Positions 1 to 64,000 of a stretch of DNA of 64,000 nt are shown here, in pieces. The notes below the pieces were generated by a model. It was not told the origin of the DNA. It was given only the letters and a program-made list of their open reading frames with translations, and searched no databases. The translations under genes were made by a program, and so were the position numbers. The stretch is from the NCBI RefSeq assembly GCF_013170705.1, contig NZ_CP033334.1, forward strand, positions 5,743,501 through 5,807,500. Reading direction: 5' to 3'. Source of the DNA: Mesorhizobium loti. GTDB taxonomy: Bacteria; Pseudomonadota; Alphaproteobacteria; Rhizobiales; Rhizobiaceae. Positions within the stretch are counted from its first letter, which is position 1. Each line of letters begins with the position of its first letter.

Positions 1-161
1 CTGCTCTGAACGCCCCCGTCACCGCCGCCGCCCATTGCGGTCGCGGCAAAGAATCCCGTCCGGCCTGCCCCGGCCTGCAGACGGTGCCCTCCCGGTCCGG
101 CGCCCCACCCGACCCGGAGGGACTTGCGGAGAATCGGAGCCGATGCGAACCTCGCCGCAAC

Positions 162-857
162 ATGGCTCGCGCGCGTTCCGATTCTCCGCTTCTCTTCGAA
201 ATCGTCGAGAAACCCGATTTCTCCTTCGAGACGAAGGCGATGGCTGACGGGTTATGGCCCGTCGCGGGAATGGATGAGGCCGGCCGCGGCCCACTGGCCG
301 GGCCGGTGGTCGCTGCTGCGGTGGTGCTCGATCCAGCCAACATTCCCGAAGGCCTCGACGATTCCAAACGTCTCAGTCATTTGCAGCGCGAGGCGCTGTT
401 CCTGCGCATTCTTGGCTCCGCACAGGCGGTTTCGATGGCCTCCATCAGTGCCGAAGGCATCGATGGCAGCAACATCCTCAAGGCGAGCCTGGAGGCGATG
501 CGGCGCGCGCTGGTCGGACTGTCGGTCCGCCCGAAACTCGCGCTTGCCGACGGCCGCGATGTGCCGCCCGGACTGCCGTGCGACGGCCGCGCGTTGATCA
601 AGGGCGACCAGCGCTCGCAGTCGATCGCCGCCGCCTCGATCGTCGCCAAGGTGATGCGCGACCGCATGATGTGCGGCTGCGGCAGCCATCACGACCGCTA
701 CGGCTTTGAAGTCCACATGGGCTACGCCACGGCCCGCCACCGCACGGCGATCGAGGCGCATGGCCCCGTCGCCCGGCTGCACCGCGTGTCGTTTGCGCCT
801 TTCAGGCTGGGCGGGGCCGAGGTGACGGAAGAAGAGAGCCTGGCCGGGCTGGATTGA
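162..857 (+). CDS. rnhB: Ribonuclease HII
   Basis: This enzyme cleaves the RNA strand of RNA-DNA hybrids and starts removal of misincorporated ribonucleotides in the cytosol. The four acidic active-site residues of the family can be placed: D38 and E39 in the MDEAGRG motif, D130 in LADGR, and D149 in KGDQRSQS, which is followed by the conserved [11 protein letters not shown] helix. The [14 protein letters not shown] segment is also typical. The product is 232 residues, a normal length. The frame is open to the left edge and an upstream ATG exists at 84, but I prefer 162 because the extra N-terminal residues look non-coding. No strong ribosome site decides the start. The 161 bases upstream hold nothing I can assign. 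Confidence 0.93.
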
Positions 858-870
858 GCCAAGCGCGTAA

Positions 871-1050
871 TCTCCCCCTCGAGGGGAGATGGCCGGCAGG
901 CCAGAGGGGTCGCCGCTCATGGAAGCGCCGACTTTTTCTATTCTACGCCGCAAAGATTGTTCTGTTCTACGCCGCAAAATTGCGCTGAGACCGGTCGAAC
1001 CGACCCCCTCTGTCGCCTTCGGCGACATCTCCCCCTCGAGGGGGGAGACT
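871..1050. repeat. Inverted pair of intergenic repeats with internal direct repeat
   Basis: Two copies of a CTCCCCCTCGAGGGGGAGATG-type element face each other, at 871-911 and 1001-1050, and both carry a CAGAGGGG(G)TCG segment. Between them a 14-base unit, TTCTACGCCGCAAA, occurs twice, at 941-954 and 965-978. Elements like this are common between convergent genes in Mesorhizobium. Here they fill the gap between rnhB and the end of the atp operon. No gene is supported in this stretch. Confidence 0.7.
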
Positions 1051-1063
1051 ATCCGCGCCACAA

Positions 1064-1093
1064 CAAAAAAGCCGCCAGGTTGCCCGGGCGGCT
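1064..1093 (-). terminator. Rho-independent terminator of the F0 operon
   Basis: Read on the minus strand, the sequence gives AGCCGCC, a ten-base loop, GGCGGCT and then a run of six T. It lies 25 bases past the stop codon of the b subunit gene, where an operon terminator is expected. Confidence 0.88.
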
Positions 1094-1117
1094 CCATGTC
1101 GGCGGTTCGGGAATCGC

Positions 1118-1609
1118 TCAGTTCAGCTTGGCCTTCACATCCGCGAGCGAAGCCTTGAACAGGTCGGCGCCGGCCTTGACGTCGACCTTGGCGGCCAGCA
1201 GCGCGCGGGCGGCTTCGACTGCGATGTCGACGGCGCTGGCGCGCACCTCGGCGACCGCGTCGCGTTCAGCCTGACCGATCTTCTGTTCGGCAAGAGCGGT
1301 GCGCCGGGTAACGTAGTCCTCGGTCTTCTTGTGTGCTTCCGCGGCGAGCAGTTCGGCCTCTCGCTTGGCGGCCGCCACGATGTCGGCAGCCTCCTGCTCG
1401 GCTTCCTTGCGCTTCTTCTGGTACTGGCCGAGCAGCTGCTGGGCCTCGTCGCGCAGCTTGCGCGCCTCGTCGAGTTCACTGCTGATCCTGGCGGCACGGG
1501 CATCGAGCGCCTTGGCGATCAGGCCAGGCACCTTGATGTAGATGGCGACGCCCAGGAAGATGATCAGGGCTATCGTTGCCCAAAGCGTTGCGAGAGATGT
1601 GGCGTCCAT
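1118..1609 (-). CDS. atpF: F0F1 ATP synthase subunit b
   Basis: This is one strand of the peripheral stalk that joins membrane F0 to the F1 head. The 163-residue product has one N-terminal membrane helix at about residues 7-25, followed by a long alanine-, glutamate- and lysine-rich coiled coil to the C terminus. The conserved ALDARAARISSELDEAR segment follows the membrane helix. It is the last gene of the operon and begins 10 bases after the b' gene. A heterodimeric b/b' stalk is usual in photosynthetic bacteria and Alphaproteobacteria. The F1 genes are not in this window, as is normal for the group. Confidence 0.95.
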   Translation of the reverse strand: MDATSLATLWATIALIIFLGVAIYIKVPGLIAKALDARAARISSELDEARKLRDEAQQLLGQYQKKRKEAEQEAADIVAAAKREAELLAAEAHKKTEDYVTRRTALAEQKIGQAERDAVAEVRASAVDIAVEAARALLAAKVDVKAGADLFKASLADVKAKLN

Positions 1610-1619
1610 GATGCGCTCC

Positions 1620-2222
1620 TCACCGAGCCACGGATTTGACCGCGGCCGCGATCTCGGTCTTGCTGGCCTTGCCGCCGCCGACCAGTGCCTCGACGATTGC
1701 CGAAGCGGTGTCCTCGGCGATGCTGCCGACTTCCTTCATGGCATTGGCCTTGATGGAAGAAATGCGTGCTTCGGCCTCGCCAAGCTTCTCGTCGAGCGCC
1801 GCCTCGATCTTCTTGCGCGTGGTCTCGGCTTCCGCCTTGGCCGCATCGTTGGCCTGCTGGCCGATCGAGTTGGCGTTCTTCTTGGCTTCCGCCAGTTCCT
1901 GCTCGTAAGCGGCAACAGCGGCGTCGGCCTCGCCCTTCAACTTGCTCGCCTGGTCTAGATCCTGGCTGATGCGGTCGTTGCGGACATCGATGATGCCGCC
2001 GACGCGCGGTACCACGACCCGCTTCAGGAAGAGGTAGAACAGCCCAAAAGTGATCGCCAGCCACAGAAGCTGCGACGGGAAGGTCGCAGGATCGAACGGC
2101 GGAAATGCGCCATGTGCCTCGGCAGGCACGCTGGTGCCGGAATGCGTGTCGCCTCCGGTCGCGGCATGGCTGGTATCGGCGGCGGGCGCTGACTCTTGCG
2201 CGAAGGCAGATGTCACGAACAT
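1620..2222 (-). CDS. atpF2: F0F1 ATP synthase subunit b'
   Basis: This is the second peripheral stalk subunit and pairs with b. The 200-residue product starts with about 40 low-complexity residues (Ala, Thr, Gly, Pro). A membrane helix follows (LLWLAITFGLFYLFLKR, about residues 52-68), then the RVGGIIDVRNDRISQDLDQA segment typical of b', and a long coiled coil. The N-terminal extension, which begins MFVTSAFAQE, resembles a signal peptide and is common in rhizobial b'. The gene lies between c and b, as in other Alphaproteobacteria. Confidence 0.94.
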   Translation of the reverse strand: MFVTSAFAQESAPAADTSHAATGGDTHSGTSVPAEAHGAFPPFDPATFPSQLLWLAITFGLFYLFLKRVVVPRVGGIIDVRNDRISQDLDQASKLKGEADAAVAAYEQELAEAKKNANSIGQQANDAAKAEAETTRKKIEAALDEKLGEAEARISSIKANAMKEVGSIAEDTASAIVEALVGGGKASKTEIAAAVKSVAR

Positions 2223-2286
2223 GGACTATCCCCAGATATCAGGCCCGCCGCTTTCGCGGCCGGCCTGTCCAATCTTCCCAGTTGCT

Positions 2287-2511
2287 TCAGCCGAACAGGG
2301 CCAGAAGCGCGATGAGAAGCGAGAAGATGCCCAGAGCTTCGGTCACGGCGAAGCCGAAGATCAGGCGGCCGAACTGGCCATCAGCAGCTGACGGGTTGCG
2401 CAGCGCGCCCGAGAGGTAGCTGCCGAAGATGTTGCCCAGGCCAATGCCCGCGCCACCCATGCCCAGGCAAGCGATGCCGGCGCCGATGTACTTTGCTGCT
2501 TCTGCGTCCAT
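2287..2511 (-). CDS. atpE: F0F1 ATP synthase subunit c
   Basis: This is the proton-carrying subunit of the rotor ring. The 74-residue product is a hairpin of two membrane helices. The first carries a glycine-rich stretch ([13 protein letters not shown], residues 18-30), the polar loop has R38-N39-P40, and the second helix carries the proton-binding acid E58 in AVTEALGIF. Length and motifs are fully standard. A ribosome site (AAGGAG) lies just upstream of the ATG. Confidence 0.97.
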
Positions 2512-2595
2512 TTGTTAACTCCTTTGGATCTGAAATTCCGTTTGTATTCCATCCGGCGCCAATGTTGGAAACTCTTGGGCCGGAAACTCTTTGGC

Positions 2596-3354
2596 TCAGT
2601 GCCCGGGATGCAGGGCGTCGTTGAGGTACATGCAGGTCAGCACCGCGAAGACGTAGGCCTGCAGGAAGGCGACCAGCAGTTCAAGCGCCGTCAGCGCCAC
2701 GGCCATCGCCAGCGGCAGGACAGAGCCCGCCACGCCGACCGCGCCGAGCGCGGAGAGGCTGACGACGAAGCCCGAGAACACCTTCAGCGTGATGTGGCCG
2801 GCCAGCATGTTGGCGAACAGACGAACCGAGAGGCTGACCGGGCGCGACACAAAGGAGATGACTTCGATCAACACCACCAGCGGCAGCAGGAACACCGGCA
2901 CGCCGTGCGGAACGAACAGCTTCAGGAAACCGAGCCCATGCTTGCCAAAGCCATAGACGATGACCGTCGCGATAACGAGCGCCGCAAGGCCGAAGGTGAC
3001 GATGATATGGCTGGTGACGGTGAAGAAATAGGGGAACAGGCCGAGCAGGTTGGCGACCAGCACGAACATGAACAGCGAGAACACGAACGGGAAGAACTTC
3101 ATGCCCTGCGTGCCCGCGGCATCGCGCAACATGTTGCCGACGAATTCGTAGGCCATCTCGGAGATCGACTGCAGCCGGCCGGGAACCAGGCTGCGGCTCG
3201 ACGTCGTGAGGAACAGGAACGCGGCAGCGACCACCACGGTCGCGACCATGAACAATGCCGAATTTGTGAAGGACAGGTCATAGCCGCCGATGTTAATCGG
3301 AACCAGCTTGATGATATGGAACTGGTGGATCGGATCGACCTTGTCAGCTGCCAC
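2596..3354 (-). CDS. atpB: F0F1 ATP synthase subunit a
   Basis: This is the membrane stator subunit that forms the two proton half-channels against the c ring. The 252-residue product has five or six hydrophobic helices. The essential arginine is R178 in [14 protein letters not shown], and the C-terminal helix carries [14 protein letters not shown], as in the family. The gene lies between atpI and atpE, and the length is usual for Alphaproteobacteria. Confidence 0.97.
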
Positions 3355-3437
3355 GTTCTAACCCCGTCAATGCCGCGAACGGCCAAATTACCATTGCCGC
3401 ACGAGGCGGCTATTTCCAAATGCCGCCTGAAGGGCGG

Positions 3438-3845
3438 TCATTTCCTGTCGTCCCGGCCAGAGCGCGATTTATCGCCCTGTCCGAATTCTGCCACAACGCC
3501 CGCGGAACGCATGACATTGAGCACGCCGGCGCCGAAACCAAGCAGCAGGAAAACGATCAGCCCCCATGGCGAAGTCCCCGCCATACGGTCGATGATCCAG
3601 CCGATGCCGGCGCCCACCACCACGCCAGCGATAAATTCACTGGAGAGTTTGACCGCCTGGCCGTATCCGGCCGCACTGCCCGCTTTCGCGTCGTCTTTCC
3701 CCTCGAGCCGGTTCGGCAGCCTTGTCGCAAGCGATGCTTCAAGTTCACGCCGACGTCGCTCAAGATCGTCGTCGCGGATGCCGGTTTCATGCTGCTTGCC
3801 GCGGCCGGTTTCTCCGGTTCCGTCTGGCCCATTCTTGTCGGCCAT
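3438..3845 (-). CDS. atpI: ATP synthase protein I (AtpI)
   Basis: This small membrane protein is encoded first in F0 operons and is thought to help c-ring assembly or Mg uptake. The 135-residue product has a charged, basic N-terminal half (residues 1-65), then two membrane helices around FIAGVVVGAGIGWIIDRM and GLIVFLLLGFGAGVLNVM, and a short charged tail. The DRMAGTSPWG loop is typical of the alphaproteobacterial family. It is the first gene after the operon promoter. Confidence 0.92.
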   Translation of the reverse strand: MADKNGPDGTGETGRGKQHETGIRDDDLERRRRELEASLATRLPNRLEGKDDAKAGSAAGYGQAVKLSSEFIAGVVVGAGIGWIIDRMAGTSPWGLIVFLLLGFGAGVLNVMRSAGVVAEFGQGDKSRSGRDDRK

Positions 3846-3902
3846 CGCAACCCCCCTGCCCGGTCAGACCGTCACCGTCCGTCCGCTTCTAAAGTCGCCG
3901 GC

Positions 3903-3931
3903 AACATAGTTAGAGGGGTTGCGCCCGTCAA
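3903..3931 (-). promoter_or_regulatory. Sigma70-type promoter of the atpIBEF operon
   Basis: The minus strand reads TTGACG, a 17-base spacer and TATGTT. The -10 box lies about 58 bases before the atpI start codon. Spacing and sequence fit a housekeeping promoter. No competing operator is obvious. Confidence 0.7.
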
Positions 3932-4100
3932 GCCACGGGCGGAAGTTCATTGCCATGTATTTTAGGCAATAAAATCAATCAATTAGAGAGGTGCGACATC
4001 GTGCCCGCCGCGATGATGGGGATAGGTTGCGCGAATCCCCCGGGCAATGGCTCGCTGATCGGGCCCGTGGCCGGTGGAAAAGACCGGCGGCCGACAACCC

Positions 4101-5285
4101 TCAGCTCCAGCCGCCGCCATAGGTGCGGTAGAAGATATGCAGGCCGATCTTGGTCATCTTCTGCATGGTGCGCGCCCAGCCCGGATGGACATATTGGGCA
4201 TAGTAGTGGGTCGACGATCCGACCTCCGGGATGAAGATCTTGCCGGCGGTGACGGCCATGGCGATGTCCTGCGCGGTCTTGTAGGCGACCGGGCTGTCGA
4301 TGCGCTTCTTCCTGCCGTCGCAGGCGAAGGAGAACTGGCAGCGGTTGAACCAGCTGTCGTTCTGGTAGACCACGCCGCAGATCGAATTGGGATAGGCCGG
4401 ATTGCGGACGCGGTTGAGGATGACCTGGGCAACGGCGGCCTGGCCGCGCACGGACTCGCTCCTCGCCTCGAAATAGATGCCGTTGGCCAGGCATGCCTGC
4501 TCCTTCTTGGAGAAGACACTTTCAGGCAGCGGATTCTGGATCCACCAATGGTCACCCTTGGCCATCGGCGGAATGAAGCGGCCGCTGTTGGGCTGCTCGT
4601 CCTGGAGAAGGGCTTCGAAGGGCGAGGCCTTGGCATAGTCCGGCTCGGATTGCGCATAGGCCGTTGCCAGCACATCGGGATGATCGTTGTTGACGAGGGC
4701 CGCAAGCATGGCCGGCACGCCGGGATCCCGCTTCTTGTCTTCGCGCGCATGGAATTCCGCGGCGATCTGGATTTCCTTGCCTTTGATCTGGGGCTTGGCA
4801 AAGGCCATTTTCAGGTCGCTGTCCATGCTCGGCCGCATCAAGGAAGAGGTCCGCTGGAAGATCGAACCGGCGTTGAAGTTCTTCGGCGGTGCGACGGGAG
4901 ACACCTGGACGATGCGGCCCTTCTTGTCGGCGCGCATGACGCGATCCTCGTCGGGCGAGCCGCTGACCTTGCCGCCCTTGCCACGAAACGAGACAGAGCC
5001 GACGCCCGCCAGGTGAATACCCGATCCGGAGATCGAGCCGGTGACATCGGAATCGACGAACGGCATTTCGGCGGCATGCACCGAACCGGCGACGGATCTC
5101 TCGACATAGGAATTCCAGCGCGCGGTCGGCGATTCGAGGCCGGAAACCAGGCTGGTCATGTCCTGGTAGGCGGCGACGGTCGGGAAACCGATCCAGATGC
5201 CGAGGCCGATGATGAGCGGAGACACAAAATTGCGCTTCTTCTCACCGGCGGCGGCAGCAAGCCGCTTCAAGACGCGTCGATGCAC
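4101..5285 (-). CDS. SleB-type cell wall hydrolase
   Basis: This is a predicted envelope hydrolase acting on peptidoglycan. The C-terminal third (about residues 255-394) is a SleB/hydrolase_2 domain with the likely catalytic glutamate in IYFEARSE (about E273) and the conserved RGQAAVAQVILNRV and PNSICGVVYQN segments. The N-terminal part has one membrane anchor (VSPLIIGLGIWIGFPTVAA) and a low-complexity linker. I chose a GTG start at 5285 because GGAGAG lies six bases upstream. An in-frame ATG at 5327 would add 14 residues and has no ribosome site. The gene is alone, and a divergent acyltransferase starts about 240 bases away. Confidence 0.87.
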   Translation of the reverse strand: MHRRVLKRLAAAAGEKKRNFVSPLIIGLGIWIGFPTVAAYQDMTSLVSGLESPTARWNSYVERSVAGSVHAAEMPFVDSDVTGSISGSGIHLAGVGSVSFRGKGGKVSGSPDEDRVMRADKKGRIVQVSPVAPPKNFNAGSIFQRTSSLMRPSMDSDLKMAFAKPQIKGKEIQIAAEFHAREDKKRDPGVPAMLAALVNNDHPDVLATAYAQSEPDYAKASPFEALLQDEQPNSGRFIPPMAKGDHWWIQNPLPESVFSKKEQACLANGIYFEARSESVRGQAAVAQVILNRVRNPAYPNSICGVVYQNDSWFNRCQFSFACDGRKKRIDSPVAYKTAQDIAMAVTAGKIFIPEVGSSTHYYAQYVHPGWARTMQKMTKIGLHIFYRTYGGGWS

Positions 5286-5523
5286 GGAACTCTCTCCAGG
5301 AACGCTACTGACCCCACTGGAGAGCAAAATGATGCATTAACCTTGATGGGACGTTAACGAGATCGGTCGGGTTTTCCCGGCCGGCTCCAGGTCGTAAACG
5401 ACCAGACGTTGCAGGACCAAGCCCGCAGGTCTGCTGTTCCAGAGAAATGAGCTTAACGGGATATCCATCTTCCAGCCGCCATATGGCAGTTGGCTTCAAA
5501 CAGCGGTTCAGCATAGCGGACGG

Positions 5524-6729
5524 ATGACAGCGGTCGCGGGAAATCTTGCCGTGGATGACGCCCAACCGGCGAAAGCAACGGCGCGCCCGATGCTTCTCAA
5601 TCTGACCGCCCTGCGCGCCTTCGCAGCCCTGGCGATATTCGTCCACCATCTGACGGAACTGGGAATCGATGCATCCCGATCCATTCGGGATATGTATCTC
5701 GGCTGTGCTGTTTCGTTCTTCTTTGTCCTTTCAGGGTTCGTGCTGGCGTACAGTTTCTCGGGACGATTCTTCGGCTGGCACGATATAAGAAACTTCATCT
5801 TCCAGAGATTCTTCCGGCTGTGGCCCGTCCACGTGCTATGTTTCTTCCTTGCCCTCGTGGCACGTCATCCTCCGACCAGCCTCTTCACCGCATACTTGGC
5901 GGCCACACTCCAAGGGTCCTGGTTTCCAACGTACGGAACGGCCTACGCATACAACGGCGTTTCGTGGTCGATATCGGTTGAACTGTTTTTCTATCTGGCA
6001 TTGCCGTTCATTGTGATCTTGCGGCCAAATCAGGTCATGCTGGTGGTCTGCTGCTGGACAGTTGCCGTCCTTGGTCTGATCGCTCTCACCGCGACTTTAC
6101 CCGGGCCCGTATTTCCTCCTCCTTCCGAAAAGCCCTGGCTGGACCTCTACGTCACGGATGCGTCTCTGGTTCACCTCTTCCCGCCAGTGCGCATGGTGGA
6201 ATTCCTGTCCGGGATAGCCATTTATCGGCTGTTCAGTAGCCGACGCATTTCCAATGACTGGGTGACGTTCTGCCAAGTTGCAGCGGTGGTGTGCCTGATG
6301 CTTTGGGCATGCGTACATGCCGAGATCACGCAATTTATCGCTGATCATGCATCGCTGATGGCGTCCGTCGCCTATCGCGAATTTGGGCTGTATCCGCTAT
6401 TCGCTGCCATCGTCTATGTCTTCGCACATCAGTCAGGCTCATTGACGCGCGTCCTGTCGTGCCGTGTGCTGGTTTTCTGTGGAGAGATCAGCTTCGCATT
6501 TTACATGATCCATCAGGTTGTCATCCACGTCCTGGCCTACAACTTCGAGATCAGGCAGCACTGTGGTCCGACAGTCGCCGCGATCTCGGCAGGCATGCTA
6601 AGCCTTGGTTTTTCAATCGTTCTCCATCGAGCCGTGGAGACACCCGGTATGGACTGGGCCAGGCAAAAGTTCCCGATGACCAGGCGGGCACCTTTATCCG
6701 CGCATGTTGGCGTCGGTGCCGTCGCCTGA
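5524..6729 (+). CDS. Acyltransferase 3 family membrane protein
   Basis: This is an integral-membrane O-acyltransferase of the OafA/NodX type, which transfers acetyl or other acyl groups to extracellular sugars or lipids. The 401-residue product has about ten hydrophobic helices. The family signature appears early, as LTALRAFAALAIFVHHL with H41-H42, followed by the FFVLSGFVLAY segment. Codon choice is looser than in the neighbours, with visible ATA, AGA and TTT codons, which may point to acquisition. The last 36 bases overlap the convergent MFS gene. The substrate cannot be told from the sequence. Confidence 0.85.
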   Translation: MTAVAGNLAVDDAQPAKATARPMLLNLTALRAFAALAIFVHHLTELGIDASRSIRDMYLGCAVSFFFVLSGFVLAYSFSGRFFGWHDIRNFIFQRFFRLWPVHVLCFFLALVARHPPTSLFTAYLAATLQGSWFPTYGTAYAYNGVSWSISVELFFYLALPFIVILRPNQVMLVVCCWTVAVLGLIALTATLPGPVFPPPSEKPWLDLYVTDASLVHLFPPVRMVEFLSGIAIYRLFSSRRISNDWVTFCQVAAVVCLMLWACVHAEITQFIADHASLMASVAYREFGLYPLFAAIVYVFAHQSGSLTRVLSCRVLVFCGEISFAFYMIHQVVIHVLAYNFEIRQHCGPTVAAISAGMLSLGFSIVLHRAVETPGMDWARQKFPMTRRAPLSAHVGVGAVA

Positions 6730-8028
6730 CGTTGTATCCACCTGCCGCAAGAAGATCGGCCATGCGATCAGTGCGCAGATGGCGGCCGACAGCCAGACGC
6801 CGGACCAGGACCACAGGTGCAGCAGCCCGGGGATGGCCACCGGCACCAGGAAGAAGCCAACGAAAACAAAGGTGTTGGCCAGGCTGAGCGCGGTTCCGAC
6901 ATGGCCGGCGCCGGCAAGCGTGGCAAGCTCGGCATAGGCAACGCCATGCCAGGCGGAGACCGAGATGCCCGCGGCAATCAGCACCAGGGGAAGAACAGCG
7001 ATCAGGAAAGAATGGCCGCCCGGCATGGCGGGGCTGGCCAGGACCGATACCCAGAGCGCCACGAAGGCGAGCGCGCTGAACGCACTGCATCTGCGAAGAA
7101 ACTGGCGGCGATTGCCGTGGCGGTCGGTAAAGCGGCCGCTCCAGACGCGCATGACCATGGCGCCGATCTGCACGGCCGCGAGGCTCGCACTGATCGCGGC
7201 GGTTCCCAGCCCTGCGAAGTCGTGCAGAAACACAGACGCGAAAGTGAGCACCGCCACTTGAGGGAAGCAGAGCAAGCCGATAGCGGTCGCGATGCGCCAG
7301 ACCTCGATGTTGCGCAGCGGCGCCGATCCGGCCGCGGCCGGCGAAACGACGTGATCCACGGTCGGCGGCTCGTGCAGCCACCGCCAGGCGAACAGGGCGG
7401 AGAGAGCGGATGTGCCGGCGAGGAGCCCGAACACCGCGGAAAAGCCGAAAACCAGGGCGAGCGACGGCAGGAAAAGCGCGCCCAGGCCACCGCCAAGCGG
7501 CACCGCCGTCTGACGGATGCTCATGGCAAAGCCACGTTCGTTTTCCCGGAACCAGCCCATGATGGCGCGGCCGCTCGAGCCGTTGACGCTGCCGCCCAAT
7601 AGTCCGGTGATGAGCAGGCTTGCCGACAGGAGCGTGACATCGGGAACACCTGACCTCGTCGGCACGACGAGCATGGCCATGGCAAGCAGCCAGGCCGCCG
7701 TCGCGCCAAGCCCGATCAGAAGCACGCGGCGATCGCCCCAGCGATCGGTGAGCAAGCCCCAGGGCAATTCGCTGAGCGCAACGCCCAGTCCGAGGAGGCC
7801 AAGCGCCAGGCCAAGCTCGGCATTGCTCAATTGGTAGCCCTGCCGAAGCACGACGGCCGTTGCCGGTATGCCGGAGAAGGTGGCCGAGAAGCTGGCGTTC
7901 GCGGCGACACCGATGCCCAGGACCTTCCAGCGATGCCCGGGGCTGAACACCCTTTCGGTGGGGCCGGCAGCCCTGTTCTGCAGGATTTTTGTTGGCTCTT
8001 GGTCGGCGCAGTCGGCGATGGCGGACAT
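6694..8028 (-). CDS. MFS transporter
   Basis: This is a secondary transporter of the inner membrane with 12 predicted helices in 444 residues. The motif A loop between helices 2 and 3 reads GLLTDRWGDRR, and a weaker copy (SGRFTDRHGNRR) lies between helices 8 and 9, as expected for the duplicated fold. It is divergently transcribed from a LysR gene 120 bases away, which probably controls it. The substrate is unknown. The 3' end overlaps the acyltransferase gene. Confidence 0.87.
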   Translation of the reverse strand: MSAIADCADQEPTKILQNRAAGPTERVFSPGHRWKVLGIGVAANASFSATFSGIPATAVVLRQGYQLSNAELGLALGLLGLGVALSELPWGLLTDRWGDRRVLLIGLGATAAWLLAMAMLVVPTRSGVPDVTLLSASLLITGLLGGSVNGSSGRAIMGWFRENERGFAMSIRQTAVPLGGGLGALFLPSLALVFGFSAVFGLLAGTSALSALFAWRWLHEPPTVDHVVSPAAAGSAPLRNIEVWRIATAIGLLCFPQVAVLTFASVFLHDFAGLGTAAISASLAAVQIGAMVMRVWSGRFTDRHGNRRQFLRRCSAFSALAFVALWVSVLASPAMPGGHSFLIAVLPLVLIAAGISVSAWHGVAYAELATLAGAGHVGTALSLANTFVFVGFFLVPVAIPGLLHLWSWSGVWLSAAICALIAWPIFLRQVDTTSGDGTDANMRG

Positions 8029-8123
8029 GATTTCGTTCCTATGGGTTCCAGTCGCATGGACCTTGACGCCATCTGTCTAGCGCCATAGATTCGTCCTTAA
8101 AATCAGGAAGTTTTTGATTATCA

Positions 8124-8140
8124 ATCCTGAAAAACAGGAT
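8124..8140. promoter_or_regulatory. Inverted repeat between divergent MFS and LysR genes
   Basis: ATCCTG-AAAAA-CAGGAT is a perfect six-base dyad with a five-base A spacer, nine bases before the LysR start codon. Its place suggests an autoregulatory LysR site that also acts on the MFS promoter. The stretch just upstream (AATCA...TGATT) is also partly symmetric. Confidence 0.45.
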
Positions 8141-8148
8141 ATTCCTTT

Positions 8149-9069
8149 ATGCAACAACGCGTGACCTTCGACCTCGACGTTCTCCGCAGTTTCGTCACCG
8201 GCATGGAGTTGGGCAGCTTTGCCAGGGCCGCCGAACGGCTTGGCCGGTCGACCTCGGCGGTCAGCGCGCAGCTGAAAAAACTGGAAGAGCAGGCAGCGAC
8301 GCCGATCTTCCGCAAATCGGGACGCGGCCTCGCCTTGACGGAGGCCGGCGAAACCATGCTCGGCTATGCGCGCCGGCTGATCGAGCTGAATGACGAGGCG
8401 GCGGCGGCAATCCATGATGTCGAGCTGGAGGGCTGGGTGCGGCTCGGCCTGCAGGAGGATTTCGGCGAAGCGGTGCTGCCGGACGTGCTCGGCCGCTTCG
8501 CCCGTGCCCACCCCAAGGTCAAGATCGAGGCCAGGATCGCGCGCAGTTCCGAACTTGCCGACAAGATCACCTCAGGCAGTCTCGATATCGCGCTTGCCTG
8601 GCATAACGGCACGATGCTGACCTACAGCGAGCACGTCGCCGACGTTCCAATGCGCTGGATCGGTCCGGCCAAGCGCATCGAGACCAGCCTGCTCGACGGC
8701 GAACCCCTGCCGCTGGTGGCACTCGAGGCGCCATGCCTGCTGCGCACGGTGGCGACGGAAACGCTCGACCGCGCCGGACTGCCCTGGCGCATGGCCTTCT
8801 CCAGCCCGAGCCTTGGCGGCATCTGGGCGGCCGTGGCCGCGGGGCTGGGGTTGACGATCCGCACCGACATTGGCCTGCCAGCCAGCGTCAGCACGATCCA
8901 GCCGGAGATTGCCGGCCTGCCGGCGCTGCCGAAAATGGCGCTGTACCTGCATCGCCGGGATGCCGAACTCGAGCCGGTGGCGGCGCGCCTCGCCGATATA
9001 TTGCTGGAGGCGGCGCGACAGGCACTACCCGACAATGCGCGGACCGCAGGCCTGCGCGCCGTGGCCTGA
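8149..9069 (+). CDS. LysR family transcriptional regulator
   Basis: This 306-residue DNA-binding regulator has an N-terminal winged helix-turn-helix (about residues 8-65, with GSFARAAERLGRSTSAVSAQ) and a C-terminal effector domain (about 90-290). It faces the MFS exporter gene, so the likely role is ligand-dependent control of that gene. AGGA lies nine bases before the ATG. The effector is unknown. Confidence 0.9.
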   Translation: MQQRVTFDLDVLRSFVTGMELGSFARAAERLGRSTSAVSAQLKKLEEQAATPIFRKSGRGLALTEAGETMLGYARRLIELNDEAAAAIHDVELEGWVRLGLQEDFGEAVLPDVLGRFARAHPKVKIEARIARSSELADKITSGSLDIALAWHNGTMLTYSEHVADVPMRWIGPAKRIETSLLDGEPLPLVALEAPCLLRTVATETLDRAGLPWRMAFSSPSLGGIWAAVAAGLGLTIRTDIGLPASVSTIQPEIAGLPALPKMALYLHRRDAELEPVAARLADILLEAARQALPDNARTAGLRAVA

Positions 9070-9086
9070 TCGGACGAGCGCCAGGC

Positions 9087-10526
9087 TCAGCCGCGTTTCT
9101 TGGCTCGGCCGGCGAACGGGTTGTCCGAGGTGCGCAGTGCGATGCGGATCGGCACGCCCGGCATGTCGAACGCTTCGCGGAGGCTGTTGGAGAGATACCG
9201 CACATAGGATTGCGGCATCGCATCCGGGCGCGAGCACTGGACCACGAAGCCCGGCGGCCGCGTCTTGGCCTGCGTGACGTATTTGACCTTCAGCCGGCGC
9301 CCGGCAACGGCGGGCGGCGGGTGATGCGCCAGGATGGCTTCAAGCCAGCGGTTGAGCTTCCCGGTCGAGACGCGGCTGTTCCAGACCTTGTGGGTCCTCA
9401 GCACCGCATCCATCAGCTTGTCGAGGCCACGCCCTGTCTCGGCCGAGACCGGAACGGCCTGGATGCCGCGCACCTGCGGCAGCAGCCGCTCGGTCTTTTC
9501 GCGCAGTTCCGCCAGAAGCTCCTGCGGATGATCGATCAGATCCCATTTATTGAAGGCGATCACCGGCGCCCTGCCCTCGCGGATGATCAGGTCGGCGATC
9601 TGCAGATCCTGCTTCTCGAAGGGGATCGTGGCGTCGAGCACGATGATGACGATCTCGGCGAAACGGATGGCGCGCAAGCCGTCCTGCACGGACATCACTT
9701 CCAGCTTTTCGTGGATCCTGGCCTTGCGGCGCATGCCGGCAGTGTCGAACAGCTTTATGCGGCGGCCTCGCCAGTCCCAATCGACCGATATGGAATCGCG
9801 GGTGATGCCGGCTTCCGGTCCGGTCAGCAGCCGCTCCTCGCCGATCAAGGCGTTGATCAGCGTCGACTTGCCGGCATTCGGACGGCCGACGACGGCGATG
9901 CGCATCGGCTTGGTGTCGTCGTAACTGTGCGTATCCTCGGCGTCGGGATCGGCGATGTCCTCGCCGATCAGCACCTCGGTGGCGGCGATCTCGTCGTCTT
10001 CGCCCTCTTCCTCCTCACCGAAGGCGCGCGCCTCGCCGAGTGCCGCGATCACCGCGTCGCGCAGATCGGGCATGCCCTGGCCATGTTCGGCCGAAACAGG
10101 GATCGGCTCGCCAAGGCCGAGTTCCCAGGCCTCCAGCATGCCGCCCTGGGCGCCCTTCGCCTCGGCCTTGTTGGCGACCAGAACCACCGGCTTGCCGGAT
10201 TTGCGCACGATTTCGGCAAAGGTCCTGTCGTCCGGCAGCAGGCCGGATTTGGCATCGATGGTGAAGAAGATCAGGTCGGCTTCGTGAATGGCGATCTCGG
10301 TCTGCGCGCGCATGCGCCCAGGCAAGGTCGAGGCGGCGGCATCCTCGAAACCGGCTGTATCGATGACGTCGAAATGCAGGTCATAGAGCTTGGCGGCATG
10401 GACACGGCGATCGCGGGTGACGCCCGGCGTGTCGTCGACAAGCGCCAGCTTCCTTCCCACCAGCCGATTGAAAAGAGTCGATTTGCCGACGTTAGGTCTG
10501 CCGATAATGGCGACTTTGAAGGTCAT
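9087..10526 (-). CDS. der: Ribosome biogenesis GTPase Der (EngA)
   Basis: This essential GTPase of 50S assembly has two tandem G domains and a C-terminal KH-like domain. In the 479-residue product the first P loop is GRPNVGKST (9-17), with DTPGVTRD following. The second P loop is GRPNAGKST (about 212) with DTAGMRRK and the NKWD guanine motif. The first domain has NKAE in place of NKxD, which I recall as usual in Alphaproteobacteria. An acidic linker rich in Glu joins the two G domains. The gene follows a YfgM-like gene on the same strand. The BamB gene found between these two in Escherichia coli is absent here. Confidence 0.96.
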
Positions 10527-10540
10527 ACGGTCCTACAATC

Positions 10541-10589
10541 ATGCATGTCGTTGTCCCAAAACCGCTGCACACTTTTGGGCGACATGCAT
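10541..10589. repeat. 49-base palindromic rhizobial repeat
   Basis: The element starts ATGCATGTCG and ends CGACATGCAT. The inner arms CCCAAAA and TTTTGGG also pair, leaving a loop of about 11 bases. It abuts the stop codon of the TPR gene and lies just before der, inside the presumed operon, so it would form a strong hairpin in the mRNA. Near-identical elements are widespread between rhizobial genes. Confidence 0.75.
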
Positions 10590-11258
10590 TTACGAGGCAT
10601 TGCCCGAGCCACGGATCAGCTCGGACATCAGCGTTGCCCGCTCGCGGGTGTTGCGCGGGGCGCCGTCATCGGCGGCGATCTGGTCGAACAGTTTCAGCGC
10701 GTCCTGGGTCTTGCCTTCCTTCCACGCGGCAAGGCCGAGCGCCTCGCGTGCTGTATGGCGTAGCGTGTTGGTGTCCGATGTCAGCGCCTCGACGCGGCTG
10801 GAAACGTCGGCGAAGGAGCCGTGGTCGACGAGCAGGAGCGCCGCCCGCAGCCTTGCCATGTCGCGAATGCCCTGGGGTATGGCGGTGTCGGCGGCGACTT
10901 CGTCGAAATCCTTGACGGCGGCATCGGTGTCGCCCTTGCTCGCCTTGACGGTGGCGGCGCGCATGCGGGCAAGCAGGGGATAGGCGCCGTAGCCATCCTT
11001 CTCGAGCTGGTCGAGCGCGGCGAGCGCCTCGTCGTTCTTGCCGTCATTGGCAAGCTTCAGCGCCTGCGAGAACGCATCGCCGGAGCGGTTGGCGCGCGTC
11101 TCGTCCCAATAGCGATAGCCGACGAAAGCGGCGGTGCCGAGCACCACGAGGACCGCAATGACAAGCACGGCCGGGCCGAAACGGTCCCACAGCGCCTGCG
11201 CCTGTTCGCGACGGATCTCGTCATTGACTTCACGGATAAAACTGTCGTCGGACATCAA
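10590..11258 (-). CDS. YfgM-like tetratricopeptide repeat membrane protein
   Basis: This membrane-anchored protein probably acts with the Sec translocon or in envelope quality control, by analogy with YfgM. The 222-residue product has a short cytoplasmic N terminus, one membrane helix (VLVIAVLVVLGTAAFVGYRYW, about residues 31-51) and an outward TPR-like region of helical pairs. Proximity to der on the same strand matches the yfgM-der linkage of other bacteria. The start could be either of two adjacent ATG codons (11258 or 11255). Confidence 0.82.
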   Translation of the reverse strand: MMSDDSFIREVNDEIRREQAQALWDRFGPAVLVIAVLVVLGTAAFVGYRYWDETRANRSGDAFSQALKLANDGKNDEALAALDQLEKDGYGAYPLLARMRAATVKASKGDTDAAVKDFDEVAADTAIPQGIRDMARLRAALLLVDHGSFADVSSRVEALTSDTNTLRHTAREALGLAAWKEGKTQDALKLFDQIAADDGAPRNTRERATLMSELIRGSGNAS

Positions 11259-11352
11259 TCAAAACCACTTTTGCCCCGGGCCGGGGCGGTTCATGAGCCC
11301 GCGTTTTAGCGAAATTTTGTCGGCATGGAAGGGGTTCGGGCGGAAAATCGCC

Positions 11353-11390
11353 TATTCCCCGGGGCAAACGGATGTTTGCCCCGGGGAATA
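11353..11390. repeat. Perfect 17-base inverted repeat (strong hairpin)
   Basis: The arms TATTCCCCGGGGCAAAC and GTTTGCCCCGGGGAATA are perfectly complementary around a four-base GGAT loop. The dyad sits between the divergent TPR gene and the polysaccharide deacetylase gene, 82 bases before the latter. A weaker outer pairing of ATTTTGTCG and CGACAAAAT surrounds it. There is no T tract, so it is not a normal terminator. It may be an operator or an mRNA leader hairpin. Confidence 0.75.
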
Positions 11391-11471
11391 CGACAAAATG
11401 GCCCAATCGCATCCACGCCACATTTCGGGGATAGCCGGCTTGCTGACCGCCCGGAGCCTGTAAGTTTGCCG

Positions 11472-12479
11472 ATGCCTCGTTTGTCCCGCGTTGTTGCGTT
11501 CTCTCTTGCCTCGCTCGCCGCTTCCGGCGCGGCTCTGGCCGATCCGCCCGCGCCGCCAATGCCGGCAAAGCCGAAGCAGGTCGTCATCATCTCCTTCGAC
11601 AGCGCGCGCGACATCTCGCAATGGACGCGCAGCCGGGCGCTGGCGCGGCGCACCGGCGCGCATTTCACCTATTTTCTCTCCTGCGTCTTCCTGCTGTCGC
11701 CGGAGACGCGCAAGGAATACACCGCACCCGGCAAGACATCAGGCACATCCAACATCGGCTTTGCCGCCTCCAAGCAGGAAGTGACTGAGCGGCTCGAACA
11801 GATCGGCCTTGCCGCGCATGAAGGCCACGACATTGCCAGCCATGCCTGCGGTCATTTCGACGGCAAGGACTGGAGCAAGGCCGACTGGCTGAAGGAGTTC
11901 GCTTCGTTCGAGCACATTCTCGAGAACGCCTATGCGATCAACGGCATCGCGTCGGAGCCGGATGGCTGGCGAGAATTCGCCCGGCATGCGGTTGTCGGCT
12001 TCCGCGCGCCATATCTGTCGACGAACAAGGCGCTTTACGAGGCGTTGCCTGCCGCCGGCTACCAGTTCGACGCCAGTGGCGTGTCGCAGGGCCCTGCCCT
12101 GCCGCCGACCGTCGGCGGCATCACCCGCTTTTCACTGCCGCAGATACCGGAAGGGCCGAAATCCCGACCGGTGATCGCGATGGACTACAATCTCTATGTC
12201 AGGCATTCCGTCGGCTTCGAGCGGCCGAGCAAGGCGGGCGAGTTCGCCGGCCGGACCTATCAGGCGTTTCGCGCTGCTTTCGACGCGCAGTATCAGGGCA
12301 AGCGCATTCCGCTGGAACTCGGCTTCCATTTCACGCTGATGAATGACGGCGCGTATTGGGACGCGCTTGAGCGGTTTGCCGGCGAGGTCTGCGTGAAGGC
12401 CGATGTCGAATGCATCAGTTTTCGCGATTATGTGACGCGGCAAAGCGCTGGCCAGAAACAGGCAACGGTCGGCGGCTGA
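11472..12479 (+). CDS. Secreted polysaccharide deacetylase-like protein
   Basis: This is a predicted exported carbohydrate esterase of the NodB/polysaccharide deacetylase fold. The 335-residue product has a Sec signal peptide (residues 1-23, cut near ALA-DP). Motif 1 reads SFDSARD (41-47), where the usual second Asp of the FDD motif is Ser. Motif 2 is SHACGH with H124 and H128, and motif 3 is GFRAPYLSTN. The changed motif 1 could alter or abolish metal binding. I chose the ATG at 11472 because it begins the signal peptide. An earlier in-frame ATG would run through the hairpin upstream. Confidence 0.78.
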   Translation: MPRLSRVVAFSLASLAASGAALADPPAPPMPAKPKQVVIISFDSARDISQWTRSRALARRTGAHFTYFLSCVFLLSPETRKEYTAPGKTSGTSNIGFAASKQEVTERLEQIGLAAHEGHDIASHACGHFDGKDWSKADWLKEFASFEHILENAYAINGIASEPDGWREFARHAVVGFRAPYLSTNKALYEALPAAGYQFDASGVSQGPALPPTVGGITRFSLPQIPEGPKSRPVIAMDYNLYVRHSVGFERPSKAGEFAGRTYQAFRAAFDAQYQGKRIPLELGFHFTLMNDGAYWDALERFAGEVCVKADVECISFRDYVTRQSAGQKQATVGG

Positions 12480-12514
12480 GCCGCCAACCCGTTTCGGATC
12501 AAACCCAAATCTTC

Positions 12515-13774
12515 TCAAGCCGGGTCTTCGGCGCCATGCCTTGCCAGATAACGCTGGTCGATCTCGGGCAGCGGCTCGCCCAGGAGCGTGGCCTCGAAGG
12601 CGCGCAGGCGCTTGTGGACCGACTGGAGCTCGACGATGGTCGACCAGGAGGTGAGCAGAAACTGCAGCGAACCCGTCACCTTGCCAAAGGCGTTCGAGAT
12701 CTGGTTCAGCGCGCCGAACGTTATCTTGTGGGCGACCAGCGACGGACCCAGGATCAGCAGGGAGAAGATATTGTCGGCCTGCAGGTAGGTGTACCGGACG
12801 ACGTTGAAATAGATGTAGTGGAAATAGAGCCTGAAATAATTGTGCCTGACATTGGCGAACAGCTCGGCGGTGGTGGCAGGCTGTGCACGGTCCGCATGAT
12901 CCTCGCCGTAAACCAGTTCCTTGCGGTAAGCGGCCTCGACGCGCTGGTTACGGAACTGCAGCCCCGGAAGCTTCAGGCCGGCTATCATCACCGAGATCGT
13001 TCCAAACAGACACCAGGCCAGTGCCGCGACCACCAGGGGCTGGGGGATCGCGCCGATGATCGGCAACTCGCTGATATGGGCCTGCAACTGGATCATGACC
13101 GGCAGGAAGGCGATCAAGGTCATGATCGACTGCACGAAGCTGGAGCCGAGATCCTCCATGATCTGCGAGAACCGCATCGTGTCTTCCTGGATGCGCTGCG
13201 AGGCACCCTCGATATGGCGCAACCTGGCCCAGTTCTCGATGAAGTAGTTGTTCATCGCCGTGCGCCAGCGGAAGATCCAGTGGCTGACGATGAAGGCATT
13301 GACCACCTGCACATTCATGCCGACCAGCGCGAGCCATGAGAAATCGGCCAGTCCGGTATAGAATTCACCGTTGGTCGATTTGCCGGTCCCTGACATCAGC
13401 CCTTGCACATAGTCAAAGAACGGCCCGTACCAGGCGTTGACGGCGACGCTGACCTGCACATTGAAATAGATGAAGAACAAGATGACCGCCGTCATCAGGA
13501 TCGACCAGCGTTGCCAGGGATGCGGCGAATACCAGCTCCAGAACGCGTAGAAGATGGCCACGCAGACCACGAAATAGATATAGAACCAGAGGAACGGCTT
13601 CGACACGAGGACGGCAATGCCGATGATCGGCGGCGCGTCGGCGGCCGCCGCCGGCAGGCCGAAGACGGCGCCCAATTGCTCACCACCGAAAAACCAGAAC
13701 AGGATCGCCGCAAGGCTCCAGATGGCGGCCGAAGAAAAGAAGAGCTTCGGCTGCGGGAAGAAGGATACGAACAC
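12515..13774 (-). CDS. bacA: Peptide antibiotic transporter BacA/SbmA
   Basis: This inner-membrane peptide importer is needed by many rhizobia for chronic infection and resistance to plant NCR peptides. The product has six to eight hydrophobic helices and family segments such as WRTAMNNYFIENW, EGASQRIQEDTMRF and a C-terminal VELQSVHKRLRAFE. With the GTG start at 13774 it is 419 residues, the normal BacA size, and AAGGA lies nine bases upstream. The ATG at 13831 would add 19 atypical residues. It is an SbmA-type protein without its own ATPase domain. Confidence 0.9.
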   Translation of the reverse strand: MFVSFFPQPKLFFSSAAIWSLAAILFWFFGGEQLGAVFGLPAAAADAPPIIGIAVLVSKPFLWFYIYFVVCVAIFYAFWSWYSPHPWQRWSILMTAVILFFIYFNVQVSVAVNAWYGPFFDYVQGLMSGTGKSTNGEFYTGLADFSWLALVGMNVQVVNAFIVSHWIFRWRTAMNNYFIENWARLRHIEGASQRIQEDTMRFSQIMEDLGSSFVQSIMTLIAFLPVMIQLQAHISELPIIGAIPQPLVVAALAWCLFGTISVMIAGLKLPGLQFRNQRVEAAYRKELVYGEDHADRAQPATTAELFANVRHNYFRLYFHYIYFNVVRYTYLQADNIFSLLILGPSLVAHKITFGALNQISNAFGKVTGSLQFLLTSWSTIVELQSVHKRLRAFEATLLGEPLPEIDQRYLARHGAEDPA

Positions 13775-13885
13775 TGGGCGAATTCCTTGCCTTAGGCGCA
13801 AATCAGCTGACAACAGCGGGCATAAAGTCACACATTAGAGGGAAAGAAAATGCCTGCCCGATGCCCAGCGCCAGCAAGACCATAA

Positions 13886-15043
13886 TCATGGCGATTTTGG
13901 CGCGGCCGACCAGGCGATGGCGCCGGAGACGACCAGCATGGCCGCGGCGAGGAGCGAAGCGAGGAAGAAATCACCTGATATCTGCGCCAAAAAACCGGCA
14001 GCGATCGGGCCGATGATCTGGCCCAGGCCGAACGACGCCGTCATCAACGCAAAGATCCGCCGGGGCGCCCTTGGCGCCTGCTGGCGGGCGGCCTGCAAGC
14101 CCAGCGCGGTTATGGCAATGAAGGTGCCGCCGAGCAGCAGGCCCCCGAGCAGCGGCCCCGAATATCCGCCAAGCGCCACGCTGGCGGTGACGCCGATCAC
14201 TTCTATGAAACATGCCAGCGCATAGGCGGCGTAAAGGCCAATCCGCGCGGCGATCTTCTGCCACAGCCACGTCGAGGGAAAGCCGGCAAGGCCGGCGACC
14301 AGCCACACCATGGCCTCGAAGACGCGGCTGCCGCCGCCCTGGCGGACGATGGCGACCAGGAATGTCGCGGTCACCACATAGCCAAACCCGAACAGGCCGT
14401 AGGCGACGATGATCTTCATCAGCGACCGGGCTTTCGGCAGGGCCGGCTCTCGGGCGGCTTCGCCGTTGACGAGCGGGCCTTCGTTCGCCAGCAGCGCCAC
14501 GACGATCAAGCCGCAAGCCGAAATCAGAGCCGACCACAACCAGCCCGCCGCCCAGCCGGCATGTTCAGTGACCAGCACCGCCATCATCACCGCCGAGATC
14601 GCCATGCCGAGCCCGACACCACCGAAATGCCAGGCCTGCAGATCGCCACGAGCCGCGGCATTGATATGGCTGAAAACGATGCTGGCCATGAAGACCATGA
14701 CGAAGGCGCTGGCCAGACCGGCCAGAAAGCGGATGAGAAGAAAGGCGGGCATGGCGTCGGTCATCCCCATCAGCGCGGCCAGGACAGTGCTGGCGCCAAG
14801 AGCCGTCAACATCAGCAGACGTTCCCGGCCATGCGCCCAACCACCGGCCGCGGCAAACGCGCCGACGAGATAGCCGAGATAATTGGCGGAAGCGATCCAC
14901 CCGGCATTGGCCGGCGACAGATGCAGCTCTTCCATCATGCCGGGCAGGATCGGCGTGTAGACGAAGCGGCCGATGCCCATGGCGACGGCCAGCGCGATCA
15001 TGCCGGCGACGGTGAAGCGAAGCGCTGCTGAGGTCGATGTCAT
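13886..15043 (-). CDS. MFS transporter, YbfB/YjiJ type
   Basis: This 12-helix membrane transporter of 385 residues has the GIGRFVYTPILPGMM opening that marks the YbfB/YjiJ group, and NYLGYLVGAF in helix 2. The substrate is unknown. The start is not decided by a ribosome site. The ATG at 15043 matches the family N terminus, while in-frame ATG codons at 15091 and 15133 would add a non-hydrophobic leader. Confidence 0.82.
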   Translation of the reverse strand: MTSTSAALRFTVAGMIALAVAMGIGRFVYTPILPGMMEELHLSPANAGWIASANYLGYLVGAFAAAGGWAHGRERLLMLTALGASTVLAALMGMTDAMPAFLLIRFLAGLASAFVMVFMASIVFSHINAAARGDLQAWHFGGVGLGMAISAVMMAVLVTEHAGWAAGWLWSALISACGLIVVALLANEGPLVNGEAAREPALPKARSLMKIIVAYGLFGFGYVVTATFLVAIVRQGGGSRVFEAMVWLVAGLAGFPSTWLWQKIAARIGLYAAYALACFIEVIGVTASVALGGYSGPLLGGLLLGGTFIAITALGLQAARQQAPRAPRRIFALMTASFGLGQIIGPIAAGFLAQISGDFFLASLLAAAMLVVSGAIAWSAAPKSP

Positions 15044-15162
15044 CGCGGCGCACAATAAATGCCGGCATTGCTGAAACAACCCGCATTTCATTGGGCCAAT
15101 ACGACCGCCAATGCGCCACGCTCTGTCCGACATTCCTCAGGCCGGACCGCGTGGCCTTCAAC

Positions 15163-15387
15163 TCAGCGGCGTTCACCCAGACCGGCATGGGGTGAGCAGG
15201 TCTCGTGCTCGGTCCTTCGTGCCGTCAGCCTGAACGGCATGTCGCCAAGTTCGCGCTCCGACATGGCGTTCAGCACAGGATGTGACAGCGGGTCTGTCAG
15301 CCATCCCTGCGCCTCGCTCCGGGAGCGAGGCGCGCATGAGGCATTCGCGGCGAACAGGACCTTCAACGACGACACCATCCTCAGCAT
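15163..15387 (-). CDS. Small hypothetical protein (74 residues)
   Basis: I do not recognise a function. The reading frame ends with DPLSHPVLNAMSERELGDMPF, a HP-x4-MS-RELxDxP pattern that I recall from short rhizobial proteins. The start MLRMVSSLKVLF has GGAG eight bases upstream. An ATG at 15414 would add nine residues. It is divergent from the LysR gene at 15484, in an otherwise empty 440-base gap, and points toward the MFS gene. The evidence is modest. Confidence 0.4.
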   Translation of the reverse strand: MLRMVSSLKVLFAANASCAPRSRSEAQGWLTDPLSHPVLNAMSERELGDMPFRLTARRTEHETCSPHAGLGERR

Positions 15388-15483
15388 TTCCGGCTCCGCG
15401 GGTCTGTCTCCCATCAACAAAGTCTGCCGTCCCGATATGAGTTTCAATTGAGATTTCGGCCGGACCAGTTTAGAAAATCTCAA

Positions 15484-16476
15484 ATGGCCATGCTCAATCG
15501 CGTTCATCTCAACGGCCTTCGGGCCGTCGAGGCCGTTGCCCGTCTCGGCTCGCTTGCAGCGGCCGCCGGCGAGCTCAACGTTTCCGTCAGCGCGGTCAGC
15601 CAGCAGATAAGCCGTACCGAAAAGCAGCTCGGCCAGGCGCTGTTCGAGCGCACGGCCAGCGGTCTCGCGCTGACCGAATTCGGCGCTGTCTTCGCGGCCC
15701 GCCTTGGTGCTGGATTTCGCGAGCTTGCCCAGGCGGTGGCGCTGGCGGACGAAGCGACCCAATGCACCCTGGTGGTTTCGGTGGCGCCGGCCTTTGCCTC
15801 GAAATGGCTGCTGCCGCGACTGTCGCGCCACTTCGACCGGCATCCCAATGTGCTGCTGCGCATCGACGCTTCGGTGCGGCTGGCCAATCTGGATCATTCC
15901 GACATCGACATCGCCATCCGGCTTGGCGACGGCAAATGGCCGGGCGGACGCGCGGAACTGCTTCTGGCGCAGGAAGTTTTCCCGGTCTGCGCGCCCGGCA
16001 TCGCCAGGAAACTGAGCTCGATCGAGGACCTTGCCCGGACCTGCGCCATCACCGACGAGCGGGCAATGATCAACTGGGACAGCTGGTTCGCCGCCGCCGG
16101 TGTTGCGCCCGTCACCTTCCAGAAGGGCGCCCGCTTCACCGATCCGATGCTATGCCTGGAATCGGCGATTGCCGGCCATGGCGTGATGCTGGGCTGGCAG
16201 TTGCTGGCGGCGGATCCGCTGGCCGATGGACGGCTGGTGGCGCCGTTCGGAATCCGTGCCCAGAGCGGGCTCGGTTACTGGCTGGTGACGTCGGCGACGA
16301 AGGCGGAAAGCCGCAAGGTCCGGGACTTCAAGATCTGGATCAAGGAAGAGATCGAGGCGACGATGGCGCAATTCGGAGCGGCGACTACACGCCCCGCCAG
16401 CGCGATCGCGGTGGAAAGCACCGTGTCCCCGGTCTATGTAGAGTCGAATATCCAACTACGGCAGGCAGGATCATGA
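15484..16476 (+). CDS. LysR family regulator, GcvA-like
   Basis: This 330-residue transcription factor has an N-terminal helix-turn-helix (GSLAAAAGELNVSVSAVSQQ, about residues 21-40) and a C-terminal substrate-binding domain. The NGLRAVEAVARLGS opening fits the GcvA-like subgroup. Its stop codon overlaps the start of the aminopeptidase gene (ATGA), so the two are translationally coupled. The true start is ATG 15484 rather than the upstream ATG at 15448, because the helix-turn-helix normally begins about ten residues from the N terminus. Confidence 0.88.
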   Translation: MAMLNRVHLNGLRAVEAVARLGSLAAAAGELNVSVSAVSQQISRTEKQLGQALFERTASGLALTEFGAVFAARLGAGFRELAQAVALADEATQCTLVVSVAPAFASKWLLPRLSRHFDRHPNVLLRIDASVRLANLDHSDIDIAIRLGDGKWPGGRAELLLAQEVFPVCAPGIARKLSSIEDLARTCAITDERAMINWDSWFAAAGVAPVTFQKGARFTDPMLCLESAIAGHGVMLGWQLLAADPLADGRLVAPFGIRAQSGLGYWLVTSATKAESRKVRDFKIWIKEEIEATMAQFGAATTRPASAIAVESTVSPVYVESNIQLRQAGS

Positions 16477-17729
16477 CCACACATTCGCGCGGCGTTTCCG
16501 CAACGATCGACCCGGTGAAGCTCGACAGGCTGGCGGAAGTCGCCATCAAGGTCGGGCTGCAATTGCAGCCGGGACAGGATCTGGTGCTGACCTCGTCGAT
16601 CGCGGCCCTGCCGCTGACCAGGCGGATCGTCGAACACGCCTACAAGGCCGGCGCCGGACTGGTGACGCCGATCTTCAACGACGACGAGATGACGCTGGCG
16701 CGCTACCGCTTCGGCGCCGACGCCGGTTTCGACCACGCCGCCGGCTGGCTCTATGAAGGCATGGCAAAGGCCTTTTCCAACAATGCGGCCAGGCTTGCCG
16801 TGCGCGGCGAGGATCCCTCGCTGTTGTCGGCGCAGGACCCGGCGAAAGTGGCGCGCGCCAACAAGGCGAATTCCATGGCCTACCAGCCGGCGCTGGAAAA
16901 GATCACCGGCTTCGACATCAACTGGAACATCGTCGCCTATCCGGACCTCGCATGGGCCAAGCAGGTTTTTCCCGGCGATGCCGACGATGTCGCCGTGGTC
17001 AAGCTCGCCGATGCCATCTTCGCCGCCTCGCGGGTGGATGTGGAGGACCCGATCGGCAACTGGAAGGCGCACAATGCCGCTCTGCGCGGCCGCACAGAAT
17101 GGCTCAACGGCCATAATTTCCACGCGCTGCATTTCACCGGACCTGGCACCGACCTGACGGTCGGGCTGGCGGATGGCCATGAATGGATGGGCGGCGCCTC
17201 GACCGCCAAGAACGGCATCACCTGCAATCCCAACATCCCGACCGAGGAGGTCTTCACCACGCCGCATGCCAGTCTCGTCGAGGGCCATGTCTCCTCGACC
17301 AAGCCGCTGTCCTACCAGGGCACGCTGATCGACGACATCTCGGTGCGGTTCGAAGCCGGACGGATAGTCGAGGCCAAGGCTTTGAAAGGGGAAGACGTGC
17401 TGAAGAAGGTGCTCGACACCGACGAGGGATCGCGCCGCCTGGGCGAAGTCGCACTGGTGCCGCATTCCTCGCCGATCTCGGCCAGCGGCCTGTTGTTCTT
17501 CAACACCCTGTTCGACGAGAACGCCGCCTGCCACATCGCGCTCGGCCAATGCTATTCGAAGTGTTTCGTCAACGGCGCCTCGCTCAGCCAGGAGGAGATC
17601 GCGGCCCGCGGCGGCAACAAGAGCTTCATCCATATCGACTGGATGATCGGTTCGGACAAGATCGACATAGACGGCGTCCGCAAGGACGGCAGCCGCGTGG
17701 CGGTCATGCGCAAGGGCGAGTGGGCCTGA
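16473..17729 (+). CDS. M29 family aminopeptidase
   Basis: This is a cytosolic metallo-aminopeptidase (thermophilic aminopeptidase T/PepS type) that removes N-terminal residues from peptides. The 418-residue product has the family layout. An N-terminal Rossmann-like region begins LDRLAEVAIKVGLQLQPGQ. The C-terminal metal-binding half contains TGPGTDLTVGLADGHEWMGG, NIPTEEVFTTPH, EVALVPHSSP and FIHIDWMIGS. It starts in the stop codon of the LysR gene and has AGGCAGGA just before the ATG. Confidence 0.9.
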   Translation: MTTHSRGVSATIDPVKLDRLAEVAIKVGLQLQPGQDLVLTSSIAALPLTRRIVEHAYKAGAGLVTPIFNDDEMTLARYRFGADAGFDHAAGWLYEGMAKAFSNNAARLAVRGEDPSLLSAQDPAKVARANKANSMAYQPALEKITGFDINWNIVAYPDLAWAKQVFPGDADDVAVVKLADAIFAASRVDVEDPIGNWKAHNAALRGRTEWLNGHNFHALHFTGPGTDLTVGLADGHEWMGGASTAKNGITCNPNIPTEEVFTTPHASLVEGHVSSTKPLSYQGTLIDDISVRFEAGRIVEAKALKGEDVLKKVLDTDEGSRRLGEVALVPHSSPISASGLLFFNTLFDENAACHIALGQCYSKCFVNGASLSQEEIAARGGNKSFIHIDWMIGSDKIDIDGVRKDGSRVAVMRKGEWA

Positions 17730-17754
17730 CGGCTTGCCAGCCTGCGAGGGCGGG

Positions 17755-18111
17755 ATGACTTTCGATATCGCGGTCAAGCGCATCTACGAAGCACCCGAGA
17801 AGGCCGACGGCCAACGGGTGCTGGTCGATCGCATCTGGCCGCGCGGCGTCAGCAAGGAGCATGCCGCGCTGGCGCTGTGGATGAAAGAGATCGCGCCGAG
17901 CGACGATCTGCGCAAGTGGTTCGGGCACAAGCCCGAACTCTGGACGGAATTTCAGAAGCGGTATCGCGCTGAGCTCGATGAGAACGAAGAGGCGGTGGCG
18001 CGACTGCGTGGCCTGCTCCGCCATGGCAAGGTGACGCTGCTCTACAGTGCGCATGACGAAGCGCACAACAATGCGGTGGCGTTGGCGGGGTATCTCGCAG
18101 GCGTTCACTAG
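17755..18111 (+). CDS. DUF488 family protein (YeaO-like)
   Basis: This is a small conserved cytosolic protein of 118 residues with no established reaction. The family marks are KRIYEAPEKADGQRVLVDRIWPRG near the N terminus, split here as KRIYEAP and VLVDRIWPRG, then LRKWFGHKPELW and a C-terminal VTLLYSAHDEAHNNA. GAGGGCGGG precedes the ATG. It may be read through from the aminopeptidase gene 25 bases upstream. Confidence 0.85.
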   Translation: MTFDIAVKRIYEAPEKADGQRVLVDRIWPRGVSKEHAALALWMKEIAPSDDLRKWFGHKPELWTEFQKRYRAELDENEEAVARLRGLLRHGKVTLLYSAHDEAHNNAVALAGYLAGVH

Positions 18112-18212
18112 AGCAATTCCAGGAAAAGTGTGAGCGGTTTTCCGTCCGGAATTTCGTAAAAACAAGGAGTTAGAGTGGTTCGCCGTTTCCGTGAAACGGT
18201 GAAGTGCTCTAG
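18112..18212. repeat. About 100-base rhizobial mosaic palindromic repeat
   Basis: The element begins AGAGCAATTCCAGGAAAAG and ends GTGAAGTGCTCT. The ends pair, as do GGAAAA and TTTTCC, and CCGTTTC and GAAACGG inside. Closely similar elements are scattered through rhizobial chromosomes. It begins right after the DUF488 stop codon and may act as a transcription or mRNA end signal. Confidence 0.75.
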
Positions 18213-18306
18213 CCATCGTTGGCCACAGCTTCGTCACCAGCTCCGAGGAATCAGACCGCCTCGGAGCCCCGCTTTCAGGCAATGACGAAGTGGGCGAATA
18301 CAGCCC

Positions 18307-18657
18307 TTACTTGCCAACCGCCTGAGCATAGACATCCGGCTTGAACCCAACCAAGATCTGGTCTCCGACTTCAAGTACCGGACGCTTGATCATGGTCGGC
18401 TTGGCCAGCATAAGCGCCTTGGCCTTTTTTTCGTCGAGCGATTGCTTGTCTGCGTCCGGCAGTTCGCGGAACGTGGTACTGCTCTTGTTGAGCAGCTTTT
18501 CCCAGCCGACCTTGCCAACCCAGCCACCCAGCCGTTTCGCGTCCAGCCCCTCCGCGCGAAAGTCATGGAAGCGATAGGCAATGTCATGGCCCTCCAGCCA
18601 GACGCGCGCCTTCTTGACCGTGTCGCAGGTGGTGATGCCGTAGATCGTAGTCGTCAA
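18307..18657 (-). CDS. ArsC/Spx family protein (YffB-like reductase)
   Basis: This is a thioredoxin-fold protein of the arsenate reductase family, YffB branch, which probably works with glutathione. The 116-residue product opens [16 protein letters not shown] with the single conserved cysteine of the family, and ends with [20 protein letters not shown]. The start must be non-ATG: TTG at 18657 has AAGGGA eight bases upstream and gives the correct N terminus. The only in-frame ATG upstream (18831) lies inside the ArsR gene region. Confidence 0.85.
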
Positions 18658-18762
18658 AGCGCGTTTCCCTTGGGCTGACAATGAATCCTTCCCACAGCCT
18701 AAAACCGCCCTTCCCGCTTTGCCAGCGCCCAGGCCTGAAACCGCGGAATTTTCGGACTTGCC

Positions 18763-18788
18763 AATACTAAGGAATTTTCCTAAGTATT
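18763..18788. promoter_or_regulatory. Likely ArsR operator
   Basis: AATACTAAGGAA-TT-TTCCTAAGTATT is a 12-base dyad with one mismatch, 36 bases before the ArsR-type gene. It is A/T rich in a GC-rich region. Its position fits binding by the repressor to its own promoter. Confidence 0.6.
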
Positions 18789-18824
18789 TTTGGGTCGCTT
18801 TTGACGACGCTTTGGGACCGAGCA

Positions 18825-19181
18825 ATGACAAGCCTCCAGACTGCCAATCCGAACCTTCCGCCCATCGACGGCATCTTCCGCGCGCTTGCCGACCCGACGC
18901 GGCGCAGTGTCGTCGAGCGGCTGAACCGCGGCCCGGCCTCGGTGAGCGAGCTGGCGCATCCCTTCGAGATGGCCCTGCCCTCCTTCATCGAACACCTCAA
19001 GGTGCTGGAGGGCTGCGGGTTGGTGCGATCGGAAAAGATCGGCCGCACCCGAACCTACCAATTGGCACCCGAGCCGCTGAAGCTTGCCGAGAACTGGCTG
19101 GCCGAACAGCGGACACTGTGGAAGCGCCGCCTCGACCAGTTCGACGCCTATGTGATGACCCTCAAGGAGCAGGAAAAATGA
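18825..19181 (+). CDS. ArsR family transcriptional regulator
   Basis: This is a 118-residue winged-helix repressor. The DNA-binding segment is [25 protein letters not shown], written in two parts as [12 protein letters not shown] and GPASVSELA. The product lacks the metal-binding CxC motif, so it belongs to the non-metal group that sits beside SRPBCC genes. Its stop overlaps the next start (ATGA), which means coupling. The ATG at 18825 is preferred over a TTG at 18801. Confidence 0.88.
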
Positions 19182-19657
19182 GCTATCCCTTCAAGCCGGA
19201 TCCCAGGCTGGACCTCGTGCTGGAGCGCGTCGTCGATGCGCCGCGCGAACTGTTGTGGCGGGCGTGGACGAAGCCGGAGCATGTCAAGCAGTGGTTCACG
19301 CCGAGGCCGTGGATGATCACCGACTGCGAGATCGATCTCAAGCCAGGCGGGTTGTTCAGGACACGCATGCAGTCGCCCGACGGAAAGGAGGTCAACGACC
19401 GCCATTGCTGCTATCTCGAAATCGTGCCGGACGAGCGGCTGGTGTGGACGGATGCGCTGCTGCCGGGCTATCGGCCGTCAGGCGAACCGTTCATCACCGC
19501 GGTCATTTCTCTCCAGCCCGATGGCCGGGGCACGCACTACACCGCCACCGCCATCCACCGCGACGAGGCGACCCGCAACAGCCATGAGGAGATGGGCTTC
19601 TTCGATGGCTGGGGCACGGTGGCCGACCAGCTTGCCGAGTATGTGAAGACGATTTGA
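19178..19657 (+). CDS. SRPBCC family protein (AHSA1-like)
   Basis: This is a 159-residue START-like fold protein with a hydrophobic ligand cavity, of the Activator-of-Hsp90-ATPase-1-like group. It opens [20 protein letters not shown], followed by the KQWFTPRPW segment, and ends [15 protein letters not shown]. The ArsR-SRPBCC pair is very common and of unknown physiological role. The repressor may sense the ligand of this protein. Confidence 0.87.
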
Positions 19658-19747
19658 GCGGCACATTGCGACCCGGACGCCGTCCCGGCCGCAATGCTTC
19701 TATCTCGAAGCGAAGAGCAGGCTTCGAAGTCGGAGGCATCTCCTGCC

Positions 19748-20101
19748 TCAGTAGTAAAAACGCTCTTCGGTAATCTTGCCGTTCTTGACCGTGTAGAGGC
19801 CAACCTCGTCCATGGTTACACGCTGGCCGGTGGCCTTGGGTGTGACGTCGAATGTGAAGCGCACCGCGAACTGGTCGCCGTTGACATAGGGTCCCTCGAC
19901 CGTTCCACCGTGGACCTCATGGTTCTCTTGCCACCATTGGCTTTTCTGCCTGAGGGCCTCCTTGCCGTGGCTGACGGCCATCGGTCCCTCCATGGCCTCG
20001 TAGCTGGCGATGTCATCGGCATTGTACTTTTCGGCGGCACCGTTGTGGTCTCCCTGCTTGAGGAGCTCGGTGAAATCCTTGGCAATTTCCGCGATGGTCA
20101 T
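19748..20101 (-). CDS. SnoaL-like/NTF2-fold protein
   Basis: This is a 117-residue protein with the nuclear transport factor 2 fold. It begins with a helical segment (IAEIAKDFTELLKQGDHNGA) and continues in sheets ending VDEVGLYTV-like and KITEERFYY. Members include isomerases and many proteins of unknown function. GGAGGAACAC precedes the ATG. It is monocistronic between two convergent or unrelated genes. Confidence 0.8.
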   Translation of the reverse strand: MTIAEIAKDFTELLKQGDHNGAAEKYNADDIASYEAMEGPMAVSHGKEALRQKSQWWQENHEVHGGTVEGPYVNGDQFAVRFTFDVTPKATGQRVTMDEVGLYTVKNGKITEERFYY

Positions 20102-20236
20102 TTTGTGTTCCTCCTGTTCAGACGCACTCGAAGTAAGGAAGTGCTTGCCGGCCCGCCACCCTTGCCCGCATGACAGCTGACAAGCCGTGTCAGGACGATG
20201 GATATAGCGCGGCCGTGTGACGAGATTTGTGGCGGC

Positions 20237-20854
20237 TTACATACCCGCAAGGGAATCGTCCTGACCGGTCAATTGCCAGATCGCCGGACATTCGTATTCG
20301 CCCTGATAGCTGCGGATCAGCGCAAAGCTGCGCACCGTCCAGAATATCGGCTCAACAATCTGTTCCCGCACTTTCGGCATGCCTCTTCTGTCACGAAGCA
20401 GCGTGACATGTGGCTCCAAAGAACTCGTGACGAACGGCTGCAGCGGGCTGTCGTCGATCACAGCGGAGAGCTTTCGCCAGAAGGCTTGCAGGGCCGGCGA
20501 ATGGTCGCTGCTGCGAAGCACCAGCGCTCCGCCGCCGAAGGCCGACAGGCAGTCGAAGTAAACTTCGAATGGCGCAGCCTGTATTAGCAAGCCGACATGG
20601 CGGGCGATCTCCACCACACGCTCCTGTTTGCCGTCGCCAAGGCCCATCAGGGTTATGTGTATTTGATCGGTTGGCGTCAGCCATCCTTGCAACCCCAGTT
20701 CCCGATTGTAGCGCTCTGCCCTGCGCCGCAGCATCACGTTGACTGGGGCTTCGACCAGAAACGCGTAGAACAGATGTGGCTCCCGGATCGGACTCGGTTC
20801 CTCAAATGGGAAAGAGGTCTGACCGTTCTTTGCGAATGCAGGTTGCCTACTCAT
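20237..20854 (-). CDS. 2'-5' RNA ligase family protein (2H phosphoesterase)
   Basis: This protein of the LigT/2H phosphoesterase fold probably opens 2',3'-cyclic phosphates on RNA or nucleotides. Both catalytic histidine motifs are visible in the 205-residue product, as IHITL and PHVTLL. The opening EPHLFYAFLVEAP is typical. The ATG at 20854 is chosen. A further upstream ATG at 20917 would start inside an A/T-rich spacer with promoter-like sequence. Confidence 0.82.
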   Translation of the reverse strand: MSRQPAFAKNGQTSFPFEEPSPIREPHLFYAFLVEAPVNVMLRRRAERYNRELGLQGWLTPTDQIHITLMGLGDGKQERVVEIARHVGLLIQAAPFEVYFDCLSAFGGGALVLRSSDHSPALQAFWRKLSAVIDDSPLQPFVTSSLEPHVTLLRDRRGMPKVREQIVEPIFWTVRSFALIRSYQGEYECPAIWQLTGQDDSLAGM

Positions 20855-20920
20855 GACGGAACTCGTCGGCAAATTGAATCCAGTCGAGAAATATAGAACA
20901 TAAAGTGAACAAATCAAGTT

Positions 20921-20960
20921 GAAACGAAACAGGCGCCGATGCTCTCCGCATCAGCGCCTG
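20921..20960 (-). terminator. Terminator-like hairpin on the minus strand
   Basis: The 13-base arms CAGGCGCTGATGC and GCATCGGCGCCTG pair with one G-U around a five-base loop and are followed on the minus strand by TTTCGTTTC. It would end transcripts coming from the ABC transporter operon whose last gene stops at 21150. Confidence 0.6.
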
Positions 20961-20985
20961 CAACTTCAAGATTGAGGGAGTCCTG

Positions 20986-21147
20986 TCAGGCAGGGCTCTC
21001 GAAGTCACCGTCGCCGATGATGCCCTTGATCTCGAAGAAGCCATGGATCGCACAACCTGCATATCCGCCCCCGAACGTGCCCGGTCCGATAGTCGATCGA
21101 GACCTGCTTCGCCCCCGCAGTTGTGCGCAGACCTTGCGAGGTGGTCA
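20986..21147 (-). pseudogene. Possible C-terminal gene remnant
   Basis: Downstream of the ABC ATPase gene a minus-strand frame reads GPGTFGGGYAGCAIHG and FFEIKGIIGDGDFESPA before a stop, and a terminator-like hairpin follows. The frame is protein-like but has no ATG or GTG between it and the in-frame stop upstream. It could be the 3' remnant of a lost gene. I do not recognise the family, and chance is possible. Confidence 0.3.
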
Positions 21148-21149
21148 GC

Positions 21150-22235
21150 CTAGCCCGGCAGCACAGGGCAGTTGGCGCCACGACGCAGGCTGATATGCGC
21201 CACATCACCGACGCTGAATTGAAACCCCTCTGCCTTGCGCGGCGCATCGATCACGACCGGCAACCCTTGCCCGAGTTCGGCATGCAGGCGTAGCGTACGA
21301 CCGTGAAATACGATGCTGTTGACACGTGCCGGCGCCGTGCCGGGCGCGGCCTCGGTCGTCGCCAGCAGATCCTCCGGACGCACGCCGATGGTGCGCACCT
21401 CGCCTTCGCCGGGCGAGAGGCCGGTTTCGGAAATGGCCTCCAGGGGCAAGGTGCCGGCGGTGAAACGCAGGCGATCGCCATCGCGGCCGACAAAACGCGA
21501 TTGCAGGAGATTCATGGTGCCGATGAAGCCCGCCACGAACTTTGTTGCGGGCCGATCATAGAGGGTCGCCGGCGGCGCGATCTGCTCGATGCGGCCCTTG
21601 TTCATGACGACGATGCGGTCGGAGATCGACAGCGCCTCGGTCTGGTCGTGGGTGACCATGACGAAGGTGGTGCCAAGCCGCGACTGCAGCCGCTTCAACT
21701 CGACTTGCATCTGTTCGCGCAGATGCGCGTCCAGCGCCGACAGCGGCTCGTCGAGCAAGAGCACGCGCGGCTCGCAGACGATGGCGCGGGCGAGCGCGAC
21801 GCGCTGGCGCTGGCCGCCCGAAAGTTCCAGGACGCGAGCGCGAAGCTTGTCGGCGAGACCCACCATCTCCAGGGCTTCGCCGACGCGCTTAGCCTGCTCG
21901 GCGCCGGACAGTTTTCGCAAGGACAGGCCGAAGCCGACATTCTCGGCGACGTCCATGTGCGGAAACAGCGCGTAGTCCTGGAACACGGTGTTGACCGGCC
22001 GGTCGAAAGGCCGAAGCGCCGTGATGTCACGGCCCTCGAGCAAGACCTTGCCGCTCGACGGACTTTCGAAGCCGGCAATGACACGCAGGCTGGTGGTCTT
22101 GCCGCAGCCCGACGGCCCGAGCAGCGTGATGAATTCGCCGCTGACAATGTCGAGATCGACGGCATCGAGCCCGACGATGCCACCGGGGAAAACCTTGGAA
22201 ACCGCCTGCAGCCGGACGAGTGGATCAGGCGCCAT
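21150..22235 (-). CDS. ABC transporter ATP-binding protein, PotA/spermidine-putrescine type
   Basis: This is the ATPase subunit of a PotABCD-like importer. The 361-residue product has Walker A GPSGCGKTT (40-48), the Q loop in FQDYALFPHM, the signature LSGGQRQR, Walker B VLLLDEPLSALD and the H switch in THDQTEAL. A TOBE-type C-terminal domain (about 280-355) follows, with TIGVRPEDL. It overlaps the regulator gene by 11 bases and is last in the operon. Confidence 0.92.
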   Translation of the reverse strand: MAPDPLVRLQAVSKVFPGGIVGLDAVDLDIVSGEFITLLGPSGCGKTTSLRVIAGFESPSSGKVLLEGRDITALRPFDRPVNTVFQDYALFPHMDVAENVGFGLSLRKLSGAEQAKRVGEALEMVGLADKLRARVLELSGGQRQRVALARAIVCEPRVLLLDEPLSALDAHLREQMQVELKRLQSRLGTTFVMVTHDQTEALSISDRIVVMNKGRIEQIAPPATLYDRPATKFVAGFIGTMNLLQSRFVGRDGDRLRFTAGTLPLEAISETGLSPGEGEVRTIGVRPEDLLATTEAAPGTAPARVNSIVFHGRTLRLHAELGQGLPVVIDAPRKAEGFQFSVGDVAHISLRRGANCPVLPG

Positions 22236-22833
22236 CGCGAACCTCGGACGGCTTCGTGGTGTTGACCCACAGGATCTGGCACTGCTCCGCGCCGGGATTG
22301 CGGAAGGCGTGCAAAAGCGTGCTCTTGAAAGCGAAACTGTCGCCGGTCTTCAGCCCATATCTTGTCGAATCCACCACCAGTTCGACTTCGCCCGAAAGCA
22401 CGAAGCCGAATTCATGGCCGGCATGGGCGTAGGCTTCCGCCGTGCCGCCACCGGCTTCCACCGTCACCAGCATGCCGGTCAGCGTCGCGCCGGGCGGCGA
22501 CAGCAGTGCCTTGGCGATGCCTTCGGATTTCACCGGAATCGCGCGGCGGCTGTTGGCGCGCACGCAATAGAGATCGTTGACGGCCTCATTGCCATCGGCA
22601 ATCAGCGCCGAAGGCTCGATGTCGAGCGCGGCGGCGAGCGGCCAGATTACCTTGACGCGCAACGAGGACATGCCGCGTTCGATCTGGCTGAGCGCGCCGA
22701 TCGACACGCCCGCCCTCACGGCCAGCTCGGCCAGCGACAGGCGGCGCTCGAGCCTGAGCGCCCGCACGCGTCGGCCGACCCGCACATCGGCATCATCCTT
22801 CGGCTTGTCCGCCGCTTCGTCAAGAACATCCAT
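22225..22833 (-). CDS. XRE-cupin transcriptional regulator (PuuR-like)
   Basis: This 202-residue regulator has an N-terminal helix-turn-helix (VGRRVRALRLERRLSLAELA, then GVSIGALSQIERG, about residues 19-60) and a C-terminal cupin sensor domain (about 125-190, with GHEFGFVLSGEVEL). This arrangement is found in PuuR and relatives that control polyamine or amine genes. It lies inside the transporter operon, between the binding protein and ATPase genes, so it probably regulates that operon. The start at 22833 is taken over an upstream ATG in repeat sequence. Confidence 0.87.
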   Translation of the reverse strand: MDVLDEAADKPKDDADVRVGRRVRALRLERRLSLAELAVRAGVSIGALSQIERGMSSLRVKVIWPLAAALDIEPSALIADGNEAVNDLYCVRANSRRAIPVKSEGIAKALLSPPGATLTGMLVTVEAGGGTAEAYAHAGHEFGFVLSGEVELVVDSTRYGLKTGDSFAFKSTLLHAFRNPGAEQCQILWVNTTKPSEVRDGA

Positions 22834-22852
22834 GCATTCGTCCTCGTTTGCT

Positions 22853-23003
22853 TCTTCCTTCTCCCCTTGTGGGAGAAGGTGGATCGGCGCGTAGCGCCGA
22901 GACGGATGAGGGGTGGGTGACGGATCACCGTCGGCGCCAAGCTGGAGCACCCCTCATCCGTCGCCTTCGGCGACACCTTCTCCCACAAGGGGAGAAGGAA
23001 GAA
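22853..23003. repeat. Large inverted repeat pair between operon genes
   Basis: The arms at 22853-22914 and 22947-23003 both contain CTTCTCCC(C)TTGTGGGAGAAGG-like and GACGGATGAGGGGTG-like segments facing each other around a short loop. The transcript could fold into a stem of over 50 bases between the binding protein and regulator genes. Such pairs are common in Mesorhizobium and may stabilise the upstream message so that more binding protein is made. Confidence 0.75.
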
Positions 23004-23009
23004 CCAGCG

Positions 23010-24077
23010 TCACCCGCCAGCCTTCACTTTCTCGAACATCTTGGCCACATCGTCGTTCTGTTTCATCGGCCCGGTGAAGATGGTGCTCTTCAGCATCACC
23101 TCCGGGTCGGACGGCAGTTGCAGCTTCTCCAGTTCGTCCTTCGACACGCCGGCGAAAGCAGTGCTGAGCGAGCTGCCATAGCCATAGGACTGGATCAGGA
23201 ATTTGCCGGAGTCGGCGTCGAGCCGACTGTTGATGAAGTCATAGGCGAGATCGACATTCTTGGCGTCCTTCAGCATGACGAAGCCGCAGGCCCAGGTCAG
23301 CATGCCTTCCTTCGGCTTCATGAACTCGACGGGCACGCCCTGCTTCTTCAGCGAGGTGGCCGATGCGTTCCAGGTCATGGCGGCGACCAGCTGGCCGCTG
23401 GCCAGCGCCTGCTCGACCGAGGTCATGTCGGTGGTGTAGCTCGACAGCAGCGGGCGCTGTTCGCGCAGCTTTGCCGCGACCTTGTCCATCTCAGCCGGCG
23501 TCATGTCGAAGGGGTTCACGCCGGCGAGAAGCGCGGCAACGATCGGCGTGTCATGGACGGCGTCGATGGTCGCCATGCGGCCGGCATATTGCTTGTCCCA
23601 GAGCAGGTTCCAGCTCGCCTCGGGATTCTTCACCAGGTCGGTGCGGTAGAGGATCGAGGTGTTGCCCCAGTCCCACGGCACCATCCAGACCTTGCCGTCG
23701 CCGGCTTGCAGGTCGGGCAGGTTCTTGAATACCGGGAAGATCGAATCCCAGTTCTTGATGCGCTTGGTGTCGATCGGCTGCAGCAGGCCTTCCTTGTTCC
23801 AGCGCGCCACCTTGTCATAGCAGGGATGGGCGATGTCAGGACGGAAGCCAGCCTTGACCTTGGTGAAGGCATCGTCGTCGTCCCCGAAGATCGAGGCCTC
23901 GACGCCATCGGGATGCGCGGCAAGGAAGCTTTTGTTGAAGTCGGGCAATTCGTAACCCGACCAAGTGAAATACTGAAGTTTTTCGGCGGCCAGCGTCACG
24001 GTCGAGGACAGGGCGAGCGCCAATGCCGCGAGGCCGGCCCGGGCCTTGTGTCCGGTTATCGATTTCAGGAATGCCAT
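23010..24077 (-). CDS. ABC transporter substrate-binding protein, PotD/PotF type
   Basis: This is the periplasmic receptor of the importer. The 355-residue product has a Sec signal peptide (residues 1-30, cut near LAA-EK) and a mature start of LQYFTWSGYELPDFNK. Inside are KVWMVPWDWGNTSILYRTD and LTWACGFVMLKDAKN, split features of the family 1 solute-binding fold. The ligand is probably a polyamine or similar small cation, which is an inference from family. Confidence 0.88.
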   Translation of the reverse strand: MAFLKSITGHKARAGLAALALALSSTVTLAAEKLQYFTWSGYELPDFNKSFLAAHPDGVEASIFGDDDDAFTKVKAGFRPDIAHPCYDKVARWNKEGLLQPIDTKRIKNWDSIFPVFKNLPDLQAGDGKVWMVPWDWGNTSILYRTDLVKNPEASWNLLWDKQYAGRMATIDAVHDTPIVAALLAGVNPFDMTPAEMDKVAAKLREQRPLLSSYTTDMTSVEQALASGQLVAAMTWNASATSLKKQGVPVEFMKPKEGMLTWACGFVMLKDAKNVDLAYDFINSRLDADSGKFLIQSYGYGSSLSTAFAGVSKDELEKLQLPSDPEVMLKSTIFTGPMKQNDDVAKMFEKVKAGG

Positions 24078-24103
24078 TTTCGTTCTCCTCTTGGTTGTTA
24101 TGG

Positions 24104-24925
24104 TCAGGCTGGATTGCGGCGCGCGGCGCCAAGCCCGCGATGGCGCAGGATCTCGGCGGTACCGGCGATGATGAAGGAAACAGCCAGGATCACCGTCCCC
24201 AGCGCCATGACAGTCGGCAACGATCGGGGAAAGCGCAGTTGGCTCCAGATGTAGAGCGGCAATGTCGGCTCGGTTCCGGCGAGGAAGAAGACGACGATGA
24301 ATTCATCGAAGGAGATCAGGAAAGCAAGCATGAAGGCCGACAGCACGGCCGGCAGGCTGAGCGGCAGCATGACGCGCCGGAACGTCGTCCAGTCGGAAGC
24401 GCCAAGATCGAGGGCCGCCTCGCGAACGGTCCTGGGGATGGCGGCGAAACGGCTGCGCATGATGACCACGGTGGTCGGCAGAGCCACCAGTATGTGGCCG
24501 AGAACGATGGCGATGCGCGATGGCCCGAGGCCGATCAGGTTGACAAGGATCAGCAACGATATGCCGACGATGACGCCCGGGATGAGGATCGGAAGCCGCG
24601 CGATGGCGCTGATGGTGACGGCCAAAGGGGAGCGGCCATACAGATCCATATAGGACACGGTGATGCCGCACAGCGTGGCGCCCGAAGCCGCGACGACGCC
24701 GATGGCGAGGCTGTTGGCGAGCGCGCCCGAAAGCGCCGGATTGCCGTAGAGCGTCGCGTACCACTGCAGCGTGAAGCCCTGCAGGGGAAACGCCGCCTGG
24801 ATGGAATCGTTGAAGGAAAACAGCGGGATCAGCAGAACCGGCAGATAGAGGAACACCAGATAGGCAAGTACGTAGAGGCCGAGCCAGCGGCCATCTCGTT
24901 TCGTCCCGGCGTGTTCGGCCCTCAT
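24104..24925 (-). CDS. ABC transporter permease, PotC type
   Basis: This inner-membrane subunit has about six helices in 273 residues. The EAA loop that contacts the ATPase reads EAALDLGASDWTTFRRVMLP. The N-terminal YVLAYLVFLYLPVLLIPLFSF segment is typical of PotC. Its start overlaps the stop of the other permease gene by four bases. Confidence 0.9.
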   Translation of the reverse strand: MRAEHAGTKRDGRWLGLYVLAYLVFLYLPVLLIPLFSFNDSIQAAFPLQGFTLQWYATLYGNPALSGALANSLAIGVVAASGATLCGITVSYMDLYGRSPLAVTISAIARLPILIPGVIVGISLLILVNLIGLGPSRIAIVLGHILVALPTTVVIMRSRFAAIPRTVREAALDLGASDWTTFRRVMLPLSLPAVLSAFMLAFLISFDEFIVVFFLAGTEPTLPLYIWSQLRFPRSLPTVMALGTVILAVSFIIAGTAEILRHRGLGAARRNPA

Positions 24926-25806
24926 GTGCGGCTGCCAAATCTGCGGTCGGCGCCGCGCGCGACCAGCACAACGAGGAGGATGACCAGCATGACGCAGACC
25001 GAAAGTGCCGCACCGAACGGCCAGTCATTGGCCTTGCCGAACTGTGACTGGATCAGCGTGCCGATCATGGTGCTGGCCGGGCCGCCGACCATGGCCGGTG
25101 TGACATAGTCACCAACCGTCGGCACGAAGACGACTAGGGCCGCGGCCAGAACGCCGGGCATGGAGTTTGGCAAAACGACGCGGCGGAACGCAGTGAACGG
25201 TCGCGCGCCAAGGTCGGAAGCGGCCTCGAGCAGCGATTTCGGGATCGTGTCCAGCGCCACATAGATCGGCAGGATGGCGAACGGCGCGTAGGCATGGGCG
25301 AGCGTGACGACCACCGCCGCCGGTGTGTTGAGGAAGGCCAGCGTCGGCTCCGACCAGATGCCGCTTTCGATCAGCGCCGAATTCAAGACGCCGTTATAGG
25401 CGAGCACGATCTTCCAGGCGAAGACGCGCAGGAGATAGCTGGTCCAGAACGGCAGCGTGACCAGGAAAAGCAGCAGGCCGCGCCGGCGACCCGCATGGAA
25501 GGCGAGATAGTAGGCGACGGGATAGGCGGTGACGACGGTTGCCAGCGTCACCAGACCGGCAATGACCAGCGAGCGCAGCGTCACCGTCCAGTAGAGCGGA
25601 TCGGTTGCCACGGTGGTGAAGTTTTCGACGGTCAGCCCAACGCCGAGCAGCGAGCCGTCATTGCCGCGGAAGGCAAGGAACAGCACCAGGCCAAGCGCGA
25701 ACAGGATCAGCAGGAACGTGACCATTGCCCCCGGCAGCAGCATGGCGAGCCGGAAGCCCGACAAGGACCGGGACTCGGGCACCTCTGTTGCAACCAGGGT
25801 CGACAT
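24922..25806 (-). CDS. ABC transporter permease, PotB type
   Basis: This is the first gene of the operon. The 294-residue product has about six helices and the EAA loop EAASDLGARPFTAFRRVVLP. The start MSTLVATEVPES at 25806 is preferred to an upstream ATG at 25968, because the promoter and dyad lie between them. The two permeases probably form a heterodimer. Confidence 0.9.
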   Translation of the reverse strand: MSTLVATEVPESRSLSGFRLAMLLPGAMVTFLLILFALGLVLFLAFRGNDGSLLGVGLTVENFTTVATDPLYWTVTLRSLVIAGLVTLATVVTAYPVAYYLAFHAGRRRGLLLFLVTLPFWTSYLLRVFAWKIVLAYNGVLNSALIESGIWSEPTLAFLNTPAAVVVTLAHAYAPFAILPIYVALDTIPKSLLEAASDLGARPFTAFRRVVLPNSMPGVLAAALVVFVPTVGDYVTPAMVGGPASTMIGTLIQSQFGKANDWPFGAALSVCVMLVILLVVLVARGADRRFGSRT

Positions 25807-25839
25807 GGACCTGTTCCATCGAGATTCTGAAATTGGCTG

Positions 25840-25868
25840 AGATTTTTTCATATTTGTGAAACTGTCAA
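25840..25868 (-). promoter_or_regulatory. Promoter with overlapping dyad for the PotBC-type operon
   Basis: A perfect TTGACA (25868-25863 on the minus strand) is followed by the dyad TTTCA-CAAATA-TGAAA (25846-25861) in the spacer. A weak A/T-rich -10 lies near 25840. A repressor bound here would block RNA polymerase. The XRE-cupin regulator of the operon is the obvious candidate. Confidence 0.5.
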
Positions 25869-26157
25869 GCAGAATCCCGCTGGCATTGATGGTTGGGATC
25901 AACGCCCGAATTCGGCGAGACCGGAGCCGCACGGGCTTACTTGTCCGGCATGAAAATCCATTGGGCATTTCATCCTCTTGAAAAAGCTCGCCGTTTTGTG
26001 CCGCCTGGCAAGACCGAGCTGTCGCGGATCCGAGGTTTCACGGCCAAGGCACGGCAGCTTGGATCACCATCGATGGGATAGACCTTTGAGCGGAATCCAG
26101 TGAAAGTGCCGCGCCGATCCGGCAAGCCGCAATTTCGATGATCAGAGGATCCCACGC
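25869..26157. other. Intergenic region without a recognised gene
   Basis: Apart from the minus-strand promoter at its left edge and AGAGGA before the FAH-family gene at its right edge, I see no gene, repeat or RNA structure here. Confidence 0.5.
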
Positions 26158-27315
26158 ATGACAAACCCGACGCATCTGCCCACCGAGGGTCTTTTTGTCG
26201 GCCGCGCCAGGAGTGGCGATGTCTCGCATCCCATGGTGGTCACGGTACGTGACGGCACCGTCTTCGACATCACATCAAGCGCGGCGCCGACCGTGCGTGA
26301 TATCTGCGAGATGGCCGATCCGGCAGGGCATGTGCGCTCGGCCAGGGGCAAGCCGATCGGCTCGCTCGATGACATCGCGGCCAACAGTTTCGAGGCCGGG
26401 CGCGATCCGGCAAAACCGCACCTCCTCTCCCCTGTCGACCTGCAGGCGGTCAAGGCATCGGGCGTCACCTTCGTCGTCAGCCTGCTCGAGCGGGTGATCG
26501 AGGAACAGGCGCGCGGCTCGGCGGAAAAGGCCGATGCCATCCGCGCCGACATTGCCGGACTGATCGGCCATGATTTGTCGAAGCTCAAGCCGGGGTCCCC
26601 GGAGGCCATGGAGATCAAGGCCAAGCTCATCGCGCGCGGCGCCTGGTCGCAATATCTGGAAGTGGGCATAGGCCCCGACGCAGAGATCTTCACCAAGTGC
26701 CAACCGATGGCCTCGGTCGGCTTCGGCGCCGATGTCGGCCTGCATCCGGTGTCGACCTGGAACAATCCGGAACCGGAGATCGCCATGATCGCCGCCTCGA
26801 GCGGCAGGATCGTCGGCGCCACCATCGGCAACGATGTCAATCTGCGCGACGTGGAAGGACGCTCCGCACTGCTGCTTGGCAAGGCCAAGGACAACAACGC
26901 CTCCGCATCGCTTGGCCCCTTCATCCGCCTGTTCGACGACACGTTCTCGATCGACGACGTGAAGCGGGCCGTGGTGCGCCTGAAAGTCGAGGGCGAGGAC
27001 GGATTCTCGCTGGAAGGCGCAAGCTCGATGGCCGAGATCAGCCGTTCGCCGGAAGAGTTGGTTGCCGCGGCCATGGGGCCGCACCATCAGTATCCGGACG
27101 GGCTGGCGCTCTATCTCGGCACCATGTTCGTGCCGTCGAAGGACCGCGGCGAGAAAGGCAAGGGGTTTACACACAAGGTCGGCGACATCGTCACCATCTC
27201 GTCGGAAAAATTCGGCGCGCTGGTCAACCGGGTGCGGCTGTCGCCCGATTGCCCGCACTGGACCTACGGCGCCAGCCATTTGATGCGCGACCTGGCGAAA
27301 GCTGATCTTCTCTAG
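26158..27315 (+). CDS. Fumarylacetoacetate hydrolase family protein
   Basis: This 385-residue metal-dependent enzyme of the FAH fold cleaves or hydrates acylpyruvate-like or 2-keto-3-deoxy sugar acid intermediates. The C-terminal half carries the family pattern, with AEIFTKCQPMASVGFGADVG, NNPEPEIAM (metal-binding Glu residues), GATIGNDVNLRDVEGRSALL and KDNNASASLGPFIR. The extra N-terminal domain (1-160) fits the long sugar-acid-type members. It precedes a sugar-type ABC transporter and LacI regulator, which suggests a sugar acid pathway. AGAGGA lies upstream of the ATG. Confidence 0.82.
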   Translation: MTNPTHLPTEGLFVGRARSGDVSHPMVVTVRDGTVFDITSSAAPTVRDICEMADPAGHVRSARGKPIGSLDDIAANSFEAGRDPAKPHLLSPVDLQAVKASGVTFVVSLLERVIEEQARGSAEKADAIRADIAGLIGHDLSKLKPGSPEAMEIKAKLIARGAWSQYLEVGIGPDAEIFTKCQPMASVGFGADVGLHPVSTWNNPEPEIAMIAASSGRIVGATIGNDVNLRDVEGRSALLLGKAKDNNASASLGPFIRLFDDTFSIDDVKRAVVRLKVEGEDGFSLEGASSMAEISRSPEELVAAAMGPHHQYPDGLALYLGTMFVPSKDRGEKGKGFTHKVGDIVTISSEKFGALVNRVRLSPDCPHWTYGASHLMRDLAKADLL

Positions 27316-27418
27316 AATCTTCGCCCAAACCGCCGCAACCAACATGATTTTGCGCGGAACTGGATGACTGCGGACGCGATCCGCTTCAAGGTCGCGGTGC
27401 GGTCAGGGGGCCGCTCCG

Positions 27419-27613
27419 ATGTCCGATTCGCCGATCCTGTTCGTGCGCAAGGTCGCCAGTCGCCTTGGCGGCACGGTCATGCTCGAAGACATGAACCTTG
27501 TGATCGAGGGCGGCTCGATCCACGCGCTGGTCGGCGAAAGCGGCGCCGGCAAGTCAACGCTGACAAAGGTGCTGACGGGCCGAGCCCCTTCGCCGATCAT
27601 CCGGCTGCCCTGA
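27419..27613 (+). pseudogene. Truncated sugar ABC transporter ATPase
   Basis: The reading frame begins like a sugar ABC ATPase, with ILFVRKVASRLGGTVMLEDM and an intact Walker A GESGAGKSTLTKVLTG. It then runs into an unrelated ten-residue tail and a stop at residue 65, with no Q loop, signature or Walker B. A full ATPase of the same kind lies downstream at 29850. The gene seems to have lost its 3' part by deletion, leaving a remnant in front of the binding protein gene. Confidence 0.75.
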
Positions 27614-27807
27614 AAAATCCTCCCAACTGATGCAATCTGATGGGTCCGCTGATGGCGGCGCGTCAGGCGCCGACTACATCTGCAGATGGAGGCTTGCCAT
27701 TCGTCGAAAAAGGGAATGCTCTTAGGCATCCGAGCGGCGCTGGCAAAAGACGCAATCCGGCCGAGCCGGAACAAGGGACGGATCATCTTCAACCGGGAGG
27801 AAATCAA

Positions 27808-28743
27808 ATGCTGACAAGACTGAGACTTGTGCTCTACGGCCTGCTGGTCGCGCTGACGGTCATTCCCGCCGCGGCGCAGGCCAAGACCTTCTACTGGATT
27901 TCACATGGCGGCCCGGCCGACCCGGTCTGGACCTACTTCCTGGCCGGTGCCAAGCAATGGGCCAAGGACACCGGCAATACCGTCAACACCTCGTTCCACA
28001 ATGGCGATGTCGCCTCCCAGCAGGAAGCGGTTCGCGCCGCCCTCTCGGCCAAGGCCGACGGTATCGTCACCACCAGCCCCGATCCGGGCAGCCTTGTCGA
28101 GATCGTCAAGGAAGCCCGCGCCGCCAACATCCCGATCATCAACTTCAACACGCCCGATCCCAAGGCCAATTTCAATGCCTATGTCGGCGGCGACAACGTC
28201 ACCTTCGGCAAGCATTGGGCGCAGTATCTGGTCGACAAGGGCCTGGTGAAGAAGGGCGACTTCGTCTGGATGCCGGTCGAGATTCCCGGCGCCACCTACG
28301 GCGTCCAGGAAGAAGAAGGCATCAAGAGCGTGTTCGGACCGCTCGGCATCACCTATGAAGTGACCGAAGCGACGCTCGATCAGGCCGAGGTGATCAACCG
28401 CATGGTCGACTACCTCACCGCCCACAAAGGCAAGGTCAACGCCATCATCGGCCTCGGCGACCTCGTCACCGGCTCGATCAAGCGGGTGTTCGACCAGGTC
28501 GGCGTCAAGCCGGGCGAAATCCCGGTCGTCGGCTGGGGCAATTCGCTCGACACCACGCAGGAAGTGCTGAACGGCTATGTCAATGCCGGCCAGTGGCAGG
28601 ACCCGCAGGCGACCAGCTATGTCGCGCTGTCGCTCGCCAACATGGCCGCGTCAGGCATTCCTCCGGGCTTCAACGTCATCACCGGCGCGCTCTACGAAAA
28701 GGACACGGCCGGCGTCTACGACAAGATCCTGTCCGGCAAATAA
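27808..28743 (+). CDS. Sugar ABC transporter substrate-binding protein
   Basis: This is a periplasmic receptor of the ribose/rhamnose type (periplasmic-binding protein 4 fold). The 311-residue product has a Sec signal peptide (1-26, cut at AQA-KT), a mature start of FYWISHGGPADPVW, and the family turns DGIVTTSPDPGSL and IGLGDLVTGSIKR. CGGGAGGAAATCAA directly precedes the ATG, which fixes the start. The ligand is unknown. Confidence 0.9.
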   Translation: MLTRLRLVLYGLLVALTVIPAAAQAKTFYWISHGGPADPVWTYFLAGAKQWAKDTGNTVNTSFHNGDVASQQEAVRAALSAKADGIVTTSPDPGSLVEIVKEARAANIPIINFNTPDPKANFNAYVGGDNVTFGKHWAQYLVDKGLVKKGDFVWMPVEIPGATYGVQEEEGIKSVFGPLGITYEVTEATLDQAEVINRMVDYLTAHKGKVNAIIGLGDLVTGSIKRVFDQVGVKPGEIPVVGWGNSLDTTQEVLNGYVNAGQWQDPQATSYVALSLANMAASGIPPGFNVITGALYEKDTAGVYDKILSGK

Positions 28744-28859
28744 CCGCGATCCTGGCGCCGCACCGTTCTGGCACGCGGCGCCAGGTTTCCCTTGCGCCGC
28801 GACTGGCCCGCCCGATGCGGTGGGATCGCGGCCCGTTCCAACCATGTCGCGGGTTCCCT

Positions 28860-29846
28860 GTGGAAAATCATTCGCTTGTCCAACGCCTGATCGCGCGGCC
28901 TGAATTTGGTCCCTTCGTGCTGCTCGTCGTAGAGATCGGTGTCTTCTGGGGCTTCAACCACGACTTCCTGTCGCCACAGAATATCTCCAACACGCTGGCC
29001 TTCACCGTCGAGCTCGGCCTGATCGCGCTGGCGATGACGTTGCTGATGACGTCAGGCGAATTCGACCTTTCCGTCGGCTCCCTGTTCGGCTTTTCGCCGG
29101 TGCTGATGTGGACGCTGTTCAACAGTGGCGTCACCTCGCTGGAAATGGGCTTCGTCGCCGCGCTGCTGGTCGCCGCCCTGATCGGCCTGGTCAATGGCTG
29201 GTTCGTCACCCAGCTCAAGATCCCCTCCTTCCTGGTGACGCTCGGCATGCTTTTGGTGGTGCGCGGCAGTGCCCTTTTCATCACCGACGGTTTTCCGCAA
29301 CGCACCTGGAGCGCCGAGGGCAGCTGGCTGGCGGAAGCGCTGGTCGGCGACTTCTTCATCGGGCCGTTCCGCATCTACATGTCGCTGTTCTGGTTCATCG
29401 CCGCGGCGATCGCGCTCGGCTATGTGCTGACGCAGAGCCGGACCGGCAACTGGATCCAGGCGGCGGGCGGCAATCCCAACGCGGCGCGGGCCCGCGGCGT
29501 CAATGTCAACCGCGTCAAGATCGGCCTGTTCGTGCTCTCCTCGGTCATGGCTTCGCTGGCCGGCGTCATCTCCTCGCTGCGCACGTCCGCAGCCAATCCC
29601 AACAGCGGCACCGGCTACGAACTCGAAGTCATCGCCATGGTGGTGATCGGCGGCACGGCGCTGACCGGCGGGCGCGGTACCATCATCGGCACCGTGCTCG
29701 GCATCCTGATCCTGCGGGTGATGCGCAACGGCATCGTGCTGATCGGCGTGCCGGGCCTCGCCTACAACATCTTCATCGGCGCTATCATCCTTGGCATGAT
29801 GGCGCTCCACTCATGGCTGGAACGCCGGCATCAGGCAGGGACTTGA
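28860..29846 (+). CDS. Sugar ABC transporter permease
   Basis: This is an inner-membrane permease of the RbsC/FrcC type with eight to ten helices in about 328 residues. Family segments include MTLLMTSGEFDLSVGSLFGF and VIGGTALTGGRGTIIGTVLG. The start is uncertain: GTG at 28860 gives VENHSLVQRLIARPEFG, a normal N terminus, while ATG 28815 would add 15 residues. The ATPase gene begins three bases after the stop. Confidence 0.88.
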   Translation: MENHSLVQRLIARPEFGPFVLLVVEIGVFWGFNHDFLSPQNISNTLAFTVELGLIALAMTLLMTSGEFDLSVGSLFGFSPVLMWTLFNSGVTSLEMGFVAALLVAALIGLVNGWFVTQLKIPSFLVTLGMLLVVRGSALFITDGFPQRTWSAEGSWLAEALVGDFFIGPFRIYMSLFWFIAAAIALGYVLTQSRTGNWIQAAGGNPNAARARGVNVNRVKIGLFVLSSVMASLAGVISSLRTSAANPNSGTGYELEVIAMVVIGGTALTGGRGTIIGTVLGILILRVMRNGIVLIGVPGLAYNIFIGAIILGMMALHSWLERRHQAGT

Positions 29847-29849
29847 ACC

Positions 29850-30641
<792 letters not shown>

Positions 30642-30778
30642 GGACGGGCGGAAGCCATCTTGTCGAGGCAGCCGAATGCGCATCGCGATGATGGGTGTCG
30701 ATCACCCGTCCCTCATATCGCATCGGCCGCCAAATCGCTTGTCTGGCGCGCCATCGCATCGGCGCATAGGGTTGCGGC

Positions 30779-31801
30779 ATGAAGGCCACCGTCTCCGACA
30801 TCGCCAGGAACTGCGGACTCTCGACCGCGACGGTCGACAGGGTGCTCAACAACAGGCCAGGTGCCAGTGCAGCCAACCGGCAGCGCGTGATGGAGGCGGC
30901 CAAGCAGCTTGGCTATTTGCCGGTCGCGGACCAGGTGACGCTTCCCTCGAAGCCTGCAAATCTCGAATTTTTCCTGCCGATCGGCAGCAATGCCTTCATG
31001 CAGGATCTGGCAAGACACATCGAGGACTATGCATCACGCCTGCCGCTGGTCGCCTCCTGCCGGATCCACAACCTCGCCGGCATCGCGCCGAATGCGCTGC
31101 AGGGAGCCGTCGAAAACCTGTCGCTGAGGGCCAATGGCGTTGGTGTCATCGCCATCGACCATCCGCGAACCCGCAACATCCTGCGCGACATTGTCGACAC
31201 CGGCATCCGCCTGGTGACGCTGGTGTCCGATATTCCGGCCGCTCCCCGCTCGGCCTATGTCGGCATCGACAACCGCGTGGCGGGACGGACGGCCGCGCTC
31301 TTGATGGGACGCTTCCTCGGCGGCCGCGAGGGCCATCTTGCGATGGTCGTCGGCTCGCGCTCCTATCGCGGACATGAGGAACGTGAAATGGGCTTTCGCT
31401 CCGTGCTTGGCGAGGAATTTCCCAACCTCACCGTAACCAGTGCCGTCGAGATCAACGATGAGCCGGATGCCAGCTATGCCGAAACCATGAAGGCGCTGCA
31501 CAACGAACCGGAACTGCTCGGCATTTATTGTGTCGGGGCCGGGCGCTCCGGCGTTGCAAAAGCCATCCGGGAAGCCAGGCCCAACCGCAAGCCGGTCTTC
31601 ATCTGCCACGACCTGACGAGAGAAACGCGCGGCTACCTCGTCGACGACCTCGCCGATGTCGTCATCGACCAGAACGCCAGGCTGATCGCCGAACAGTCGG
31701 TCATTCGCCTGCTGGGCTCCATCGCCTCATCGGCGCCCTATCTGACGCGAAAATTCATCGAGCCACGACTGATCTTCAGGGAAAACGTTCCGGTGCAATG
31801 A
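30779..31801 (+). CDS. LacI family transcriptional regulator
   Basis: This 340-residue regulator has the LacI helix-turn-helix at residues 2-25 (VSDIARNCGLSTATVDRVLN), where the usual VSRVLN is VDRVLN. The hinge and a periplasmic-binding-protein-like effector domain (about 60-335) follow. It is on the same strand 137 bases after the sugar ABC operon, so that operon and perhaps the FAH gene are the likely targets. Confidence 0.9.
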   Translation: MKATVSDIARNCGLSTATVDRVLNNRPGASAANRQRVMEAAKQLGYLPVADQVTLPSKPANLEFFLPIGSNAFMQDLARHIEDYASRLPLVASCRIHNLAGIAPNALQGAVENLSLRANGVGVIAIDHPRTRNILRDIVDTGIRLVTLVSDIPAAPRSAYVGIDNRVAGRTAALLMGRFLGGREGHLAMVVGSRSYRGHEEREMGFRSVLGEEFPNLTVTSAVEINDEPDASYAETMKALHNEPELLGIYCVGAGRSGVAKAIREARPNRKPVFICHDLTRETRGYLVDDLADVVIDQNARLIAEQSVIRLLGSIASSAPYLTRKFIEPRLIFRENVPVQ

Positions 31802-31900
31802 TACCGTGTTTCCCGGCTTTTGCGGACGACACGGCAAATCTGCACAGCAGCTATGCACAATTCATTGTTGCCGAATCATTGGGCAACTCATACTTTCTGG

Positions 31901-32018
31901 TTGTCGGCCATCTACTCCTCCCAGATGCGATGCCGATGCTGAATGGGGTGCACCTCCTCCCGCATCACATTCGAAATCGAGCCCGCTGCCACCTCCTCCC
32001 GGCAGCGGGCTTTTTTCG
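31901..32018 (+). ncRNA. Alpha-r14/NfeR1-like small RNA with three anti-Shine-Dalgarno loops
   Basis: About 118 bases fold into three hairpins, each with an A(C)CUCCUCCC loop. Hairpin 1 is CATCT-loop-AGATG (31909-31927). Hairpin 2 is GGTGC-loop-GCATC (31947-31966). Hairpin 3 is GCCCGCTGCC-loop-GGCAGCGGGC (31981-32010), followed by TTTTTT. The loop motif is complementary to Shine-Dalgarno sequences. This is the layout of the alpha-r14 family (NfeR1 in Sinorhizobium), which represses translation of many transporter mRNAs. A CATACT box at 31889-31894 would put the 5' end near 31901. Confidence 0.85.
31981..32016 (+). terminator. Rho-independent terminator of the small RNA
   Basis: A perfect ten-base stem, GCCCGCTGCC with GGCAGCGGGC, is followed by six T. 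The loop holds the third CCTCCTCCC motif, so the terminator is also a functional arm of the RNA. Confidence 0.92.
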
Positions 32019-32114
32019 TTGTGCTATCAGGGATGGCGGCACAGCCTGCGTCGAACGGCGCCAGGCATCGCCTCGGTCTTATGACCGGAAAACCACCGAC
32101 AGAGGCGACTAAAC

Positions 32115-32708
32115 TCAACCAGCGGCAGCGCCCCGGAAGGAAACGACCAGCCCTTCGGCCATGCGCACGAACTGGGTGCTCGGACCTTCGGCCCCTACCG
32201 TCTGCACGCTGACGCGCGCACCCTCGAACAGAAGCGACAGCGTGTCGGCGAGCAGTTCGGCCTGACCAATGCCGGCATCCCGGCATAACGTCACGAGGCG
32301 CTCGCGCTGAGCCTCCTTGAGTTCCTTAATCACCAGCCTGGCCGGATGGTCCGGCTCGGTCAGCTCCGCGGCGGCATTGGCCATATCGCAGCCGCGACCA
32401 TCAGCATTGAGCATGGCAGCGGCCTTGCGAACCCAGGCATGCAGTTGCGCAAGCTTGTCGCCAGGGAACTCGGCCTCGAAAGTGTCCCACATGGCGCCCG
32501 CCTTGGCCGCGTTGGCGCGCAGGCACTCGACGATCAGCTCGTCCTTGGATTCGAAGTGACGATAGAGCGTCATCTTGTTCGTGCCGGCAGCTTCGGTAAT
32601 GGCGTCGACGCCGACGCCCTTGATGCCGTGCTTGTGGAACATGTCGCGTGCCGTCTCCAGGATTCGATCCCGGGGACGAGAGCGCTCCACGACGCCGTCT
32701 GTCATCAT
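32115..32708 (-). CDS. TetR family transcriptional regulator
   Basis: This 197-residue repressor has the N-terminal helix-turn-helix (ILETARDMFHKHGIKGVGVD and AAGTNKMTLYRHFESKDEL, residues 16-59) and a helical ligand domain with a single CDM motif (GRGCDMANAAAEL). It is divergent from the RND pump genes and two tandem dyads lie between them, so it very probably represses the pump and itself. Confidence 0.9.
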   Translation of the reverse strand: MMTDGVVERSRPRDRILETARDMFHKHGIKGVGVDAITEAAGTNKMTLYRHFESKDELIVECLRANAAKAGAMWDTFEAEFPGDKLAQLHAWVRKAAAMLNADGRGCDMANAAAELTEPDHPARLVIKELKEAQRERLVTLCRDAGIGQAELLADTLSLLFEGARVSVQTVGAEGPSTQFVRMAEGLVVSFRGAAAG

Positions 32709-32756
32709 GATCTCCTTTCGTTTCCAAAAAACCCTCGGCCACCTCTTGACTAGGGT

Positions 32757-32797
32757 GTTACCGGTCTGTAACTTCCAGAATGTTACTTACTGGTAAC
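32757..32797. promoter_or_regulatory. Two tandem TetR operators
   Basis: Two 16-base dyads with the same half-sites, GTTAC-N6-GTAAC, lie at 32757-32772 and 32782-32797, with centres 25 bases apart. The outer GTGTTACC and GGTAACAC ends also match. They sit between the divergent TetR and pump genes. A TTGACT at 32746-32751 could be the -35 of the pump promoter, which the first site would cover. Confidence 0.7.
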
Positions 32798-32948
32798 ACC
32801 TATGTCGTCCGCCGTCAATAACAAGGCCGTGAACTGGTCCTGCCAGATGAGAGGGACGAGAAACTGCCAATCATGCGGCCTCGGCCGGTGAAGAAATGAA
32901 AACGGTTCGCGAGCATGGGCTGCGAATCGACAGACAAGGAGCCGGCCA

Positions 32949-33200
32949 ATGCCACAGCGCCGCGATCTTACCATAGATGAGGCCGTCCGGGATCCGATGA
33001 TCCGGCTGGTCATGAAAGCAGATGGGGTCGACCCCCGCGCTTTCGAGAAAATGCTTCGCTCGCTTGCCGATGGGCAGCGTCGCGAGGTGCCGTTGCTGCG
33101 TTCACGGGAAGCGTCCCGTGACGGGCACGGCCAGTTGTCCAGGGTTGCCAGTGCCTTCGGGCGGGCAAGAGCAGCCGGCGAGGCATGTGTGTCGTGGTAA
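32949..33200 (+). CDS. Small hypothetical protein ahead of the efflux pump
   Basis: This is an 83-residue protein of unknown function. AAGGAG lies seven bases before the ATG. The first half, with LTIDEAVRDPMIRLVMKADG, looks like a conserved helical segment that I recall from short rhizobial proteins. The tail is basic and ends across the start of the RND gene with a 16-base overlap, so translation of the two is probably coupled. Confidence 0.6.
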   Translation: MPQRRDLTIDEAVRDPMIRLVMKADGVDPRAFEKMLRSLADGQRREVPLLRSREASRDGHGQLSRVASAFGRARAAGEACVSW

Positions 33201-36200
33201 ACTTTTTCATTCACCGCCCGATCTTCGCCTCGTCGATCGCCATCATCATGGTGCTCGCCGGGACGATTTGTTATTTCCTGCTGCCGGTCTCGCAGTTTCC
33301 CGACATCACGCCGCCCCAGGTCGTGGTCAGCGCCCACTATCCGGGCGCCAGCGCGCAAGTGGTGGCCGACACGGTGACGACGCCGCTGGAGCAGCAGATC
33401 AACGGCGTGCAAGGCATGACCTACATGTCGTCGACGAGCTCCAATGACGGTTCCTCGACCATCACCATCACCTTCGATGTCGGCTACTCCCTGAGCACCG
33501 CCGCCGTCGACGTCCAGAACCGCGTCTCGCAGGCGGCATCGTCGCTGCCGGCGATCGTCAACCAGGGCGGCGTGACGATCAAGAAGCAGAACCCGAACTT
33601 CGTCCTGATCGTCAACCTGACCTCGCCCGACAGTTCCGTCGATCCGGTGGCGCTCTCGAACCTTGCCTATCTCCAGGTCGTCGATCCGCTGAAGCGGCTG
33701 GAAGGCGTTGGCGACGTCCAGATATTCGGCGAGCGGCGCTATTCGATGCGTGTCTGGCTCGATCCCGACAAGCTCGCCAATCTCGGCATCACCGCCGTCG
33801 ACGTGCAGAATGCCATCGCCGAACAGAACGTCCAGGTGGCGGCTGGCAAGATCGGCCAGTCTCCGGCGCCGGCAGGCACCGCCTTCGAGATGCAGGTCAA
33901 CGCCGTCGGCCGCCTGAGCGACCCGAAGGAATTCGGCGACATCGTCGTGCGCGCTAACACCGACAGCGGCTCGCTGGTGCGGCTGCGCGACGTTGCCCGG
34001 ATCGAGCTTGGCGCGCTGCAATATTCGTCCTCAGCCTTCTTCGGCAAGGACCCGACCGTGGTGCTCGCCGTCTACCAGATGCCTGGTTCCAACGCGCTCG
34101 ACCTTCAGCAGCGCGTCAAGGACAAGATGCAGGAGCTGTCCGGCCGATTCCCCAAGGGCGTATCCTACGCGATGCATTACGACACGACGCGCTTCGTTTC
34201 GGCGTCGATGCATGACGTGCTGATCACGCTCGGCGAAGCGCTGGTGCTGGTCGTCGCCGTGGTGTTCGTCTTCCTGCAGAGCTGGCGCACGACCATCATC
34301 CCGACCATCGCCATTCCGGTATCGCTGGTGGCGACGCTGGTCGTCATGGAGATGCTGGGCTTCTCGCTCAACATGCTCTCCCTGCTCGGCATGGTGCTGG
34401 CGATCGGCCTCGTGGTCGACGACGCCATCGTGGTGGTCGAGAATGTCGAAAGGCAACTGGAGGCAGGGCTGAAACCACTGGCGGCCACCAAGGCCGCCAT
34501 GGCCGAAGTCACCGGCCCGATCATCGCCACCACCGCGGTGCTGATGGCCGTGTTCGTGCCGGTTGCCTTCATTCCCGGTGTTTCGGGCCGGCTCTACAAC
34601 CAGTTCGCGCTGACCGTGGCGATTTCCGTCGGCATTTCCGCCTTCAATTCGCTGACGCTCAGCCCCGCGCTCAGTGCCGCCTTCCTGAAGCATCGCCAGC
34701 CGACGCAGTTCGTGCTGTTCCGCTGGTTCAACACCGGCTTTGACAGGCTGTCGCATGCCTATGCCCATGGCGTGCGCTTCCTCATCCGCTTGCGCTGGAT
34801 CATGCTCGGCCTGTTCGCGGCCGGACTGGTCGCAACATACTTCGTCTGGCAGCGTCTGCCGTCGACCTTCCTTCCGGTCGAGGACCAAGGCTATTTCTTC
34901 GTCGTCATCCAGTTGCCCGACGGCGCCTCGCTGGAACGCACCGACGCGGTGGCCAAGCAAGCGCGCGACATCCTGCAGGCGACGCCCGGCGTCGACATCG
35001 TCGGCTCGATCAGCGGCCTGAACTTCCTGACCAGTGCCGCGCAATCGAACTCGGCGGTCGAGTTCGCCATCCTGAAGCCATGGGAAGAGCGTGGCCCTGA
35101 CCAGAGCGCATCGAAGCTTGTGTCCGACGTGCGCGGCAAGCTGATGCAGATTCCGGAAGCCTTTGCGCTGAGCTTCGATCCGCCTTCCATCCCGGGTATT
35201 GGTACCACGGGCGGCTTCGAATTCGTCGTCGAGGACCTGACCGGTCGTGGCAGCACCGCCCTCAACGACGCGACGCAAGCCGTGATCGCCGAGGCGCGCA
35301 AGCAGCCGGAGATCAACCCGCAGCAGCTGTTCTCGCCGTTCTCGACCTCGACGCCGCAGTTCAACTACGACCTCGACCGCAGCAAGGCCAAGCTGCTCGG
35401 CCTCAACCTGCCCGATGTCTTCAACACGCTGCAGATCTATCTCGGCTCGCTCTACGTGAACGACTTCAACCTGTTCGGCCGCACCTTCCGGGTGACCATC
35501 CAGGCCGACAAGGATGCACGTGCGGGCGCCGCCGACATTTCGCGGCTTTATGTGCGCAACGCCTCCGGCGGCATGGTGCCGCTCTCGACGCTGGGCAAGC
35601 TCGTGCCCTTCGTCGGTCCCGAAACCGTGCCGCACTACAACAACAACGCCTCCGCCTCGATCAATGGCGGTGCCGCACCCGGCTTCTCCTCGGGCCAGGC
35701 GGTCGCCGCCATGGAACGGGCGGCCGCCACCGCCCTGCCCAGGGATTTCGGTTTCGAATGGACCGGCATCACCTTCCAGGAGCTCAAGGCAGGATCGATC
35801 GCGTCCGTCGTCTTCGGCCTCGCCATCGTCTTCGTCTTCCTGATCCTGGCGGCTCAGTATGAGAGCTGGGCAATGCCGTTCATGGTGCTGCTGGCGGTGC
35901 CTCTAGCCCTGTTCGGCGCGTTCGCCGCACTTTGGGCGCGCGGCATGCAGATCGACGTCTACTCGCAGATCGGCTTCGTCATGCTGATCGGCCTGGCGGC
36001 CAAGAACGCCATCCTGATCGTCGAGTTCGCAAGACGGCGACGCGAGGAGGGCCTCAGCATCGTCGAGGCGGCGATGGAAGCCGCGCGGCTCAGGCTGCGG
36101 CCGATCCTGATGACGGCTTTCGCCTTCATCCTCGGCGTGCTGCCGCTGATGTTCGCCACTGGCGCCGGTGCCGCGAGCCGTCAGTCGATCGGCACCACCG

Positions 36201-36370
36201 TGTTTGGCGGCATGGTCGCCGCGACCATCCTGTCGCTGGTGTTCGTGCCGGTCTTCTACGCGGTCATTGAACAACTGCGGGAGCGCCGCGAAAGCGGCGA
36301 GCCCGCCTCCAAGCACACTGAACCAACTGCCGAACCCGCCTTCCCTCCCCTGGCGGAAGCGGCCGAATAA
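33185..36370 (+). CDS. RND efflux pump inner-membrane subunit (HAE1 family)
   Basis: This is a proton-driven drug exporter of the AcrB/MexB type, 1061 residues, with 12 membrane helices and two large periplasmic loops. It begins VNFFIHRPIFASSIAIIMVL. The proton relay acids lie in LVVDDAIVVVENVER in helix 4, and the lysine lies in GLAAKNAILIVEFA in helix 10. The start could be ATG 33185 or GTG 33194, which has better spaced GAGG. Unusually, the pump gene comes before the adaptor gene. No outer-membrane channel gene is in this locus. Confidence 0.94.
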   Translation: MCVVVNFFIHRPIFASSIAIIMVLAGTICYFLLPVSQFPDITPPQVVVSAHYPGASAQVVADTVTTPLEQQINGVQGMTYMSSTSSNDGSSTITITFDVGYSLSTAAVDVQNRVSQAASSLPAIVNQGGVTIKKQNPNFVLIVNLTSPDSSVDPVALSNLAYLQVVDPLKRLEGVGDVQIFGERRYSMRVWLDPDKLANLGITAVDVQNAIAEQNVQVAAGKIGQSPAPAGTAFEMQVNAVGRLSDPKEFGDIVVRANTDSGSLVRLRDVARIELGALQYSSSAFFGKDPTVVLAVYQMPGSNALDLQQRVKDKMQELSGRFPKGVSYAMHYDTTRFVSASMHDVLITLGEALVLVVAVVFVFLQSWRTTIIPTIAIPVSLVATLVVMEMLGFSLNMLSLLGMVLAIGLVVDDAIVVVENVERQLEAGLKPLAATKAAMAEVTGPIIATTAVLMAVFVPVAFIPGVSGRLYNQFALTVAISVGISAFNSLTLSPALSAAFLKHRQPTQFVLFRWFNTGFDRLSHAYAHGVRFLIRLRWIMLGLFAAGLVATYFVWQRLPSTFLPVEDQGYFFVVIQLPDGASLERTDAVAKQARDILQATPGVDIVGSISGLNFLTSAAQSNSAVEFAILKPWEERGPDQSASKLVSDVRGKLMQIPEAFALSFDPPSIPGIGTTGGFEFVVEDLTGRGSTALNDATQAVIAEARKQPEINPQQLFSPFSTSTPQFNYDLDRSKAKLLGLNLPDVFNTLQIYLGSLYVNDFNLFGRTFRVTIQADKDARAGAADISRLYVRNASGGMVPLSTLGKLVPFVGPETVPHYNNNASASINGGAAPGFSSGQAVAAMERAAATALPRDFGFEWTGITFQELKAGSIASVVFGLAIVFVFLILAAQYESWAMPFMVLLAVPLALFGAFAALWARGMQIDVYSQIGFVMLIGLAAKNAILIVEFARRRREEGLSIVEAAMEAARLRLRPILMTAFAFILGVLPLMFATGAGAASRQSIGTTVFGGMVAATILSLVFVPVFYAVIEQLRERRESGEPASKHTEPTAEPAFPPLAEAAE

Positions 36371-36385
36371 GATTGGAGACTAATC

Positions 36386-37540
36386 ATGCGTAAATGGAAA
36401 ATCGCGTTGGGAACGGCTGTCGCACTGGGCGCGATCTCGGTGGCCAGCGTCCACCTGCTCGACATGGGTAACCTCAGGTTGAGCGGCGCCACGGCGGGAG
36501 CGGCGACGCCGGCTCCGGCGGCATTCGTCATGCCGGTGCCGGTGGCAAGCGTCGTCAAGAAGACGATCCCGATCTATCTCGACTATGCCGCCCGCATCGA
36601 GCCGATCCGCAGCATCACGCTGCAAGCGCGCGTGCCGGGCTACCTGCAGGAACAGACCGCGCAAGATGGCGCGGATGTGCGGCAGGGCGACCTCCTTTAC
36701 AAGATCTCGCCCGACGACTTCCAGGCAGCTCTCGACCAGGCGAAAGCCCAGGTGCAGCGCGATACGGCGACACTCGACTATGCGCGTTCCAATCTCGGCC
36801 GCGGCACCGAGCTCGCCAAGAGCGGCTACCTGGACAAGGACAGCTTCGACCAGCGCACAAGCACCTTGCGCGAGGCACAGGCGTCGCTGGCGCTCAACCA
36901 GGCAGCGGTGCGCACGGCGGAGCTCAATCTGAGCTATGCCGAGATCCATGCGCCGTTCACCGGGCGCCTGGGCCGCAATCAGGCTTCGGTCGGAACGCTG
37001 GTCAGCGTCGCCGGCACGGTGCTCAACACGCTGGTGCAGCTTGACCCGATCTATGTCACCTTCAATCCGAGCGAGACGGATCTGGCCGAGATCGAGCAGG
37101 CCCGCGCGGCCGGCCCGATCGAGGTCGAGGTTCTGCTTCCGGGCGAGACCGAGACCAGCCAGAAGGGCGAACTCACCTTCATCGACAACACGGTCGACCA
37201 TTCGACCGGAACCATCACCGCACGCGCCACCATCGGCAATGCGAAGTTCACGCTGATGCCTGGCCAGTATGTCCGCGTGCGGCTGCATATCAGGCAGCAG
37301 CCCGACGCGCTGATGGTGCCGCAGACGGCGCTGGGTTCGAGCCAGCTCGGCAAATATCTCTACGTCGTCGGCAAGGGCAACACGGTCGACCAGCGCCTGG
37401 TCTCGCTCGGCCCGACCAGCGGCGATCTGGTTGCGATCCTGAGCGGCGTCGCCGAAGGCGACCAGATCATCACAGGCAATCTGCAGAAGATCGGACCGGG
37501 AATGCCGATCTCGCCACTGCCACAGAAACCGGCTACCTGA
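36386..37540 (+). CDS. RND efflux periplasmic adaptor subunit
   Basis: This membrane fusion protein links the pump to an outer-membrane channel. The 384-residue product has an N-terminal anchor (residues 7-25), then the barrel-sandwich and hairpin region (SITLQARVPGYLQEQTAQDG through EIHAPFTGRLGRNQASVGT). The beta-barrel segment contains STGTITARATIGN. It starts 15 bases after the pump gene. It has no lipobox cysteine, so it is probably anchored by the helix. Confidence 0.92.
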   Translation: MRKWKIALGTAVALGAISVASVHLLDMGNLRLSGATAGAATPAPAAFVMPVPVASVVKKTIPIYLDYAARIEPIRSITLQARVPGYLQEQTAQDGADVRQGDLLYKISPDDFQAALDQAKAQVQRDTATLDYARSNLGRGTELAKSGYLDKDSFDQRTSTLREAQASLALNQAAVRTAELNLSYAEIHAPFTGRLGRNQASVGTLVSVAGTVLNTLVQLDPIYVTFNPSETDLAEIEQARAAGPIEVEVLLPGETETSQKGELTFIDNTVDHSTGTITARATIGNAKFTLMPGQYVRVRLHIRQQPDALMVPQTALGSSQLGKYLYVVGKGNTVDQRLVSLGPTSGDLVAILSGVAEGDQIITGNLQKIGPGMPISPLPQKPAT

Positions 37541-37584
37541 ATCCCCCGCAGGCCCGGTTTCCGCGCGGCGCCCTCGACCTTTTC

Positions 37585-38493
37585 TCAGGTCGCGGGCGCC
37601 GTTTTCACGAGCAGGCCGACAAGGGCGGCCACATCGGCGCGATCGGCCCTGGCCGGTGGCATGAAGGCGCAATAGGGATGGCCGAGGCGCACTGAAACAG
37701 TGGAAAGCGCAACCAGGCGGCCCGCCTCCAGATCGGCTTGCGCCATCACCCGCTGGCCAAGGGCAATGCCCAGGCCGAGCCTCGCCGAGGCGATCGCCAG
37801 ACTGGACAAGCCGACACGGCGCCCATGCGACGGGTCTGGCGAGCGGCTCGCGCCGCATGCCGCGAACCAGTCGGCCCAGGTTGGGTGCGAGGCGTAGTTC
37901 GGACCCCAATTGGTGTGGATGAACAGGCTCTCATGCAGGTCCGTGAGACCCGGATCGCCATTGCCGTGCCGGTTCCAGAATTCCGGCGCGCAGACCGGCA
38001 GCACATCGTCATGGACGAGGCGGATCATCCGCAAACCGGGATAGTGATAGTCGCCATAGGAAATGCGCAGATCGACATTCTGGCGCATCAGATCAATCGG
38101 ATCGTCTTCCGCGCGCACGTCGATCGCCATTTGCGGAAAGGCATCGAGAAGCGCAGCCAGCCTCGGCGCCAGCCATAGCTCGGCCAGCGAAAACGGCACG
38201 CTGACGACCAGCCGCGTTCTCAGGCCGCCTTCCAGCATGCGCTGGCCGATGGCCGCGATGTCGCCAAGCGCACGCGCGGTCTGCGGGTAGATGGCGTGGC
38301 CGGCGTCGGTCAGCGTGATGCGGTTGCCAGTGCGCACGAACAGCTGCTTGCCGAACCAGGTTTCGAGATTGCGGATCTGCTGGCTGACCGCCGCCGAGGA
38401 CACGCCAAGCTCGCTCGCGGCCAAGGTGAAACTGCCGGAGCGGGCGGCGACCTCGAAGGCCTTGATCGCGTTCAGCGGCGGTAGTTTTTCCAT
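37585..38493 (-). CDS. LysR family regulator, GcvA-like
   Basis: This 302-residue regulator begins MEKLPPLNAIKAFEVAARSG with the helix-turn-helix ASELGVSSAAVSQQIRNLE. It has a C-terminal effector domain. It is divergent from the 2OG oxygenase gene about 100 bases away and probably controls it. The ATG at 38493 fits the family start. The earlier ATG at 38589 lies inside the oxygenase promoter region. Confidence 0.88.
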   Translation of the reverse strand: MEKLPPLNAIKAFEVAARSGSFTLAASELGVSSAAVSQQIRNLETWFGKQLFVRTGNRITLTDAGHAIYPQTARALGDIAAIGQRMLEGGLRTRLVVSVPFSLAELWLAPRLAALLDAFPQMAIDVRAEDDPIDLMRQNVDLRISYGDYHYPGLRMIRLVHDDVLPVCAPEFWNRHGNGDPGLTDLHESLFIHTNWGPNYASHPTWADWFAACGASRSPDPSHGRRVGLSSLAIASARLGLGIALGQRVMAQADLEAGRLVALSTVSVRLGHPYCAFMPPARADRADVAALVGLLVKTAPAT

Positions 38494-38594
38494 GCCAGGT
38501 TCCGTAAGATTTTCTTGGTCAATCCTAATAATTTTCCACGTTGAGAGAAAGAATTTTTTGCCGTCTTCTGTGTTCAACCTTTGGAGCACGTGAC

Positions 38595-39383
38595 ATGAAA
38601 GACATTCTCGATCTCGACCGCTATCCGCTCGACCGCGAAGGCAGCGCCGACTGGAAGCGCCTCGTCGAACAGTCCGTCGCGGCGCTCAAAGCCGACGGCA
38701 TGTTCAATCTCGAAGGTTTTTTGCGGCCCGGCGTCGCCGAACAGGCAGTGCGGGAAATCAAGCCGGTCATGGACACCCAGTCCCATGTCCACAAGCGCAT
38801 GCACAATATCTACTTCAAGCCCAGCATCCCCGAACTGGCGCCCGACCACCCCGCCTTGCGCAAGGTCGAGACCATCAGCCACACTGTCTGTGCCGACCAG
38901 CTTCCCGACAGCACCGTGCTTGCCATCTACGAATACGAACCCCTTGTGCGTTTCCTCGCAGCGACGATGGGCAAGACAGAACTGCATGTCATGCAGGATC
39001 CGCTGGCCCGCACCAATGTCATGGCCTACCGCGCCGGAGAGGCGCTGAACTGGCATTTCGACCGCTCGGAATTCACCACGACGCTTCTGCTGCAGCAGGC
39101 GCAGAGTGGCGGCGACCTCGAATACCGCACCGATCTGCGCTCGGACGACGATCCAAACTATGACGGCGTCGCAAGGCTGCTCGAAGGGCGGGACCCCGAC
39201 GCAAAAATCCTGCGCATGAAGCCCGGTACGCTCAATGTCTTCCGCGGCAAGAACACCGCGCACCGCGTCACCACCGTCGAAGGCGAACGCGAGCGCATGA
39301 TCGCGGTTTTCTCCTATTACGAGAAACCCGGCGTGATGTTCAGCGCCGAGGAACGGGTCGGCTTCTACGGCCGGGCGGCCTGA
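38595..39383 (+). CDS. 2OG-Fe(II) oxygenase, HalD/BesE-like
   Basis: This is a predicted iron and 2-oxoglutarate-dependent oxygenase of 262 residues. The iron facial triad is H154-F-D156 in LNWHFDRSEF and H223 in NTAHRVTT. An arginine in ERERM (about 232-234) can bind 2-oxoglutarate. The overall pattern resembles the HalD/ArpA group acting on free amino acids. Aspartate is kept at position 156, so it should hydroxylate rather than halogenate. The substrate is unknown. GGAG lies nine bases before the ATG. Confidence 0.75.
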   Translation: MKDILDLDRYPLDREGSADWKRLVEQSVAALKADGMFNLEGFLRPGVAEQAVREIKPVMDTQSHVHKRMHNIYFKPSIPELAPDHPALRKVETISHTVCADQLPDSTVLAIYEYEPLVRFLAATMGKTELHVMQDPLARTNVMAYRAGEALNWHFDRSEFTTTLLLQQAQSGGDLEYRTDLRSDDDPNYDGVARLLEGRDPDAKILRMKPGTLNVFRGKNTAHRVTTVEGERERMIAVFSYYEKPGVMFSAEERVGFYGRAA

Positions 39384-39452
39384 ACCGCCCTCCACCGCAT
39401 CCGGGTCGGATTTTGCGCGGCGCCGAGAAAAATCCGAAAATGAGACCTTGTT

Positions 39453-39468
39453 AGATTGTCGACAATCT
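39453..39468. promoter_or_regulatory. FadR-type GntR operator
   Basis: AGATTGTC-GACAATCT is a perfect 16-base palindrome. Its core TTGTCGACAA fits the TNGTNNNACNA pattern of FadR-subfamily GntR regulators. It lies 38 bases before the GntR start, which suggests autoregulation and control of the enzymes downstream. Confidence 0.65.
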
Positions 39469-39505
39469 GATTGTCTTGCTGTCTGTTCTCGCTGGAGTGG
39501 GCCGG

Positions 39506-40231
39506 ATGGTGAAGACGGATTTCAGCCCGATTGCCGACACGACGCGCCGCGCCGAGATCGTGGCGCTGCTGCGGCGCGCTATCCTGACCGGCCAGTTGGA
39601 GCCCGGCCAGAAGCTCAACGAACTCCGGATTTCCGAGCAGATGCGGGTCAGTCGCGCGCCATTGCGCGAGGCGATGCGCGAACTGGTGCAGGAGGGTCTT
39701 CTCGCCAGCATTCCCTACGCCGGCACCTTCGTCGTCGACGTCACCGCCAAGGACATCGACGATGCCTATTCGCTGAACAAGGTTCTGGACGAATTCGCCA
39801 TCGAGCGCACCTGGCCGCTACGCGACCAGCGCTTCTTCGACGAGATCGACCGGCGCCATGAGGCGGTGAAGCAGGCGACGCGGGCTCTCGACACCACGCG
39901 CCAGATCGAGACCGCGCTGCAACTGCACGGACTGATTTACGAATGGGCCGACAATTCGGTGCTGCTGGAAACCTGGCAGCGGCTGACCAGCCGGCTGCAG
40001 ATGTATTTCGCGCTCCATCTGCATGCCCGCAACGAGCCGGTGCCGGTCGAGGACATGCACGAAACCTATGTGCGGCTCATGAAAGGCAAGGATATGCGCG
40101 CCGCACAGCGCTATGCCCGCGAACATATCGACATCGATTTCGAGGAGCTGCTCGCCTATGCGCGCGGGCTGGAGCAACGGGAATCGAAGGGCGCCAAGGC
40201 CGATCGAGCCGGACGGAACAACAACGGCTGA
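39506..40231 (+). CDS. GntR family regulator, FadR/FCD type
   Basis: This 241-residue repressor has an N-terminal winged helix (LLRRAILTGQLEPGQKLNEL and SRAPLREAMRELVQEGLLAS, about residues 14-60) and a C-terminal helical FCD ligand domain. The ATG at 39506 has GGAG upstream. It precedes two enolase-superfamily enzymes and a binding protein, so an organic acid or sugar acid is a likely effector. Confidence 0.9.
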   Translation: MVKTDFSPIADTTRRAEIVALLRRAILTGQLEPGQKLNELRISEQMRVSRAPLREAMRELVQEGLLASIPYAGTFVVDVTAKDIDDAYSLNKVLDEFAIERTWPLRDQRFFDEIDRRHEAVKQATRALDTTRQIETALQLHGLIYEWADNSVLLETWQRLTSRLQMYFALHLHARNEPVPVEDMHETYVRLMKGKDMRAAQRYAREHIDIDFEELLAYARGLEQRESKGAKADRAGRNNNG

Positions 40232-40286
40232 GGCCCTCGCCACCAGGCGATGCTTTCCTGAAATCACCGACAGCGGACAGACAATA

Positions 40287-41390
40287 GTGCAGATCAAATC
40301 CATCAAGGCCTACCATGTCGTTCAGCCCTTCGTGGACGGCCCCTACCGCATGTCAAAGGGGCGGGTCGCCGACTGCTTCGACGCCGTCATCGTCGCCATC
40401 ACTTCCGACAGCGGCGTGACCGGCTGGGGCGAGATGGCGCCGCTCGGCAATTTCTATTCGGCCGCGTTTCCAGCAGGGACACGCGCGGGCGTGCCGGAGA
40501 TCGCGCCGCATCTCATCGGCCAGGACCCGCGCGGGCTGGCCAGCATCGGCCGGCTGATGGACACGGTGTTCAAAGGCCATCCCTACATCAAATCGGCGCT
40601 CGACATGGCCTGCTGGGACCTGGCCGCACGCGCCGCCGACGTGCCCCTGGTGACCATGCTCGGCGGCCGCGAGAGCGATATGGCGGAGACCTACCGGGTC
40701 GTCACCCACGGCACGCTCGACCAGATGGCGGCCCTGGCAAAGAGGATCATCGCCGAGGGCTGTCGCCGTTTGCAGGTCAAGGTCGGCGGCAATGTGCACG
40801 ACGACATCGAGCGGGTAGCGACGGTCGCCTCGGCCGTGCCGAAAGGCACGGTGATTTTCTGCGACGCCAATGCCGGCTGGACACCCTATCAGGCACGGCA
40901 GTTCGCCGATGCCACGCGTGGCATCGACTACACGTTCGAGCAGCCCTGCACGACGATCGAGGAGAACATGTCGGTGCGCCGCATGCTCGACAAGCCGATG
41001 GTGCTCGACGAATCCGTGACGTCGCTGGAAGAGATGCTGGAGATCCACCGCCTGGGCGCGGCCGACGGGTTGACGCTGAAAATCTCGCGGCTGGGCGGCG
41101 TCACCAGGACCCGGCAGATCCGTGACGTTGCCGTCGACCTCGGTTTCATGATCACGGTCGAGGACACGGGCGGCGCCGAGATCGACACGGCGGCGATGGC
41201 ACATCTGTCGCTGTCTACACCGCAAGAGCGGCGATTGCATGCCATTGCCTTCCATGAATGGGTGACGGTGCGCACGGCCTTCAACGCCCCGCCGGTCACC
41301 GGCAGCCATATGGGCATTCCGGATGGGCCTGGCCTCGGCATCGACGTGGACCCGAGCCTGCTCGGCAAGCCTTTCTTCGAGGTCGGCTGA
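40287..41390 (+). CDS. Mandelate racemase/muconate lactonizing enzyme family protein
   Basis: This is an enolase-superfamily enzyme of 367 residues that takes a proton next to a carboxylate. The barrel carries metal ligands D193 (FCDANAGW), E218 (FEQPC) and D241 or E242 (LDESV), with the base K265 (LTLKISRLGG). The first barrel motif reads LQVKVGG, so K165 is present but the partner lysine of KxK is Q163. It resembles the hydroxyproline-betaine epimerase and cis-3-hydroxyproline dehydratase branches. The start is a GTG at 40287. Confidence 0.82.
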   Translation: MQIKSIKAYHVVQPFVDGPYRMSKGRVADCFDAVIVAITSDSGVTGWGEMAPLGNFYSAAFPAGTRAGVPEIAPHLIGQDPRGLASIGRLMDTVFKGHPYIKSALDMACWDLAARAADVPLVTMLGGRESDMAETYRVVTHGTLDQMAALAKRIIAEGCRRLQVKVGGNVHDDIERVATVASAVPKGTVIFCDANAGWTPYQARQFADATRGIDYTFEQPCTTIEENMSVRRMLDKPMVLDESVTSLEEMLEIHRLGAADGLTLKISRLGGVTRTRQIRDVAVDLGFMITVEDTGGAEIDTAAMAHLSLSTPQERRLHAIAFHEWVTVRTAFNAPPVTGSHMGIPDGPGLGIDVDPSLLGKPFFEVG

Positions 41391-41391
41391 G

Positions 41392-42576
41392 ATGAAAATC
41401 CGCAGCATCAAGGCCACGCCGATCAATCTTCGCCTCGAAGCGCCCTATGGCTGGGTCTTTGGCGAGCTCGACGGCTTTTCGCAGACCATTGTCGAGGTCG
41501 AGACCGAGGATGGGCTGATCGGCCTCGGCGAAGCGCCAACGCCGGCGGCAGCCGCGATCATCAACGATGTCCTGGCCGAGCGCCTGGTCGGACGAGATGC
41601 CTTCGACATCGCCGGCGCCGAATATGTCTGCCTGCCCTACTGGACCGGTGTGCAGTCGATCAACGATCGCACCCGTATCATGGCCTTCGGCGCCATCGAG
41701 ATGGCGTTGTGGGACCTGCGCGGCAAGGCGTGGAAGCAGCCGCTCTACCAGCTGCTCGGCGGCGCCGTGCGCAAGGACATTCCGTTCACCGACTATTTTT
41801 CGTTGCGCGGCGACGGGCCCAAGGTGAAAGGCGAGACGACGCCTGAAGAAGTCGCCGACTATTGCGTCGAACTCAACGAGACACATGGAACGACCTTCTT
41901 CGAAGGCAAATTCTCGACCGAGGACCCGAAAGTCTCGCTGAGAATGGTCGAGCTGATCCGCGAAAAGCTCGGCGACGGGGCGATGATCCGCATCGATTCC
42001 AACCAGGCCTATTCGCTCGCCACCGCGCGGCGGCTGGCGCGGCCGCTGGAAGACCTCGGGGTGCGCAACTGGGAGGACCCGGTGGCGACGATCGAGGAGA
42101 TGAGGCAGTTGCGGCAGCATTGCTCGATCCCGTTCTCGACCCACAATATCGATATCGCGCGCGCCATGGACCTCAAGGTTCCCGACGCCTTCGTCGGCAA
42201 TCCGACGGCGCATGGCGGCATCGGCCGCCTGCTGCGCTTCGTCGGCGCCTGCGAACATGCGGGCGTCGATTTCTGGTGCTACAGCGGCGACAGCGGCATC
42301 GGCAGCGCGGCCTATCTTCATCTGTGCGCGGCGCTCGGCTGGATCCGGGAGCCGAACCAGTCGCTGTTTCGCATGCAGCCGATGGACATCACCGAAGAAG
42401 GGCCGTTTTCGCCGAGGAACAATGTCGTGCGCGTGCCGGAAGGCCCCGGCCTCGGCGTTACCCTGTCGCGGAAAAACCTCGCGGCCTGCCATCGCGACTT
42501 CACCGAGAACGGCCCGTGCAACAAATATCACGACCCGGCAAAGCCCGGAACATACCGCCGCCTGCCGCTGAACTAG
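41392..42576 (+). CDS. Enolase-superfamily protein, glucarate dehydratase-like
   Basis: This 394-residue barrel enzyme begins one base after the previous stop. Likely metal ligands are D202 (RIDSNQAY), E228 (NWEDP) and N252 (STHNID), and K173 lies in FEGKF. This order fits the glucarate dehydratase subgroup. The His-Asp dyad of that subgroup is not evident, since N270 and a GDSGIGS loop occupy those places. The activity is therefore uncertain. The pair with the upstream enzyme suggests a two-step sugar acid or hydroxy acid route. Confidence 0.8.
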   Translation: MKIRSIKATPINLRLEAPYGWVFGELDGFSQTIVEVETEDGLIGLGEAPTPAAAAIINDVLAERLVGRDAFDIAGAEYVCLPYWTGVQSINDRTRIMAFGAIEMALWDLRGKAWKQPLYQLLGGAVRKDIPFTDYFSLRGDGPKVKGETTPEEVADYCVELNETHGTTFFEGKFSTEDPKVSLRMVELIREKLGDGAMIRIDSNQAYSLATARRLARPLEDLGVRNWEDPVATIEEMRQLRQHCSIPFSTHNIDIARAMDLKVPDAFVGNPTAHGGIGRLLRFVGACEHAGVDFWCYSGDSGIGSAAYLHLCAALGWIREPNQSLFRMQPMDITEEGPFSPRNNVVRVPEGPGLGVTLSRKNLAACHRDFTENGPCNKYHDPAKPGTYRRLPLN

Positions 42577-42729
42577 GAGACAGAGAAGGAAAGGAGACTA
42601 GCCGAGAACAAGGGGCGCCGCAGCGACTTGGATCGCCAAGGCAGCACCTGACGGGTGGAAGCATTGCTTCAAGAAAATCTGACCCTGCGCCGCAAGGATC
42701 GGATGGACCAGAAAAGACAGCATGCTACA

Positions 42730-42763
42730 GTCCCGGTCGACCGACTTCGTTGATGGCCGGGAC
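42730..42763 (+). other. Leader hairpin before the ABC binding protein gene
   Basis: GTCCCGG and CCGGGAC form a perfect seven-base stem with a 20-base loop, about 77 bases before the start codon at 42840. It may shape the mRNA leader. The rest of 42577-42839 shows no gene or known riboswitch. Confidence 0.35.
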
Positions 42764-42839
42764 AGGAGAACTCCACGGAATTTCGTCAACCGCAAGTGCA
42801 TTCTTCAGCCATAAGAAACAAGGGGAAAGGGTTAAACCC

Positions 42840-44504
42840 ATGAGCAAGAACTACCGCATTCTCGACCTGATCCGGCGCAACCGCTCGCCGCTCGAAAATC
42901 ACCTTATCGACGGTCTCGTCGACGGCCGCGTCAGCCGCCGCGACTTCATCCGCCACGGCAGCCTGCTCGGCCTGTCGCTGCCACTCCTGGGTGGCATCAC
43001 CACGGCCGCCGGCCTCGGCGGCATGCCGTCGCTCGCCCGCGCCCAGGGCGCGCCCGGCGCCACCATCCGTGTCGCCAGCAGCGTGCCGGCGGCAGCCATA
43101 GACCCGGTCACCATCGCCGACGCCGGCGGCCTGCTGGTCATGCAGCAGGTTGCCGAGTTCCTCTGCGTCGATGGCCCGGACCTCGTGCTCAAGCCGGCAC
43201 TGGCCGAAAGCTGGAAGCCGAACGACAACGGCTCGGTGTGGACCTTCAAGCTGCGCAAGGGCGTGAAATTCCATTCGGGCGGCGAGATGAAGGCCGAGGA
43301 CGTGGTGGCCAGCATCGACCGCCTTGCGGACCCGGCAAACTCGTCCAACGCGCTGTCGGTGTTCACCGGCATCCTGTCGAAAGGCGCCAGCAAGAAGGTC
43401 GACGACTATACGGTGGAGTTCCACCTCGACGCGCCGAACGGCAACTTCCCCTACATGCTGTCATCGGACAATTACAACGCCGTCATCATCCCGGCGAGCT
43501 ACAAGGGCGACTACGAGAAGAGCTTCGACGGCACCGGGCCGTTCAAGGTCGAGAAGTACACGCCGAAAGTCGGCGCATCCTTCGTCCGCAACGAGAATTA
43601 TTGGGGCGAGAAGGCCCTGCCCGATCGCACGGAATTCACCTTCTTCACCGATGTGCAGCCGATGATCCTGGCCCTGCAGGGCGGCCAGGTCGACATCATC
43701 AACCAGATGCCGGTCCTGGCCGGCGTCGCCCTGCTCAGCGATCCGAGCGTCGACATCATCAGCCTGAAGTCCTCAGCGCATCAGCAACTGCACCTGCGCT
43801 GCGACGACGGCCCGTTGAAGGACGCGCGCGTGCGCCGCGCCATCGCGCTCAGCATGGATCGCGACAAGCTGGTCGCCGGCCTGATGAAGGGTCGCGCCGT
43901 GGCGGGTAATGACAGCCCGTTCGCATCGGTCTACCCGTCCACAGATACCAGCGTGCCGCAGCGCAAGCAGGACATCGCACAGGCCAAGCAGCTGATGGAA
44001 GCGGCGGGCGTCGGCAAGGGCTTCAAGATCACGCTGACCACCGAGCGCTACCTCGAAATCCCCGAATATGCCCAGCTCATCCAGAACTGGGTCAAGGAGA
44101 TCGGCATCGAGCTCGAGCTCAACATCCTCGACCAGAGCGCGTATTACGGCGACGCGGTGTTCGGCAAATCGAACTGGCTGGATTCGGTGATGGGCATCAC
44201 CGACTATGGCCACCGCGGCGTGCCGAATGTCTATCTCGCTGCCCCGCTGAAGAGCGAAGGCACCTGGAACGCGGCGCACTTCAAGAACAAGGACTACGAC
44301 GCCCTGGCGACCAGCTACATCGCGGCGCTTGATCTTGAGGCGCAGAAGGCCGACGCCGGCAAGATCCAGAAGCTGCTGCTCGAGGAAACGCCTGTTATCT
44401 TCGGCTATTTCTACGACTACCTGACGGCGACGGCGAAGGGCGTGGCCGGCGTACAGCCGACCGCCATGTCGCAGCTGTTCCTCGAAAAGGCATCGAAGGC
44501 CTAA
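42840..44504 (+). CDS. Tat-exported ABC substrate-binding protein, peptide/oligopeptide type
   Basis: This is a periplasmic family 5 solute receptor. The 554-residue product has an unusually long N region and a twin-arginine signal VSRRDFIRHGSLLGLSLPLL (R33-R34) before a hydrophobic core. The mature part carries the family patterns WTFKLRKGVKFHSGG, TGPFKVEKYTPKVG and ARVRRAIALSMDRDKL. The ligand could be a peptide or another compound. It is paralogous to the protein at 51909, with the Tat motif at the same residue number. Confidence 0.9.
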   Translation: MSKNYRILDLIRRNRSPLENHLIDGLVDGRVSRRDFIRHGSLLGLSLPLLGGITTAAGLGGMPSLARAQGAPGATIRVASSVPAAAIDPVTIADAGGLLVMQQVAEFLCVDGPDLVLKPALAESWKPNDNGSVWTFKLRKGVKFHSGGEMKAEDVVASIDRLADPANSSNALSVFTGILSKGASKKVDDYTVEFHLDAPNGNFPYMLSSDNYNAVIIPASYKGDYEKSFDGTGPFKVEKYTPKVGASFVRNENYWGEKALPDRTEFTFFTDVQPMILALQGGQVDIINQMPVLAGVALLSDPSVDIISLKSSAHQQLHLRCDDGPLKDARVRRAIALSMDRDKLVAGLMKGRAVAGNDSPFASVYPSTDTSVPQRKQDIAQAKQLMEAAGVGKGFKITLTTERYLEIPEYAQLIQNWVKEIGIELELNILDQSAYYGDAVFGKSNWLDSVMGITDYGHRGVPNVYLAAPLKSEGTWNAAHFKNKDYDALATSYIAALDLEAQKADAGKIQKLLLEETPVIFGYFYDYLTATAKGVAGVQPTAMSQLFLEKASKA

Positions 44505-44533
44505 GCGGAGGCAGACAAGACCATCCCGCGACC

Positions 44534-44563
44534 GCCAGCCCCCAGTGGGGCTGGCGCTTTCGC
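44534..44563 (+). terminator. Weak terminator or attenuator after the binding protein gene
   Basis: GCCAGCCCC and GGGGCTGGC form a nine-base stem with a CAGT loop, followed by the mixed tail GCTTTCG. The T tract is poor, so partial read-through is likely. This would give more receptor than permease message, a common arrangement. Confidence 0.55.
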
Positions 44564-44626
44564 TGCCAGGCCGAGCGCGCCGGCCGGACGCGGAGCCTCG
44601 CGTTGCGGGACGATCGATCGTTGCCC

Positions 44627-46987
44627 ATGGAGTCCGAGACCCTGCTCACCACCATGCATTGGGGGACCTACGAAGTCCGTGCCGAGAACGGCAGGCTCGT
44701 CAGCGTCGAGCCGTGGATCGGCGACCCCGATCCATCGCCGATCGGCAAGTCCATGCTCGGCACCGTGCAGGGCGACCTGCGTGTCTCCCGTCCTGCCATC
44801 CGGCGCGGCTGGCTGGAAGGGAACAGGTCCGGCGGCAGGGGCGGGCGCGGCGGCGAGGCTTTTGTCGAAGTCTCCTGGGAAACGGCACTGGACATCGTGG
44901 CGGCCGAACTGGACCGTGTTCGCGTCGAGCATGGCAACAGCGCAATCTATGCGGGCTCCTATGGATGGGCGAGCGCGGGGCGGTTCCACCATGCCCAGAG
45001 CCAGGTCCACCGCTTCCTCAACACGATCGGCGGCTATACGAGTTCGGTGCTCAGCTATTCCTACGGCGCGGCCGAGATCATCCTACCGCATGTGCTTGGC
45101 GGGACCGATGGCCTGACGGGCAATCATTCCACCTGGGACGGTATCGAACGGCATAGCGAACTGATCATCGCCTTTGGCGGCTTGCCCTGGCGCAATGCGC
45201 AGATACAAGGCGGCGGCGCGGCCCGTCACGAGGCCGCCGCGGCCTTGCGCAATGCTGTCGCCAACGGCGCCCGGCTGATCAATGTCTCGCCCGTGCGCGA
45301 TGACGCACCGCGTGGCGTCGAGACCGAATGGCTGGCGCTGCGACCGAACAGCGACACCGCCTTGATGCTGGCCCTGTGCCATGTCCTCCTCAGCGAGCAC
45401 CGTCATGACGAGGCATTCCTGGCGCGCTACTGCACCGGCTTCGAGGCTGTGCGGGCCTACATCCTGGGAGAAACCGACGGCCAGCCGAAAAGTCCAGCAT
45501 GGGCTGCCGCCCTGAGCGGCGTGGCGCAGGACAGGATCGTCGCCCTGGCCAGGGAAATGGCTACCAAGCGCACGATGTTGATGGTGAGCTGGTCCTTGCA
45601 GCGCGCCGACCATGGCGAACAGCCATACTGGGCGGCGATCACGCTTGCCGCGCTGCTCGGCCAGATCGGACTGCCGGGCGGCGGCCTTGGCTTCGGCTAT
45701 TCGTCGACCAACGGCGCCGGAAGACCGGAGATGGGATTCCGGTGGCCATCCGTGCCGCAAGGCAGGAACCAGGTTCCGGACTTCATCCCGGTCGCGCGGA
45801 TGGCCGATATGCTGCTCAACCCGGGCGGTTCCTTCGACTTCAACGGCGCCGCGATGACCTATCCCGACATCAGGCTGGTCTACTGGGCCGGCGGTAATCC
45901 GTTTCATCATCACCAGGACCTGAACCGGCTGGTGGAGGCTTGGCAGCGGCCTGAAACGATCATCGTCAACGAGCCCTTCTGGACGGCCACGGCGCGCCAT
46001 GCCGACATCGTGCTGCCGGTCACCACGCCGCTGGAGCGAAACGACCTCGCCTTCTCGAACCGGGAAAACCTCGTCGTCGCCATGAAGCAAGCGATCGACC
46101 CGGTTGGGGAAGCACGCGACGATTATCGGATCTTTGCCGACCTCTCGACGCGGCTCGGTACCGGCGAAGCCTTCACCGAAGGACGCGCGGCCAGCGACTG
46201 GATTCCCTTGCTTTACGAGCAGGCCAGGAACAATGCGAATGCGGCCGGAGTGGAGATGCCGCCCTTCGACCGTTTCTGGCATGACGGCCACGCCGACCTT
46301 GCCCGGCAGCTGACGTCGCAGACTTTGCTCGGTTCCTTCCGCGCCGATCCGGAGCGCCAGCGGCTGGCGACGCCATCGGGCCGCATAGAGCTGTTCTCGC
46401 AGACGATCGACTCCTTCGGCTATGACGACTGTCCCGGTCATGCCGTCTGGCGGGAGCCGAGGGAATGGCTGGGCAGCGAGCTTGCCAGCCGGTTCCCGCT
46501 GCATCTCCTGTCACCACAGCCCGCCGACAAGCTGCACAGCCAGTACGATCACGGTTCGGTCAGCCGGGCAGGCAAGGTGTCGGACCGCGCGCCGCTGTGG
46601 ATCAACCGGGCGGATGCCGCGGCGCGCGGTATCGTGGACGGAGCCGTCGTGCGCGTCTTCAACGATCGCGGAGCGTGCCTCGCGGGCGCGGTGCTGACGG
46701 ATGGACTGATCCCCGGCGTCGTCCAGTTGCCCACCGGTGCATGGTTTGACCCCTCCACGCCAGGACAGCCGCACAGTCTGGAAAGGCATGGCAATCCGAA
46801 CGTGCTGACGCCCGACCGGGGAACGTCGCGCCTTGCCCAATCACCGACCTGCAATTCGACGCTGGTCGAGGTATCTCGATTTGACGGAGCCGTCCCCCCG
46901 GTGACAGCCTTCGATCCGCCTGCCACAGTGCGTTTAGCCGATGTGCCCGGCCTGGCCGGACCGCAGCCCCATCACAAGGAGGCTTAG
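44627..46987 (+). CDS. Molybdopterin oxidoreductase, BisC/TorA-like
   Basis: This is a cytosolic DMSO-reductase-family enzyme of 786 residues that binds bis-MGD cofactor and should reduce S- or N-oxides. It has no signal peptide and no N-terminal iron-sulfur cysteines, as in biotin sulfoxide reductase. Family segments include GSYGWASAGRFHHAQSQVHR with a likely serine ligand, GLPWRNAQIQGGG, ADHGEQPYWAAI, YWAGGNPFHHHQDLNRL and a C-terminal QLPTGAWFDP. The gene sits between the receptor and permease genes of an ABC operon, so the imported compound may be an oxide. The ATG at 44627 is chosen over TTG at 44603. Confidence 0.9.
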   Translation: MESETLLTTMHWGTYEVRAENGRLVSVEPWIGDPDPSPIGKSMLGTVQGDLRVSRPAIRRGWLEGNRSGGRGGRGGEAFVEVSWETALDIVAAELDRVRVEHGNSAIYAGSYGWASAGRFHHAQSQVHRFLNTIGGYTSSVLSYSYGAAEIILPHVLGGTDGLTGNHSTWDGIERHSELIIAFGGLPWRNAQIQGGGAARHEAAAALRNAVANGARLINVSPVRDDAPRGVETEWLALRPNSDTALMLALCHVLLSEHRHDEAFLARYCTGFEAVRAYILGETDGQPKSPAWAAALSGVAQDRIVALAREMATKRTMLMVSWSLQRADHGEQPYWAAITLAALLGQIGLPGGGLGFGYSSTNGAGRPEMGFRWPSVPQGRNQVPDFIPVARMADMLLNPGGSFDFNGAAMTYPDIRLVYWAGGNPFHHHQDLNRLVEAWQRPETIIVNEPFWTATARHADIVLPVTTPLERNDLAFSNRENLVVAMKQAIDPVGEARDDYRIFADLSTRLGTGEAFTEGRAASDWIPLLYEQARNNANAAGVEMPPFDRFWHDGHADLARQLTSQTLLGSFRADPERQRLATPSGRIELFSQTIDSFGYDDCPGHAVWREPREWLGSELASRFPLHLLSPQPADKLHSQYDHGSVSRAGKVSDRAPLWINRADAAARGIVDGAVVRVFNDRGACLAGAVLTDGLIPGVVQLPTGAWFDPSTPGQPHSLERHGNPNVLTPDRGTSRLAQSPTCNSTLVEVSRFDGAVPPVTAFDPPATVRLADVPGLAGPQPHHKEA

Positions 46988-46989
46988 CC

Positions 46990-47943
46990 ATTCTTTCCTT
47001 CTTTGCCCGGCGTGTTTCGCTGTCGCTTGTGACGCTGTTCCTGCTCAGCATCATGGTGTTCCTGGGCGGCCAGGTTCTGCCCGGTAATGTCGGGCGTGCG
47101 ATCCTGGGGCCGTTTGCCGACCAGCGCGCGGTCGACGCGCTCAATCATACGCTCGGTGTCGACCGGCCGCTGCTCACCCAATATGCGACCTGGATCTGGA
47201 ATTTTGTCCGCGGCGACATGGGCACGTCCTACATCTTCCGCTCGCCGGTGGCGCCATTCGTCATCGATGCCTTGGGCAATTCGATGAAGCTGGCCGCGGT
47301 CGCCTTCGTGCTGGTGGTGCCGATCGGTATCCTCGGCGGCGTCGTGGCGGCGCTCAACCTCAACCGGCCGCTCGACCGCATCATCAGCCTTGGCGGCTTG
47401 TCGGTGACCGTGCTGCCGGAATTCGTCACCGGCATCATCCTGATCCTGATCTTCGGCGTGTGGCTGCGCTGGCTGCCGATCTCGGCGGCATGGCCGAAGG
47501 ATGCCGGCTTCTTCACCCAGCTCTATTATCTGATCCTGCCGTCGCTGCCGCTGTTCCTGGTGCTGTTCGGCTATATCGCGCGCATGGCGCGTTCCGGCAT
47601 GATCGAGGCGCTTGATTCCGATTATACGAGAACCGCGGTGCTCAAGGGCCTGCCCTGGCGCACGGTGATCTGGCGCCATGTGCTGCGCAATGCGCTGCTG
47701 CCGACCATCACCGTCATCGCCACCCAGACCGGCTATCTCATCGGCGGCCTGGTGGTGATCGAGACGCTGTTCCGCTACCAGGGCATCGGCTCGCTGATCT
47801 TCACCGCCGCGCGCGGCAAGGACTTTCCGATGCTGGAATCGGGCATCCTGACCATCGGCATCGTCTATGCCGTGGCGACGTTGATCGCCGACTTCCTCTA
47901 TTCCGTGCTCAATCCACGCATCCGGCTGGGGTCAGACCAATGA
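46990..47943 (+). CDS. ABC transporter permease, DppB type, with ATT start
   Basis: This is the inner-membrane permease of a dipeptide-type importer, 317 residues with six helices. AAGGAGG lies at 46976-46982, seven bases before an ATT codon at 46990 that is in frame. Starting there gives LSFFARRVSLSLVTLFLLSI, the normal DppB opening. The first ATG/GTG in frame is GTG at 47029, which would delete half of the first helix and has no ribosome site. The EAA loop is EALDSDYTRTAVLKGLPW. The gene follows the molybdoenzyme gene by two bases. Confidence 0.88.
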   Translation: MLSFFARRVSLSLVTLFLLSIMVFLGGQVLPGNVGRAILGPFADQRAVDALNHTLGVDRPLLTQYATWIWNFVRGDMGTSYIFRSPVAPFVIDALGNSMKLAAVAFVLVVPIGILGGVVAALNLNRPLDRIISLGGLSVTVLPEFVTGIILILIFGVWLRWLPISAAWPKDAGFFTQLYYLILPSLPLFLVLFGYIARMARSGMIEALDSDYTRTAVLKGLPWRTVIWRHVLRNALLPTITVIATQTGYLIGGLVVIETLFRYQGIGSLIFTAARGKDFPMLESGILTIGIVYAVATLIADFLYSVLNPRIRLGSDQ

Positions 47944-48818
47944 GCGCCGTGCAGACCACCTCTCCCCCACAAGACGGCACGCGCCGGCGCAGTCCCCTCG
48001 CGGAAGTCCTCTTCTCGCTCATGCGCTCGCGGACCTTCCTCGTCGGCCTTTTCATCGTGCTGTTCTGGGTCGCCTGCGCGCTCTTCGGCGAGCACTTCGC
48101 ACCCTACGATCCGCTTGCCGACGACATCATCAACGCGCTGGCGCCGCCTTCGTCCGAACACTGGTTCGGCACCGACCAGATCGGCCGCGACGTCTTCTCA
48201 CGCGTCATTGTCGGCTCGCGCGACATCCTCACCGTCGCGCCACTGGCGACCTTGCTGGCGACGGTTGCCGGCACGGCGCTTGGCTTGCTCACCGGTTATT
48301 TCCGCGGCATTGTCGACGATGTCGTCAGCCGCGTCCTGGAAGCCTTCATGGCCATCCCCGTGGTCATCGTCGCGTTGCTGGCCATCGTCGCGCTCGGCAC
48401 CTCCAAGGCCACCGTCATCGTCGTCATTGGGCTGAGCTTCGCGCCGATCATCGCCCGCACCGTGCGCTCGGCGGTGCTGGCCGAGCGCGAACTGGATTAC
48501 GTCGCAGCCGCGCAGTTGAGGCACGAGAGCGCCTTCCACACGATGTTCGTCGAGATCCTGCCCAACGTCATCCCGCCGATCCTGGTCGAGACCACCGTGC
48601 GGCTGGGCTACGCCATCTTCGCGGTCGCCACGCTCTCCTTCATGGGTTTCGGCATCCAGCCGCCCTCACCCGACTGGGGGCTGTCGATCTCCAGCAATTA
48701 CGGCATGATCGGCGGCGGCTTCTGGTGGACGGTGCTGTTCGACGCACTCGCCATCGCCTCGCTGGTGATCGGTGTCAACCTTGTGGCCGACGGCGTTCAT
48801 GGAGCGCTCAATGACTAA
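47940..48818 (+). CDS. ABC transporter permease, DppC type
   Basis: This 292-residue inner-membrane permease partners DppB. It has the family N terminus (RSRTFLVGLFIVLFWVACAL), then FAPYDPLADD and HWFGTDQIGRDVFSRVIVGS, and an EAA loop in ELDYVAAAQLRHESAFHTMF. Its start overlaps the DppB stop (ATGA). Confidence 0.93.
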   Translation: MSAVQTTSPPQDGTRRRSPLAEVLFSLMRSRTFLVGLFIVLFWVACALFGEHFAPYDPLADDIINALAPPSSEHWFGTDQIGRDVFSRVIVGSRDILTVAPLATLLATVAGTALGLLTGYFRGIVDDVVSRVLEAFMAIPVVIVALLAIVALGTSKATVIVVIGLSFAPIIARTVRSAVLAERELDYVAAAQLRHESAFHTMFVEILPNVIPPILVETTVRLGYAIFAVATLSFMGFGIQPPSPDWGLSISSNYGMIGGGFWWTVLFDALAIASLVIGVNLVADGVHGALND

Positions 48819-50853
48819 CTCCGCGAAGGCGCAAAACGCGCTCGAACTCACCGACCTGTCGGTCGCCTACCGGGTGGCCGGGCGCAATCGGGCCGTGCTG
48901 CGCAATCTCAGCCTCAACATCGGGCAAGGCGAGGCCTATGGGCTCGTCGGCGAATCCGGCTGCGGCAAATCCACCGTGGCGCTCACCGTCGTGCGCTATC
49001 TGCCGAGGAACGGCTCGATATCGGGCGGCGCGATCTCGCTCGACGGCCAGGACGTGATGAAGCTCGACGCCGAAGCCTTGCGGCGCGCGCGCGCCGAAAG
49101 CGTCTCGATGGTCTACCAGGATCCCGGCAAGGCGCTGAACCCGTCGATCCGCATCGGCCGCCAGTTGACCGAGATCTTCGAGCTTGGCGGCATAACGGGC
49201 GAGGCGGCCACCGATCGCGCCATCGCCATGCTCAACCGGGTGCGCATCTCCGATCCGCCAAGCGTCATGCAGCGCTATCCGCACCAACTCTCCGGCGGCA
49301 TGCAGCAGCGCGTGGCGATCGCCATGGCGCTGGCCAACGATCCCTCGATGCTGATCCTCGACGAACCGACCACCGGCCTCGATGCGACGGTCGAGGCCGA
49401 GGTGCTCGACCTTATCGCGCAGCTCAGGCAAGAGCTGTCGGCCTCGATCCTGTTCATCAGCCACAACCTCGCCGTCGTGTCCAACATGTGCGACCGGGTC
49501 GGCGTGCTCTATGCCGGGATGCTGGTCGAGGAGGGACCGACCGATGTCGTCTTCAACGACCCGCGCCATCCCTATACGGTAGCACTCCTACGCTGCCTGC
49601 CGCGCGGCGGCCAGCGCAAGGACCAGGGGCGGCTCGACACCATTCCGGGCTTCCTGCCGGGTATTGGCGCCGACATCAAAGGCTGTGCCTTCGCCGACCG
49701 CTGCGCCTTGGCGGACGACCGCTGCCGCACCGAATTGCCGCCGCTCTATGATCTGAGCGACGAGCGAGGCAAGCGCCTGTCGCGCTGCTTCCATCACGAC
49801 AGGGCGCAAGCCCTGCCACGCGCCACACCGAGCGACGTGGCGGCAGCGCCCAAGCCGGCAACCGCACCGGTGCTGCGTGTCGCCGGACTGAACAAGACCT
49901 ATGCCAGCCATGGCCATCCCTTGCGCGCGGTGAAGGATGTCTCGCTCGATCTGCGGCCCGGCGAGACGCTGGGGCTGGTCGGCGAATCCGGCAGCGGCAA
50001 GACGACCTTCGCCAGGCTGCTGCTCGGCCTTGTGCCCCCCGATGACGGCGGCACCATCGAGCTCGAGGGCAAGGCGCTGGCGCCGAAGCTGGAGAACCGT
50101 GGCGACGATCAGGTCAAGGCGATGCAGATCGTCTTCCAGAACCCGGACTCGGCCCTCAATCGCGCGCATTCGATCCGCCATATCCTCGGCCGCGCCTTGA
50201 AGCGGCTCGCCGGCCTCTCGGGCAAGGCACAGGAGGCACGCCTCGACGACCTCGTCCGCTCGGTGCGCCTCACCGACCGGCATCTGGCCGTCAAGCCGCG
50301 CCAGCTCTCAGGCGGGCTGAAGCAGCGCGTCGCCATCGCGCGTGCTTTCGCCGGCGATCCCCGCATCGTGGTCTGCGACGAGCCAACCTCGGCACTCGAC
50401 GTCTCCGTCCAGGCGGCGATCCTCAACCTGCTCGCCGATTTGCAGGCCAAGGAAGACGTCAGCTACATCTTCATCTCGCACGACCTTGGCGTGGTGCGTT
50501 ACCTCTCCGACAAGATCGCCGTGCTCTATCTCGGCCGCATCATGGAGATTGGGCCATCGGAGGAAGTCTTCTCCGGACCGCATCACCCCTATACGGAAGC
50601 GCTGCTGTCGGCGGTACCCAAGCTTGACCAGACCGAGACGGCGCGCATTCGGCTCGACGGCGAGATCCCCAGCGCCACCAACCCGCCCTCGGGATGTGTG
50701 TTCCACACGCGCTGCCCGCGCAAGATCGGCCCGATCTGCGAGCAGCAGGAGCCGCCACTGGCCCAGGCCCAGCCCGGACACTCGATCCGCTGTCACATCC
50801 CCTATGCGGAGCTGGCGAGGCTGCAGAAGGGGGGCGTGACCGAGCCGGCGTAG
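48811..50853 (+). CDS. Fused ABC transporter ATPase, DppD-DppF type
   Basis: This single 680-residue protein has both ATPase domains of an oligopeptide-type importer. Domain 1 has Walker A GESGCGKST and LSGGMQQRV, then the GCAFADRCALADDRC oligopeptide C-terminal segment. Domain 2 (from about residue 355) has GESGSGKTT and LSGGLKQRV, and ends with GCVFHTRCPRKIGPIC. Fusion guarantees a 1:1 pair. The start overlaps the DppC stop. Confidence 0.93.
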   Translation: MTNSAKAQNALELTDLSVAYRVAGRNRAVLRNLSLNIGQGEAYGLVGESGCGKSTVALTVVRYLPRNGSISGGAISLDGQDVMKLDAEALRRARAESVSMVYQDPGKALNPSIRIGRQLTEIFELGGITGEAATDRAIAMLNRVRISDPPSVMQRYPHQLSGGMQQRVAIAMALANDPSMLILDEPTTGLDATVEAEVLDLIAQLRQELSASILFISHNLAVVSNMCDRVGVLYAGMLVEEGPTDVVFNDPRHPYTVALLRCLPRGGQRKDQGRLDTIPGFLPGIGADIKGCAFADRCALADDRCRTELPPLYDLSDERGKRLSRCFHHDRAQALPRATPSDVAAAPKPATAPVLRVAGLNKTYASHGHPLRAVKDVSLDLRPGETLGLVGESGSGKTTFARLLLGLVPPDDGGTIELEGKALAPKLENRGDDQVKAMQIVFQNPDSALNRAHSIRHILGRALKRLAGLSGKAQEARLDDLVRSVRLTDRHLAVKPRQLSGGLKQRVAIARAFAGDPRIVVCDEPTSALDVSVQAAILNLLADLQAKEDVSYIFISHDLGVVRYLSDKIAVLYLGRIMEIGPSEEVFSGPHHPYTEALLSAVPKLDQTETARIRLDGEIPSATNPPSGCVFHTRCPRKIGPICEQQEPPLAQAQPGHSIRCHIPYAELARLQKGGVTEPA

Positions 50854-50890
50854 CAAGGCATCGCTGCGGATGACCGCATGCGCCGGTCGG

Positions 50891-51793
50891 CTACACCTGG
50901 CCGGCCATGCCGAGCGATCGGTCACCTTCCGAAAAGCCCTGGCCTTTGGCCCAATCCCTGGCCAGCGCACGCAAACCCGTCAGTGCGACATCCAGCACAT
51001 CAGACGAAACCGGGTTGCTCGGATAGGCAAGGTAGATCGGCCGCTGGAACACCGGCGCGTTGCCGATGCGCCGCATTTCTCCGCGCTCGATATGGCCGCT
51101 GACGGCGCTGAGCGGCAGGTAGGCCGCCGCCTGCTGCGACAGCACATGCTGCAGGCCGATGAAGACCAGCCCGGCCGAAATGGCCGGCTTGACCATGCCG
51201 GCAAAGGCACGGTCGTGCTCGATGCGGAATTCGAGCCCCCAGTCCATAAGGATGTAGTTTTCGGTCCATGGCTTGGTCTGCGCGGCATGCTGGACAAGCA
51301 CCACCTGATCGACGGCCAGCGTTTCATAGACGATGCCGGGATGCGGGCGCGGCAGATAGAGGATGCAGATGTCGAGCAGTCCTTCCGCCAGTTGGTCGAT
51401 GGCCAGATCCGGGAAACTGCCCTCGAGCCGTAGCGCCACGTTCGGCCGCCTAGCGCGCATCCACTCGACCCATGGCGAGGTGATGCGCTCCCACAGATAG
51501 GCGGGCGCGGTCAGCCGCAGCAGGCTGTCATAGCCATCGGGAACTGCGATATCCTGCCTCGATTGCTCCCAGGTGCGGGTGATGGAAGAGGCGTGCGGCA
51601 GGAACTGCCGGCCGGCAGGCGTGAGCGTGACGCCGTCACGATCGCGCACGAAAAGCCGGCGCCCCAACTGCTCCTCCAGCCCCCTGATCCGCGCGCTGAC
51701 CGTGGATTGCGCAAGGTTGAGGCGGCTGGCCGCGACGGTGAAGCTGCCATGCTCGGCGACTTCCAGGAAACTGCGCAGGTTCTCGGTATCCAT
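50891..51793 (-). CDS. LysR family transcriptional regulator
   Basis: This 300-residue regulator begins MDTENLRSFLEVAEHGSFTV with the helix-turn-helix AASRLNLAQSTVSARIRGLE. It is divergent from the second binding protein gene, and a 17-base dyad lies between them. The ATG at 51793 has GAGGTG upstream and is preferred over 51808. Confidence 0.9.
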   Translation of the reverse strand: MDTENLRSFLEVAEHGSFTVAASRLNLAQSTVSARIRGLEEQLGRRLFVRDRDGVTLTPAGRQFLPHASSITRTWEQSRQDIAVPDGYDSLLRLTAPAYLWERITSPWVEWMRARRPNVALRLEGSFPDLAIDQLAEGLLDICILYLPRPHPGIVYETLAVDQVVLVQHAAQTKPWTENYILMDWGLEFRIEHDRAFAGMVKPAISAGLVFIGLQHVLSQQAAAYLPLSAVSGHIERGEMRRIGNAPVFQRPIYLAYPSNPVSSDVLDVALTGLRALARDWAKGQGFSEGDRSLGMAGQV

Positions 51794-51805
51794 GGTCACA
51801 CCTCG

Positions 51806-51822
51806 CATCGAAAATTTCGATG
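51806..51822. promoter_or_regulatory. LysR-type operator
   Basis: CATCGAAA-A-TTTCGATG is a perfect 17-base dyad that contains a T-N11-A LysR core (51808-51820). It lies 13 bases from the LysR start and about 90 bases from the binding protein start. Confidence 0.6.
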
Positions 51823-51908
51823 ACCCCTATCAAAAAATATCGCTTTCCGGTCGCGGTCAACAATGACCTAAATGGCCGATCCCCCGAGGGCAAGCGAGGA
51901 ATGCAGCC

Positions 51909-53564
51909 ATGCCAACGCCTTTCGTGACGATCGACGCCGCCCGCAAAAATCTGACCGCAATCGAAAATTCCGCTGTCGACGAACTGCTTGCCGGCAGGCT
52001 CGACCGCCGCGATTTCCTGCGTCATGGCAGCGTTCTTGGCCTTTCCCTGCCGTTCCTGGGCAGCCTTGTCACCGCTGCCGGCCTCGGCACGCAAAAGGCC
52101 CGCGCCGAGGGCAAGCCGGGCGGCACGGTGCGCGCCGGCGTCGCCACGCCGGGCGGCGCCATCGATCCCATCACCTACTATGACAGCGGCAGCTACCAGC
52201 TGGTTTTCCAGACCGCCGAGTTTCTGTGCGTCACGCAACCGGATCTCACCCTGAAGCCGGTGCTGGCGGAGAGCTGGTCGCCGAACGCCGATGGCAGTGT
52301 ATGGACCTTCAAGCTGCGCAAGGGCGTGAAATTCCACAATGGCGAGGACTTCAAGGCCGACGACGTGGTCGCGACCTTCGATCGCCTCGCGGATCCCAAC
52401 GGCGCCTCTAACGCGCTTTCGGTGTTCAAGGGCCTGCTGTCGAAGGGCGGCACGCGGAAGATTGACGACCACACCGTCGCCTTCCATCTCGATCAACCGA
52501 ACGGCAGCTTTCCCTATTCGGTGTCGATCGACAATTACAACGCCGTCATCCTGCCGGCGAGCTACAAGGGCGACTACGAAAAGACCTTCGAGGGCACCGG
52601 CCCGTTCCGGCTGGAGAGCTACACGCCGAAGGTCGGCGCGACCTTCGTGCGCAACCAGGACTATTGGGGCGAGAAGGCCCTGCCCGACCGGCTCGAATTC
52701 AAGTTCTACGGCGACGTGCAGCCGCGCATCCTGGCGCTGCAGGCCGGCGAGGTCGATGTCCTCGACGCAGTACCGCTCGATGTCAGCCAGGTGGTGCTCA
52801 ACAGCCCAGACATCACCGTGCTGCGCGTCGCCTCGACCGCGCATCGCCAGTTGCACATGCGTTGCGACACCGGCCCGTTCACCGACAAGCGCGTGCGCCA
52901 GGCGCTGGCGCTCAGCATCGACCGCTCCAAGCTGGTCGATGGTCTCTGCCGCGGCATGGCGGCAACAGGCAATGACAGCCCGTTCGCGCCCGCCTTCCCC
53001 GCCACCGACAAGTCCGTGCCGCAGCGTGTCCAGGATATCGCCAAGGCCAAACAACTGCTCGAAGCGGCCGGCCTCGCCAACGGCTTCGACATGACCCTGA
53101 CGACGCTGCGCTATTCCGACATCCCGGGCTATGCGCAGCTGTTCCAGAATTTCGTCAAGGAGATCGGTGCCCGCATCGCGCTCAACATCGAGGACCAGGA
53201 CAAATATTACGGCAAGGCGGTATTCGGCCAGTCGGACTGGCTGGACAGCCCGTTGGGGATCACCGACTACGCGCATCGCAGCGTGCCCAACGTCTTCCTC
53301 AAGAGCCCGCTGGTCAGCGACGGCCCGTGGAACGCGGCGCATTTCAAGAGCACGGCCTATGACGGCATGGTTACCAGCTATCTCAAGGCGCTCGACATCG
53401 GCGCGCAGCGCGCGGCCGCATCCGACATCCAGAAACTGCTGCTCGACGAGACGCCGGTGATCTTCAGCTATTTCCCGGATCTGCTGGTGCCGGTGCGCAA
53501 GAATGTCAGCGGCCTGCCGCCGATCGCGGCCGGACTGCTGCTCGATCGCGTATCGCTGGGATAG
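51909..53564 (+). CDS. Tat-exported ABC substrate-binding protein, second paralogue
   Basis: This family 5 receptor of 551 residues is clearly paralogous to the protein at 42840. The twin-arginine signal is LDRRDFLRHGSVLGLSLPFL, again with R33-R34, followed by TAAGLG. Shared patterns are WTFKLRKGVKFHNGE, TGPFRLESYTPKVG and KRVRQALALSIDRSKL. No permease or ATPase genes follow, so it probably uses the transporter encoded at 46990-50853. The divergent LysR gene is its likely regulator. Confidence 0.9.
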   Translation: MPTPFVTIDAARKNLTAIENSAVDELLAGRLDRRDFLRHGSVLGLSLPFLGSLVTAAGLGTQKARAEGKPGGTVRAGVATPGGAIDPITYYDSGSYQLVFQTAEFLCVTQPDLTLKPVLAESWSPNADGSVWTFKLRKGVKFHNGEDFKADDVVATFDRLADPNGASNALSVFKGLLSKGGTRKIDDHTVAFHLDQPNGSFPYSVSIDNYNAVILPASYKGDYEKTFEGTGPFRLESYTPKVGATFVRNQDYWGEKALPDRLEFKFYGDVQPRILALQAGEVDVLDAVPLDVSQVVLNSPDITVLRVASTAHRQLHMRCDTGPFTDKRVRQALALSIDRSKLVDGLCRGMAATGNDSPFAPAFPATDKSVPQRVQDIAKAKQLLEAAGLANGFDMTLTTLRYSDIPGYAQLFQNFVKEIGARIALNIEDQDKYYGKAVFGQSDWLDSPLGITDYAHRSVPNVFLKSPLVSDGPWNAAHFKSTAYDGMVTSYLKALDIGAQRAAASDIQKLLLDETPVIFSYFPDLLVPVRKNVSGLPPIAAGLLLDRVSLG

Positions 53565-53736
53565 AGGCCGGATTGGACAATTCTGTCTTTCGGGCGGTGC
53601 GGCTATCCCTTGGCAGGCTGCAAAGAGCGATGGGGGGCCATCGCTCGAGCCGCTCGATGCAAGAGAAACCCGCCGCCCGGAAACCCTCCGACACCATGGC
53701 TCAATCCAGGTTCATCTCGCTTTGCGCCAACGCTCG

Positions 53737-54606
53737 ATGACAAAAGAAAAGAAACGGGAGACTACCATTCGCAAGCCTCATTTGCGCGGTCGCGGACCGC
53801 ATTTCCCCCTGCTCGACACTATCGTGCAGTATGAATCGGAACCCGGCTATGTCGCCTTCACCATGCCGATGCAGAAGCGGCTGCGCGTGCAGGTGGGATC
53901 GATGATCGTCGCCGACACGACCAAGGCGCTGGTGCTCTACGAATCCGACCATCTGCCGGTCTATTACTTCCCGATCGGCGATGTGCGCGAGGAGTTCCTG
54001 CTGCCCAGCACGACGACGACCGAGAGCCCGTTCAAGGGCGTCGCCACGCATTATTCGCTGAACACCGGCATCACGCTGGTCGAGGATGCCGCCTGGCGCT
54101 ATCTCGATCCGGTCAAGGGATCGCCTGACCTGTCGGACTACATGTCCTTCTATTGGCCCAAGATGACGCACTGGTACGAGGAGGACGAGGAGATCTTCGT
54201 CCACGCCCGCGATCCGTTCCGCCGGGTCGACTGCCTGCCGTCGTCGCGGCGGGTACAGGTCATCCTCGACGGCGAGCAGGTCGCCGATTCACGCCGCGGC
54301 GTGTTCCTGTTCGAGACCGGCCACCCGGTGCGCCACTACTTGCCGATCTCGGACACGCGGCTCGATATGTTTACGCCCAGCCGCTACATTTCACGCTGCC
54401 CCTACAAGGGCATCTCCAACTATTATCACGTGACGACGCCCAAGAAGCGGCACGAGAACCTCGTCTGGTATTATCCGGAGCCGGTGCACGAGGCCGAGCG
54501 CATCAAGGGGCTGGTCTGCTTCCATCACGAACTGGTCGACAAGATCCTGGTCGACGGCGTCGAGATACCGAAGGAATTCACGGCTGCATCCAGCGGCTAT
54601 TTCTAG
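53737..54606 (+). CDS. DUF427 domain protein with two copies
   Basis: This 289-residue protein has two related DUF427 domains, at about residues 40-125 and 165-265. In the first, VQVGSMIVADTTKALVLYES lines up with VQVILDGEQVADSRRGVFLF in the second, and each is followed by a YYFPIGDVR or HYLPISDTR turn. A cytosolic beta fold of unknown activity is expected. ATG 53737 lacks a clear ribosome site, whereas an ATT at 53767 has GGGAG seven bases upstream, so the start is uncertain. It follows the receptor gene on the same strand. Confidence 0.78.
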   Translation: MTKEKKRETTIRKPHLRGRGPHFPLLDTIVQYESEPGYVAFTMPMQKRLRVQVGSMIVADTTKALVLYESDHLPVYYFPIGDVREEFLLPSTTTTESPFKGVATHYSLNTGITLVEDAAWRYLDPVKGSPDLSDYMSFYWPKMTHWYEEDEEIFVHARDPFRRVDCLPSSRRVQVILDGEQVADSRRGVFLFETGHPVRHYLPISDTRLDMFTPSRYISRCPYKGISNYYHVTTPKKRHENLVWYYPEPVHEAERIKGLVCFHHELVDKILVDGVEIPKEFTAASSGYF

Positions 54607-54699
54607 GCATCGCCCGCCCTCCCTAGTCGGCTTGCGCGCCGAAGGCTTGATAGAAAGGCGGCTCCGCGCATACCTTCCCTATGGCAGGGAGGACTATCA

Positions 54700-55464
54700 A
54701 TGGATCTTTTCAAGCTGGACGGCGATGTCGCGCTGGTCACCGGCGCCGGCAGCGGCATTGGCCAGGCAATCGCGATCGGACTGGCTGAGGCAGGGGCTGA
54801 TGTCGCCTGTTTCGGTCATGCATCGAAGGGCGGGCTGGAGGAGACCGCGCACCGGATCACGGCACTTGGCCGCAAGGCACTGGTGCTGACCGGCACAGTG
54901 ACATCCGAAAGCGATCTCGCGGCGGCAATCGATCGCGTGGAGGCCGAACTCGGCGCACTGACCGTCGCCGTCAACAATGCCGGCATCGCCGGCTCGGAAC
55001 CGGCCGAGACCTTGTCGCTGGAGACATGGCAGAAGGTGCACGAGGTCAACGTCGCCGGCGTGTTCCTGTCCTGCCAGGCCGAGGCGCGCAAGATGCTGGC
55101 GCGACGCAAGGGCTCGATCATCAACATCGCCTCGATGTCGGGCACCATCGTCAATCGCGGGCTGACGCAGGCGCACTACAACTCTTCGAAAGCCGCCGTC
55201 ATTCACCTGTCGAGGAGCCTCGCCATGGAGTGGGCCGATCGCGGATTGCGCGTCAACGTCGTCAGTCCCGGCTACACGCTGACGCCGATGAACAAGCGGC
55301 CGGAGGTGGCTGAGGAGATCAAGATCTTCAAGCGCGACACGCCGATGGGGCGCATGGCCGCGCCGGAGGAAATGGTCGGGCCGACGGTGTTCCTGGCCAG
55401 CCGCGCGTCGAGCTTCGTCACCGGCCTCGATCTGATCGTCGATGGCGGCTACGTCTGCTGGTAA
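54700..55464 (+). CDS. SDR family NAD(P)-dependent oxidoreductase
   Basis: This 254-residue Rossmann-fold dehydrogenase has the cofactor motif TGAGSGIG (about 14-21), NNAG, the catalytic serine in IASMSG and YNSSKAAV with the Tyr-x3-Lys pair. It ends with the usual GLDLIVDGGYVCW. GGGAGGA precedes the ATG. The substrate is unknown. It may share a pathway with the upstream DUF427 protein and receptor. Confidence 0.9.
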   Translation: MDLFKLDGDVALVTGAGSGIGQAIAIGLAEAGADVACFGHASKGGLEETAHRITALGRKALVLTGTVTSESDLAAAIDRVEAELGALTVAVNNAGIAGSEPAETLSLETWQKVHEVNVAGVFLSCQAEARKMLARRKGSIINIASMSGTIVNRGLTQAHYNSSKAAVIHLSRSLAMEWADRGLRVNVVSPGYTLTPMNKRPEVAEEIKIFKRDTPMGRMAAPEEMVGPTVFLASRASSFVTGLDLIVDGGYVCW

Positions 55465-55876
55465 GATCGCATCTTCGCCTGCAGTCTGAATTTGTGCAGC
55501 CGCGAGGCGTTAGTCGTTGCGTGAGATGAACGTTGGTATATATAATTTCACCCCATGAAACGGCGTTGGCGAGACGGGGCTTGCCAGGCCGGTAGCCGAG
55601 ATCATGGGACCTTGATGGCTCGCACCTTGCAGGGCGCCGCAAGACTGGCAATTGATCCGCGGATGATCGCTCCCGCAGCGATGCATCGGCAGTCATGACG
55701 CTGACCCTCCCGGCATACTCCACCATCACCGAAATTCAGCATCATTTCGCCTGCGCCGGCTTTAGCCGCGACGTGGCGGCAAGGGCCTTGCGCAACGACC
55801 AGTCTTTCCACCACAATCATAAAAAGACGCAAGAAGGGAACGAACAATAACCGCCACAGCTTGAAGGAGAACAAGC
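55465..55876. other. Long leader region before the amine transporter operon
   Basis: A promoter-like TTGCGT, 18-base spacer and TATAAT lies at 55517-55546, followed by the dyad TTTCA-CCCCA-TGAAA at about 55546-55560. No gene is convincing in the remaining 300 bases. AAGGAG lies just before the receptor ATG at 55877. Confidence 0.45.
55517..55546 (+). promoter_or_regulatory. Candidate promoter of the amine transporter operon
   Basis: TTGCGT is followed after 18 bases by a perfect TATAAT. A small dyad (TTTCA-N5-TGAAA) lies just downstream of the -10. The promoter is about 330 bases from the first gene, so the leader would be long. Confidence 0.45.
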
Positions 55877-56851
55877 ATGTCATTTCGCAGCTATATCTCG
55901 AAGTTATCGATGAGTGCCGTCGCGCTCGCGACACTAAGCCTGTTGTCACCTTCCGCCCACGCCGCCGCACCGGAATCCAACGACCCGATCAAGATCGCGC
56001 TGTTCGACTGGACCAGCGTCAACCTGAACGCCAAGATCCTCGGCGGCATCCTCGAAAAGCTTGGCTATACGGTTGAATACCCGACCGCCGACTACCTCTC
56101 CAGCCTGACCACCGGCCTCACCAATGGCGACCTCGATGTCGGCCTGGAATTCTGGGACACCACCGCCGGCGAAGCCATGAAAGCGTCCGATGCGACCGGC
56201 CAGACCGAACGTCTCGGCAAGCTCGGACCGAAAGCCAAGGAAGAATGGTGGTTTCCCGAATACATGAAGGAAAAATGCCCGACCTTGCCGGATTGGCATG
56301 CCCTTCTGGATGCCACATGCGCCGCATCGTTCTCGACGGCGGAGACGGCGCCGAAGGGCCGCTATCTCGGCGGCCCGGTGACCTGGGAAGGCTTTGACGA
56401 CGAGCGCGTCGCCGCACTGAAACTGCCCTTCACGGTCATTCATGCCGGCACCGACGCGGCGATGTTCGCCGAACTCGATTCAGCCTATCAGCGCAAGGCG
56501 CCGATCATGCTGTGGATCTATTCGCCGCATTGGGCGCCGGCCAAATACAAGGGCGAATGGGTGCAATTCCCCGAATACACGCCCGAATGCTACAACGACC
56601 CGAAATGGGGCGTGAACCCCGATGCCAAATATGACTGCGGCAAGCCGCACGGCGAGATCTGGAAATATGCCTGGAACGGCATGAAGGACAAATGGCCGGT
56701 CGCCTACAAGGTGGCCAAGGCCTATACGATCGACACCGACGAGCTCAACAAGATGAGCGGCGAGATCGACCTTGACGGCAAGACGACGGAAGACGTCGCC
56801 GCCGCCTGGATCGCCGCGCACGAAGCCGACTGGAAAGCCTGGGCGCAGTGA
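55877..56851 (+). CDS. Quaternary amine/TMAO-type ABC substrate-binding protein
   Basis: This is a periplasmic receptor of the ProX/OpuAC family, 324 residues, with a Sec signal peptide (1-29, cut at AHA-AA). Several tryptophans can form the aromatic cage that binds methylated ammonium groups: W45 (LFDWTSVN), W93 (EFWDTT), W124-W125 (EEWWFPEY) and those in LWIYSPHW. Choline, glycine betaine or TMAO are possible ligands. The nearby tmm and dmm genes make a TmoX-like role likely. AAGGAG precedes the ATG. Confidence 0.88.
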   Translation: MSFRSYISKLSMSAVALATLSLLSPSAHAAAPESNDPIKIALFDWTSVNLNAKILGGILEKLGYTVEYPTADYLSSLTTGLTNGDLDVGLEFWDTTAGEAMKASDATGQTERLGKLGPKAKEEWWFPEYMKEKCPTLPDWHALLDATCAASFSTAETAPKGRYLGGPVTWEGFDDERVAALKLPFTVIHAGTDAAMFAELDSAYQRKAPIMLWIYSPHWAPAKYKGEWVQFPEYTPECYNDPKWGVNPDAKYDCGKPHGEIWKYAWNGMKDKWPVAYKVAKAYTIDTDELNKMSGEIDLDGKTTEDVAAAWIAAHEADWKAWAQ

Positions 56852-56871
56852 TCGTTCCTACTGGAAAATGG

Positions 56872-56897
56872 GGCCTGGCCGTTTGATCGGCCGGGTC
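56872..56897 (+). other. Hairpin between receptor and ATPase genes
   Basis: A ten-base stem (GGCCTGGCCG with CGGCCGGGTC, two G-U pairs) encloses TTTGAT. There is no T tract. It probably stabilises the receptor message rather than ending transcription. Confidence 0.45.
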
Positions 56898-56929
56898 TCA
56901 AATCTTGATGGTTCCAGAAGGACGATTGG

Positions 56930-58009
56930 ATGACGGACAGGACTGAACATAGGTCGGCTCAACCGGGCACGGATGACCGTCCGGTGAAACTTGCCTGCCG
57001 CAATGTGTGGAAGCTGTTCGGGGCGAACGCGGCCAATTTCATTCGCGAGCACGACGGCAAGGCCAGCATGGCCGATGTCACGGCTGCCGGACTGGTCGGC
57101 GCGGTGCGGGCGGTCGATCTCGAAATCCGCCAAGGCGAAATCTTCATCATCATGGGTCTGTCGGGTTCCGGCAAATCGACGCTGGTGCGCTGCATGTCGA
57201 GGCTGGTCGAGCCGAGCCACGGCAAGGTCGAGTTCGAAGGCAAGGACCTGCTGAAGATTTCCGACGCGGCGCTGATCGAACTCAGGCGCCATCGCATGGG
57301 CATGGTGTTCCAGAACTTCGCGCTGCTGCCGCATCTCAATGTCCTGGACAACATCGCCTTTCCGCTCAGCATACAGGGGCAGGACAGGCCGAGACGCGAG
57401 GCGCGCGCCCGCGAGGTCATCGAACTCGTCGGTCTGCGTGGCCGCGAACATTTCTATCCGCGCGAGCTTTCCGGCGGCCAGCAGCAACGTGTCGGCATCG
57501 CCCGCAGCCTGGCGACAAAACCGGAGATCTGGTTCCTCGACGAGCCGTTCTCCGCGCTCGATCCGCTGATCCGCCGCGAGATGCAGGACGAGTTGATGCG
57601 GCTGCAGACCATGCTGCACAAGACCATCGTCTTCATCACCCATGATTTCGACGAGGCGATCAGGCTCGCCGACCGTATCGCCATCATGAAGGACGGCGAG
57701 GTCATCCAGACCGGCACGCCGGAAGAACTGGTGGTCAATCCGGCGACCGACTATGTCGCCGAGTTCACCCGCGACGTCGACCGCGCCAAGGTGATCTCGG
57801 CGCGCAGCCTGATGCGCGCCTGCGACGGCACAGAGCATGGCGGGACGGTGGCGCCGGAGGCCAAGATCGCCAGTTTTTCCGCCAGCATCGTTTCCGCCGG
57901 CAAGCCGTTCGCGGTGGTCAACGGCACCGGCAAGCCAATCGGTGAAGTCACACCGCAAGCGGTCATCGACCTTTTGGCCGGCATCGAACATACGAGAACC
58001 GGCACATGA
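56930..58009 (+). CDS. Quaternary amine ABC transporter ATP-binding protein (ProV-like)
   Basis: This 359-residue ATPase has Walker A GLSGSGKST, a Q loop in FQNFALLPHLNV, the signature LSGGQQQRV, Walker B IWFLDEPFSALD and the H switch in THDFDEAI. The N terminus with VWKLFGANAANFI is typical of ProV-type proteins. The C-terminal accessory region is short compared with a full pair of CBS domains. The stop overlaps the permease start. Confidence 0.92.
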   Translation: MTDRTEHRSAQPGTDDRPVKLACRNVWKLFGANAANFIREHDGKASMADVTAAGLVGAVRAVDLEIRQGEIFIIMGLSGSGKSTLVRCMSRLVEPSHGKVEFEGKDLLKISDAALIELRRHRMGMVFQNFALLPHLNVLDNIAFPLSIQGQDRPRREARAREVIELVGLRGREHFYPRELSGGQQQRVGIARSLATKPEIWFLDEPFSALDPLIRREMQDELMRLQTMLHKTIVFITHDFDEAIRLADRIAIMKDGEVIQTGTPEELVVNPATDYVAEFTRDVDRAKVISARSLMRACDGTEHGGTVAPEAKIASFSASIVSAGKPFAVVNGTGKPIGEVTPQAVIDLLAGIEHTRTGT

Positions 58010-59985
58010 CGGTGACGGCAAGCGCCAGCGAGCCGAGGCCACCGCTTCAGCGGTGGCTGCTGGTCTGGGCGGCGGCACTTGCCGCCGTGCTGGCGGTGTT
58101 CCTGCTGCAGGACAGCGTCCCCTGGGCTGTCAACTATCCGGCCAACGCGGTCGTTCCCGTAGCGGACTGGGTCAGCGCGCTGATGGGCTGGATCAAGTCG
58201 AACCTATCGTGGCTGACCCGCTCGATCACCGCGGTGCTCGGCGTGCCACTCGACTTCGCGCTCAATCTGCTCGCCAAGAACTTCAAGGTCGGCCACGGCG
58301 CGGACGCCTATGTCCTGCCGCGCCTGTCCTGGGTCGGGGTGTGCGCCACGGCTTTCCTCGCCGGGCATGCCGTGGGCGGTCGCAAACTCAGCCTGCTGGT
58401 CGGCGGCTGTTTCCTCTACATCGCTCTGTTCGGCCAATGGACCAGCGCCATGCTGACGCTGGCGCTGATTTCCATAGCCGTGCCGTTCTGCATCGTCACC
58501 GGCCTGTTCGCCGGCATCTGGGCCTGGCGCAAGCCATGGGCGGAAAGGCTGATCGTCTCCCCTGCCCTCGACCTGATGCAGACCATCCCGACCTTCGCCT
58601 ATCTCATCCCGATGCTGCTGCTGTTCGGCAACAGCCCGGTATCGGCGATGATCGCCACCGCCATCTTCGCGACGCCGCCGATGGTGCGGGCGACGATGCT
58701 CGGACTGACGCGGGTGCCGCTGGAGATCGGCGAATTCAGCGACATGGCCGGCTGCACGGCGCGGCAGAAACTGTGGCGGGTGCTGTTGCCGTCGGCGCGG
58801 CCGACGTTGATGGTCGGTGTCAACCAGGTGATCATGCTGGCGCTCAACATGGTGATCATCGCCTCGATGATCGGCGCCGGCGGCCTCGGCTACGATGTGC
58901 TTCTGGCGCTGCGCGCGCTGAAGGTCGGCGAAGCCATGGAGGCTGGTCTCGCCATTGTGGCGCTGGCCATCGCGCTCGACCGGCTGAGCCAGGCCATCGC
59001 GCACAAGCAGGCAAAGGGCTATGTTCACCAGGCGGTGAACCCGAGCTTCTGGCGGCGCTACCCCAATCTGACGCTGGCCATCGCCATCCTTGCCGTCACC
59101 ACGCTGCTCGGCCTGTTCGTGCCGGTCTTCGCCGCGGTGCCGAAGGCCATCACCTTCACCACCGCGCCGCTGTGGAAGGCGGCGGTGAACTGGGTGACGA
59201 TCAACTTCTTCGATGCGATCGAAGCCTTTCGCGTGGCGCTGATCCTCAACGTGCTCAACCCGGTGCGTACCTTCTGCGAAGGCTTTCCGTGGCTGGGGGC
59301 CGTGTTCCTGCTCGGCCTCGCCGGCTATCAGCTTTCGGGTCCGCGCCTGGCCGCCCTGGTCGCGGCACTGACCCTCTTCTGCGCCGTCACCGGGCTGTGG
59401 GAAAAAACCATGGCGACCGTATATCTCTGCGGCATCTCGGCCTTCATCGCCTGCCTGATCGGCATCCCGATCGGGCTGATGGCGGCGCGCAGCGACCGCT
59501 TCGAGAAGATCGTCACGCCCATCATCGACACGCTGCAGGTGCTGCCGTCCTTCTGCTTCATCATTCCGGTGGTGATGCTGTTCAGGGTCGGCGACGTCAC
59601 CGCCATGATCGCAACGATCGCCTTCGCCGTGGTGCCGGCCATCCGCTATACCAATCATGGCATCAGGCAGGTACCACCGGCATTGATCGAGGCGGCCAAG
59701 GTGTCGGGCTGCACGCCGCGCCAGACTTTCTTTCGCGTGCAATTGCCGCTGGCGCTTCCCGAGATCATGCTCGGCGTCAACCAGACCATCCTGATGGCGC
59801 TGGCGATGATCATCATCTGCGCCATGGTCGGCACACGCGACCTCGGCCAGGAGGTGTTCATCGCGCTGTCCAAGGCCGATTCCGGCCGTGGCATCGTCGC
59901 CGGCCTGGCAATAGCCTTCATCGGCATCGTCGCCGACCGGCTGTTCAACGCCTGGACGGCGAAAGCGCGGGCAAGGCTGGGATAG
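58006..59985 (+). CDS. Quaternary amine ABC transporter permease, tandem-fused
   Basis: This 659-residue membrane protein contains two ProW-type permease units. The first EAA-like loop is EFSDMAGCTARQKLWRVLLP and the second is EAAKVSGCTPRQTFFRVQLP, each followed by a VNQ-I-MAL segment. About twelve helices are expected in total. ProW is normally about 350 residues and works as a dimer, so this is a covalent dimer. A double-length permease also fits the TMAO transporters beside tmm in marine bacteria, as I recall them. Confidence 0.9.
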   Translation: MTVTASASEPRPPLQRWLLVWAAALAAVLAVFLLQDSVPWAVNYPANAVVPVADWVSALMGWIKSNLSWLTRSITAVLGVPLDFALNLLAKNFKVGHGADAYVLPRLSWVGVCATAFLAGHAVGGRKLSLLVGGCFLYIALFGQWTSAMLTLALISIAVPFCIVTGLFAGIWAWRKPWAERLIVSPALDLMQTIPTFAYLIPMLLLFGNSPVSAMIATAIFATPPMVRATMLGLTRVPLEIGEFSDMAGCTARQKLWRVLLPSARPTLMVGVNQVIMLALNMVIIASMIGAGGLGYDVLLALRALKVGEAMEAGLAIVALAIALDRLSQAIAHKQAKGYVHQAVNPSFWRRYPNLTLAIAILAVTTLLGLFVPVFAAVPKAITFTTAPLWKAAVNWVTINFFDAIEAFRVALILNVLNPVRTFCEGFPWLGAVFLLGLAGYQLSGPRLAALVAALTLFCAVTGLWEKTMATVYLCGISAFIACLIGIPIGLMAARSDRFEKIVTPIIDTLQVLPSFCFIIPVVMLFRVGDVTAMIATIAFAVVPAIRYTNHGIRQVPPALIEAAKVSGCTPRQTFFRVQLPLALPEIMLGVNQTILMALAMIIICAMVGTRDLGQEVFIALSKADSGRGIVAGLAIAFIGIVADRLFNAWTAKARARLG

Positions 59986-60006
59986 GGCAGGACGTCGCGC
60001 CGCGGC

Positions 60007-61365
60007 CTATTCCGCCGCGACGCCCTTCACCTCGAGATAGCTCTCCATCGAATCGTCCAGCGCCTGCAGCCACGGCGTATGATGCAGCGGCGCCATGGTG
60101 CCGGTCATCAGCGAGCGATAGGCGTGATCGCGGAAGCTCATGATGTCTTCCGCCTTGTGGTGTTCCCATTCCATGAAGGTCTGGTTGACCGCCTCGACAT
60201 CGAAGCCGGGATAGTCGGTCTGGTCCATCAGTTCCTTGGTGTAGTCGCCCTGGAACCAGATCATCTGCTCGGCGTCCTCCAGCGTCTCCTCCCGCGCCCG
60301 CCACTTGGCACTGTGTTCGGCCATCGCCTTGGCCGAGGGAAGCTTGATGCGGCCCATGATGACATCGCGCGCGAACCAGGCCTGCGCGTCGAACATGTTG
60401 AAGGTGTAGAACTGGTCCTGCATGCCGATATAGGACAGCTTCGGATTCTTCTCCCACACCACGCCTTCATAGAGGTCGAGCGGCCACATGCGGTTGGCGG
60501 TCTTGAGCTTCAGGTCGTCGGTGAGGAAGGGGAAGGAATGCAGATAACCGGTGCACAGGATGATGGCGTCGACATCCTTGGTGGTGCCGTCCTTGAAGTG
60601 CGCGGTCTTGCCGACGACCTTCTGCAAGAGCGGTACCTCTTTCCAATTCTCAGGCCATTTGAAGCCCATCGGCTTGGAGCGGTAGCTGGAGGTGATCGAC
60701 TTGGCGCCGTATTTGTAGCATTGCGAGCCGATATCCTCGGCCGAATAGGAGCGGCCGATGATCAGGATATCCTTGCCCTTGAATTCCATCGCGTCGCGGA
60801 AATCATGGCTGTGCAGGATGCGGCCGTTGAAGGTCGAGAAACCCTCGAAGTACGGCACATTGGGCACCGAGAAATGCCCGGAGGCGACGACGACATTGTC
60901 GAATTCTTCGGAATAGGTGACGTCGTTGGTGCGGTCATGCGCGGTGACGGTGAATTTCTTTGTCTCGTCGGAGAAGGTGACCATGCGCACCGGGCTGTTG
61001 AAGCGTACCCATTTGCGCAGTCCCGACTTCTCGACGCGGCCCTTGATGTAGTCCCACAGCACGGCGCGCGGCGGGTAGGAGCCGATCGGCCGGCCGAAAT
61101 GCTCCTCGAAGGTATAGTCGGCGAATTCCAGGCATTCCTTGGGTCCGTTCGACCAGAGGTAACGGTACATCGAACCGTGCACGGGGTCGCCATGTTCGTC
61201 GAGGCCGGTGCGCCAGGTGTAGTTCCACAGGCCGCCCCAGTCGGACTGCTTTTCGAAGCAGACGATTTCGGGAATCTCGGCGCCCTTGTCGGCAGCCGAC
61301 TTGAAGGCCCTGAGCTGTGCCAGGCCGGACGGTCCGGCTCCGATGACGGCAACGCGAGTTTTCAT
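60007..61365 (-). CDS. tmm: Trimethylamine monooxygenase (FMO family)
   Basis: This flavin monooxygenase of 452 residues oxidises trimethylamine to TMAO with NADPH and oxygen. The FAD motif is GAGPSG (9-14), the FMO signature [11 protein letters not shown] is at 179-189, and the NADPH motif is GRSYSA (204-209). An LCTGY segment follows. Long stretches such as [20 protein letters not shown] and [15 protein letters not shown] match my memory of bacterial Tmm almost residue for residue. AGGAGG lies upstream of ATG 61365. It converges on the transporter operon. Confidence 0.92.
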
Positions 61366-61404
61366 TTCAGGGCCTCCTCTTTTTTGATTTCCCCAGCGAA
61401 ACAA

Positions 61405-61447
61405 ATTTCACTGAGAGTGACAGTAATTGGCCCTTCCGTGCTGTCAA
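61405..61447 (-). promoter_or_regulatory. tmm promoter with operator
   Basis: The minus strand has TTGACA (61447-61442), a 16-base spacer and TACTGT. The dyad TCAC-N5-GTGA (61408-61420) abuts the -10. The same motif (ATTTCACTNANNGTGA) occurs reversed before the XRE-cupin gene. A shared repressor site is likely. Confidence 0.6.
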
Positions 61448-61585
61448 CAGACATCTGCTGGAACGGCATTTGCGCGCAGCGGATTCCTGGCGAAAAACCT
61501 GCGGCGATTGCAGTCGCCGAGCCGGCACATGCGACACAAGATGGCTTGCCGTCGCGGTTGCGCTCCTGTATCGGCACCTAAGATG

Positions 61586-61600
61586 TTCACCGTGAGTGAA
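61586..61600. promoter_or_regulatory. Operator before the XRE-cupin regulator
   Basis: TTCAC-CGTGA-GTGAA is a perfect five-base dyad 26 bases before the regulator start. Read in reverse it matches the tmm site at 12 of 15 or more positions, including ATTTCACT and GTGA. Autoregulation is likely. Confidence 0.6.
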
Positions 61601-61626
61601 ATAAATCCTGAAGTTGCGGGGGCGAG

Positions 61627-62346
61627 ATGGCAAAGACAATTTCGGATTCGAAGGCCGGTCATGGTCCTGCAAAAGCCAAGCCGTTGGCAAAGGTCTCCGC
61701 GGACGGAAAGACCATCCGGGCGCCGCTGACGCAGAACCCGCACGCCATCCGCGACACACGCGAGAAAGTGCTGGAGGTCGCGATCGGCCGCGAGGTGCGG
61801 GCGTTCCGCAAGAAGCTCGGGATCACAGTCGCCGACCTGGCGGTCGCCACCGACATTTCGCTGGGCATGCTGTCGAAGATCGAGAACGGCATCACCTCGC
61901 CGTCGCTGACCACCTTGCAGGCGCTGTCACGGGCGCTCGGCGTTCCCGTCACCGCCTTCTTCCGTCGCTTCGAGGAAGAGCGAAGTGCTGTCTTCGTCAA
62001 GGCCGGCGAAGGCCTCGATGTCGAGCGCCGCGGCACACGTGCCGGTCATCAGTACAATCTGCTCGGCCATATCGGTTCGAACACCAGCGGCGTCGTCGTC
62101 GAACCCTATCTGATCACGCTGACCGAGGATTCGGACGTGTTCCCGACCTTCCAGCACGAGGGCATGGAATTCCTCTACATGCTGGAAGGCGAAGTCGTTT
62201 ACCGGCACGGCGGCAACCTCTATCCGATGAAGCCCGGCGACAGCCTGTTCTTCGACGCGGACGCGCCGCATGGCCCGGAGCAGCTGACGAAGCTGCCGAT
62301 GCGGTATCTGTCGATTATCTGCTATCCGCAGGGCAGTTCCGGGTGA
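61627..62346 (+). CDS. XRE-cupin transcriptional regulator
   Basis: This 239-residue regulator has an N-terminal extension of about 45 residues, a helix-turn-helix (VRAFRKKLGITVADLAVATD and SLGMLSKIENG, about residues 58-90) and a C-terminal cupin domain (about 150-230, with HEGMEFLYMLEGEVVYRHGG). It is divergent from tmm and lies between tmm and dmmA, so it probably controls methylated-amine oxidation. A helical N-terminal tail before the helix-turn-helix is common in the group. Confidence 0.9.
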   Translation: MAKTISDSKAGHGPAKAKPLAKVSADGKTIRAPLTQNPHAIRDTREKVLEVAIGREVRAFRKKLGITVADLAVATDISLGMLSKIENGITSPSLTTLQALSRALGVPVTAFFRRFEEERSAVFVKAGEGLDVERRGTRAGHQYNLLGHIGSNTSGVVVEPYLITLTEDSDVFPTFQHEGMEFLYMLEGEVVYRHGGNLYPMKPGDSLFFDADAPHGPEQLTKLPMRYLSIICYPQGSSG

Positions 62347-62426
62347 TTGGCTAATCGCCCTCTCGTGGGAGTGATGTACGGTAGCACAGAGGGGCGCGCC
62401 CTCGGCATGTCTTTGCTTGGACCGGC

Positions 62427-62600
62427 TCAAACCGCGCGCTTCCTCGGGCTTGACCCGAGGATCCATGCCGCGACCTTCGCCGACGGTGCAACGGAGCAGA
62501 ATTCTCAACCGTTACAACGCTTTAACGTCACGGAATGGATCCTAGGGTCTGCGCCGCGTCGCTTCGCTCCTTGCTTCGCCCAAGATGACGAATTCGATGG
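62427..62600. repeat. Mesorhizobium-type intergenic repeat
   Basis: The stretch contains CCTCGGGCTTGACCCGAGGATCCATGCCG and, 90 bases on, CGTCACGGAATGGATCCT, each given here in shortened form, followed by CGCTTCGCTCCTTGCTTCGCCCAAGATGAC-like sequence. CCTCGGG and CCCGAGG pair. I recall such elements between many Mesorhizobium genes. It fills the gap between the convergent regulator and dmmA genes, and nothing else is seen there. Confidence 0.65.
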
Positions 62601-62643
62601 TTCGCGTTCCTTCGTGCCCATCTTGGCAGCTTCGACGGCAGCT

Positions 62644-63684
62644 CTAATCCGGCCCAAACCCTGGGCTCGTCGGGCTGCCATCATCCAGCCTCGACAGCCA
62701 CTCCACCAATGTGGGGCGGTAGCGCGTCAGGCCCTTGTAGGTCGCGAGTTCTTCAGGCAGGTCGCGGATGACGCGGTGCAGGCGCCGCGCCCATTTCGGC
62801 TGCGTCACCAACTCGTCCATCTTGATCAGGTAGCAGCGGATCGGAAAGACGATGCTGTTGGAGCGCGGCAGCCGCCAGAAGCTCTGCAATTCGACGCGCA
62901 GATGGACCTTGTCGCCGACATTCTCCGGTGTCACGGTTGTCCGGTCCGGACCCCATTTGTGATAATTCTCCGGGCTGGTGTCGAGGCGCGGATTGATGGT
63001 CATCGTCCAGTTGAGACGACGTGCCGGCTTGCCTTGCTGGATGTTGGTGAGGAACTTCAGCGCCCTGACGAAAATCCCCTTCTCATGCGCCAGCGGTACC
63101 GGCGCGTGCCACTCGAAAAAATTCATGCCTATGTCGAAATCGAGCGACCAGTCGGCCTGGGTGGTGACCATGCCGGCATCCATCCACAGATTGCCGTCGC
63201 GCTGGTCGAGGATGCAGAAATCGCCCTGGCTCTGCCTCGTGATATATTCCATCGGGCCGTAAGGCAGCGTCGAGGTGTCGCCGAAGGTGAAGGTATCGTC
63301 GATGCCGAGCGGCCGGTTGATCCAGCGCCAGCGGTCGCCGTCGCGCGTCAGCGTGAAATGCTCGGGATAGCCAAGCGCCTGCTGCTCCATCAAAAGCTCA
63401 AGCAGGTCCCAGCCGGCCAGCGTCATATGCGGCAACGATTGGCAGCGCAGCGGATCCTCGGCCAGCACCAAAGCGCGGTCCTGCATCTCGGCGACATAGT
63501 GCTCGTCGACGTCGATCAGGTTCTCGAGCACGCTGCCCTTGGGGCCGACGACATGCGGCTCGATGTTGACCGCATACATGTAGGCGTCTTCGTGGAACGG
63601 GAACGGGAACCGCCTGATATGCTCAGGGCTGTTCCTGAAGGTGAAATCGTCGCGGAACGTTTCCTTGCGAAAGGTGATGCCCAT
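62644..63684 (-). CDS. dmmA: Heme-dependent oxidative N-demethylase/dimethylamine monooxygenase subunit A (DUF3445)
   Basis: This 346-residue protein of the DUF3445 family holds the heme in the dimethylamine monooxygenase complex, which turns dimethylamine into methylamine and formaldehyde. Family patterns include SLPHMTLAGWDLLELLMEQQ, RWRWINRPLGIDD, EYITRQSQGDFCILDQRDG and WRLPRSNSIVFPIRCYL. AGGAGG precedes the ATG. The gene upstream on the same strand encodes a ferredoxin domain, as expected for the complex. Placing it in Dmm rather than a related demethylase rests on the tmm neighbourhood. Confidence 0.83.
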   Translation of the reverse strand: MGITFRKETFRDDFTFRNSPEHIRRFPFPFHEDAYMYAVNIEPHVVGPKGSVLENLIDVDEHYVAEMQDRALVLAEDPLRCQSLPHMTLAGWDLLELLMEQQALGYPEHFTLTRDGDRWRWINRPLGIDDTFTFGDTSTLPYGPMEYITRQSQGDFCILDQRDGNLWMDAGMVTTQADWSLDFDIGMNFFEWHAPVPLAHEKGIFVRALKFLTNIQQGKPARRLNWTMTINPRLDTSPENYHKWGPDRTTVTPENVGDKVHLRVELQSFWRLPRSNSIVFPIRCYLIKMDELVTQPKWARRLHRVIRDLPEELATYKGLTRYRPTLVEWLSRLDDGSPTSPGFGPD

Positions 63685-63694
63685 GATTTCCTCC

Positions 63695-63777
63695 TAGAGC
63701 GGGATGCCCGCTCTATCTCTTTGTTTAGCCGCATTTCTGCGACGCCAAGTGTATCCACTTGGCTGCAAAATGTTCTA
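63695..63777. repeat. Rhizobial mosaic repeat between dmm genes
   Basis: TAGAGCGGG-ATG-CCCGCTCTA forms a perfect nine-base hairpin, followed by ATCTCTTTGTTT and a second segment with CCAAGTG and CACTTGG arms, ending TGTTCTA. The element fills the spacer between the ferredoxin gene and dmmA. Its last three bases give the stop codon (TAG) of the ferredoxin gene on the minus strand. Confidence 0.7.
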
Positions 63778-64000
63778 CCGCTCCAAGACCAGCGACCGGC
63801 CCTCGAAGCGCGACACGCACGGCATGATCTTGCAGCCGGAACGATGGTCTTCCTCGCTCAGCCAATGGTCATTGTGGATGAACTTGCCATCGTAGGAGAT
63901 GACGTTGGTCTCGCACTGGCCGCAGACGCCGCCGCGGCAGAGATACGGCGGATCCACGCCGGCCGCCTCGATGGCCTCGAGCAGGCTCTGCTGTTCGCCG
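63775..64000 (-). CDS. 2Fe-2S ferredoxin domain protein, partial (dmm electron transfer)
   Basis: Only the last 74 residues are inside the window, and the start lies beyond 64000. The 2Fe-2S cluster ligands are clear: LCRGGVCGQCETNV gives C-x4-C-x2-C, and the fourth cysteine is in GCKIMPC. The fragment starts GEQQSLLEAIEAAGVDPPY and ends VSRFEGRSLVLER. It is either a separate ferredoxin or the C-terminal domain of a phthalate-dioxygenase-reductase-like protein, and would feed electrons to DmmA. Confidence 0.8.
   Translation of the reverse strand, partial: GEQQSLLEAIEAAGVDPPYLCRGGVCGQCETNVISYDGKFIHNDHWLSEEDHRSGCKIMPCVSRFEGRSLVLER

Follow-up and report, generated by a model that had tools for sequence, protein, structure and literature searches.

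An ar14 small RNA gene in the 64,000-nucleotide stretch of Mesorhizobium DNA analysed here (the window) has a predicted sigma-70-type promoter of its own, in which two TGC-N11-GCA dyads are conserved at a distance of 28 bp. The RNA itself is no surprise, being another copy of an already described family; ar14, NfeR1 and the CCUCCUCCC family have all been published. The conserved pair of matching promoter sites looks new and suggests, from its sequence, control by a regulator. The features of the locus are as follows.

27808..28743, + strand: sugar ABC transporter binding protein (Pfam PF13407) with Shine-Dalgarno GGGAGGA, candidate local target
30779..31801, + strand: LacI-family regulator with Peripla_BP_4 domain (Pfam PF00356, PF13407), upstream neighbour
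31841..31857, + strand: box A, dyad TGCACAGCAGCTATGCA (TGC-N11-GCA)
31868..31886, + strand: box B, dyad TTGCCGAATCATTGGGCAA, with TGC-N11-GCA at 31869-31885, overlying the -35
31868..31873, + strand: predicted -35 TTGCCG, followed by a 17-nt spacer
31891..31896, + strand: predicted -10 TACTTT (from the sequence), predicted start near 31903
31899..32016, + strand: ar14 small RNA (RF02344), Rfam gathering match, fold z -4.96, predicted 5' end about 31899-31903
31903..31937, + strand: hairpin 1, loop CUCCUCCC at 31915-31922 (from the fold)
31941..31972, + strand: hairpin 2, loop CCUCCUCCC at 31953-31961 (from the fold)
31979..32016, + strand: hairpin 3 and intrinsic terminator, loop CCUCCUCCC at 31992-32000, then six T (from the fold)
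32115..32708, - strand: TetR-family regulator (Pfam PF00440), downstream neighbour on the strand opposite to the RNA

An ar14 RNA with three conserved loops

A covariance search with Rfam gave a match to ar14 (RF02344) at 31899-32016 on the + strand, covering the full model (1-123) with 74.7 bits against a gathering cut-off of 58.8. This bears out the alpha-r14 assignment of the preliminary description, whose sequence and coordinates (31901..32018) were correct. It was the sole Rfam family above its cut-off in the window; the matches to CcsR1 (RF02791, 42.0 bits with a cut-off of 65.3), MIR1437 and BASRCI27 were all below theirs and membership of these families was rejected. Folded alone, 31901-32018 formed three hairpins (-49.9 kcal/mol) with the anti-Shine-Dalgarno (aSD) motif unpaired in every loop, as had been proposed, and none of 200 dinucleotide shuffles folded as well (z = -4.96). 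The core motifs are CTCCTCCC in loop 1 (31915) and CCTCCTCCC in loops 2 and 3 (31953 and 31992); loop 1 of the window copy is CTCCTCCC without the first C, as in 37 of the 59 sequences aligned below. The third stem runs into TTTTTT, forming the Rho-independent terminator that characterizes ar14, in agreement with the earlier reading of this hairpin as a terminator with six T. With both strands counted, the window has a single place with three CTCCTCCC inside 100 nt, and 100 dinucleotide shuffles gave none.

To follow the locus in related genomes, 80 loci with a related LacI gene were fetched; these are the matches listed, among which the window's own genome may be absent. The nearest LacI relatives among them were from Mesorhizobium, with 98% identity to M. 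huakuii NBRC 15243 and two others. The RNA was located downstream of LacI in all 75 listed loci with a LacI at least 87% identical, directly in 71 and at about 2.8 kb in four (L029, L031, L042 and L056). Loss of the RNA in these four was rejected, as RNA and promoter sit further on, parted from LacI by other DNA and kept together with all three motifs. Conservation of the loops was found in the form of three exact CTCCTCCC in 74 of the 75 close loci listed (70 of the 71 with the RNA directly 3' of LacI); the one exception, L052, has two, and its RNA with the altered loop 1 still scores 73.0 bits for ar14. At L083-L086 and L088, where LacI is 57-70% identical, no ar14 match above the cut-off was present in the fetched stretch.

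Covariation was assessed on 59 distinct sequences: that of the window plus those of 58 loci out of the 71, with 12 duplicates and L052 left out. Since this set had been picked for exactly three CTCCTCCC, loop identity was counted on all 75 close loci instead. Standard pairs occupied 97.3% of the pairing cells, compared with at most 46.6% for slid structures. The proportion of paired cells was 95.8% and 88.0% for helices 1 and 2, which together make up hairpin 1, 99.0% for helix 3 (hairpin 2) and 99.9% for helix 4 (hairpin 3). Changes on both sides of a pair were found in 30 cells versus 11.5 in shuffles and in five pairs versus 2.1, three of them in helix 3, while further pair types were only weakly in excess (20 versus 18.9). 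Fifteen rows, forming one clade, have a shorter first stem and break three pairs of the assumed structure. The three aSD loops are conserved genus-wide and their stems covary.

Two dyads in a fixed register

The promoter was aligned for 72 loci, the window and 71 others. TTGCCG-N17-TA is present in all 72 and the fuller core TTGCCG-N17-TA...T in only 42, the -10 box being weak. The mean share of the commonest letter was 0.94 at 31834-31857 and 0.96 at 31868-31885, compared with 0.59 for the intergenic sequence on the 5' side and 0.50 for the 3' flank. Dyad A was found in 71 loci, dyad B in 72 and both in 71, with a start-to-start distance of 28 bp in 70. TGC-N11-GCA is short and common, with 20 occurrences in the window; its 28-bp tandem is expected 0.004 times there at equal base frequencies and was found once, at boxes A and B.

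Box B has no second match without mismatch in the whole genome and one with a single mismatch (C1:2564756). When up to two mismatches were allowed, the pattern returned 19 rows on the two strands, this one included, versus six for the reversed control, so a small regulon read through box B is possible. At three mismatches, the only matches in the window were at 27948 and 60896, a number within chance.

In other genera, the 28-bp dyad pair was observed in seven of 29 distinct ar14 loci examined (31 rows with two repeats; L217 had no usable row), spread over five genera: L190 and L191; L199; L251; L212 and L213; and L224. This count allows GCG for the last GCA, which was needed in two loci. A search with the pattern of box B had led to L190 and L191, and L249-L251 had been chosen for a match extending into the promoter; the RNA part alone was enough to find three of the seven, L212, L213 and L224. 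Between 5 (L251) and 11 (L190) of the 11 inner letters of box B are common with the window, and the neighbour gene in L190 encodes a TRAP-type permease (PF06808), unlike at the window locus. The bare tandem pattern is not proof, because two further fetched loci of the window's own genome also match, L231 and the one preceding the ar14 copy at 2681623 (L006); both were taken as chance, showing another register or no adjoining ar14.

Candidate regulators of the promoter

A LysR activator of the LsrB/VtlR type may act on this promoter, recognizing box A and activating from box B, which overlies the -35; we lean towards this candidate over NtrC and regard it as a serious possibility, if short of probable. 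That one regulator would bind both dyads is the least certain part. On the - strand, box A (31856-31844, GCATAGCTGCTGT) is an exact fit to GCAT-N3-TG-N3-T, the VtlR/LsrB consensus given in PMC7486931 and PMC8844928. All seven letters are present in 40 of the 72 loci and six in 30, L037 scoring 0 through a 1-nt shift. With the predicted start at 31903 the site lies at -59 to -47, close to the LsrB/VtlR-type site at -61 to -49 described for PabcR1 (PMC8844928), and for S. meliloti LsrB is described as activating nfeR1 and NtrC as repressing it (PMC10746234). Exact matches to the consensus are not rare, with 11 in the window versus 7.8 expected. Box A of L190, L191, L212 and L213, from other genera, departs from the LsrB/VtlR letters and keeps TGC-N11-GCA, which favours a dyad-reading factor such as NtrC.

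If the dyads of the same RNA were NtrC sites, dimers at box A and over the -35 would repress it, as NtrC does on nfeR1 in S. meliloti. For PnfeR1, TGC-N11-GCA is given as the NtrC motif (PMC10746234), and it is this form that the two boxes have in common, in five other genera too; the position of box B suits a repressor such as NtrC, and two matches to the motif lie upstream of glnK in the same genome. Nevertheless we consider this reading rather unlikely. The S. meliloti motif is located at -116 to -101, where none was found here, the only TGC-N11-GCA within 31701-31910 being at 31841 and 31869 (-62 and -34 from the predicted start). The centre of the NtrC motif is A/T-rich according to PMC10746234 and box A has no A/T-rich centre, and a motif this frequent in the window carries little weight.

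Control by the adjacent LacI-family protein via box B, in a local circuit of LacI, ABC operon and RNA, appears improbable. The LacI gene and the RNA are direct same-strand neighbours in 71 of the 80 related loci listed, but in the sister-genus genomes G098 and G193 box B is kept with the RNA downstream of a TRAP-type permease gene (called by Pfam DctM for G098 and by translation only for G193), and in the four loci with 2.8 kb of other DNA LacI is parted from promoter and RNA. As box B stays with the RNA beside other genes and lacks a second match without mismatch in the genome, LacI as cognate regulator was rejected as the main reading. The RNA lies on the same strand as the LacI gene, 97 nt past its stop, which could speak for a by-product of the LacI 3'-UTR or a plain array of terminators with no trans function; this is very improbable in view of its own conserved promoter, its conserved loops with covarying stems and a family with tested members.

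Related RNAs, further copies and candidate targets

The closest described system is NfeR1 (Smr14C2, SmelC397) of Sinorhizobium meliloti. It belongs to ar14 and has three redundant aSD loops (PMC10746234), and the species carries six ar14 copies (PMC7143759). The window copy resembles it in three CCUCCUCCC-loop hairpins, several copies per genome and a sigma-70-type promoter with upstream regulator sites, and because of the three redundant loops of NfeR1 an NfeR1-like mechanism is plausible by analogy. Orthology with NfeR1 itself is not supported by the sequence, because the NfeR1 sigma-70 signature is absent (no CTTAGAC in 31701-31910; TTGCCG-N17-TA versus CTTAGAC-N17-CTATAT in NfeR1) and the genome contains six ar14 copies. 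Other differences are the two dyads 28 bp apart near the core promoter and the LacI and TetR neighbours. The PnfeR1 core pattern was found in 0 of 199 genomes of the bacterial family, which left no letter comparison with an NfeR1 promoter.

The cuckoo family (SmelA075, SmelA099; PMC3927594) has the loop motif, hairpin modules and several copies in common with the window copy, which is a plain three-hairpin case. CcsR1-4 with CcaF1 (DUF1127) of Rhodobacter sphaeroides and the CIN1 locus share the aSD loops, but the window locus is flanked by LacI-type and TetR-type genes and has no DUF1127 gene. AbcR1/AbcR2 are similar in target type (ABC transport) and in an LsrB/VtlR-type site near -60 (PMC8844928), yet are another RNA than ar14. 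For Mesorhizobium small RNAs with anti-Shine-Dalgarno, a search of the open-access literature returned only the M. huakuii 7653R survey, whose table of 40 sRNA candidates has none labelled ar14; no paper joining Mesorhizobium sRNA or RNA-seq with ar14/alpha-r14 was found in that literature.

The six ar14 copies above the cut-off in the 6.87-Mb single-contig genome comprise, besides the window copy, a tandem of three at C1:4195832-4196306 and single copies at 2681623 and at 6454963, the latter 92% identical to the window copy across the RNA but with a different upstream sequence. The tandem trio, with nine aSD loops, directly follows two small DUF1127 genes (PF06568) in a CIN1-like locus, an arrangement named CIN1 in PMC10253847. 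Two weak ar14-like matches below the cut-off (C1:2127260-2127369 and 3605418-3605518, with 23.8 and 21.7 bits) hold one CTCCTCC each. In a sample of 61 Mesorhizobium genomes, ar14 matches were present in 61 and above the cut-off in 60, with 1-9 per genome and a median of five. Further ar14-like matches were seen on 14 Mesorhizobium plasmids (H1-H14), with no feature listed beneath them in records of which one is without any annotation and a gene table that holds no RNA genes. Four (H1-H4) reach across the promoter; in H1 (L194 3900-4250, plasmid pMc1284 of M. ciceri WSM1284) box A is intact and box B altered, and a short integrase gene is near.

Taken as a whole, the locus is probably an ar14 (cuckoo-family) gene with a sigma-70-type promoter and a terminator of its own, encoding a small RNA that would act in trans and, by analogy with its family, block Shine-Dalgarno (SD) sites. 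Each loop would pair with GGGAGGA-type SD stretches and thereby prevent translation of many mRNAs, among which ABC-transport genes would be prominent. Complementarity to SDs is to be expected of any aSD loop, a mimic of the 16S rRNA tail, and does not point to specific targets. The genome contains 53 CCTCCTCCC, 16 of them within ar14 loci, and the reversed control 48, giving no clear enrichment. Among perfect GGGAGGAGG sites outside ar14, six of 36 lie 1-6 nt before the start codon of a Pfam-supported gene: two ABC permeases, one ABC ATPase, an AMP-binding enzyme, a sigma-54 activator and a short-chain dehydrogenase. This is an after-the-fact count on a small sample (36 of 37 sites judged), the Pfam scan covering six SD-like sites picked by hand, with others set aside whose reading frames were short or whose TTG starts were distant. 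In the window, at least 7 of 52 genes have a run of at least six letters complementary to CCUCCUCCC before the start, a lower bound from a rough gene list without 27808.

The preliminary description had named binding proteins at 27808, 54700 and 63684 as possible targets by their ribosome sites. This held for the sugar-binding protein at 27808 with its GGGAGGA; the other two are no binding proteins, 54700 (GGGAGGA) being a short-chain dehydrogenase and 63684 (GGAGGA) a haem-dependent oxidative demethylase-like protein. The start of the 27808 gene has a GGGAGGA-type 7-nt run in all 70 mapped loci (of 80 listed), and its duplexes with the three loops reach -14.7 to -20.0 kcal/mol, whereas the LacI gene gave -5.4 to -12.6 and the ATPase gene -6.9 to -17.6. 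It is the best local target candidate in the window, which is not specific evidence: the 7-nt match proves little because it is kept in L029, L031, L042 and L056, where the RNA is displaced, as well as in L052 with its altered loop 1, and the conserved neighbour SD was dropped as target evidence. Just upstream, a short open frame at 27364-27640, between the FAA-hydrolase and binding-protein genes, looks by eye like an out-of-frame piece of an ABC ATPase.

Elsewhere in the genome (G000:C1:1188195-1188229; L189 1596-1630), a lone GC-rich hairpin whose loop carries CCTCCTCCC was observed right after amtB (PF00909). A blastn match reached it in 40 of the 61 genomes of the genus, and in the best 30 loci, own included, the motif is kept in 29 (not in L278), with stems that change in step, e.g. 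GGGGCC/GGCCCC and GGGACC/GGTCCC. It may be an anti-Shine-Dalgarno element of one hairpin that closes a nitrogen operon.

In Sinorhizobium, ar14 RNA is described as affecting nodulation and nitrogen control (PMC10746234, PMC7143759), and NfeR1 as silencing ntrB and two transporter mRNAs (PMC10746234). With a median of five copies per Mesorhizobium genome, the separate regulation of copies becomes a question, and the conserved two-site promoter, outlasting changes of neighbour, offers a direct handle on what switches the window copy. More speculatively, and with rather low confidence, the tandem dyads in their fixed 28-bp register could be an operator dedicated to one branch of ar14 in several genera, at which one regulator would recruit and gate RNA polymerase at the -35, so that a nitrogen/redox regulator would switch a global aSD RNA through an architecture unlike that of PnfeR1. 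If so, and together with the amtB hairpin, aSD loops would be a general output of nitrogen control in Mesorhizobium.
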